A DNA stretch of 32,820 nucleotides from Acidobacteriota bacterium (GTDB lineage: Bacteria > Acidobacteriota > JAAYUB01), in the NCBI GenBank assembly GCA_016935015.1, contig JAFGRT010000052.1, positions 1 to 32,820 on the forward strand. The letters are read 5' to 3'. A program made the translations under genes and the position numbers. Shown here in pieces: positions 1 to 32,820 of this stretch; the first letter of the stretch is position 1, and each line of letters starts with the position of its first letter. The notes beneath the pieces are model-generated. The model saw only the letters and a list, made by a program, of their open reading frames with translations. It ran no database searches and was not told the origin of the DNA.

Positions 1-243
1 CTGGCCTTGATGGGCCACCGCCGCATTGTCATCCGCAACGGTGGGATCCACAAGGTCATCGAGACCACCGGCGAGGAGCGCACCATCCTCGCCGAGCTGG
101 AGGAGATGGACCGGCGCCTGCAGGCCCTGCGGACCCGCCTGCGCCACGGCGACATTCTGATATCCGAAAGGAGCGAAGCATGCATCACGGCTGCAACGGA
201 ACATTCGAAGACGGGCGACAGGTCATCCGCAAACTGCGGCTGA
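1..243 (+). CDS. Small protein of unknown function (possibly 5'-truncated)
   Basis: The reading frame is open from the first base of the window, so the start may lie outside it; an ATG at 10 is the first good candidate. From that ATG the product is about 77 residues. The N-terminal half has a short beta-like stretch (RRIVIRNGGIHKVIETTGEE) followed by a charged helix that looks like a coiled coil (residues about 25-50). The last 21 codons overlap the start of the next gene by 64 bases, which is unusual and suggests either tight coupling or a poorly conserved tail. It heads an apparent operon with a zinc-ribbon-like protein and a membrane polyferredoxin. I do not recognise a named family. Confidence 0.5.
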   Translation: MALMGHRRIVIRNGGIHKVIETTGEERTILAELEEMDRRLQALRTRLRHGDILISERSEACITAATEHSKTGDRSSANCG

Positions 244-422
244 TGGGATTTGCCGGACACTACCTGCCCGTACCTTTCACCATCGTCTGCCGGGAATGCG
301 GGCAATCCTTCGAAATGGTCACCTTCGAGGACCATTGCCCCCATTGCCGGATGGTCTACGGGGTGACGCCCTGTCACGCCTTCGACCCGGCCAACGTGAT
401 GGCCGCCGGCCGGGAGGAATGA
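180..422 (+). CDS. Small zinc-ribbon-like protein, unknown function
   Basis: An 80-residue protein starting at ATG 180 behind a clear AAAGGAG ribosome binding site seven bases upstream. It contains two CxxC pairs about 20 residues apart (VCRECGQSF and DHCPHCRMVYG), the layout of a zinc ribbon or rubredoxin-like metal knuckle, with a further cysteine and histidine in TPCHAFDP. It has no signal peptide or membrane segment, so it should be cytoplasmic. It overlaps the preceding gene and ends one base before the polyferredoxin gene, so the three are almost certainly co-transcribed. A role in metal handling or assembly of the neighbouring iron-sulfur membrane protein is possible but not shown by the sequence. 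Confidence 0.75.
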   Translation: MHHGCNGTFEDGRQVIRKLRLMGFAGHYLPVPFTIVCRECGQSFEMVTFEDHCPHCRMVYGVTPCHAFDPANVMAAGREE

Positions 423-423
423 C

Positions 424-1734
424 ATGACGAACCGGCTGCGCCAGCTGGCCGTCATCCTGAGCATGGCTCTGCTGGCCGCCCATTTTTCACGGAATGAGGC
501 GCCAGGTTTGGTGATGGTCGCCCTGGGCGCCATGATCTTGCTGCTCATCAAGCGCCCCTGGGCGCCGCGCCTGCTGGTCACCTTGCTCGTGTCCGGCAGC
601 GCCGAGTGGGTTGCCACTACCGTCCGGTTGGCCCAGGGACGGCTGGCCCTGGGGTTGCCCTGGGGACGGCTGGCCCTGATCCTGGGAGTGGTCGCCCTGT
701 TCACCGCCGGCTCGGCCTGGCTGCTCCGCCCGTTCCTGCAACGCCAACCTGTCCGCAAGGGCGACACTCCCTGGCTGCCCGTGGTCGTGTTCTGGCTGAT
801 CGCGACTTTGCTGGCCATCGTGCATCAGGTGGTCGATCCGCCCCTCCTGCTGCTGGAGCGCTTTCTTCCCGGATACGGCCCGTTGGAGATCTTCCTGCTG
901 GGGCTCTACGGGGCTTGGCTGGCGGAAAAACTGGTCACCGTCGGCCCGGATTTCGCCCGCTGGCGATCCCGTTTGTGGCGACTCTTCGGCCTGGTTTTTT
1001 TCAGCCAGCTGTTGCTCGGCCTGACCGGCGTCGAGGAATGCCTGATGACCGGTGAGCTGCACCTGCCCGTGCCGGCGGTCATTCTGGCTGGGCCGATTTT
1101 TCGCGGCGAGGGTTTTTTCATGGTCATCCTGTTCGTCGCCGCAATCCTGCTGGCCGGACCGGCCTGGTGCAGCTTCCTTTGCTACTTCGGTCCGGCCGAT
1201 GACCTGGCCAGCCGCCGACGACAGCGGCCGACCGCCGTTCCCGTCTGGCGAGACCGGCTGCAGGTGGCCATCCTGATTCTCACCCCCCTCCTGGCGCTGC
1301 TGTTCCGCTTGGCCGGCGTCCCATCCCTGGTGGCCGTGGCCACCGCCCTGGCGTTCGCCGCGGCCGGAATCGGCGTGATGATCCTCCGATCGCGGCGACA
1401 CGGCACCATGCTCCACTGCACCGCCTGGTGCCCCATGGGCTGGCTGGCCACCCGGCTGGGCAAGATCAATCCGTTCCGGCTGGACATCGCCCCTGCATGC
1501 CACCGCTGCGGGGCCTGCACCCCCGCCTGCCGCTACGGCGCCCTGGAAGCGACCCACCTGGCCGCCGGCCGGGTAGGCCCCGCCTGCACGCTCTGCGGTG
1601 ACTGCGTCGTCGCCTGCCGCGACGGTTATCTGCGTTACCGCTTTCCCGGCCTGACCGCTCTCACCGCCCACCGGGTGTTCATCGGTCTGATCGTCAGCGT
1701 GCATGCGCTTTTCCTGGGAGTTGCCCGAATATGA
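424..1734 (+). CDS. NapH/NosR-like membrane polyferredoxin (4Fe-4S binding protein)
   Basis: A 436-residue integral membrane protein. About nine hydrophobic segments span residues 5-320, followed by a cytoplasmic iron-sulfur region and a last membrane helix at about 413-433. Two cysteine pairs mark the NapH/NosR/RdxA family: WCSFLC (C249, C253) and CTAWCPMG (C332, C336). Two 4Fe-4S ferredoxin motifs follow: C359-x2-C-x2-C-x3-C369 and C388-x2-C-x2-C-x3-C398. Family members pass electrons between the quinone pool and soluble or periplasmic partners. The ribosome site GGGAGG precedes ATG 424, one base after the upstream stop. Because hcp follows, a plausible but unproven role is electron supply to Hcp. 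The N-terminal membrane part is longer than in NapH itself, so it is not a true NapH orthologue. Confidence 0.85.
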   Translation: MTNRLRQLAVILSMALLAAHFSRNEAPGLVMVALGAMILLLIKRPWAPRLLVTLLVSGSAEWVATTVRLAQGRLALGLPWGRLALILGVVALFTAGSAWLLRPFLQRQPVRKGDTPWLPVVVFWLIATLLAIVHQVVDPPLLLLERFLPGYGPLEIFLLGLYGAWLAEKLVTVGPDFARWRSRLWRLFGLVFFSQLLLGLTGVEECLMTGELHLPVPAVILAGPIFRGEGFFMVILFVAAILLAGPAWCSFLCYFGPADDLASRRRQRPTAVPVWRDRLQVAILILTPLLALLFRLAGVPSLVAVATALAFAAAGIGVMILRSRRHGTMLHCTAWCPMGWLATRLGKINPFRLDIAPACHRCGACTPACRYGALEATHLAAGRVGPACTLCGDCVVACRDGYLRYRFPGLTALTAHRVFIGLIVSVHALFLGVARI

Positions 1735-1766
1735 CATTTTGGTGTAAAATAAAAAATATCATCCAC

Positions 1767-1780
1767 TTGACCTGGGTCAA
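1767..1780. promoter_or_regulatory. Crp/Fnr-family (HcpR-like) operator upstream of hcp
   Basis: A perfect 14-base palindrome, TTGACCTGGGTCAA, has the half-site geometry TTGAC-N4-GTCAA of the Fnr/HcpR branch of the Crp family. It lies 78 bases before the hcp start codon. A TATGAT -10 candidate at 1803-1808 would place transcription near 1815 and the palindrome centre near -41.5, the classical activator position. Hcp genes in sulfate reducers and other anaerobes are known HcpR targets; no regulator gene is in this window. Confidence 0.7.
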
Positions 1781-1802
1781 TTACGTCATCGCGCCAACGG
1801 AC

Positions 1803-1808
1803 TATGAT
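1803..1808 (+). promoter_or_regulatory. Candidate -10 element for hcp
   Basis: TATGAT (four of six matches to the consensus) lies downstream of the palindrome at 1767-1780, which covers the place where a -35 box would be. The absence of a recognisable -35 is what an activator-dependent class II promoter would show. Inferred leader is about 43 bases. Confidence 0.4.
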
Positions 1809-1857
1809 AGCGGGTGACCGGAGAAAAAGGCAGTCATACCATACGAGGAGGAGTATC

Positions 1858-3495
1858 ATGAGCATGTTTTGCTTTCAATGCCAGGAGACGGCCCGCAACC
1901 AGGGCTGCACCGTGCGCGGCGTCTGCGGCAAGGCAGACCAGACGTCCAACCTGATGGACGTCATGATTTTCGTGTTAAAAGGGATCGCCTACTATGCCGA
2001 AAGGGAAAAGGCCGAGCGGGGAGTGGATCCCGCCGTCGGCCGATTTATTTCCCAAGCCTTGTTCGCCACCATCACCAACGCCAATTTCGACAATGATCGT
2101 ATCATCGCCCTGATCCACGAGGCATTGCACCTGCGGAACCAGCTGGCGGCCCGCCAGGGGAAGCAATCGGGCGACGTGCCCGAGTGCGCCACCTGGTCCG
2201 CCGACGACCCGGCGGCCTTCCTGGAGAAGGCTCCCGAAGTAGGCGTCCTGTCCACGGAAAACGAAGACGTCCGCTCCCTGCGTGAGCTGATGATCTATGG
2301 CCTCAAAGGGATCTGCGCCTATGCCGATCACGCCGCGGTGCTCGGTCATGAGGACGGGGCCATCTACTCCTTTCTGACGGAGGCCCTGGCCGCCACCACC
2401 CGGGATCTGCCGGTGAATGAACTGGTTGCCCTGGTGCTGAAGACGGGCGAGACGGCCGTCACCACCATGGCCCTGCTGGACAAGGCCAACACGTCGGCCT
2501 ACGGCCATCCGGAGATGACCCGGGTGAATATCGGCGTTCGCCAGCGGCCCGGCATCCTCATATCCGGTCACGATCTGAAAGATATGGAAGAGCTTCTCGA
2601 ACAGACCAAGGACACCGGCGTGGACGTGTACACCCACAGCGAAATGCTACCGGCCAACTACTACCCGGCGTTCAAGAAATACGACCACTTCGTGGGCAAT
2701 TACGGCAGTTCCTGGTGGAACCAGAACAAGGAGTTCGCCTCCTTCAACGGCCCCATTCTCATGACCACCAACTGTATTACCCCCGTGCGCGACGAGTACA
2801 AGGACCGGATTTTCACCACCGGCATGGCCGGCTATCCCGGCGTGACGCACATTCCCGAACGCCCGGCCGGCGGAAAAAAGGATTTCTCGGCCATCATCGA
2901 ACTGGCCAAAACGTGTACCCCACCCCAGGAGCTGGAGACGGGCCACATCACCGGCGGCTTCGCCCATCACCAGGTCCTGGCCCTGGCCGACAAGGTGGTG
3001 GATGCCGTGAAATCCGGCGCCATCAAACGGTTCGTGGTCATGGCCGGCTGTGACGGCCGCATGAAGAGCCGCGAATACTTCACCCAGGTGGCGGAAGAAT
3101 TGCCGCCCGACACGGTGATCCTCACCGCCGGCTGCGCCAAGTACCGCTACAACAAACTCCAGCTGGGCGACATCGGCGGCATTCCGCGGGTGTTGGATGC
3201 CGGCCAATGCAACGACTCCTACTCCCTGGCCGTCATCGCGCTGAAACTGAAGGAAGTATTTGGCCTGGATGATGTAAACGAGCTGCCCATCTCGTTCGAC
3301 GTGGCCTGGTACGAGCAAAAGGCGGTGGCCGTGCTCTTGGCGCTGCTCTACCTGGGTTTCAAGGGCATCCGTCTCGGCCCGACCCTCCCCGCTTTCCTCT
3401 CTCCCGGCGTGGCCAAGGTGCTGGTGGAGAAATTCAACATTACGCCCACCGGTGAGGCCAAGGAAGATGTCGCCGCCATGATGGCCGGCCATTAG
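1858..3495 (+). CDS. hcp: Hydroxylamine reductase / hybrid cluster protein, class I
   Basis: A 545-residue cytoplasmic iron-sulfur protein that reduces hydroxylamine in vitro and is linked to nitric oxide and nitrosative-stress handling in vivo. The start at 1858 is chosen because GAGGAGGAG lies four bases upstream and the protein then begins MSMFCFQCQ, like the Desulfovibrio protein; the reading frame open from 1804 is only leader. N-terminal cysteines C5, C8, C17 and C23 (CX2CX8CX5C) bind the cubane cluster and define class I. All hybrid-cluster ligands are present: H238, E262, C306, C398, C426, C451, E486 and K488, each displaced 6 or 8 residues from the D. vulgaris numbering. The gene has its own Fnr-like operator and ends in a hairpin terminator, so it is probably transcribed alone, with a membrane polyferredoxin just upstream as possible electron donor. 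Confidence 0.97.
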
Positions 3496-3519
3496 GTTCT
3501 GTTCCGAACATTGACGAAT

Positions 3520-3551
3520 CGCCCGGCGGTCGAAACCACCGGGCGTTTTTT
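3520..3551 (+). terminator. Rho-independent terminator of hcp
   Basis: An 11-base stem with one mismatch (CGCCCGGCGGT pairing with ACCACCGGGCG), a CGAA tetraloop and a run of six T, starting 25 bases after the hcp stop. Confidence 0.88.
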
Positions 3552-3600
3552 AATTCCGGGAAGGAACGGATAGCCGACACGAACAAAGGCGGCCGGATAA

Positions 3601-4161
3601 TTAGACAGCGAGGGCGGAGCGGCAGCGCTGGTCAGCCTTATCGATCATCTGGGCCACCAGGATGCTCAAGGTGATATTCTGCTCGAGATCGGGGGCGACG
3701 GCGAGTCGTGTGCGGATTTCCGTCACCAGGTCATCGTATAGCTTGCGGACGCCGAGATCGGCCCGGATCCGTTCCACTTCCGCCACCAGGGGGGGGCCGG
3801 CCAGATCCGCGCGGGCCAGCACGTCATCCAACACCGCCCAGTCCTCGTCAGTGATCTCGGGGAGAGACTCGTCGATGGTGAAGGCTGCCAGGCCCACGGC
3901 AAACCAGGTCCGGATCAGCCAGCGGGCGTCGTCGGGAGCGACCCGTTCCAACTGGTCGCGAAATAGGGAGCTGTTGTTGAGAAACAGCCAGTGGTTCATC
4001 TCCTGGCCGCTGACAGCGGCGCTGTTGGCCAGGGAACGGCGCCGCCAGTCGGGCAGCTTCCGGCACAGCCGGATGAACCGGCGTTCTGTCTTGCCAAGTC
4101 TTCGTTCATACAGACGGTCACGGGGACGCAGAAAAAAATCCAGAGCCATGGTCACCTTCAT
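3601..4161 (-). CDS. Unknown helical protein, coupled to the HD-domain gene
   Basis: A 186-residue protein I do not recognise. The start at 4161 overlaps the stop of the upstream HD-domain gene as ATGA, the usual sign of translational coupling; an alternative ATG at 4149 has AAGGTG close in front. The sequence is arginine-rich at the N-terminus and then mostly charged, predicted-helical segments with no signal peptide, no convincing membrane segment and no metal motif. The same strand stays open far upstream through the HD gene in another frame, but that is a shadow. Its only contextual clue is membership in the rlmB / HD-domain operon, so an RNA or nucleotide-related role is conceivable; that is inference. 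Confidence 0.7.
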   Translation of the reverse strand: MKVTMALDFFLRPRDRLYERRLGKTERRFIRLCRKLPDWRRRSLANSAAVSGQEMNHWLFLNNSSLFRDQLERVAPDDARWLIRTWFAVGLAAFTIDESLPEITDEDWAVLDDVLARADLAGPPLVAEVERIRADLGVRKLYDDLVTEIRTRLAVAPDLEQNITLSILVAQMIDKADQRCRSALAV

Positions 4162-5279
4162 TCCCGGGCGCGATACGGCTCGATGCGCTTGATTAGCCGG
4201 CGATACTCCCCCAGATCGCCGATGCTGCCCTGGATATCCGCCCGATAGATGCGTAACAGATTTTCGAACCAGGGATGCCGGACAAATGCCGCCAGCTGTC
4301 CGTTTTCCAAATGCCGCAGCACCCGCTTGAGCAGGTGGTTGCGAATATAGAACTGCACTTCTTCGCTCAGTCCCCGCGGAAAGCCCAGCCTCCGCAGGGC
4401 GCCGCGGGCGATGTCCGCGCCGACGGAAGAATGGCGAGGAAAATGAATGTGTTTGTCCACGGTCAGGGTGGCCGGCTTGCCGACATCGTGAAACAGCAGT
4501 CCCAGCGCCATGGGCAAGGGCGCATGCCGCACATGACGGAAACACTCCAGAGTATGCACGAAAACATCCCCTTCCGGATGAAATTCCTTGTCCTGCGGGC
4601 AGCCTGGCAGCGGTTCCAGCTCCGGCAAAATCCGGATGAGCAGACCCAACTGATGCAGCCGCCACAGTCCGCGATAGGGCCGCTGAGCCGTCAGCACCGA
4701 CTGGAGCCCTTGGCGGATGACAGGCAGCAGTTCATGCGACGGCTGTATATCCAGGTCCTGTATCGCTTCGATTAGACTCCCGGCCGGTTCAAATTGTTCC
4801 TCGCTTTCCAGGTAGACGGCCTGAAAAACGCGCGCCAGCTGCTGCCGGCCGGCCTCGGCCAGCGCGCCGTTGGTGGTGCGCAACACTCGGCTGCGGATAT
4901 CGGTCCGGCAGCCAGTGGGATCGAAAAACTTGTCACCGGCCGGATCGAATAGCAAGGAATTGATTGTAAAACACTGGCGCTGGGCCACTTGTCGCAGGAG
5001 ACGGGGCGACGTCGCCGGGGGCCGACAGGCGTTGAGCGGATCACAGGAAAGTTTCACCTGCCATGGCCCGCAGGGAAAGCGGAGGCTGCAATCCTGCTCC
5101 CCCGGGCATTCATCCACGTCAAAGGTGCGGGCGACAAACAGGATATCGGCATTGGTCCATGCATCCAGGGTCTGGATCTCCTGGCCCTGGTAAAGCCGGC
5201 GCGCCGAGTCGCCCACTACATAGAAGCAATAGCCGGCCTGGTGAAAACGCACGGCGATGTTCGTCAGATCCTGCTTCAA
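4158..5279 (-). CDS. HD-domain protein with degenerate CCA-adding/poly(A) polymerase head domain
   Basis: A 373-residue protein laid out like a bacterial tRNA nucleotidyltransferase with a C-terminal HD domain. The head domain (about 15-135) is recognisable from YVVGDSARRLYQG, QRQCFTINSLLFDP and FFDPTGCRTDIRSRVLR. Its catalytic motifs are eroded: the usual GGxVRD reads GDSARR and the usual DxD reads T38-L-D40. The HD part is intact: H242, H264-D265 and H283. A start at TTG 5279 is preferred because AAGGAG sits five bases upstream; the GTG at 5285 abuts that site, and the longer frame to 5396 would run into rlmB. Probably a metal-dependent phosphohydrolase, perhaps acting on tRNA ends or cyclic phosphates; CCA addition is doubtful. 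It lies 52 bases after rlmB. Confidence 0.8.
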   Translation of the reverse strand: MKQDLTNIAVRFHQAGYCFYVVGDSARRLYQGQEIQTLDAWTNADILFVARTFDVDECPGEQDCSLRFPCGPWQVKLSCDPLNACRPPATSPRLLRQVAQRQCFTINSLLFDPAGDKFFDPTGCRTDIRSRVLRTTNGALAEAGRQQLARVFQAVYLESEEQFEPAGSLIEAIQDLDIQPSHELLPVIRQGLQSVLTAQRPYRGLWRLHQLGLLIRILPELEPLPGCPQDKEFHPEGDVFVHTLECFRHVRHAPLPMALGLLFHDVGKPATLTVDKHIHFPRHSSVGADIARGALRRLGFPRGLSEEVQFYIRNHLLKRVLRHLENGQLAAFVRHPWFENLLRIYRADIQGSIGDLGEYRRLIKRIEPYRARE

Positions 5280-5331
5280 TGTCACTCCTTTCCGGCCCAA
5301 ACGCCGGCCGGGCGCCGGATATCGCCGTCGA

Positions 5332-6135
5332 TCAGCGCGCCGGTGGCGACGGGTCGGCCGGATTGTCCCCCTCTCGGTTGGATGTCGGGGCGACATCCCC
5401 GTTTCGTTTCACACCGGACGTTTGCCGCTGGCGCACCGCTTCGTAGAGCAGGATGCCGGCCGTAACTCCCACGTTGAGCGATTGCACCCGTCCCCGCATG
5501 GGCAGGCGGATGAGTTCATCGCAATTCTCGCGCACCAGCCGGTGCAATCCTTCGCCTTCCCTGCCCAGCACCAGGGCGATGGGTCCCGTCAGATCCGCCT
5601 CGTACCACTGGCGCCCGGCGGACAGGTCGGCGCCCACCACCCAGGTTCCCATCTCCTGAAGGGCACGGATGGTCTGGTGAAGATTGGCAACCCGGGCAAT
5701 GGGCACATGCTGCGCCGCCCCGGCCGACACTTTCCACACCGTCTCGGACAGGGGTGCGCTGCGCCGTTTCGGCAGGACCACCCCACTGACGCCCGCTCCG
5801 TCGGCCGAGCGGAGGATCGCCCCCAGATTGTGCGGGTCCTCGATCCCATCCAGCAGCAGGAAGAGCGGTGCCGGCCCGGCCCGGGCGACGAGATCTTCCA
5901 GCTGCAGCAACGGCCGACCGGCCACATAACCGACCACCCCCTGATGACCGGAGCCCCCGGCCAGCTGGTCCAGGCGCACCCGAGGCTCGAACCGGAGATC
6001 CACCGCCCGTTCGCGGGCCAGGTCGATGATCCGCTGCAAGCGGGGATTCCGGGCCGGCTTCACCACCACGATCCGTTCAATTTCACCCGCCTCCAGGGCC
6101 GTCAACACCGGGTGGATACCAAATACGAGGGACAT
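5332..6135 (-). CDS. rlmB: 23S rRNA (guanosine-2'-O-)-methyltransferase RlmB, SpoU family
   Basis: A 267-residue SpoU/TrmH-family methyltransferase that in E. coli methylates the 2'-hydroxyl of G2251 in the 23S rRNA peptidyl-transferase loop, using S-adenosylmethionine. The N-terminal substrate-binding domain begins FGIHPVLTALEAG. The trefoil-knot SPOUT domain shows all three family motifs: LDGIEDPHNLGAILRSADGA (about 95-114), VLGREGEGL (189-197) and LPMRGRVQSLNVGVTAGI (211-228). The last 30 residues are polar and probably disordered. Start ATG 6135 has GGGAGA eight bases upstream. It heads a minus-strand operon with the HD-domain gene. A paralogous SpoU enzyme such as TrmH cannot be fully excluded, but the N-terminal domain favours RlmB. 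Confidence 0.9.
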   Translation of the reverse strand: MSLVFGIHPVLTALEAGEIERIVVVKPARNPRLQRIIDLARERAVDLRFEPRVRLDQLAGGSGHQGVVGYVAGRPLLQLEDLVARAGPAPLFLLLDGIEDPHNLGAILRSADGAGVSGVVLPKRRSAPLSETVWKVSAGAAQHVPIARVANLHQTIRALQEMGTWVVGADLSAGRQWYEADLTGPIALVLGREGEGLHRLVRENCDELIRLPMRGRVQSLNVGVTAGILLYEAVRQRQTSGVKRNGDVAPTSNREGDNPADPSPPAR

Positions 6136-6322
6136 GAATCATCTCCCGCCATGGGGTGCGCGGCTGTCGCGCCGCGGGACAGGGCAAGCCGCCGGCCGGC
6201 TGTTCCCGTTCAATCGGCTCATCATCGGAATGTGTCGACGAACCGCGATGGCTGGCGGACGGGCCAGCCGTGGTTCGTCGAAGGATCTGGCCCGAACGGT
6301 CGGCCCAACGGCGAGGGCGTCT

Positions 6323-7135
6323 TCAGGGGGCGCTGCTTTTGCGGCGAAGCTTGATCTCCATGCCGGAGTAATCGATACCGACTTCAAACAGGGAGATAAA
6401 ATTTTGGCCCAGCAAGTTGACATCGTTTTGGGGCAGCACCAATACATCCAGATTCTGGATGATCAGCTCTCCGAGCTGCAATCGCCGGATCACGCCGCAG
6501 TGAGCGACCGTGTTCCCGTTGGCCGTGCGGATAGGCACCTGGTATTGTGAATCCACGGTGACGTCCACCGCCCGGGCCGTCGCTTCCGAGATCGTGGTGT
6601 ACGACGCGCCGGTATCGAAAATGAACGACACTTTCGCCCGGTCGTTCAGGACTCCCGAGACCAGAATGATTCCATGCTGTTTCCAGAACGGTAAGTTGTA
6701 CGTATCATTTTCCGGAGGCATCTCGACGGAGGGGGGGCCGGCGGCCGGCAGGTTGAGACTCTCCCGCCGCTTCCTCCACTTGTCGATGATTTGCCTCACC
6801 GACGCGTCCTCAAACGACCGGGTGGCCAACTCTTCCATGGATGGTTCCGGTGCGTACATCTCGTTCCGTTTCTCCTCGAGACGTCGCTTCTCCACCTCTT
6901 CCTTCCGGCGAAGTTCATCGAGTTCCTGGCGGATCTTCATTGTCTCATCGAGATCGATATAACGGATGGGTATTTTGACGGTCATCCCGCGGACGGTATA
7001 GACAACGTGCACTTCGTCGATGTGCAGTTCGTCCACTTCCATCCGGTTTCCGTTCTGGAAAACCAGGGTATCGCCAACGGAAAAGGCCATTGTCTGGATG
7101 ATCAGAATGCCGGTGAATATCAAAAATCGAAACAT
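6323..7135 (-). CDS. Secreted retropepsin-like aspartic protease with coiled-coil insert
   Basis: A 270-residue exported protein. Residues 1-18 form a signal peptide. Residues 20-65 look like a small beta domain (DTLVFQNGNRMEVDELHID). Residues 63-125 are a highly charged coiled coil. A linker precedes the C-terminal single-lobe aspartic protease fold at about 150-265, with catalytic D174 in FIFDTGAS and the second family signature LLGQNF at 241-246. Single-lobe enzymes of this clan act as homodimers, and the coiled coil could promote pairing. The start at 7135 has AGGAGG eight bases upstream. Substrate is unknown; periplasmic or cell-surface proteolysis is likely. A TATAGT promoter candidate lies just upstream. 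Confidence 0.85.
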   Translation of the reverse strand: MFRFLIFTGILIIQTMAFSVGDTLVFQNGNRMEVDELHIDEVHVVYTVRGMTVKIPIRYIDLDETMKIRQELDELRRKEEVEKRRLEEKRNEMYAPEPSMEELATRSFEDASVRQIIDKWRKRRESLNLPAAGPPSVEMPPENDTYNLPFWKQHGIILVSGVLNDRAKVSFIFDTGASYTTISEATARAVDVTVDSQYQVPIRTANGNTVAHCGVIRRLQLGELIIQNLDVLVLPQNDVNLLGQNFISLFEVGIDYSGMEIKLRRKSSAP

Positions 7136-7162
7136 CCCACCGCCCTCCTGCGTAGCGATGCT

Positions 7163-7192
7163 ACTATAATCCATACTCCAAATAGCAAACAA
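7163..7192 (-). promoter_or_regulatory. Candidate promoter for the retropepsin-like gene
   Basis: On the minus strand TTGTTT (7192-7187) and TATAGT (7168-7163) are separated by 18 bases, about 28 bases upstream of the start codon. The match is moderate and rests on sequence only. Confidence 0.4.
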
Positions 7193-7340
7193 GTTTTTAT
7201 TGACTAATCTGGATTAATTTGTTTGAATTGGGGATGTGACGAGTATCGCACCTCGTCCATATCGGGAAAAATAAAGTCTGCCCACTATCGCGCAAAATTT
7301 TTGTATCGTCAATGCGAGTTTTCTAGAGAGCAGGTGATTT
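7193..7340. other. Gene-free AT-rich part of the divergent intergenic region
   Basis: This is the first part of the 363-base gap between the divergent protease and Hfq-like genes. It is clearly more AT-rich than its surroundings and should hold the plus-strand promoter, but I see no convincing -35/-10 pair. No coding signal is visible. Confidence 0.4.
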
Positions 7341-7385
7341 GTCTTGGCGGGGGCCAGGGAGGATACCTTGCCTGGAACCCGCGAC
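7341..7385 (+). ncRNA. Strong imperfect hairpin in the leader of the Hfq-like gene
   Basis: A 45-base inverted repeat: outer GTC/GAC, then GCGGG (7347-7351) with CCCGC (7378-7382), a GG/AA internal loop, CCAGG (7354-7358) with CCTGG (7371-7375), and an inner AGG/CCT closed by ATA. It lacks a T-run and so is not a simple terminator. Two smaller hairpins (AAGG-AAAAA-CCTT and TGGGT-CAGAC-ACCCA) follow before the start codon at 7499. It could be a structured 5' leader or a separate small RNA; no known riboswitch, 6S or SRP motif is recognisable. Confidence 0.4.
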
Positions 7386-7498
7386 ACGTTGTCAGTTTGC
7401 GGGGCGCGAATTCAAAGGAAAAACCTTGTTGGGTCAGACACCCAGAGCGGGAACACCGGCCGTTTTTCAGTCCGTAAAACTAAAAGCAGGGGTTGCAT

Positions 7499-8263
7499 AT
7501 GGGGAAATTAAACAGAGAAGAAATGAAGGAATTGGCGCGGACCCACAAGATCGCCCTCTATTCCGCCAAGATGGTGATGAAGGGGAATTGGACTCTCGAC
7601 TACGCCTTGAGTCTCGAAAAACCCGTCTTCAACCAGGGCGTCCGCTGGATGCTGCAGGCGAAGAAACGGAAATGGGTCATGGCTTTCCAGACTTTCGACA
7701 AGGGCGCCATCTTCGGCAAAATCCTCAAGGTCCGGAAATATAATATTCTGGCCCAGGTACGCGGCAAACTGAAATATATCGAAAAGATCGACATCGCCTA
7801 CGTCTGCAATTCAAAGTTTTTTAAGAAGTTGCCGGAATATTTCCGCCACGACCCCTTCGTCTCCGATATCAAACCCAAGCCGACATACAAACCATCCGAG
7901 CGCCGGGAAGTGGACCTCGCGCCCATCAAGGAGAGAGCGCCGGTCCGCATCACCCTGTTCACGGGGGAAATCGTTGAAGGCTTGGTTGTCTGGGTCACGG
8001 ACTATGACTTCGAGTTGAAGGTGGATCGCTACATATCGCTCATGATCTTCAAGCATGCCGTGTGGGATGCCGTCGAAAAAGAGTACCACCGCTTCCGGCA
8101 GCCGGCGCAAAAACAATTCACGCCCAAACCGAAGAAACCCTTTAAAAAGCCTCCATTCGAACGGAAGGGATATTCCAGTAAATCCAACCAGTCCGGCGAA
8201 CCCATGGGGCCGCCGCGCTCCCGTAACCGCTTCGGCCCCGTCAACGGTTACGGTAATTCCTGA
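7499..8263 (+). CDS. Hfq-like protein with two predicted Sm folds and a basic tail
   Basis: A 254-residue protein. Residues 147-192 resemble Hfq closely in pattern: APVRITLFTGEIVEGLVVW aligns with the Sm1 strands, and SLMIFKHAVWDA matches the Sm2 motif around Hfq's YKH. A second, more divergent Sm-like unit lies at about 57-101 (WVMAFQTFDKGAIFGKIL followed by ILAQVRGKLKYIEKIDIAYV). The linker (105-145) and the tail (195-254) are rich in lysine, proline and arginine and look disordered. Hfq binds small RNAs and mRNAs as a hexamer; here a tandem arrangement could form a three-subunit ring, which is inference. ATG 7499 has AGGGG about six bases upstream; a TTG at 7493 is an unlikely alternative. 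The 3' end overlaps the opposing aminotransferase gene. Confidence 0.75.
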   Translation: MGKLNREEMKELARTHKIALYSAKMVMKGNWTLDYALSLEKPVFNQGVRWMLQAKKRKWVMAFQTFDKGAIFGKILKVRKYNILAQVRGKLKYIEKIDIAYVCNSKFFKKLPEYFRHDPFVSDIKPKPTYKPSERREVDLAPIKERAPVRITLFTGEIVEGLVVWVTDYDFELKVDRYISLMIFKHAVWDAVEKEYHRFRQPAQKQFTPKPKKPFKKPPFERKGYSSKSNQSGEPMGPPRSRNRFGPVNGYGNS

Positions 8264-9425
8264 AAAAGCGGCGCAGTCGCTGCGCCAGTTCATCCAACTC
8301 CGGCTCACGGGCAAATCCGAAGGAGATGCGCAGATGGCCCTCGCCATCCGGGCCGAACCCTGCGCCGGGCACTGTAACGACGCCTTCACGCTCCAGCAGC
8401 TCCAGGGCCAACCGGCGGGAAGATACGTCCAGCGGGCAGGCCACCATGGCAAACAGGGCGCCGTGCGGAGCGCGCCACCGCAAATCGGGCACATCCGCCA
8501 CGATCGCCGCCAGGTTCTCCGCCCGCCGCTTCAGCGTCCGGCGGTATTCCGCCAACTGCCGGTCCCCCTGCCGCAGGCATTCCCGGGCCAAAACCTGTCC
8601 GGCCACCGGGGCGCAGATGATGGTCGTGTCCTGGACCTTCAGAAGCTGGTCCCACAACGCGGCCGGGGCGATGAGATAACCGATTCGCCAGCCCGTGATA
8701 CCGAACATTTTGGAGAAACTGCCCAGGACTACGGTACATTCCCGCCCGCCAGGTACCCGGAAGGGATGCGGCGGCGGATCCTCGCCAAAATACAGACGGC
8801 CGTACACTTCATCATAAAACAGCACCTTGCCGGCATGGGCGCAACGCTCCACCAGCGTCTTCAATTCATTCGCCGAGAATACCGTGCCCGTAGGATTGTT
8901 GGGATTCACGCAAACGATGCCGGCCGTATCGTCCGACAGGCTCTCATCCAGCCGGTCCAGATCCAGCGCGAACCGATCCTGTACAACGATCATGGGCCAG
9001 TCACGCCGTTTGATACCCAGCATCTGCAGAGCCATGGCATGGTTGAAGTAATACGGCGTCGGCACCAGCACCGACTCCCCCGGATTCACCACGGACAGCA
9101 AGGCCTGAAAAAAGGCGTGGTTGGCGCCGGCGGTGATGAGGATCTCGCGGTCTGGGTCAAGGGCAACGCCCCATCGTTCACGGTAGTCGTCGGCCACCGC
9201 CTGGCGAAGCTCGGGAATTCCCGAATCGACGCTGTAGGTGTGGACGGCGGCCTCGTTCAGGGCCTCCCGCAGCGCTTCCAGGGCCGCCTCCGGCGGATCC
9301 AGGTCCGGCACCGCCTGACCGAAATGCAGCAGGTCGCGCCCGGCCGACCGCAGGCGGGCCGCCGCCTCATGCATCTCCAGGATGGCCGGCGCCTCGGTCC
9401 GCAGAATGTTCACGGATGTACGCAC
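8241..9425 (-). CDS. Class I/II PLP-dependent aminotransferase
   Basis: A 394-residue fold-type I aminotransferase. The pyridoxal phosphate lysine is K239 in GSFSKMFGITGWRIGYL. Other family marks are PTPYYFNH (122-129), NPNNPTG (174-180), the cofactor-contacting aspartate in FYDEVYG (D205) and the substrate carboxylate arginine in HLRISF near the C-terminus. The start is a GTG at 9425 with GAGGAGG six bases upstream. Such enzymes transfer amino groups between an amino acid (often aspartate, alanine or aromatic) and 2-oxoglutarate; the exact substrate cannot be read from the sequence. The last 23 bases overlap the convergent Hfq-like gene, so the two transcripts are complementary there. Confidence 0.9.
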   Translation of the reverse strand: MRTSVNILRTEAPAILEMHEAAARLRSAGRDLLHFGQAVPDLDPPEAALEALREALNEAAVHTYSVDSGIPELRQAVADDYRERWGVALDPDREILITAGANHAFFQALLSVVNPGESVLVPTPYYFNHAMALQMLGIKRRDWPMIVVQDRFALDLDRLDESLSDDTAGIVCVNPNNPTGTVFSANELKTLVERCAHAGKVLFYDEVYGRLYFGEDPPPHPFRVPGGRECTVVLGSFSKMFGITGWRIGYLIAPAALWDQLLKVQDTTIICAPVAGQVLARECLRQGDRQLAEYRRTLKRRAENLAAIVADVPDLRWRAPHGALFAMVACPLDVSSRRLALELLEREGVVTVPGAGFGPDGEGHLRISFGFAREPELDELAQRLRRFFRNYRNR

Positions 9426-9591
9426 AGGATCCTCCTCTCGTTGCCCGATGCGATAACGGTATGGTTTTCGGCCGGCAATGTCAAGCCGGCGATGTGGGCG
9501 ACAGCGGCCGCCTGACCGGTGGTGTCGGCGCAGAAAACCCGCCGGGCCGCCCGGAAACCGTGCTATGATGAGCTGAAGTCCCGGCCTTGTT

Positions 9592-9620
9592 ACAACCTTT
9601 TCGGTTCTAACGGCGTATGT
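9592..9620 (+). promoter_or_regulatory. Candidate ECF-type promoter of the sigma/anti-sigma operon
   Basis: ACAACCTTTT (9592-9601) followed after about 12 bases by CGTATG (9614-9619) resembles the AAC-containing -35 and CGT-type -10 of promoters read by extracytoplasmic-function sigma factors. It lies just before the sigma gene start at 9644, as expected for autoregulation. Assigned by eye only. Confidence 0.4.
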
Positions 9621-9643
9621 ACGTTACGAGAAAGGGGCCGAGA

Positions 9644-10246
9644 ATGGGTGCGCTGGCCGGACAGCCAAATCAGGATGCAATCTGCGGCATGAGACTATTG
9701 GCGGGTAAAGACGACATCGCCTTCTCCCAGAAGATCGCTTCCGGCGATGCCCGGGCATTCGAGGAGTTCTACGACCGGTTTGCTACGCGACTCTTCTCCA
9801 TCGCCTTCCGACTTTGCGGCGACGCCGGCCTGTCCGAGGACATGACCCAGGAGGTCTTCCTCCATCTGCTGCGCAAGATTCACCTGTTCAACGGCCAGGC
9901 CAGCCTGTCCACCTGGTTGTATCGGGTGGCCACCAACTTTTACATATCGTATCTGCGCAGCTATCGACCGAAGCAATACCCTCACGAATCGGAAGAGTCG
10001 CTGCACAAACACCTGGACCAGAAATCCAGCCAGCAATCATCGACGCTCCACCACCGGCTGGATCTGGAACGGTGCCTGGCTCAGCTCCCCGATGGCTACC
10101 GGACCATTATCGTCCTCCATGACATCGAGGGGTACAAGCACGAAGAGATCGCCGAGATGCTGAACATCTCGCCGGGCACATCCAAATCGCAACTGCATCA
10201 CGCCCGGATGAAGTTGCGCAGCCTGTTGCAAGGAGTGGAACCATGA
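9644..10246 (+). CDS. RNA polymerase ECF-type sigma-70 factor
   Basis: A 200-residue sigma factor with only regions 2 and 4. Region 2 spans about 35-105 (AFEEFYDRFATRLFSIAFRL, LSEDMTQEVFLHLLRK, STWLYRVATNFYISYLRS). Region 4 spans about 140-195 (LAQLPDGYRTIIVLHDIEGY, then the helix-turn-helix HEEIAEMLNISPGTSKSQLH). ATG 9644 is chosen over 9617 and 9689 because AAGGGG sits eight bases upstream; the 9617 codon falls in the probable promoter. Its stop overlaps the anti-sigma start as ATGA, so the two proteins are made together. It would direct transcription of an envelope or stress regulon and probably its own operon. Confidence 0.93.
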   Translation: MGALAGQPNQDAICGMRLLAGKDDIAFSQKIASGDARAFEEFYDRFATRLFSIAFRLCGDAGLSEDMTQEVFLHLLRKIHLFNGQASLSTWLYRVATNFYISYLRSYRPKQYPHESEESLHKHLDQKSSQQSSTLHHRLDLERCLAQLPDGYRTIIVLHDIEGYKHEEIAEMLNISPGTSKSQLHHARMKLRSLLQGVEP

Positions 10247-10890
10247 ACAAAGAATGCCGTCAACTGGAAGCACTTTTGTCGGAATACACGGACGGCTCCA
10301 CCTCCGTCGGCGAGGCGGCGCGAATCGAGGCCCATCTGGCTGGATGCGCCCGCTGCCGTGAAACGCTGCGGGATCTGCGCCGTCTGAAGGCCGCGCTGGC
10401 CAACCTGCCGCCGCTGCGGCCGCCGGCGGGCCTGAAAATGCGGATTCAGGAGCAGGCCGGAGCCGCGGGACTGATCACGAAACAGCCCCGGTACCGGCTA
10501 CGTCCGACGGCAGGCTGGGTCCTGGCGGCGGCAGCCTGTCTCCTGCTGGCCATCCTGCTCGTAACGGGTCTCGGCCCCGCAACTGCTCCACTCACGGATT
10601 CTTCAGCGGAAATGAAAGACATTTTTCATGACCTCCGCAACGCCGAGACCTTGTATCTGAACGCCATCGATCGCATGGACCAGCTGGCCGCCCTGAAAAT
10701 GAACGAAATGCCGCCCCAGATACGCCAAACCTTCGAAACAAACCTGGCCCTCATTAATCAAACACTCGCTGAAAGCCGAACGTATGTTCTTGAAAACGCC
10801 AATAATCCCCGAGCATGGGAACATCTTCTGGCTGCCTATCAGAAAAAAGTGGAATTCCTTTCCCTCATCATCGAAACGGATCTCAGCTAG
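10243..10890 (+). CDS. Membrane anti-sigma factor with zf-HC2 domain
   Basis: A 215-residue single-pass membrane protein. The N-terminal cytoplasmic zinc anti-sigma domain carries C5, H31, C35 and C38 (HLAGCARC), the HxxxCxxC signature that sequesters ECF sigma factors. One membrane helix lies at about 91-110. The C-terminal part (115-215) would be periplasmic and is predicted helical and coiled-coil-like, with no recognisable sensor fold; it may detect envelope stress. Its start overlaps the sigma stop by four bases. No site-2 protease or partner sensor gene is adjacent. Confidence 0.92.
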   Translation: MNKECRQLEALLSEYTDGSTSVGEAARIEAHLAGCARCRETLRDLRRLKAALANLPPLRPPAGLKMRIQEQAGAAGLITKQPRYRLRPTAGWVLAAAACLLLAILLVTGLGPATAPLTDSSAEMKDIFHDLRNAETLYLNAIDRMDQLAALKMNEMPPQIRQTFETNLALINQTLAESRTYVLENANNPRAWEHLLAAYQKKVEFLSLIIETDLS

Positions 10891-10991
10891 CCTGGCCGAC
10901 CGGTTCACGTGCCTGCCCCGGCCGGTCTTACCGCCACCGGCGGCGGCCACCCGGCTGTGATGCGCCGGCGCAAACTCTCCCAAATCTTTCC

Positions 10992-11020
10992 TTGACAAAA
11001 CGTAACAGCCTATCTTATAA
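10992..11020 (+). promoter_or_regulatory. Strong sigma-70 promoter for rpsA
   Basis: TTGACA (10992-10997), a 17-base spacer and TTATAA (11015-11020) form a near-consensus promoter. Transcription from about 11027 would give a leader of about 160 bases before the S1 start codon, with a pyrimidine-rich tract and a small TGAAT/ATTCA hairpin. No gene is seen in the 299 bases between the anti-sigma stop and S1. Confidence 0.75.
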
Positions 11021-11189
11021 GGGAGTTTAATGTCAAATCCGGGATTCGCTGAATGCCTTTATTCAACCTCAAACCTTGCGTTGTCCCTCCCTGCTCCGCT
11101 CGCCTTGGCCGTTACCCTTCGATCATTCCCTATGCAACGGATCCAGCCATAGATCGCCACGTGAACCTTCAGAGGAGTTTTGCACGGCC

Positions 11190-12866
11190 ATGACGCTTGA
11201 GAACGATCCGCTACTCAGTCCCATCCAGGAGTCCGACGTGCCGGACACGGAAGATTTTCAGGCACTGCTGGAGAGTTACGAACGGAGCCAGGTTTCCCTG
11301 CAGTCGGGCGACATCGTGGAAGGGAGCGTCCTGTCCATCACCGATAATTTCGTGTTTCTGGATATCGAATACAAGTCCGAGGGACGAATCCCCCTGGACC
11401 AGCTGAAGAATGAAGAATGGTTCGATGATCTGGAACGAGGCTTCCGCCTGGAAGCCGTCGTGGAAAACATGGAGGACGATGAAGGCTACATCCTTCTCTC
11501 CTATGAAAAGATCAGCAAGAAAAAACTGTACGAGGAGATCGAGAAAAAATTTCAGCATGGCGAAACCCTGCGCGGCCGGGTGATCAGCACAGTGAAAGGC
11601 GGATTGACGGTGGACGTGGGCGTGCGGGCCTTCTTGCCCGGCTCACAGATTGACACCATGCCGGTCCGCAATTTCACCGATTTCATCGGTCAGGATCTTG
11701 AGTTCAAAATCATCCAGTACAATGCCCGGCGCCGCAATATCGTGGTCTCCCACCGGGCCATCATCGAAGCCAGACTGGCCCGCACCCGGGAAGAGACCAT
11801 CCAGAAACTGGTCCCGGACAATGTGATCGAGGGCGTCGTCAAAAATGTCACCGATTACGGTGTTTTCATCGACCTGGGCGGCATCGACGGGTTGCTCCAC
11901 AAGACGGACATCTCCTGGGGCCGGGTGCAGCATCCGGCAGACTTTTTTCGATTGTGGGAAAAAACCTCTGTCATCGTCCTTCACTATGACAAGGAAAACC
12001 AGAAGGTCAGTCTGGGCTACAAGCAGATGGAACCCGACCCCTGGAAAAACGCGGATCAGAAATACCCACCGGGTTCAATCCTGGAAGGTACGCTTTCCAG
12101 CCTCACCTCCTATGGCATATTCGTGGAGATCGAGAAAGGAATCGAGGGTCTGGTCCATCGCACCGAGCTCAGCTGGGATTCCAGCCGAAAATTTCCTGAC
12201 CCTTCTATGAAACCAGGCACACCGTTCAAGGTCATGGTGCTCAGCATCGACGTGCAGTCGCGGCGACTGTCCCTCAGCATCAAACGTCACCAGCCCAATC
12301 CCTGGCAACAGTTCGCCATGACGTACCGGCGGGGCAATATCATTGATGGAATCGTCCGTAACGCCAACAAGTTTGGCCTTTTCATCGAAGTAGCTCCCCA
12401 TATCATCGGCCGGGTGTATCCGTCGGACATCAGCTGGAAACGGGATATTGCCGAATCGCTGGACCTTTACAATCCCGGCGACAGCGTCAATACCGTCATC
12501 CTCGATTTCGATCCCAAGAAACAGCGCCTGACCCTGGGCATCAAGCAGCTGGAAGAAGATATCTGGGATGATTATTTTTCCCGGCACCAGGTGGGTGACA
12601 TCGTCGAAGGCACCATTTCCGGGCTGATCAATTTCGGCGCCTTTGTGAACCTTGACCAGGGCATCGAGGGTTTGTGCCATATTTCCGAGTTCACCGACGG
12701 CATCGTCCAGGATCCCGGGGATTTTTTCAATCCCGGCCAGCAGGTCCGCATGAAGATCATCAAAATGAACCTGGCCGAGAAAAAGATCTCCCTCAGTCAT
12801 CGACTGCGCGATCTGACCGGCGCCGGGGAGGAGCACGTTCGGGAAAGTTCGAATCAACAAACGTAA
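11190..12866 (+). CDS. rpsA: 30S ribosomal protein S1, six S1 repeats
   Basis: A 558-residue protein with six consecutive S1 (OB-fold) repeats, beginning at about residues 38, 122, 207, 293, 380 and 465. Repeats 3-6 are the most regular: GVVKNVTDYGVFIDLGGIDG, GTLSSLTSYGIFVEIEKGIE, GIVRNANKFGLFIEV and GTISGLINFGAFVNLDQGIE. S1 binds mRNA leaders and helps load them on the 30S subunit. ATG 11190 follows GAGGAG at a long 12-base spacing; the frame is open from 11076, but that stretch is pyrimidine-rich leader. The acidic N-terminal extension (1-35) is typical of ribosome-anchored S1. It is followed by HU, a common arrangement. Confidence 0.95.
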   Translation: MTLENDPLLSPIQESDVPDTEDFQALLESYERSQVSLQSGDIVEGSVLSITDNFVFLDIEYKSEGRIPLDQLKNEEWFDDLERGFRLEAVVENMEDDEGYILLSYEKISKKKLYEEIEKKFQHGETLRGRVISTVKGGLTVDVGVRAFLPGSQIDTMPVRNFTDFIGQDLEFKIIQYNARRRNIVVSHRAIIEARLARTREETIQKLVPDNVIEGVVKNVTDYGVFIDLGGIDGLLHKTDISWGRVQHPADFFRLWEKTSVIVLHYDKENQKVSLGYKQMEPDPWKNADQKYPPGSILEGTLSSLTSYGIFVEIEKGIEGLVHRTELSWDSSRKFPDPSMKPGTPFKVMVLSIDVQSRRLSLSIKRHQPNPWQQFAMTYRRGNIIDGIVRNANKFGLFIEVAPHIIGRVYPSDISWKRDIAESLDLYNPGDSVNTVILDFDPKKQRLTLGIKQLEEDIWDDYFSRHQVGDIVEGTISGLINFGAFVNLDQGIEGLCHISEFTDGIVQDPGDFFNPGQQVRMKIIKMNLAEKKISLSHRLRDLTGAGEEHVRESSNQQT

Positions 12867-12944
12867 GCATCAAAATTATATAGATCTGATTCCTTTTTTC
12901 TGATAAGCTGAAGAAAATTATTCAATCTTACAATGGAGGAGGAA

Positions 12945-13220
12945 ATGACCAAAGCGGAACTGGTGAATAAGATCATGCAAAAGACGGATTTGGGAAAAAA
13001 GGATGCGGCGGTGGTCGTGCAGACCATCCTGGACAGCATTATCGAGTCCCTGCAGGACGGCGAAAAAGTCGAATTGAGAGGCTTTGGGAGTTTCAAAATC
13101 CGTGTACGCGGCCCGCGCAAGGGACGCAACCCCAAGACCGGGGAGAGCGTGGACGTACCGGCGAAAAAAATCCCTTACTTCAAACCCGGAAAGGAACTCA
13201 GAGACCTGATCAATTCCTAA
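12945..13220 (+). CDS. HU/IHF-family DNA-binding protein
   Basis: A 91-residue nucleoid protein of the usual family length. It begins MTKAELVNKIMQKTDLGKKD and has the DNA-binding arm with RNPKTGE (residues about 60-66) and the C-terminal VPAKKIPYFKPGKELRDLI. Such proteins bend DNA as dimers. GGAGGAGG lies just before ATG 12945; an in-frame start at 12933 would include the ribosome site itself. The gene follows rpsA by 78 AT-rich bases and precedes a HIT-protein gene by 13. I cannot tell HU from an IHF subunit by sequence alone. Confidence 0.94.
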   Translation: MTKAELVNKIMQKTDLGKKDAAVVVQTILDSIIESLQDGEKVELRGFGSFKIRVRGPRKGRNPKTGESVDVPAKKIPYFKPGKELRDLINS

Positions 13221-13233
13221 TCCATTTTTGATC

Positions 13234-13719
13234 ATGGATCATCTCTGGACTCCGTGGCGCTATCATTACATTTCGGGCCTTTCAGACAGCGAAACCACGG
13301 ATAGGTGCGTCTTCTGCGACATCCCGAGAGGGGTGGACGAAGAACAATTGATTATTACCCGCGGTCGGTACAACTATATTGTGTTGAACCGCTTTCCTTA
13401 CACTTCCGGCCACTCGCTGGTGGTACCTTTTCGGCATTTCGCCGCCTTCCATGACATCCGGCCCTCGGAATGGAACGAATTGGGTGAGCTCAGCCAGCGC
13501 CTGCAGCAGGCGCTGGCTGAGACCTACCATCCCGAAGGTTTCAATATCGGCTGGAACCAGGGGAAATGCGCCGGCGCCGGCGTAGCCGACCACATTCATC
13601 TTCACCTTGTACCGCGCTGGATGGGGGACACGAATCTGGTGGGCGTCCTGGGCGAGACGCGGATCATCCCCGAAGAGCTCACCAGCACCTATGAAAAGCT
13701 GAGACGCTTTTTCACCTGA
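13234..13719 (+). CDS. HIT-family nucleotide hydrolase/transferase
   Basis: A 161-residue histidine-triad protein. The triad is H120-I-H122-L-H124 in DHIHLHLVPRW, where H122 would be the nucleophile that forms the nucleotidyl intermediate. An N-terminal CxxC pair (C25, C28 in CVFCDIP) probably binds zinc, and SGHSLVVPFRH (59-69) is the conserved nucleotide-pocket strand. The opening MDHLWTPWR is common to bacterial relatives sometimes annotated as Ap4A phosphorylase or HIT-like. The ATG lies 13 bases after the HU gene with no clear ribosome site, so translation may depend on read-through from upstream. The substrate is likely a dinucleoside polyphosphate or nucleoside phosphoramidate. Confidence 0.92.
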   Translation: MDHLWTPWRYHYISGLSDSETTDRCVFCDIPRGVDEEQLIITRGRYNYIVLNRFPYTSGHSLVVPFRHFAAFHDIRPSEWNELGELSQRLQQALAETYHPEGFNIGWNQGKCAGAGVADHIHLHLVPRWMGDTNLVGVLGETRIIPEELTSTYEKLRRFFT

Positions 13720-13766
13720 TGGCACACGGATCGGCTTTCCCCCTGGCCGCACCGGTAGCCCCATCC

Positions 13767-13821
13767 CCATGACGGCCCGCCGGCAACGACGCCGCCCCCA
13801 ATCGATCCCGCCCCGTCATGG
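13767..13821. repeat. Inverted repeat between convergent genes
   Basis: CCATGACGG (13767-13775) and CCGTCATGG (13813-13821) are perfect inverted repeats separated by 37 bases, in the 143-base gap between the convergent HIT and chalcone-isomerase-like genes. There is no T-run, so it is at best a Rho-assisted stop or a chance structure. Confidence 0.35.
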
Positions 13822-13862
13822 CGGCTGCAGGAGTCGGACCGACGACAGCCCGACCCGGCATC

Positions 13863-14531
13863 TTACTTGTAAATAAACCGGACCAGGTCCTCCTTCAGAT
13901 CGTCGGAGATGCATTCCTCACCCAACCAGATGGCCGTAATTCCTTGGATCAGCTGGGGATGAGTCATGGTACCCAGTTTGGTGGAATTGTGAAATGCCTC
14001 CAGTGTCCCGTCGGCGAAGATGTTGATGATCAGCGCCTCGTTTTCCTTGACCTGCTGCTGAAACCAAGCGAGGAACTCTTGCGACGCCTTTTGCAATGCG
14101 GTGTTCCGATTCAGGTCAGGCATGTTGGCCTCGAGACTGTCCCGGAATGAATCCCGGATGGTTTCCGCGTCGACGTCGCGTACAAAACGCATTTCAAACC
14201 GGCGACCGTATGTCCCGGTGACCAGTTGCCGGAAAAATTTCTCCTGATTTTGCAGCTTCTTTACTTCCGGATATTTCGGCTGCCACTGGCGCTTCAGCTC
14301 CGTCCGGTACTGCGGCTCCACGTAGAACGCCAGGCCGTACACCTTGACGATAAATTTTTTCCGCACGCCCACCCCGAGGCAGGTCATCTCCACATCCGTC
14401 CCATCGTGGGTCACCCGCCGCAACTCAGGGAACTTGATTCCGGTGGATTCTTCCCGGACTTCCGCCCCCCAGAGCCAGGCCGCGGTCAGTGCCACCAGGA
14501 AGACGCCGAGGAACACTCGCCACTTCAGCAT
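13863..14531 (-). CDS. Secreted chalcone isomerase-like protein
   Basis: A 222-residue exported protein with a signal peptide at about 1-23. The mature part matches the bacterial chalcone-isomerase-like family in pattern: LGVGVRKKFIVKVYGLAFYVE (about residues 54-74), a central helical region and C-terminal SLEANMPDLN / EALIINIFADGTLEAFHN / GEECISDDLKEDLV. Bacterial members share the fold of plant chalcone isomerases but usually lack the flavonoid activity and are thought to bind lipid-like ligands in the periplasm; this one is of unknown function. ATG 14531 is preferred, with AGGAGG six bases upstream. The gene is monocistronic as far as can be seen. Confidence 0.87.
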   Translation of the reverse strand: MLKWRVFLGVFLVALTAAWLWGAEVREESTGIKFPELRRVTHDGTDVEMTCLGVGVRKKFIVKVYGLAFYVEPQYRTELKRQWQPKYPEVKKLQNQEKFFRQLVTGTYGRRFEMRFVRDVDAETIRDSFRDSLEANMPDLNRNTALQKASQEFLAWFQQQVKENEALIINIFADGTLEAFHNSTKLGTMTHPQLIQGITAIWLGEECISDDLKEDLVRFIYK

Positions 14532-14752
14532 ATGCAACCTCCTGCCATGAAATCACTTCCGGTAAAGATCCATATTCACGAATCAGTAAAACCGCCGGCC
14601 GGAACCGCGGAAGGCTGTGGCCAACGACGTCCGGATCACCCCGGCGCCCATCGGCTGAAAAACCCGGAGCCTGTCAGTCCGTCACACCGGCAGCCTCTGA
14701 AACGAATCGGCGCTTGTATCGGACCTATCTATACTTCAATCCGCCGCTTGGA

Positions 14753-14989
14753 TCAAGATTTATCTGCGCTGATCCAGCCGCCGCACCACACATCATCCCA
14801 TTCGTCATAACGCAAAAGCATCTTCGCCCCCTCGGCCAGCCGGACCTTGAAATACATGTATCCCACGCCATACCAGCGATCCAGGATGTCCAAGACATCG
14901 TATTCGCGGCCGTCAACCATCACCCGGCGAGGCGTTTCGTGCAACCGGTAGCCGCTGTAACACACCACCTCAAGGCTGAAAAATTCCAT
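14753..14989 (-). CDS. Small hypothetical protein
   Basis: A 78-residue soluble protein beginning MEFFSLEVVCYSGYRLHETP, with a beta-rich pattern (RRVMVDGREYDVLDILDRWY, then YMYFKVRLAEGAKMLLRYDE). The pattern of a small barrel ending in an aromatic DEWDDVWCGGW resembles short conserved bacterial proteins of unknown function, but I cannot name a family. AGGA lies about six bases upstream of ATG 14989. It stands alone between the chalcone-isomerase-like gene and a divergent phosphoesterase gene. The 221 bases before 14753 hold no gene I can support. Confidence 0.7.
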   Translation of the reverse strand: MEFFSLEVVCYSGYRLHETPRRVMVDGREYDVLDILDRWYGVGYMYFKVRLAEGAKMLLRYDEWDDVWCGGWISADKS

Positions 14990-15138
14990 GGGATCCTATC
15001 GCCCGCCCGACGTACGATCCAGCCGGCCGACGCGCCACAAGGCCGGAGAAACGGGCCGGGCGCTCCTCGGCAGTTTCCCCTATTGTAACCCGGCTTCAAT
15101 AAAACGCACATTCTCTTTCAAAATCAATCCGTTTATGC

Positions 15139-15144
15139 TATATT
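15139..15144 (+). promoter_or_regulatory. Extended -10 promoter element for the phosphoesterase gene
   Basis: TGCTATATT (15136-15144) is an extended -10 with TATATT as the hexamer. The best -35 at 17 bases (TTTCAA) is weak, as is usual for extended -10 promoters. It lies 21 bases upstream of the start codon at 15166. Confidence 0.45.
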
Positions 15145-15165
15145 CCCGTGAATTGGAGAGGTGGC

Positions 15166-15909
15166 ATGCGGTACCTGATTCTGTCGGACATTCACGGCAA
15201 TTGCGAAGCCTTGCGGGAAGTGTTGAAAAATGCTCCACCCCATGATGAAGTCCTGTTCCTGGGGGACCTTGTGGGCTATGGGGCGTCGCCCAACGAGGTC
15301 GTGGCGTTGCTGTCCGAACTGAAGATCACCGGCATGGTACGGGGCAATCACGACAAGGTGTGCACAGGGATCGATCCCGGTTATCATTTCAACACCAACG
15401 CCCTGGCCAGCGCCCATTGGACCCGTGATCAGCTGACCCCCGCCAATCTGGAATTCCTGCGCCGACTCCCCCAGGGCCCGTTGCGGATTGACGACATCAT
15501 CACCATCTCCCACGGTTCACCCATGGACGAGGATTACTACATCCTTTACGAAAACGACGCCTTCGTGAGCTTTCAGAATTTTGATACTCTCCTCTGCTTC
15601 TTCGGCCACACCCATGTGCCGGGGCTGTTCGTTCTGGAAAAATCGCCGCCGGCCTTCTATTATATACTGCCACGGGATGATTTCTTCTTCCACCTGGAAC
15701 TGGACGGCAGGCGCCAATATCTCATCAATCCCGGTTCCATCGGCCAGCCGCGGGATTATGATCCCCGCGCCGCCTTCTGTCTGCTGGATACGGACACGGC
15801 CATCCTGTCCTTCTATAAAACGAAGTATCCCGTGGAAGAAGCCACCACCAAAATCCGGCAGGCCCGTCTGCCGGAATTCCTGGCCGAACGGCTGTTTTCC
15901 GGCGTATAA
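15166..15909 (+). CDS. Metallophosphoesterase (calcineurin-like)
   Basis: A 247-residue cytoplasmic phosphoesterase with the full set of dimetal-binding motifs: D8 and H10 in SDIHGN, D34 in GDLVGYG, N61-H62 in RGNHDK, H116 in SHGSP, and H148 and H150 in GHTHVPG. The C-terminal half includes INPGSIGQPRDYDPRAA, which is typical of the YfcE/diadenosine tetraphosphatase-like branch. Substrate cannot be read from the sequence; phosphodiesters, dinucleotides and phosphoproteins are all possible. ATG 15166 has GGAGAGG four bases upstream; an earlier GTG at 15148 is rejected. A hairpin with a short T-run follows. Confidence 0.93.
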   Translation: MRYLILSDIHGNCEALREVLKNAPPHDEVLFLGDLVGYGASPNEVVALLSELKITGMVRGNHDKVCTGIDPGYHFNTNALASAHWTRDQLTPANLEFLRRLPQGPLRIDDIITISHGSPMDEDYYILYENDAFVSFQNFDTLLCFFGHTHVPGLFVLEKSPPAFYYILPRDDFFFHLELDGRRQYLINPGSIGQPRDYDPRAAFCLLDTDTAILSFYKTKYPVEEATTKIRQARLPEFLAERLFSGV

Positions 15910-15935
15910 TTATCTTTGGGGAACTTGAAAAATGG

Positions 15936-15975
15936 AAGGATGACCGCTATCTTGCCCAAAAACAGTCATCCTTTT
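15936..15975 (+). terminator. Possible terminator after the phosphoesterase gene
   Basis: AAGGATGAC (15936-15944) pairs perfectly with GTCATCCTT (15965-15973), followed by a short T-run. The 20-base loop is larger than usual, so the activity is uncertain. Confidence 0.45.
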
Positions 15976-16095
15976 GAGCGGGAACCCCATCTTGAATAGG
16001 TGCGACCCGCTGTGCTGATCGTTGATTATTTTCCAGACCATCGCTCCGCGGCCGTCAACCGCGGATCCGGAGGCAGCACGGAGAGGAGGTACATC

Positions 16096-16473
16096 ATGAC
16101 CGATGCCGCTATCCGTTACCAGCGTATCGCCGAACTGCTGCTGGAAGAGATCGAAACCATTATCCCCCTAGAAATGAATGATCCACGGGTGGTCAACACC
16201 CGGGTGACCCGGGTACGACTGGCCCAGGATATGAAAACATGTCTCATCTACGTGGTGGTGGACGGTTCGGAGACAGAAAAAGTAGAAGCCATGGCCGCTC
16301 TGGAGCATGCGCGGTCCTATATCCGCGGCCAGATTTCCACCGTATTGAACATGAAGTTCACGCCCAAATTCGATTTTGCTTACGATTTTGACCGGGAGAA
16401 GGCCGACGGTGTGGAAAAAACCCTCGCCGCCCTCCGGGTCGAGGAAGATCCGGATGCACCCGCCAGCGAGTGA
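16096..16473 (+). CDS. rbfA: Ribosome-binding factor A
   Basis: A 125-residue KH-fold protein that assists late maturation of the 30S subunit, acting near the 5' end of 16S rRNA. It is close to the family's usual length. Characteristic stretches are RIAELLLEEIETIIPLEMND at the N-terminus, VTRVRLAQDMKTCLIYVVV in the centre and RSYIRGQISTVLNMKFTPKF at about 77-96. GAGGAGGT lies five bases before ATG 16096, so the frame open from 16000 is leader. Unlike many genomes, infB and nusA are not next to it. The upstream 120 bases hold a CCGCGG/CCGCGG hairpin 32 bases before the start codon. Confidence 0.94.
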   Translation: MTDAAIRYQRIAELLLEEIETIIPLEMNDPRVVNTRVTRVRLAQDMKTCLIYVVVDGSETEKVEAMAALEHARSYIRGQISTVLNMKFTPKFDFAYDFDREKADGVEKTLAALRVEEDPDAPASE

Positions 16474-16496
16474 GGCCGGCACCGGGAAAATGAAAC

Positions 16497-17273
16497 ATGG
16501 GCCAAACCAAAGGAATAACGCCACACCCGAGACGGTTGGGCAAAATCATCGGTGTCGCTGCTTTTTTACTGCTGACGGCCGGTGTATCGGTCTACGCCCT
16601 AGCGCTTTTGCTCACCCGGTCGGAGTTGCCGACACGTTTCGCTTCACTGGAACCGGTACGCGACATTGAAGTCGAGTATTTCTTTGAACGCCTGGCGCAG
16701 GAAAACAACTGGGATCAGGCATTTTCCCCCCTGTTCCTGGCACCGGCGGATCATACAACCACTGGAACCGGGGCCGTTTCGGCCGGATCGGCGCCCGTCT
16801 TCACCAGCCCGGTGGATAACACGGTCATGACGAGAATCACCTTGACCGAGAAGGCGTTGAACCGGCAGCTCATTTACCTCTTCCGGGAACACCCACCCCG
16901 GGTGCGGGGGCTGAAGCAGGCCTACCTCGCCGTCGAACCAAACGGCCTGACCTTGCTGGGCGTTATCGACGGCCGGGCACTTCTCCGGCAGATGACGCCC
17001 GAACAGCATCACCTACTGCCGACCCTTCTCCGCCGAGAAGGCGTGCTGCGGCTTCGGCTCGCGGCGCACAAGGACCTGATCGGCCGCACCTGGCTTCATC
17101 TCGAATCTGTGTCTTTCGGCCATCTGCCGGTTCCCACCGCCGTCGTCAATCCCCTGCTGGAATCGTATCTGCCGGAGAGTACATTCGACATGCGGGACGG
17201 ATTTTTCGTCTCGCGCCATCTAGAATCCCTCTTTTTCGGCCGGGGATTCATCACCGTCCAATTCAATTCATAA
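16497..17273 (+). CDS. Membrane-anchored protein of unknown function
   Basis: A 258-residue protein 23 bases after rbfA. The N-terminus is basic (residues 1-17) and is followed by one hydrophobic helix at about 18-41, so it is a signal anchor or an uncleaved signal peptide with the rest outside the membrane. A low-complexity stretch (85-105) rich in threonine, glycine and alanine precedes a folded region beginning MTRITLTEKALNRQLIYLF. That region looks like an alpha/beta lipid- or peptidoglycan-associated fold seen in several YpmS-like families, but the resemblance is too weak to name. No ribosome binding site of quality is visible, so translation may be coupled to rbfA. Confidence 0.7.
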   Translation: MGQTKGITPHPRRLGKIIGVAAFLLLTAGVSVYALALLLTRSELPTRFASLEPVRDIEVEYFFERLAQENNWDQAFSPLFLAPADHTTTGTGAVSAGSAPVFTSPVDNTVMTRITLTEKALNRQLIYLFREHPPRVRGLKQAYLAVEPNGLTLLGVIDGRALLRQMTPEQHHLLPTLLRREGVLRLRLAAHKDLIGRTWLHLESVSFGHLPVPTAVVNPLLESYLPESTFDMRDGFFVSRHLESLFFGRGFITVQFNS

Positions 17274-17301
17274 TCCAGACGAACCCTTTGGAAAAAAGTG
17301 T

Positions 17302-17330
17302 TTGCTTCCCCTGGATGGAGACACTATACT
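17302..17330 (+). promoter_or_regulatory. Promoter for the OPT transporter gene
   Basis: TTGCTT (17302-17307) and TATACT (17325-17330) are separated by exactly 17 bases. The start codon lies 53 bases downstream of the -10. Confidence 0.6.
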
Positions 17331-17382
17331 ATGCCACTGTTTTTCACATAAATGCATTCCATCACTTCGTTCGGGAGGGCAA

Positions 17383-19491
17383 ATGTCGAGCACAAGTTTC
17401 AAGCCGTTTATTCCCCCGGAAAAGAATCTGAAGGAGTTTACGCTGCGGGCGCTGGTCATCGGCCTGTTTCTGGCCGTTCTGCTGGGCGCCGCTAATGCGT
17501 ATCTCGGCCTCAAGGCCGGCATGACCATCGCCGCCACCTATCCGGCGGCGGTCCTGGGCATGGCCCTGCTCCGCATGTTCCGGGACCACAACATTCTTGA
17601 AGAGAACATTATCCGGACCGTGGGTTCCATCGGTGAATCCGTGGCCGCCGGCGCCATTTTCACGCTGCCGGCGTTCACCATCGCCGCCGTCTGGTCGGAT
17701 GAGTTCTTTTCCAGTTTCGAGGGATATATCCGCTGTTCCGTGATCATGCTGGTGGGCGGCGTAATCGGGATCATGTTCGTCACCCTGCTGCGCCGCGTCA
17801 TGGTGGAAGATCACGAGCTGCCCTTTCCGGAATCCGTGGCCGCCTCCGAAATTCACAAAGCCGGGCGCAGCGGGACCACCGGCGCCAAGTACCTCTTTTA
17901 CGCCATGGGCATCGGCGGTATCATCCAGTTCATCAAGGAATTCAAGATCTTCGCCGAAACCTGGGAGTATTTCACCCGCTTCAGCACCAAGATCATCCCC
18001 GGCACCGCCCTCACCGGCGAAGCCAGCAGCACGGCCTATGCCGGCGTCAGCACCGGCGGCGGCTTCCTGCTGAAAACGCCCTCCCTCAGTCCGGCGTTTC
18101 TGGGGGTCGGTTACATCATCGGGCCGCGGCTGGCCGCCCTCAACTTCGCCGGCGGCGTCCTGGCCTGGGGCCTGTTCGTGCCGCTCATCATGCTCCATCT
18201 GGCGCCCCAGTTCCAGCCCCTCATCGGCCAGCAGGTGGAGATCGCCGGCAAGCTGACGGAATTCACCTGGACCCATGCGGCCAACAGCATTTTCGCCAAT
18301 ATCGTCAAACCCATCGCCATCGGCGGCATGCTGATGGCGGCCATCTACACCCTGTACAAAATGCGCGCCAGCCTTTTCGGCGGCATCAAGCGCTCCGTGG
18401 AAGATGTCCGCAAGGCGGCCACCGCTGAACAGACCACCCTGCGCACCGATCGCGACATCAACATCAGGACGGTGTTCTTGAGCCTCGCGGGCCTGGCCGG
18501 CGTGACCTTCATCGTGTACTGGTGGTTCATGGATTTCACGGGCGATAACCTGCTGCCGGCCCTGGTGGCGGCAATGGTGATGATGATCGCCGGTTTCTTC
18601 TTCGCCGCTGTGTCCGGCTATCTGGTGGGTCTCATCGGTTCTTCCAACAATCCCATCTCCGGCCTGACCCTGACCACCCTGGTTGTGGCGGCCCTGCTGA
18701 TGGTGATGCTGGGCGTGAGCCGCGATCAGGGCGGCGTGGCCGTCGTCCTGGCGGTGGCCGGGTTGATCTGCGTGTCCGCCGCCGTGGCTGGCGAGATGCT
18801 CCAGGACCTGAAGGTCGGCTATATCCTGGGCGGCACCCCCTGGCGGATGCAGGTGGGCGATCTCATCGGCGTGTTCGTCTCCGCCCTGGTCCTGTGGTTC
18901 CCTCTCATCATCCTCAACGAGGGCGATCTCATCAAAGCCAAGGCCGAGGGATATATCGGCGGTTTCGGCGGCGACGTTCTGGCGGCGCCCCAGGCCGGAC
19001 TGATGGCCAAGCTGTCGGCCGGCATCGTGGGCGGCGACATGGTCTGGCCGCTCATCATCGTCGGCATCATCATGTCCATCGGCTTCATCCTGCTGAACGT
19101 GCGCAGCCCCATGCTGGTCTGCGTGGGCATGTACCTGTCCTTCGGCACCGTCGCCGCCATCTTCGTCGGTGGCCTGATCCGCGGCATCATCGACATGTTC
19201 ATCGCCCGGCGTCAGTTCAACGACAATCAGAAATCCCGCATTGACAACCGCGGCACGCTGTTGGCCTCGGGTCTCATCGCCGGCGAAGCCCTGATGGGGC
19301 TGCTGTTCGCCGGACTGGCCTTCTTTGAGGTGGATTACATCAAGGCCGTGTGGGGCGACGCGGCGCCGGATTCGCCCTATCTCTACCTGCTGTCCGTGGC
19401 CGTTTTCTTCGGCTTGGGCTACCTGCTGGTGAAGCTGCCCCTCGACAACGCCGGCGACCCCGATGAACCGGCCGTTCAGGTGAACGTATAA
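17383..19491 (+). CDS. OPT-family oligopeptide transporter
   Basis: A 702-residue polytopic inner-membrane protein with about 15-16 hydrophobic segments spread along its length, matching the oligopeptide transporter (OPT) superfamily in size and layout. Family-type stretches include NAYLGLKAGMTIAATYPAAV near residues 40-60, PFPESVAASEIHKAG (about 147-161), GGVLAWGLFVPL and GSSNNPISGLTLTTLV (about 416-431). Members import small peptides, or in some lineages metal-chelates, using the proton gradient. GGGAGGG lies three bases before ATG 17383; the frame open from 17302 overlaps the promoter. It has its own promoter and terminator. Peptide uptake would fit the protease and CstA genes nearby. Confidence 0.93.
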   Translation: MSSTSFKPFIPPEKNLKEFTLRALVIGLFLAVLLGAANAYLGLKAGMTIAATYPAAVLGMALLRMFRDHNILEENIIRTVGSIGESVAAGAIFTLPAFTIAAVWSDEFFSSFEGYIRCSVIMLVGGVIGIMFVTLLRRVMVEDHELPFPESVAASEIHKAGRSGTTGAKYLFYAMGIGGIIQFIKEFKIFAETWEYFTRFSTKIIPGTALTGEASSTAYAGVSTGGGFLLKTPSLSPAFLGVGYIIGPRLAALNFAGGVLAWGLFVPLIMLHLAPQFQPLIGQQVEIAGKLTEFTWTHAANSIFANIVKPIAIGGMLMAAIYTLYKMRASLFGGIKRSVEDVRKAATAEQTTLRTDRDINIRTVFLSLAGLAGVTFIVYWWFMDFTGDNLLPALVAAMVMMIAGFFFAAVSGYLVGLIGSSNNPISGLTLTTLVVAALLMVMLGVSRDQGGVAVVLAVAGLICVSAAVAGEMLQDLKVGYILGGTPWRMQVGDLIGVFVSALVLWFPLIILNEGDLIKAKAEGYIGGFGGDVLAAPQAGLMAKLSAGIVGGDMVWPLIIVGIIMSIGFILLNVRSPMLVCVGMYLSFGTVAAIFVGGLIRGIIDMFIARRQFNDNQKSRIDNRGTLLASGLIAGEALMGLLFAGLAFFEVDYIKAVWGDAAPDSPYLYLLSVAVFFGLGYLLVKLPLDNAGDPDEPAVQVNV

Positions 19492-19514
19492 GCCATTTCG
19501 TTTCGGACATCTCC

Positions 19515-19548
19515 GGGGCATGCCGGACATCCGGTATGCCCCCTTTTT
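19515..19548 (+). terminator. Rho-independent terminator after the OPT gene
   Basis: A 12-base stem, GGGGCATGCCGG with CCGGTATGCCCC (one G-T pair), an ACAT loop and a run of five T. It ends only 19 bases before the start codon of the PqqD-like gene. Confidence 0.92.
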
Positions 19549-19567
19549 CAGTCAGGAGGCGCCCCAC

Positions 19568-19933
19568 ATGCTGTTTCCCCGTCGACGTTCCACCGCCGAC
19601 TGGATGGATCTCATCCCCCGGCGCACGTATGACCATGAACTGACAGACGAAGGCAAGGTCGTAGTCATCATTCCCAAATTTCAGCGCCCGCCCTTCAACC
19701 GGCTGATGCGGCGGATGAAGGCGCCGAACATCCGAGTCAAGCTGGACGGTATCGGCTCGTTCGTCTGGCTCCACTGCGACGGGGAAAGGAACGTAAGCAC
19801 CATCGTGCGGATTTTACGCGACGAGTTCGGCGAAACAGCGGAGCCGGCGGAAGAACGCGTTCATCTTTTTTTCCAGCAACTGCAGCGCGGCGGCATGGTG
19901 CGGCTGTTCGAACCATCCGCCGCCGGGAGCTGA
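19568..19933 (+). CDS. Stand-alone PqqD-like protein
   Basis: A 121-residue protein with a PqqD-like fold: SFVWLHCDGERNVSTIVRIL (about 58-77), then DEFGETAEPAEERVHLFFQQLQRGGMVRLF. PqqD family proteins are winged-helix-like chaperones that bind peptide precursors (recognition elements) in ribosomally made natural-product pathways; free-standing relatives of unknown role are common. No radical-SAM enzyme or precursor peptide gene is visible here. ATG 19568 has AGGAGG eight bases upstream. The gene sits directly behind the OPT terminator, so it is expressed either by read-through or from a promoter inside the transporter gene. Confidence 0.8.
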   Translation: MLFPRRRSTADWMDLIPRRTYDHELTDEGKVVVIIPKFQRPPFNRLMRRMKAPNIRVKLDGIGSFVWLHCDGERNVSTIVRILRDEFGETAEPAEERVHLFFQQLQRGGMVRLFEPSAAGS

Positions 19934-20049
19934 GCCGACCTGATCTTCCATCCGGCACCCACCAGCCGTGTGGTCGCCATGCACCGCGGATCGTGCTCGT
20001 TTTGCCATTCTCTATACCAGAAACGGGTAAGGCCAGGGGTTTCGCAGCA

Positions 20050-20078
20050 TTTACAGCACTTCGGCTTTGATCTATACT
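20050..20078 (+). promoter_or_regulatory. Promoter for the cstA-type gene
   Basis: TTTACA (20050-20055), a 17-base spacer and TATACT (20073-20078) form a good sigma-70 promoter. A leader of about 83 bases follows. The remainder of the 234-base gap after the PqqD-like gene shows no gene. Confidence 0.65.
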
Positions 20079-20167
20079 AAGCAGGTTGTGACGATTTTCG
20101 GTCCGGCGGCTGCCGGCACGGCCGGTGTGGCCGGCCGTAACCTGGATTATGTGTACGGAGTTGAGAC

Positions 20168-21793
20168 ATGGCGGTCGTGCTGATGATTCTCGCCGGATTT
20201 CTGTTCGTGGCGGGTTATGTATTCTATGGCGGTTACATCGCCCGGCGACTGGGCATCGATCCCCAGCGCCCCACTCCGGCCCATGAATTGCGTGACGGCG
20301 TCGACTACGAACCGGCGGCCAAACCGGTGCTGCTGGGTCATCACTTTGCCTCCATCGCCGGCGCCGCGCCCATCATCGGCCCCGTTACCGCCGCCGTATT
20401 CGGCTGGGTTCCCGTCTTCCTCTGGATCATCCTCGGCGGTATTTTTATGGGCGCCGTTCACGATTTTACCTCCCTGGTCGCCTCCCTCCGCCACCGCGGC
20501 AAGTCCATCGGCACCGTCATCGAGGAGGAAATCGGCTACACAGGCAAAATCCTGTTCCTGCTCTTTTCCTGGGCGGCGCTGGTGCTGGTCATCGCCGTGT
20601 TCGCCGTCATTGTGGCCCAGACCTTCGTCAGCGTTCCCCAATGCGCCACCGCCTCCACCCTCTTCCTGATCATCGCCGTCGGCTGGGGCCTCATGCCCAA
20701 ACGGAACATCACCGTAGCGACCCTGATCGGACTCGTCTTCATGGCGCTGGCCCTGATGGCCGGACAATATTACCCGCTGCGGCTGGACCTCGAAGCCTGG
20801 CTGGCCCTGTTGTTCGTCTATGTGTTCGTGGCCTCGGTCACGCCCGTCTGGGTGCTGCTGCAGCCGCGCGATTATCTGAACGCCTACCTTCTGTATGGCG
20901 CGTTGTTACTGGCCTTCGTCGGCATCCTCGCCGCCGCACCGGCGGTGAAGGCACCCGCCTTTGTCGGTTTTGTCGACGTCAAACTGGGTCCCATTTTCCC
21001 CATCCTTTTCGTCACCGTCGCCTGCGGAGCCATTTCCGGCTTCCATTCCCTCGTCGCTTCGGGGACGGTGGCTAAACAGATGAACAGCGAAGCTGATGCC
21101 AAAAGTGTGGGCTTTGGTGCCATGCTCATCGAAAGCTTCCTGGCGGTGGTGGCTCTTTTGGCCGCCGTCACCTTCGTCCGCGAGGACTATGTCCGGATCC
21201 TCCTCAGCGAAGGCCCGGTGGCGGTTTTCAGCCAGGGCATCGGCGGTTTCGCCGCCCGGCTCGGCCTGCCGGAACAGGTGGCCGTCACCTTTCTGGCCCT
21301 GGCCGTCTCGGCTTTCGCCCTGACTTCACTGGATACGGCCACCCGCCTGGGGCGGTTTGCCTGGGAGGAATTCTTTCGCCGGGAGGATCGGCCGGCGGGC
21401 CTGCTGCAGAACCGCTTCCTGGCCACCATTGCCACGGTCATTCCGGCGGCCCTGCTGGCGTTCACCGGCCACTGGCAGGCCATCTGGCCCATTTTCGGCA
21501 GCGCCAACCAGTTGCTGGCGGCCCTGGCCCTCCTCACCGTCAGCATCTGGCTCATCAACCAGGGGAAAAAGCCGGTGTTCACCCTGGTACCCATGGTACT
21601 CATGATGGCCGTCACCTTGTCCGCCCTGACGGTGCTGGTCTACGAAAACTATGTGCTTACCGGGAACTTTCTGCTGGGGAGTGTAGGGCTGCTGCTGTTC
21701 GCCATCGCCGTTTTCCTGGTGATCTACGCCTGGTGGAAAATACGTAAGGCCCAGCCCACCCCGCCGGCGACGCCGACATCCTCCGCCGACTGA
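20168..21793 (+). CDS. cstA: CstA-family carbon starvation / pyruvate transporter
   Basis: A 541-residue polytopic membrane protein with about 14-16 helices, of the shorter CstA type. Family-typical stretches are the N-terminal GYVFYGGYIARRLGID, YEPAAKPVLLGHHFASIAGAAPIIGP (about 41-66), GAVHDFTSLVASLRHRGKSIG (98-118), VWVLLQPRDYLNAYLLYGAL and GSANQLLAALALL. E. coli relatives CstA and BtsT import pyruvate with protons or sodium, and CstA has also been linked to peptide use. GGAG lies seven bases before the ATG at 20168. It has its own promoter; the substrate, pyruvate or peptide, is not decided by sequence. Confidence 0.93.
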   Translation: MAVVLMILAGFLFVAGYVFYGGYIARRLGIDPQRPTPAHELRDGVDYEPAAKPVLLGHHFASIAGAAPIIGPVTAAVFGWVPVFLWIILGGIFMGAVHDFTSLVASLRHRGKSIGTVIEEEIGYTGKILFLLFSWAALVLVIAVFAVIVAQTFVSVPQCATASTLFLIIAVGWGLMPKRNITVATLIGLVFMALALMAGQYYPLRLDLEAWLALLFVYVFVASVTPVWVLLQPRDYLNAYLLYGALLLAFVGILAAAPAVKAPAFVGFVDVKLGPIFPILFVTVACGAISGFHSLVASGTVAKQMNSEADAKSVGFGAMLIESFLAVVALLAAVTFVREDYVRILLSEGPVAVFSQGIGGFAARLGLPEQVAVTFLALAVSAFALTSLDTATRLGRFAWEEFFRREDRPAGLLQNRFLATIATVIPAALLAFTGHWQAIWPIFGSANQLLAALALLTVSIWLINQGKKPVFTLVPMVLMMAVTLSALTVLVYENYVLTGNFLLGSVGLLLFAIAVFLVIYAWWKIRKAQPTPPATPTSSAD

Positions 21794-21852
21794 ATACCGT
21801 CGGACCGCCCGTCACCGTTCACCGCCTCGCCGGTGAGAGCATCATCGATTCA

Positions 21853-22884
21853 TTACGCATCTGGCGGGGAGACTTCCGGCGCGGGCGCCGATCCGATGGC
21901 CAGGTCTTCGTCGGACATGTCGGCCTGCCCATAGACCCGGTCAATGGTATAGATGGTCCGGTTCCCGCCCTCGAAATAGATCCGGGTCAATAACTCGCCC
22001 AGCAGCCCGAAACAGATCAGCTGAATGCCGGCGATGATCAGCAAGACGGACAGCAGCATCAGCGGGCCATGCTTGGTGAAAACATCGACTGCCAGGATGA
22101 TCTTCTTGAGCAGGAGAAACACACCGATAGCCCCGCCGGTCAGAAACGCCAGCAGGCCAGGGATGCCGAAAAAATGAACGGGCCGGGTCAGGTAGCGTAG
22201 CAAGAAACGGATGGTGATCAGGTCGATGATCACCCGGAAGGCACGGGTCAGATTGTACTTGGAGCGGCCGAAACGGCGACGGCGGTCGTTGATGGGGACC
22301 TCCACCACCCGGGCGCCGTAGCGGGCCGCCAGCGCTGGTATGAACCGATGGTGGTCGCCGTACAGCCGCACCTGGTTCAGGAGCGACCGGCGATAGGCCT
22401 TGAGCGTGGCGCCGTAATCATGCAACTTCACTCCGGACAATCGGGAAATCATCCAGTTGGCGATGCGGGACGGCAGACGACGGCGGAAAAACGGTTCGCG
22501 TCGATGGCGCCGCCAGCCGCTGGCGATATCACTGCCGGTTTCCTGCAGGGCCCGCAACAACGGGGGGATGTCGGCCGGATCGTTCTGAAGATCGCCGTCC
22601 ATGGCGATGATGTAGGTGCCGCTGGCGTGATCGAAACCGGCGGACAATGCCGCCGTCTGGCCCTGATTGCGGCGGAGACGGATGCACGTCACCCGCGGGT
22701 CCCGGCGCACCAACCGCAGCATCTGGCCGAACGATCCGTCTGTGCTGCGGTCGTCCACCAGGATCAGCTCGTAGTCCGGTGTAACGTCCGCCATGGCGAC
22801 CACGATCTCTTCAAACAGCAGGGGGATGTTCTGCTCCTCGTTATAGATGGGGACGACCAGGGATACTCTTTCCCGGGTGATCAT
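21853..22884 (-). CDS. Family 2 polyprenyl-phosphate glycosyltransferase (GtrB/DPM1-like)
   Basis: A 343-residue GT-A glycosyltransferase. The nucleotide-sugar site shows VVPIYNEEQNIP (10-21), LILVDDRSTDGS and the metal-binding MDGDLQNDPADIP. RRRFGRSKYNLTRAFR is the juxtamembrane segment of the dolichol/undecaprenyl-phosphate transferases, and two membrane helices follow in the C-terminal third. Such enzymes load glucose, mannose or an aminosugar on undecaprenyl phosphate at the inner membrane face for envelope glycan modification. The start ATG 22884 has GGAG seven bases upstream; the longer frame to 23241 runs through the nrdJ regulatory region and is rejected. It is a single-gene unit, convergent with cstA. 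Confidence 0.9.
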   Translation of the reverse strand: MITRERVSLVVPIYNEEQNIPLLFEEIVVAMADVTPDYELILVDDRSTDGSFGQMLRLVRRDPRVTCIRLRRNQGQTAALSAGFDHASGTYIIAMDGDLQNDPADIPPLLRALQETGSDIASGWRRHRREPFFRRRLPSRIANWMISRLSGVKLHDYGATLKAYRRSLLNQVRLYGDHHRFIPALAARYGARVVEVPINDRRRRFGRSKYNLTRAFRVIIDLITIRFLLRYLTRPVHFFGIPGLLAFLTGGAIGVFLLLKKIILAVDVFTKHGPLMLLSVLLIIAGIQLICFGLLGELLTRIYFEGGNRTIYTIDRVYGQADMSDEDLAIGSAPAPEVSPPDA

Positions 22885-23077
22885 GCCTATGCTCCAGGGA
22901 AGCCATGATTTCCCGCCGCATCCGGCTGCGGCGGCGACCTGTATTATGAAGCCTTCAACGCCACTTTGCAATAGCTCCGTCGCCGTCGCCCCACCTCCCC
23001 GGCCGTCATTCCGGCAGCGGCGGCAGGGAGAATGAAAGAAAAAACGCGAATTCCTGCGAAAATGAAAACGTCTGTTG

Positions 23078-23093
23078 CTACAATATATTGTAC
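23078..23093. promoter_or_regulatory. NrdR box 1 upstream of nrdJ
   Basis: The core CAATATATTG (23081-23090) is a perfect palindrome, extending to TACAATATATTGTA, and matches the NrdR-box core CWATATATWG. Together with box 2 it gives a core-to-core distance of 31 bases, the three-helical-turn spacing typical of paired NrdR boxes. Confidence 0.75.
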
Positions 23094-23108
23094 GTATCAA
23101 AAAATCGA

Positions 23109-23124
23109 ACACAAAATGTTGTAT
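23109..23124. promoter_or_regulatory. NrdR box 2 upstream of nrdJ
   Basis: ACACAAAATGTTGTAT matches the 16-base NrdR consensus at 13 positions. It ends seven bases before the -35 box of the nrdJ promoter, so a bound repressor would block polymerase. Confidence 0.7.
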
Positions 23125-23130
23125 TTCATC

Positions 23131-23159
23131 TTGACATTCACCATCATGTGTTCTATAAA
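23131..23159 (+). promoter_or_regulatory. Near-consensus promoter for nrdJ
   Basis: TTGACA (23131-23136), 17 bases, TATAAA (23154-23159). The predicted leader is about 107 bases and shows no B12-riboswitch-like length or motif. The region from 22885 to 23272 contains no gene; it holds only this promoter and the two NrdR boxes. Confidence 0.8.
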
Positions 23160-23272
23160 GAAAAAACACGGGGAACATCATCGACATACCATGCACACAC
23201 ATATTGTCATTGGCTTGTCTCAGCGTCCCCCTTTGATTCAAATAATTTCCAGGACTTCAAGGAGAGTTTTCC

Positions 23273-26017
23273 ATGGATGCAAGGAAAAATCTTCCGGCGG
23301 ATTTTGCGGCCGATCCCATCCAGCCGGGAATGAAATCCAAAAAGGGCTTGTCGTTCGATCGCTACTTTTCCCGTGACGGGATGCACCCCTATGAAGAGCT
23401 CGAGTGGGAATTCCGCACGGCCCGCATCTCCAACCAGAAGGGGGAAGTCATCTTTGAGCAAAACGGGGTGGAGGTGCCGGGGGGCTGGTCCCAGTCGGCC
23501 ACCAACATCGTGGCGGCCAAGTATTTTCATGCCGAAAACCTGGGCCAAAAGCGGGAATCCAGCGTCAAGCAGCTCATTTCACGGGTGGTGGATACCATCA
23601 CCCGCTGGGGGCAGAGCCAGGACTATTTCGCCACCGAACAGGATGCCCGGATCTTCGCCGAGGAACTGACCCATCTGCTGGTCCATCAGAAAGCGGCCTT
23701 CAATTCACCGGTCTGGTTCAACGTCGGTGTGGAAGAAAAGCCCCAGTGCTCGGCCTGTTTCATCAATTCCGTCACGGACACCATGGATTCCATCCTCGAA
23801 CTGGCGAAAACCGAGGGCCGGCTGTTCAAGTTCGGCTCGGGGACCGGGACCAACCTCTCCCCGCTGCGCTCCTCCAAGGAACGCCTCAGCAACGGGGGTA
23901 TTGCTTCGGGACCCGTCTCCTTCATGAAGGGCTTCGACGCCTTTGCCGGGGTGATCAAATCGGGCGGCAAAACCCGGCGGGCGGCCAAGATGGTCATCCT
24001 CAACATCGACCACCCCGATATCGTCGAATTCATCGAGTGCAAGGCCAATGAGGAAAAGAAAGCCTGGTCCCTCATTGATGCCGGTTACGACGGCTCTTTC
24101 GACGGCGAAGCCTACAGCTCGATCTTTTTTCAGAATGCCAACAACAGTGTCCGCGTCACCGACGACTTCATGCAGGCCGTGGTGGAGGACAGAGCGTGGA
24201 CGACACGGCTGGTCACCTCGGGCGAGGAAGACAGCGTATACCCGGCCCGGGAGCTGATGGAAAAAATCGCCGAAGCGGCCCATGTCTGCGGCGATCCGGG
24301 GATGCAGTACGACACGACGATCAACAAGTGGAATCCCTGCAAGAGCAGCGGCCGCATCAATGCTTCCAATCCCTGCAGCGAATATATGTTTATGGACGAT
24401 TCAGCCTGTAACCTGGCCAGCCTCAATCTCATGAAATTCGTAGACACCCAGGGACGTTTCGATGTCGCGGCCTTTCGTCACGCCGTACACGTGGTGTTCA
24501 CCGCCCAGGAAATCCTGGTGGACAACGCCAGTTATCCGACGCCCGGCATCGCCCGCAATTCCCATGACTACCGGCCCATCGGCCTCGGCTATGCCAACCT
24601 GGGCGCCCTGCTCATGTTCATGGGGCTTCCTTACGACAGCGCCGCCGGACGTGATTTTTCCGCCACCGTTACGGCCATCATGAATGGACAGGCCTATCTC
24701 ACTTCCGCACGCATCGCCGCCGTCCAGGGCCCATTTGCGCGGTACGATGAAAACCGGGTACCGTTTCTGGAAGTCATGCACCAACACCGGGCCGCCCTTG
24801 ACGGCATCAACACCGGGAATGTGCCGCCCCCCCTGGCCCACGAAGCCCGGGAGGTCTGGAACCAGGTGCTGGAGAGCGGCAAGCAGCACGGCTTCCGCAA
24901 TGCGCAGGCCACGGTATTGGCGCCCACGGGCACCATCGGTTTCATGATGGATTGCGACACCACCGGCATCGAGCCGGATCTGGCTCTGGTCAAATACAAA
25001 CAGCTCGTCGGCGGCGGCACCATGAAAATCGTGAACCGAACGGTGCCGGTGGCCCTGGGCCGCCTAGGCTACAGCCAGACGGAAATCGATGAAATTGTGG
25101 CCCACATCGAAACCAGCGGAACCATCGAAGGAGCGGTCCATTTGCGCGACGAGCACCGCCCCGTGTTCGACTGCGCGCTGAAACCCGCCAACGGCAGTCG
25201 GTTCATTCATTACATGGGACATGTGCGCATGATGGCCGCCGTCCAGCCATTCCTCTCGGGTGCCATCTCCAAAACGGTGAACATGCCGGAAGAGGCCACG
25301 GTACAGGATATCGCCGAAGTTTACCTGGAAGGATGGAAACTCGGCCTCAAGGCCATCGCTATCTATCGCGACGGTTCGAAAAAGATCCAACCGCTGTCCA
25401 CCCGGCAGGAGAAAGGTCGCGCCGAAGCCGCCGTCAAGGACAAGATCGTGTACCGACCGGTTCGCCGAAAACTGCCCAACGAACGGCAGGCCATCACCCA
25501 CAAGTTCAGCGTGGGGGGGCATGAAGGCTATATCACCGTCGGCATGTACGACGACGGCACGCCGGGAGAAGTCTTTATCGTCATGGCCAAAGAGGGCAGC
25601 ATCATTTCCGGGGTGATGGACGGTTTCGCCACGGCCATCTCCATGGCCTTGCAATACGGTGTTCCCCTGAAAGTCCTGGTGGACAAGTTTTCCAATACCC
25701 GCTTCGAGCCCTCGGGCTATACCGGAAATCCACACATCCCCTTTGCAAAGTCGGTCTTCGATTATCTCTTCAAATGGCTGGCCTTGAAATTCATGCCGCG
25801 GGAAGAACAGCTGAAGATCGGCGTGGTCCAACCCGAAGAGAACGGCCAGGCGGCCGACACCACGGACCGCGGCGGGATGAACGCACCCCTGCAGCTGGAC
25901 GGGATGGTGGAGATGAAAGATGATTCCCCGCCCTGCCCCGAATGCGGTTCCATCATGGTCCGAAACGGGGCCTGTTACAAGTGCCTCAACTGCGGCACCA
26001 CCAACGGCTGCTCCTGA
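23273..26017 (+). CDS. nrdJ: Vitamin B12-dependent ribonucleotide reductase (class II)
   Basis: A 914-residue adenosylcobalamin-dependent reductase that makes deoxynucleotides with or without oxygen. The active-site cysteine region is QCSACFINSV (C159/C162), the radical-site motif NPCSE lies at 366-370, and PTGTIGFMMDCDTTGIEPDL is the conserved barrel loop. The C-terminal segment has two CxxC pairs and the redox tail CLNCGTTNGCS (about 903-913), which is the zinc-ribbon form seen in long NrdJ proteins. The start ATG follows AAGGAGAG six bases upstream. Regulation by NrdR and a strong promoter is visible upstream. No class I or III reductase is in the window. Confidence 0.97.
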   Translation: MDARKNLPADFAADPIQPGMKSKKGLSFDRYFSRDGMHPYEELEWEFRTARISNQKGEVIFEQNGVEVPGGWSQSATNIVAAKYFHAENLGQKRESSVKQLISRVVDTITRWGQSQDYFATEQDARIFAEELTHLLVHQKAAFNSPVWFNVGVEEKPQCSACFINSVTDTMDSILELAKTEGRLFKFGSGTGTNLSPLRSSKERLSNGGIASGPVSFMKGFDAFAGVIKSGGKTRRAAKMVILNIDHPDIVEFIECKANEEKKAWSLIDAGYDGSFDGEAYSSIFFQNANNSVRVTDDFMQAVVEDRAWTTRLVTSGEEDSVYPARELMEKIAEAAHVCGDPGMQYDTTINKWNPCKSSGRINASNPCSEYMFMDDSACNLASLNLMKFVDTQGRFDVAAFRHAVHVVFTAQEILVDNASYPTPGIARNSHDYRPIGLGYANLGALLMFMGLPYDSAAGRDFSATVTAIMNGQAYLTSARIAAVQGPFARYDENRVPFLEVMHQHRAALDGINTGNVPPPLAHEAREVWNQVLESGKQHGFRNAQATVLAPTGTIGFMMDCDTTGIEPDLALVKYKQLVGGGTMKIVNRTVPVALGRLGYSQTEIDEIVAHIETSGTIEGAVHLRDEHRPVFDCALKPANGSRFIHYMGHVRMMAAVQPFLSGAISKTVNMPEEATVQDIAEVYLEGWKLGLKAIAIYRDGSKKIQPLSTRQEKGRAEAAVKDKIVYRPVRRKLPNERQAITHKFSVGGHEGYITVGMYDDGTPGEVFIVMAKEGSIISGVMDGFATAISMALQYGVPLKVLVDKFSNTRFEPSGYTGNPHIPFAKSVFDYLFKWLALKFMPREEQLKIGVVQPEENGQAADTTDRGGMNAPLQLDGMVEMKDDSPPCPECGSIMVRNGACYKCLNCGTTNGCS

Positions 26018-26174
26018 GTTGTCGCGGTGCAGAAGGCAAGGGTAAACGCCGCCGGTATTGTCCGGTGCCGTTCTTTATTCATGGCCACCGAAACTGCCTT
26101 CGTCCGGTGTCGCGCTCCTCGCCGCAACTGGCTCCTCCGCCCGGCAACGCCGTAAAAAAGTCGGGCGGACGTTG

Positions 26175-26183
26175 TGCTACAAT
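26175..26183 (+). promoter_or_regulatory. Extended -10 for the C1A protease gene (possible leaderless mRNA)
   Basis: TGCTACAAT (26175-26183) is an extended -10. Its hexamer TACAAT ends seven bases before the ATG at 26190, so transcription would start at or within a base or two of the start codon. No -35 and no ribosome binding site are visible. Confidence 0.45.
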
Positions 26184-26189
26184 ACTGCC

Positions 26190-28253
26190 ATGAGCAGCGG
26201 CCGCCTTTCGACGTTCATAAACTGGATCCGCCGGCTTCCCCTTTGGCTCGGCCTGCTGGCCGTCCTGGGTCAACCGGCTCCGGCCGTCACCCCGGACCGG
26301 GCGTCCTGGTTGAACGCCCTGCAGGCCAGGATTTCCGCCGCCGGGTATTCATTCTCGGTGGGGTACAGCCCGGCCCTGGATATCCCCCGGAAACAATTGT
26401 GTGGCTGGCGGCCCGATGACGAGGCCTGGCAACGGCTGCCGCGGTTGGACCTGCCGCGGGCGGAGGAGTTGCCGGACCGTTTCGACTGGCGTGAGCTGGG
26501 CGGCCTGACGTCCGTGAAATGGCAACAATCGTGCGGCGCCTGTTACGCCTTCGCCAATCTGGGCGCGCTGGAAAGTCAAATCCTCATCCAGGAGGGCCAG
26601 CGGGTCGACCTGGCGGAGCAGCTGCCGGTGGATTGCAATCCCCATGCCCAGGGTTGTACCGGCGGTCCCATCAGTTTCTATTTTCTGATCTGGCACGGCG
26701 CCACCTTCGAACACTGGTACCCTTACCAGTCCCGCGAAACGGACTGCCTGGAAGGCGACATCTCCCTGCCGTACGATGTGTACACCAGTTATGCCGTGGC
26801 GAATGAGGTGCCGGCGATCAAACAGGCCATTTACGACTACGGACCGGTGATCTGCGGTGTGGCCGCCGATGATGCCTTCTGGGCCTACCGGGAGGGAATC
26901 TATGAGGGTCCGGGGGCCCCCCAACGCAATCACGTGGTGATTCTGGCCGGCTGGGATGACAATGACGGCCAGGGCTACTGGATCCTAAAGAACAGCTGGG
27001 GCCATTGGTGGGGGGAAGAGGGCTACATGCGCATCCGCTATGGTGCCGCCAAGATCGGCACCAATTGCACCTGCCCCGACTATCGTCCCCGTCCGGGGCC
27101 CAAACTCTGTCAGACGGTGGCCGACAGCTGGCTGACTGGTTACGATGAGCAGGACGCAAGCCGGACAGCGGCCCTGCGGCTGGTCATGAAGAACTTCGGT
27201 ACCACCGCCCGGCAGGTGCGAGTCACCTTGCGCACGGCGGATCCGGGGGTGATCCTGCTGGCGGATGAAGTCGCGTATCCGGATTTGAAGCAGGGCGAAG
27301 AGGGCATGGGCGACGGCCTGTTTCACTTTGCCCTGGCTGCGGGCCTGCCCGATGAACCGGTCATCGATTTTCGCCTGGATATTCGTACAGAATTCGGTCA
27401 TCAGATGACGGGGCGGGCGGTGGTCACGGTGGTTAAGCCGCCGGTGCTGATCCTCGACCTGGATCCCGACCATGACAGCGCGCCGGCCATCCAGACCGAA
27501 CTCACGGCGAACCAGGTGGCCTGGGCCTATACCCGCCATCCGGAGCTGACCACTTTCGACGATTACGACACGCTGTTCGTCTGCACGGGCGACGGCGCAA
27601 CATGCCCCCTCACCCCGGCCCATCATGAAGGGCTCAACCGGGCGCTGCGGCTGCACACCCACGTCTACCTGGAAGGTCGGGCCGTCTGGCATCTGGACGC
27701 CGGCCAATACCCCGACCTGGCCTGGTTCCATGTCACGCCCGGCGCCACAGCTGCACCGCCCCCAGCGGAACTGCGAGGCTGCCCGGCCACCTATTGGCGG
27801 GATGTCCGCATCGGCTTGCAGACCGGTCAGGTCGACGTGACGGAACTGCGATCCGATGCCAGTGCCGTCACCATTCTGCGCGGCTTTCAACCGGATATCG
27901 CTTGTTCGGCCGCCTGCCGGAACCATCCCCTGGCCGGCATCAACTGGTATACCCGCAACGTCAGCTCAACCATCGAGTTCGGTGATCTGCAGGCCACAGC
28001 CGTCGGATCCGCTCCTTACGATGTCATGCGCAGGATTCTGAAATTTTTCCGGTTGGTCGATATCCTTAGCGGCGATCTGGACGACGACGGCGAGCTGACC
28101 AGCACCGATCTGATCCTGCTGGCCCATTATCTCACGGAAAACGTGGAGCTATCCCCCATCGTCGAGGCTGATCTGAATTTGAGCGGCCGGGTGGATTGTC
28201 CGGATCTGACGTGGCTGGCCGTCCTGTTGGTGGAGGGCGACCATTCCTCCTAA
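26190..28253 (+). CDS. Secreted papain-like (C1A) protease with C-terminal dockerin-like repeats
   Basis: A 687-residue exported protein. Residues 1-32 form a signal peptide, a propeptide-like region follows, and the papain domain covers about 95-300. Catalytic residues are all present: Q112, C118 in SCGACYAF, H248 in NHVVILAGWDD and N268 in LKNSWGHWWGEEGY. The segment 305-620 is a beta-rich region with a Rossmann-like stretch (LILDLDPDHDSAPAIQTEL), of unknown role. Residues 627-687 hold two dockerin-like calcium loops, GDLDDDGELTSTDL and ADLNLSGRVDCPDL, each followed by a helix. Tail dockerins occur outside cellulosomes in several phyla and may anchor secreted enzymes. The ATG at 26190 has no ribosome site and follows an extended -10. 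Confidence 0.88.
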   Translation: MSSGRLSTFINWIRRLPLWLGLLAVLGQPAPAVTPDRASWLNALQARISAAGYSFSVGYSPALDIPRKQLCGWRPDDEAWQRLPRLDLPRAEELPDRFDWRELGGLTSVKWQQSCGACYAFANLGALESQILIQEGQRVDLAEQLPVDCNPHAQGCTGGPISFYFLIWHGATFEHWYPYQSRETDCLEGDISLPYDVYTSYAVANEVPAIKQAIYDYGPVICGVAADDAFWAYREGIYEGPGAPQRNHVVILAGWDDNDGQGYWILKNSWGHWWGEEGYMRIRYGAAKIGTNCTCPDYRPRPGPKLCQTVADSWLTGYDEQDASRTAALRLVMKNFGTTARQVRVTLRTADPGVILLADEVAYPDLKQGEEGMGDGLFHFALAAGLPDEPVIDFRLDIRTEFGHQMTGRAVVTVVKPPVLILDLDPDHDSAPAIQTELTANQVAWAYTRHPELTTFDDYDTLFVCTGDGATCPLTPAHHEGLNRALRLHTHVYLEGRAVWHLDAGQYPDLAWFHVTPGATAAPPPAELRGCPATYWRDVRIGLQTGQVDVTELRSDASAVTILRGFQPDIACSAACRNHPLAGINWYTRNVSSTIEFGDLQATAVGSAPYDVMRRILKFFRLVDILSGDLDDDGELTSTDLILLAHYLTENVELSPIVEADLNLSGRVDCPDLTWLAVLLVEGDHSS

Positions 28254-28279
28254 CCGGCACGGCCGCTCCATCTAAAAGA

Positions 28280-28315
28280 AAACGGGGAGCGCCGAGATGG
28301 CAGCGCTCCCCGTTT
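28280..28315. terminator. Bidirectional terminator between convergent genes
   Basis: A perfect 13-base stem, AAACGGGGAGCGC with GCGCTCCCCGTTT, around a ten-base loop. The AAA/TTT ends give U-tracts on both strands, so it can stop both the protease and the cytochrome transcripts. Confidence 0.85.
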
Positions 28316-28361
28316 GTGGAATGAACGTGCCGGCCTCTCGGCCCGGCACGACGGTGAAGGA

Positions 28362-31300
28362 TCAGCGCTGGGGCCGGCCCCGGCCGGGACCGATATGAAA
28401 CCGGCCACCGATCAGCGCCGGGTCATCCTCATAACCCAGGGCCCGGAAATCCATACGCTGTTTGACGTCAGGATAGAGCGCGCCGGCATGCTCGGGCAGT
28501 GCCTGGCCGCGCATATCCGTGTGGCAGCGACCGCAACTGATGGCCTCCACCTTGTGACAATCGACGCACCCCAGGGACTGGCGGGTCGGGGCTACCTCAT
28601 GATGGATGGAGACATACATTTCGGTGCGCACGAAATCATACGAACCGGAGTATTCCAGTCCCACCGCCTGCATGCCTTCCGTCAGGGCCTTGTTCCAGTC
28701 ATAGTGCTCCCAAAATCCCTGCTGGAGTTTGGGAACGGCCAGGATCTTCCGCTCCGTGTCATAGGGCTGGTTAGCGGTATGAACCTTGAACGGGTAGATC
28801 CGGGCTGAAGGCTCGCGCCGGTCACCCAACGGCTGGTTCAGCACCACCGTCTCGTCGGTATCGATCTTGTCGCCCATGACATAGGCCTGGTTAGTGCCGT
28901 CATACCAAAGGTAGGTGGGCACCACATTCATGGCCCATTCCTGCCCCCCGATCTTCTTGTCGAAATCGGGTTGGCCGAGGGGCCCAATCTGCGGTTGCCG
29001 GTCCTGTCCCGCCAGTGAGAAATCGAGGTGCACCCGGGTCGGGGTGTTCTTGGCGAACGATGGAATATGGCAGGTTTCACAGGCCACCGAGCGGACATGA
29101 TCATCGAGGTGCCGGCTTACCGAACCCGCAATGCCATGGGGCGTGGCGCTGTGGCACTTGACGCACTGAACCCGTCCCTCGAAGGCCGGCGCCTTCAGGG
29201 ACATGCCGGCGATGCGATGTTCCCGGGTGGTATGGCAATCCTGGCAGCGAAGGTCATACATGCCCATATGGACGTCGAAATCGTCGGGCGCGTCGACCAG
29301 GATGGGTTCCAGGTCCCCGTGCTTAAAATTGGAACCGCCGCCGCTGTTGAAATGGCAGGCGCCGCATTCCCGGCGTGACGGCCGTCCCACCCGGGCGGCC
29401 ACTTCCGCCAGGTCCACCCCTTGGGCGGGCCAACCACCTTCCGCTTTCCGGTAAATTCCGGTGGTATCGTGGCAGACCAGGCAATCGATGCGCTGGGGAT
29501 CAGAGAAATCGAATCCGGCTTCGTCCATGCCGTAACCGATATGGCAGATGGCGCACAGCTCGTCGTTGGCGGCCATCCCCAGAGTACAGTTGTTGATCAG
29601 GGTTTTCTCACCCAGATCCACCTGGTGCTCATGCCCCTCGATGAAGGCCGCGTGCCCGGCCCAGTTCCAGTGAGACGTCTTGAGGATATCCTGGCCGACA
29701 TGGCCATGACAGGTCAGGCACTGGGTCGTCACCTCGGTGGGACTCGGATCGGGGCCGAGTTCCACCAGCTGGCGGTGATCGGGAGTCAACGGATGATGGC
29801 AGCCGGCACAATCTACCGGCGCATAGACCGCCTGCGTCTGGTCTTCGTGACAGCCGATGCACTGCCGGTGGTAGGCACCTTTAAGGCCCAACCGATCAGG
29901 ATCGTCCTCCTCATTGGCGAAAAGATGACAGGCCGAGCATTTCTGGATGGTAATCGCATTCATGTCATGGCAGCTGCCGCAGGCGATACCGCCGATCCGC
30001 TCTTCCAGGTTTTCCGCATGAAACGCCTCGATATCCATCCCGACCCGGTCCTCTTCGTCGTAGGAAAACCGGTGGTGGCAGACACCGCAGTTGCCATTTG
30101 TAACCACATCGTGGGTCCGGTGGGTAAATTTCACCGGTTCGTAAAAATCTGTCCGCTCATTCAGGAGGGGGTAGTTCAGGACGTAGAGGTTGCGATAGGA
30201 TTCCGGCCGGTTGGCATGGCTGGAAGCGGACAGGACTTCCTGCTCGATCTTCACCGGCTGAACACTCTGCACCCATTCGTGGGCCTCGATGTCGCCGGCG
30301 ACGGCCTCCTGATGCACCACCGCATAAATCACAACGAAGGAGAACAGCAGCAGCGCAGCCCCGCCGCGCAGCACCCAGGCGGTGGTCGACGTGAGGGGTT
30401 GGGCCGAAATCTGCCGGGCTTCCTCCTCGTAGCGCTCCCGGCACTTGCCGCAGCGGCATCGCTCGAATACAGGGAAAAAGGTCGCTGCCAGCCGGTAGAG
30501 CAACATGATGGTGCAGATCATGGCAGTGGTCAGGGCGATCTCACCCAGCGACGGGAAATAGAACTTATTGGAATAGGGCGGCATGTAGCCGACCAGATAC
30601 ACGTTGACCCGGTTCAGTACCACACCGAGAATGATCAGCAGCACCGAGAACATGAGCCACCCTGACGATCGCCGGACGGCCTTCTGGGTGAGTAGAATGA
30701 AAGGCAGAATAATCCCGATGAAGACCTCGATGATAAAAGCCGTGGTACAGCGCGCACAGTCCGTCATGCTGATAGAATCAAGACGGTAGAAAAAATCGCC
30801 GAATTTCAATAATGCATAGATGCCGATAAACCATGGGATATAACCGGCCAACGGGGTCAGAATCTCCATTTCCAGCTCCCGCCGGAAACTCCGGTTGGCG
30901 ATGATGGATTCCAGAATCACCATGGGGAACCCTACCATGATGGCGGACAGGAGAAAGAGCATGGGCAACCAGGGGGTGTACCAAAGAGCATGAATTTTCG
31001 TCGGAGCAATGAGGATAATGGTCCCCAGCGAAGACTGGTGCATAAAAGAGAGCACCACACCGGCGATAATGAAGATGGGAAGCACCGTCTTCACCACCCG
31101 GTGCAGGGTGATGATCGGCTTCTCGAACCTTTTCAGCATGCGGGCGCCCCATTCGTTGCGCTGGATCCGTTCACGTAATCCTTCCAGCAGGGCCGGCGAC
31201 ATCTCGATGGTCAGCACCGTCAGGTAGAACATGACACACATGGCTACCTCGAACAGGCCCGAATTTCCCTGCCAATGAAAAAGGGGCCGCCAGATGTTCC

Positions 31301-31643
31301 ATGATTTGCCGATATCAAAAAGCAAGCCGATGGCCACCATCAAGTAGCCCAACCAGGCAGTGAGGATGGCCGGCCGCAACAGGCCGTGGTATTTCTTTTT
31401 TCCAAAAATATCGATCAGCGCCGCCGTGGTGAAGCCGCCGGCGGCCAGGGCCACACCACAGGCGACATCGATGGCGATCCAGATCCCCCAGGGGTAGTAA
31501 TTGTCCAGGTTGGTCACCGTCCCCAAACCCAGCAGGAAGCGGGCCAGCCCGAAGGAGAATCCGACAACCATGAAGGCGAGGAGGACGAACGTCCCCGGCG
31601 TGAAAAACGGTCGGTCAATGCGCTCAATCGCGGGATGGTCCAT
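28362..31643 (-). CDS. NrfD-type membrane domain fused to a 14-haem cytochrome (OTR-like)
   Basis: A 1093-residue fusion. Residues 1-390 form an NrfD/HmcC-type quinone-interacting domain with about ten helices. A loop with CRCGKC (396-401) leads to an eleventh helix (423-445) that places the rest in the periplasm. Five CxxCH haem sites at 519-616 resemble a cytochrome c3/Hmc-type wire. Nine more at 642-1041 lie in a region resembling octahaem tetrathionate reductase (OTR): LKTSHWNW, CAICHIGYG, CLVCHDTTG, CGACHFNSGGG, HMGMYDLRCQDCH, CETCHIPSFAK and the tail ALGYEDDPALIGGRF. The start at 31643 has AAGGAGG five bases upstream and overlaps the partner gene by 20 bases. Likely a quinol-linked reductase; tetrathionate, nitrite and hydroxylamine are candidate substrates. 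Confidence 0.9.
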   Translation of the reverse strand: MDHPAIERIDRPFFTPGTFVLLAFMVVGFSFGLARFLLGLGTVTNLDNYYPWGIWIAIDVACGVALAAGGFTTAALIDIFGKKKYHGLLRPAILTAWLGYLMVAIGLLFDIGKSWNIWRPLFHWQGNSGLFEVAMCVMFYLTVLTIEMSPALLEGLRERIQRNEWGARMLKRFEKPIITLHRVVKTVLPIFIIAGVVLSFMHQSSLGTIILIAPTKIHALWYTPWLPMLFLLSAIMVGFPMVILESIIANRSFRRELEMEILTPLAGYIPWFIGIYALLKFGDFFYRLDSISMTDCARCTTAFIIEVFIGIILPFILLTQKAVRRSSGWLMFSVLLIILGVVLNRVNVYLVGYMPPYSNKFYFPSLGEIALTTAMICTIMLLYRLAATFFPVFERCRCGKCRERYEEEARQISAQPLTSTTAWVLRGGAALLLFSFVVIYAVVHQEAVAGDIEAHEWVQSVQPVKIEQEVLSASSHANRPESYRNLYVLNYPLLNERTDFYEPVKFTHRTHDVVTNGNCGVCHHRFSYDEEDRVGMDIEAFHAENLEERIGGIACGSCHDMNAITIQKCSACHLFANEEDDPDRLGLKGAYHRQCIGCHEDQTQAVYAPVDCAGCHHPLTPDHRQLVELGPDPSPTEVTTQCLTCHGHVGQDILKTSHWNWAGHAAFIEGHEHQVDLGEKTLINNCTLGMAANDELCAICHIGYGMDEAGFDFSDPQRIDCLVCHDTTGIYRKAEGGWPAQGVDLAEVAARVGRPSRRECGACHFNSGGGSNFKHGDLEPILVDAPDDFDVHMGMYDLRCQDCHTTREHRIAGMSLKAPAFEGRVQCVKCHSATPHGIAGSVSRHLDDHVRSVACETCHIPSFAKNTPTRVHLDFSLAGQDRQPQIGPLGQPDFDKKIGGQEWAMNVVPTYLWYDGTNQAYVMGDKIDTDETVVLNQPLGDRREPSARIYPFKVHTANQPYDTERKILAVPKLQQGFWEHYDWNKALTEGMQAVGLEYSGSYDFVRTEMYVSIHHEVAPTRQSLGCVDCHKVEAISCGRCHTDMRGQALPEHAGALYPDVKQRMDFRALGYEDDPALIGGRFHIGPGRGRPQR

Positions 31644-32592
31644 GACTGCCTCCTTCATCCTCGTGGTGTGCGGCTTCGGTGCCTGCCTCTTTATTCAACC
31701 GTTCTTTCCGGTGATTGAACCACATGAGGGCACCCAGCGCCCCGTAAAAACCAAACGGGATAGCACCGTACCGGAAGATGGTATGCTGGATGTTTTCTGT
31801 CAGGCGAGGGCCGGAAGTTTCCGGCAATTTCAGCATCCCGACCTCCGTCACCGGCCGGCCGGTAAGGTAAAGCCAGCCTGTACCCCCGATTTCATGTTCG
31901 CCGTAAATATGGTCAAGGTAACGCTCCGGCCGCTGGCGGATCCGCGCATGGGCCATCTCCAGTAGCTCCTCCCGCTTGCCGAACACGATGGCTTCCGTGG
32001 GGCACGCGGCGGCACAGGCCGGATTGGCGCCCGTCCCCCGGGCCAGATCGGTGCAGTATTCGCACTTGCGCACCCGGGGTGTCAGGGGGTCGTCGTATTC
32101 ATAGTCCGGGACTTGGAAAGGGCAGGCGTACAGGCAGTAGCGGCAACCGATACAGACAGTGGGGTTGTAAACCACGGCCCCATCGCGGGACTTGGTCAGC
32201 GCGCCGGTGATGCAGCCGGACACGCAGGCGGGATCCAGGCAATGCATGCACTGGAATTTGACATAGGTGTTCTTTTTTTGCAATTGATCGGGAGACGGCG
32301 GTCCGGGAAACTCGTTGACCACTGTGAACGACGCTTCCGTGTGGCGGCGCTCGTTGCGGAACACCGTTTTGGTAGTGAATGATTCCGTGGGACGCGGCAG
32401 CTGGTTCCGGTCATTGCAGGCTTTTTCGCACTGGCGACAGCCGATGCACAACGTCGTGTCCACCAGGCAGCCGACATGCTCCAGCGCCGTTTCCGATTCG
32501 TTCCCCGTGGACGCCCGGCTAAGCGAGCCGGCGGCCAGCGAGGAGGACGTCACCATGGCGAACTTCAAAAATTTTCGCCGGTCAAGACTCAT
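31624..32592 (-). CDS. Tat-exported 16-cysteine 4Fe-4S protein (HybA/DsrO/HmcB-like)
   Basis: A 322-residue iron-sulfur subunit. It begins with a twin-arginine signal (MSLDRRKFLKF, then a hydrophobic stretch to about 25). Sixteen cysteines in four groups can bind four 4Fe-4S clusters: CIGCRQCEKAC, CMHCLDPACVSGC, CIGCRYCLYAC and CEYC ... CAAAC. A hydrophobic helix near 270-290 probably anchors it in the membrane as in HybA. It would sit in the periplasm, next to the NrfD domain of its partner, and pass electrons between quinone and the haem chain. The ATG at 32592 has AGGAGG five bases upstream. It is first in the operon and its 3' end overlaps the fusion gene by 20 bases, so the two are co-translated. 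Confidence 0.93.
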   Translation of the reverse strand: MSLDRRKFLKFAMVTSSSLAAGSLSRASTGNESETALEHVGCLVDTTLCIGCRQCEKACNDRNQLPRPTESFTTKTVFRNERRHTEASFTVVNEFPGPPSPDQLQKKNTYVKFQCMHCLDPACVSGCITGALTKSRDGAVVYNPTVCIGCRYCLYACPFQVPDYEYDDPLTPRVRKCEYCTDLARGTGANPACAAACPTEAIVFGKREELLEMAHARIRQRPERYLDHIYGEHEIGGTGWLYLTGRPVTEVGMLKLPETSGPRLTENIQHTIFRYGAIPFGFYGALGALMWFNHRKERLNKEAGTEAAHHEDEGGSHGPSRD

Positions 32593-32741
32593 AAATACCT
32601 CCTGTTCGTATTCCCCTCCCTGAGTCCGACATTCTTCACGGCGAAATCCTCATGATGGCAGGACGAACGGATGGAAGCAAAGGGCATCCATCGGCAAAAG
32701 GCGTCCTCTCCGCCACAGCATCACCGGGACGAATGTCAAAG

Positions 32742-32809
32742 ATCTATACCCGAAAACATAGAACAATGAGCAAATCTATTTTCGCATCGAGAAATTGTAA
32801 AAAATCTAT
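32742..32809. repeat. Three ATCTAT direct repeats in the promoter region of the cytochrome operon
   Basis: ATCTAT occurs at 32742-32747, 32774-32779 and 32804-32809, each flanked by A/G and A/T, with starts 32 and 30 bases apart, about three helical turns. They lie in the AT-rich region upstream of the iron-sulfur gene, where the promoter must be; a weak minus-strand TATAGA overlaps the first copy. They may be regulator sites or chance. Confidence 0.35.
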
Positions 32810-32820
32810 ATTTTAAAGTC

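Follow-up and report, generated by a model that had tools for sequence, protein, structure and literature searches.

To our knowledge, the physiological electron donor and in vivo substrate of octahaem tetrathionate reductases (OTRs) are unsettled. A lysine is known to ligate one of the CXXCH-bound haems in OTR (PMC12285233), titles cited in one paper credit the Shewanella enzyme with reduction of tetrathionate, nitrite and hydroxylamine (PMC8840924), and otr of marine Acidobacteriota is induced by tetrathionate (PMC8528874). In open-licence PMC papers we found no published description of an NrfD-OTR fusion.

Such a fusion is encoded in the window, the whole 32,820-nucleotide stretch of acidobacterial DNA analysed here. 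A first-pass annotation had proposed one unbroken 1093-residue frame with about ten membrane helices, a further helix and 14 CxxCH motifs, and the frame, hydropathy and motif count all confirm it: the minus-strand frame 28362..31643 (stop included) is free of stops over 1093 residues, and its 14 motifs compare with a mean of 0.05 and a maximum of 2 among 2000 shuffles of the same composition. The features of the locus are as follows.

28362..31643, minus strand: fused gene, 1093 aa, comprising NrfD domain, membrane helix 11, five-haem relay, octahaem domain and 14th haem (open frame, profiles, full-length relatives)
31649..31655, minus strand: ribosome-binding site AAGGAGG of the fused gene, preceding the ATG at 31643 (sequence)
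30450..31643, minus strand: NrfD/HmcC/HybB-like quinone domain, residues 1-398, ten helices (PF03916; residue mapping to HybB)
30264..30449, minus strand: linker carrying a positively charged loop on the cytoplasmic side and membrane helix 11, 425-443 (positive-inside count)
29769..30158, minus strand: five-haem class-III-cytochrome-like relay, residues 496-625, CxxCH at 519, 555, 569, 595 and 612 (PF02085, PF14522; HmcA 1GWS/1H29, NhcA 19HC)
28536..29768, minus strand: octahaem OTR-family domain, residues 626-1036, CxxCH at 642, 697, 721, 760, 800, 827, 855 and 1026 (TIGR04315, PF11783, 1SP3)
29541..29555, minus strand: CxxCH 697-701, motif of the haem taken to be catalytic, corresponding to OTR haem 2 (aligns with C74-H78 of 1SP3)
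29322..29324, minus strand: K774, equivalent of the haem ligand Lys153 of Shewanella OTR (invariant by alignment in 11 fused and all standalone proteins)
28362..28535, minus strand: C-terminal tail with haem motif 14, 1037-1041, which fused-clade members retain (absent from the aligned part of 1SP3)
31624..32592, minus strand: HybA/HmcB-like Fe-S subunit, 322 aa, with Tat-like signal, 16 invariant Cys (four 4Fe-4S) and C-terminal helix (NF045715, NF008134, alignment)

In profile searches, each module found its match: NrfD PF03916, HybB and HmcC at 15-400, class III/C7 cytochrome, HmcA and NhcA at 503-627, TIGR04315 at 627-1038 and PF11783 at 878-1036, all in a 1098-residue numbering that runs 5 residues above the 1093-residue numbering used elsewhere, which has the later start. 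The proposed five-haem wire and OTR-like domain need a small correction: the haems group as 5 + 8 + 1, with the final motif falling outside the octahaem domain. The relay finds its matches in class III cytochromes, the C-terminal portion of HmcA and the nine-haem cytochrome, and these profile and PDB matches exclude it as an NrfB homologue; profile searches of the fused protein returned neither an NrfB-like nor an NrfA match. An AlphaFold model built on an alignment only two relatives deep had a mean pLDDT of 36.9.

The membrane domain scored 69.6 bits against PF03916 (gathering score 25.8) and fell below the equivalog cut-offs of both HmcC (282.4 bits; cut-off 550) and HybB (307.9 bits; cut-off 450). 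Residues D59, D110, S128, E132 and Y140 are kept in every NrfD sequence of the alignment; in E. coli HybB, one of these sequences, D59 is D58. By motif position, D59, D110, S128 and Y140 are the equivalents of QrcD D70, D120, S138 and Y150; in QrcABCD, several of these QrcD residues have an essential or proposed role in quinone chemistry or proton transfer (PMC13059093). Hydropathy averaged over relatives places ten helices within the first 390 residues and an 11th at 425-443. Lysine and arginine number 24 in loops after even helices versus 6 after odd ones, and by the positive-inside rule this alternation puts the N-terminus in the cytoplasm, together with the loop that leads into helix 11, and places the chain beyond helix 11, including every haem motif, in the periplasm. 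Helix 11 thus allows a ten-helix NrfD protein to carry a periplasmic C-terminal domain. A cysteine-rich CRCGKC loop at about 396-402 was considered as a metal site and rejected, as the window protein alone possesses it.

Directly upstream, and overlapping the fused gene by 20 bases, lies the Fe-S gene. Its product barely passes the HybA profile (NF008134, 263.1 bits; cut-off 263) and falls below that of HmcB (NF045715, 316.9 bits; cut-off 420), and its 16 cysteines are conserved in 13 of 13 sequences compared. Relatives of the fused gene have the Fe-S gene in the same place wherever the contig permits a check, mostly with a 4-base overlap. Fused operons share no other neighbour, and no hydrogenase gene was seen beside them. 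NrfD-like subunits carry no redox cofactor (PMC8076601), so the four-cluster Fe-S subunit would be expected to link quinol with the haems, and the earlier idea of direct quinol-to-substrate flow within one polypeptide finds no support in the form proposed. The genome encodes cytochrome c assembly and futalosine-menaquinone genes. Elsewhere in the window, 26058-28253 encodes a papain-family protease that carries a dockerin type I domain. The stretch 424-3495, 25 kb from the fused gene, encodes a membrane 4Fe-4S NapH-like protein (424-1734) and, next to it, a hybrid-cluster protein (prismane, 1804-3495).

From these components we infer a direction, a route and a catalytic end point for electron flow. 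The two overlapping genes are rather likely to encode a two-subunit, membrane-bound, menaquinol-oxidising complex that acts as a periplasmic reductase of a small acceptor. As the conserved D59, D110, S128, E132 and Y140 suggest, the NrfD domain would oxidise menaquinol on its periplasmic face. The HybA/HmcB-like subunit would take up the electrons in its four Fe4S4 clusters. Next would come the five bis-His haems, which helix 11 anchors to the membrane domain, and from this relay the electrons would run into the octahaem domain as far as the Lys774-ligated haem, where the small periplasmic acceptor would be reduced. The fused protein and its Fe-S partner are probably a self-contained respiratory enzyme.

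By profile, the octahaem domain is of the OTR family. It scored about 460 bits (459.9 and 462) against TIGR04315, above the curated cut-off of 375, so the C-terminal part does have the octahaem-family match that the first-pass annotation had made its test; other complete fused members scored 402-482 bits, except one (G155) at 317, below the cut-off. Shewanella OTR (PDB 1SP3) was matched at E=5e-109 with eight CxxCH in register. Thirteen non-motif histidines are invariant, enough for 13 bis-His haems, as is K774, and all 14 haem motifs are kept across relatives, save one motif in one relative. In the fused copy of genome G062 (L037:9236-12505), both cysteines of the presumed catalytic haem motif are lost (EFSNIH), with the His and Lys kept. 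The divergent neighbour of that operon (L037:6111-8066) encodes a 651-aa protein with about 11 haem motifs and a b561-type membrane domain.

The pocket itself has changed. Cys64 and Asp150, which we take from work on 1SP3 to line the OTR pocket beside the active haem, are not strictly conserved in the fused clade. Cys64 is present in 22 of 22 standalone proteins aligned (Shewanella, Paracoccus and Photobacterium included) versus 6 of 11 fused; its equivalent in the window protein is T687, immediately preceded by a Cys. Of the 22 standalone proteins, 21 have Asp or Asn at position 150; the fused ones never do and instead have Ser, Thr, Ala, Pro or Leu (S771 in the window protein) next to an Asn that is invariant among them. 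Tetrathionate activity therefore cannot be assumed, and these replacements, together with the cysteines lost in G062, mean that some members may have lost catalysis. An OTR-like catalytic domain, as first annotated, is accordingly upheld by the profile and the Lys ligand and weakened at Cys64/Asp150.

Genomic context was also compared with that of standalone OTR genes of this phylum, which at four of the loci read (L064, L065, L067, L069) lie near genes for YeeE/YedE sulphur transporter-rhodanese fusions (PF04143 + PF00581), a lead to a sulphur substrate of the standalone proteins. One of these loci, L069, is in G062; alongside its fused copy, this genome thus carries a canonical standalone OTR next to a sulphur transporter. 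At the loci read, fused genes lack neighbours of this type, and for this reason and because of the altered pocket we do not assign tetrathionate as their substrate. The acceptor need not be tetrathionate by default; nitrite/hydroxylamine, tetrathionate and another sulphur oxyanion are all candidates. A further-reaching proposal, which we advance only tentatively, is that these proteins form an undescribed family of quinol-dependent complexes, with donor, relay and octahaem reductase in one chain, one Fe-S subunit, and a changed pocket and therefore a non-tetrathionate substrate. The genome of the window also encodes a standalone ten-haem OTR relative with a signal peptide (L002:1114-2919; G000:C199:4630-6435), which keeps the Lys153 and Cys64 equivalents and scores marginally for a dockerin type I domain (23.0 bits against a cut-off of 22.9).

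The same pocket changes and the missing catalytic-haem cysteines of G062 would also fit an octahaem domain that is no enzyme but an electron outlet, with the 14 haems conducting electrons from quinol to cytochromes of the periplasm or outer membrane. CbcL, a quinol-linked b/c fusion, serves extracellular reduction in this way (PMC9129911), and the additional C-terminal haem and the existence of related NrfD-three-haem and NrfD-six-haem fusions that have no catalytic domain point in the same direction. We nevertheless consider an outlet unlikely, since K774 and a CHF..GG..N.KHGDLEP block are retained in nearly all members, which is hard to explain without a special haem, and no outer-membrane conduit gene adjoins the operon.

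Less probable still is flow in reverse, in which the octahaem domain would oxidise a periplasmic donor (e.g. thiosulphate) or take electrons from cytochromes and the NrfD domain would reduce menaquinone, as proposed for Nhc/Qrc. A Lys-ligated haem is a reductase signature in the NrfA/OTR superfamily, which argues against such a role. Reverse flow is conceivable because Hmc/Nhc-type modules have been described as cytochrome:quinone oxidoreductases, Nhc and Qrc specifically as TpIc3:quinone oxidoreductases (PMC8076601), and the accessory modules here are all closest to HmcB/HmcC/HmcA-NhcA or HybA/HybB. However, the tetrathionate/thiosulphate couple, at +198 mV (PMC8528874), is too positive to reduce menaquinone.

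An assembly or annotation artefact joining two genes, for which only the draft state of the genome (237 contigs) could speak, is dismissed as vanishingly improbable, because nine genera hold ten uninterrupted copies and three more split by contig ends, with the same linker and helix 11 throughout. The union of an NrfD-type membrane domain, a multihaem relay and an OTR-family domain is thus genuine and kept across genera, as the first-pass annotation had supposed, and no relative has a stop or frameshift. The genome survey it had called for found the same architecture in 13 of 396 sampled genomes of the phylum, in 7 families; the ten uninterrupted copies are nearly full length with 50-57% identity. 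TIGR04315 was matched at E<=1e-30 in 61 genomes, 13 of which have the fused form. Long open frames around the standalone OTRs of G058, G003 and G267 proved to be upstream frame extensions and not fusions. A viral scan found no relatives, and a plasmid scan found OTR-only or NrfD-only matches and no fusion. A scan of genome contigs with the single protein recovered only one unfused relative; it used exact peptide patterns, so absence elsewhere weighs little.

Phylogenetically, the NrfD domains of fused proteins form one clade (100/99), whose sister is an unfused NrfD from a CSSED10-310 bacterium in an operon ordered Fe-S, NrfD, separate c3-like cytochrome. The fused octahaem domains likewise form one clade, apart from all standalone OTRs, among which the Shewanella enzyme falls; its support is 100/100 without the divergent own-genome paralogue L002 and weak when L002 is included. 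The window protein does not cluster with its counterparts from the same family (G016, G030, G056), a placement that suggests horizontal transfer of the gene. NrfD is also fused to three or six haems without an octahaem domain in other clades of the same phylum (L056, L057, L058, L062, L059, L060 and L061, several with an Fe-S gene upstream), and given these separate clades, NrfD was probably fused to haem domains on more than one occasion.

The natural fusion fixes both the donor (quinol via NrfD/Fe-S) and the stoichiometry, which makes quinol-to-acceptor turnover, proton coupling and long-range haem transfer testable in one two-subunit complex. For the assembly of such an enzyme, natural intermediates are available in the sister operon, whose genes are unfused, and in the NrfD-multihaem fusions lacking an OTR domain.

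Each known system resembles this locus in part. S. oneidensis OTR (1SP3; TIGR04315) shares the eight haem motifs in register, the Lys153 equivalent and a profile score above cut-off, but it is soluble and separate, whereas the window protein is fused behind 11 membrane helices, has a 14th haem, belongs to a separate clade and is without Cys64 and Asp150. CbcL of Geobacter sulfurreducens also joins a membrane quinol domain to a periplasmic multihaem domain in one chain (PMC9129911); in contrast, its membrane part is a six-helix dihaem cytochrome b, and it has nine haems and no catalytic domain. The Hmc/Nhc complexes of sulphate reducers are the best or nearly best matches for the Fe-S subunit (HmcB), NrfD domain (HmcC) and relay (HmcA/NhcA), although scores here stay below the Hmc equivalog cut-offs and the cytochrome is fused to the membrane subunit and an OTR domain. 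MccACD sulphite reductase likewise combines an octahaem enzyme with a four-cluster Fe-S subunit and NrfD-type MccD (PMC8076601), but as separate subunits and with no five-haem relay listed; profile and PDB searches of the fused protein reported no MccA match. NrfABCD has the same module logic of NrfD, four-cluster NrfC, five-haem NrfB and a multihaem Lys-ligated reductase, yet its proteins are separate, while here the relay is class III/HmcA-like and the end is an octahaem OTR-family domain rather than pentahaem NrfA. Overall, the predicted plan is that of the NrfABCD/MccACD kind, built from Hmc/Nhc-type parts, with relay and putative enzyme fused to the membrane subunit.
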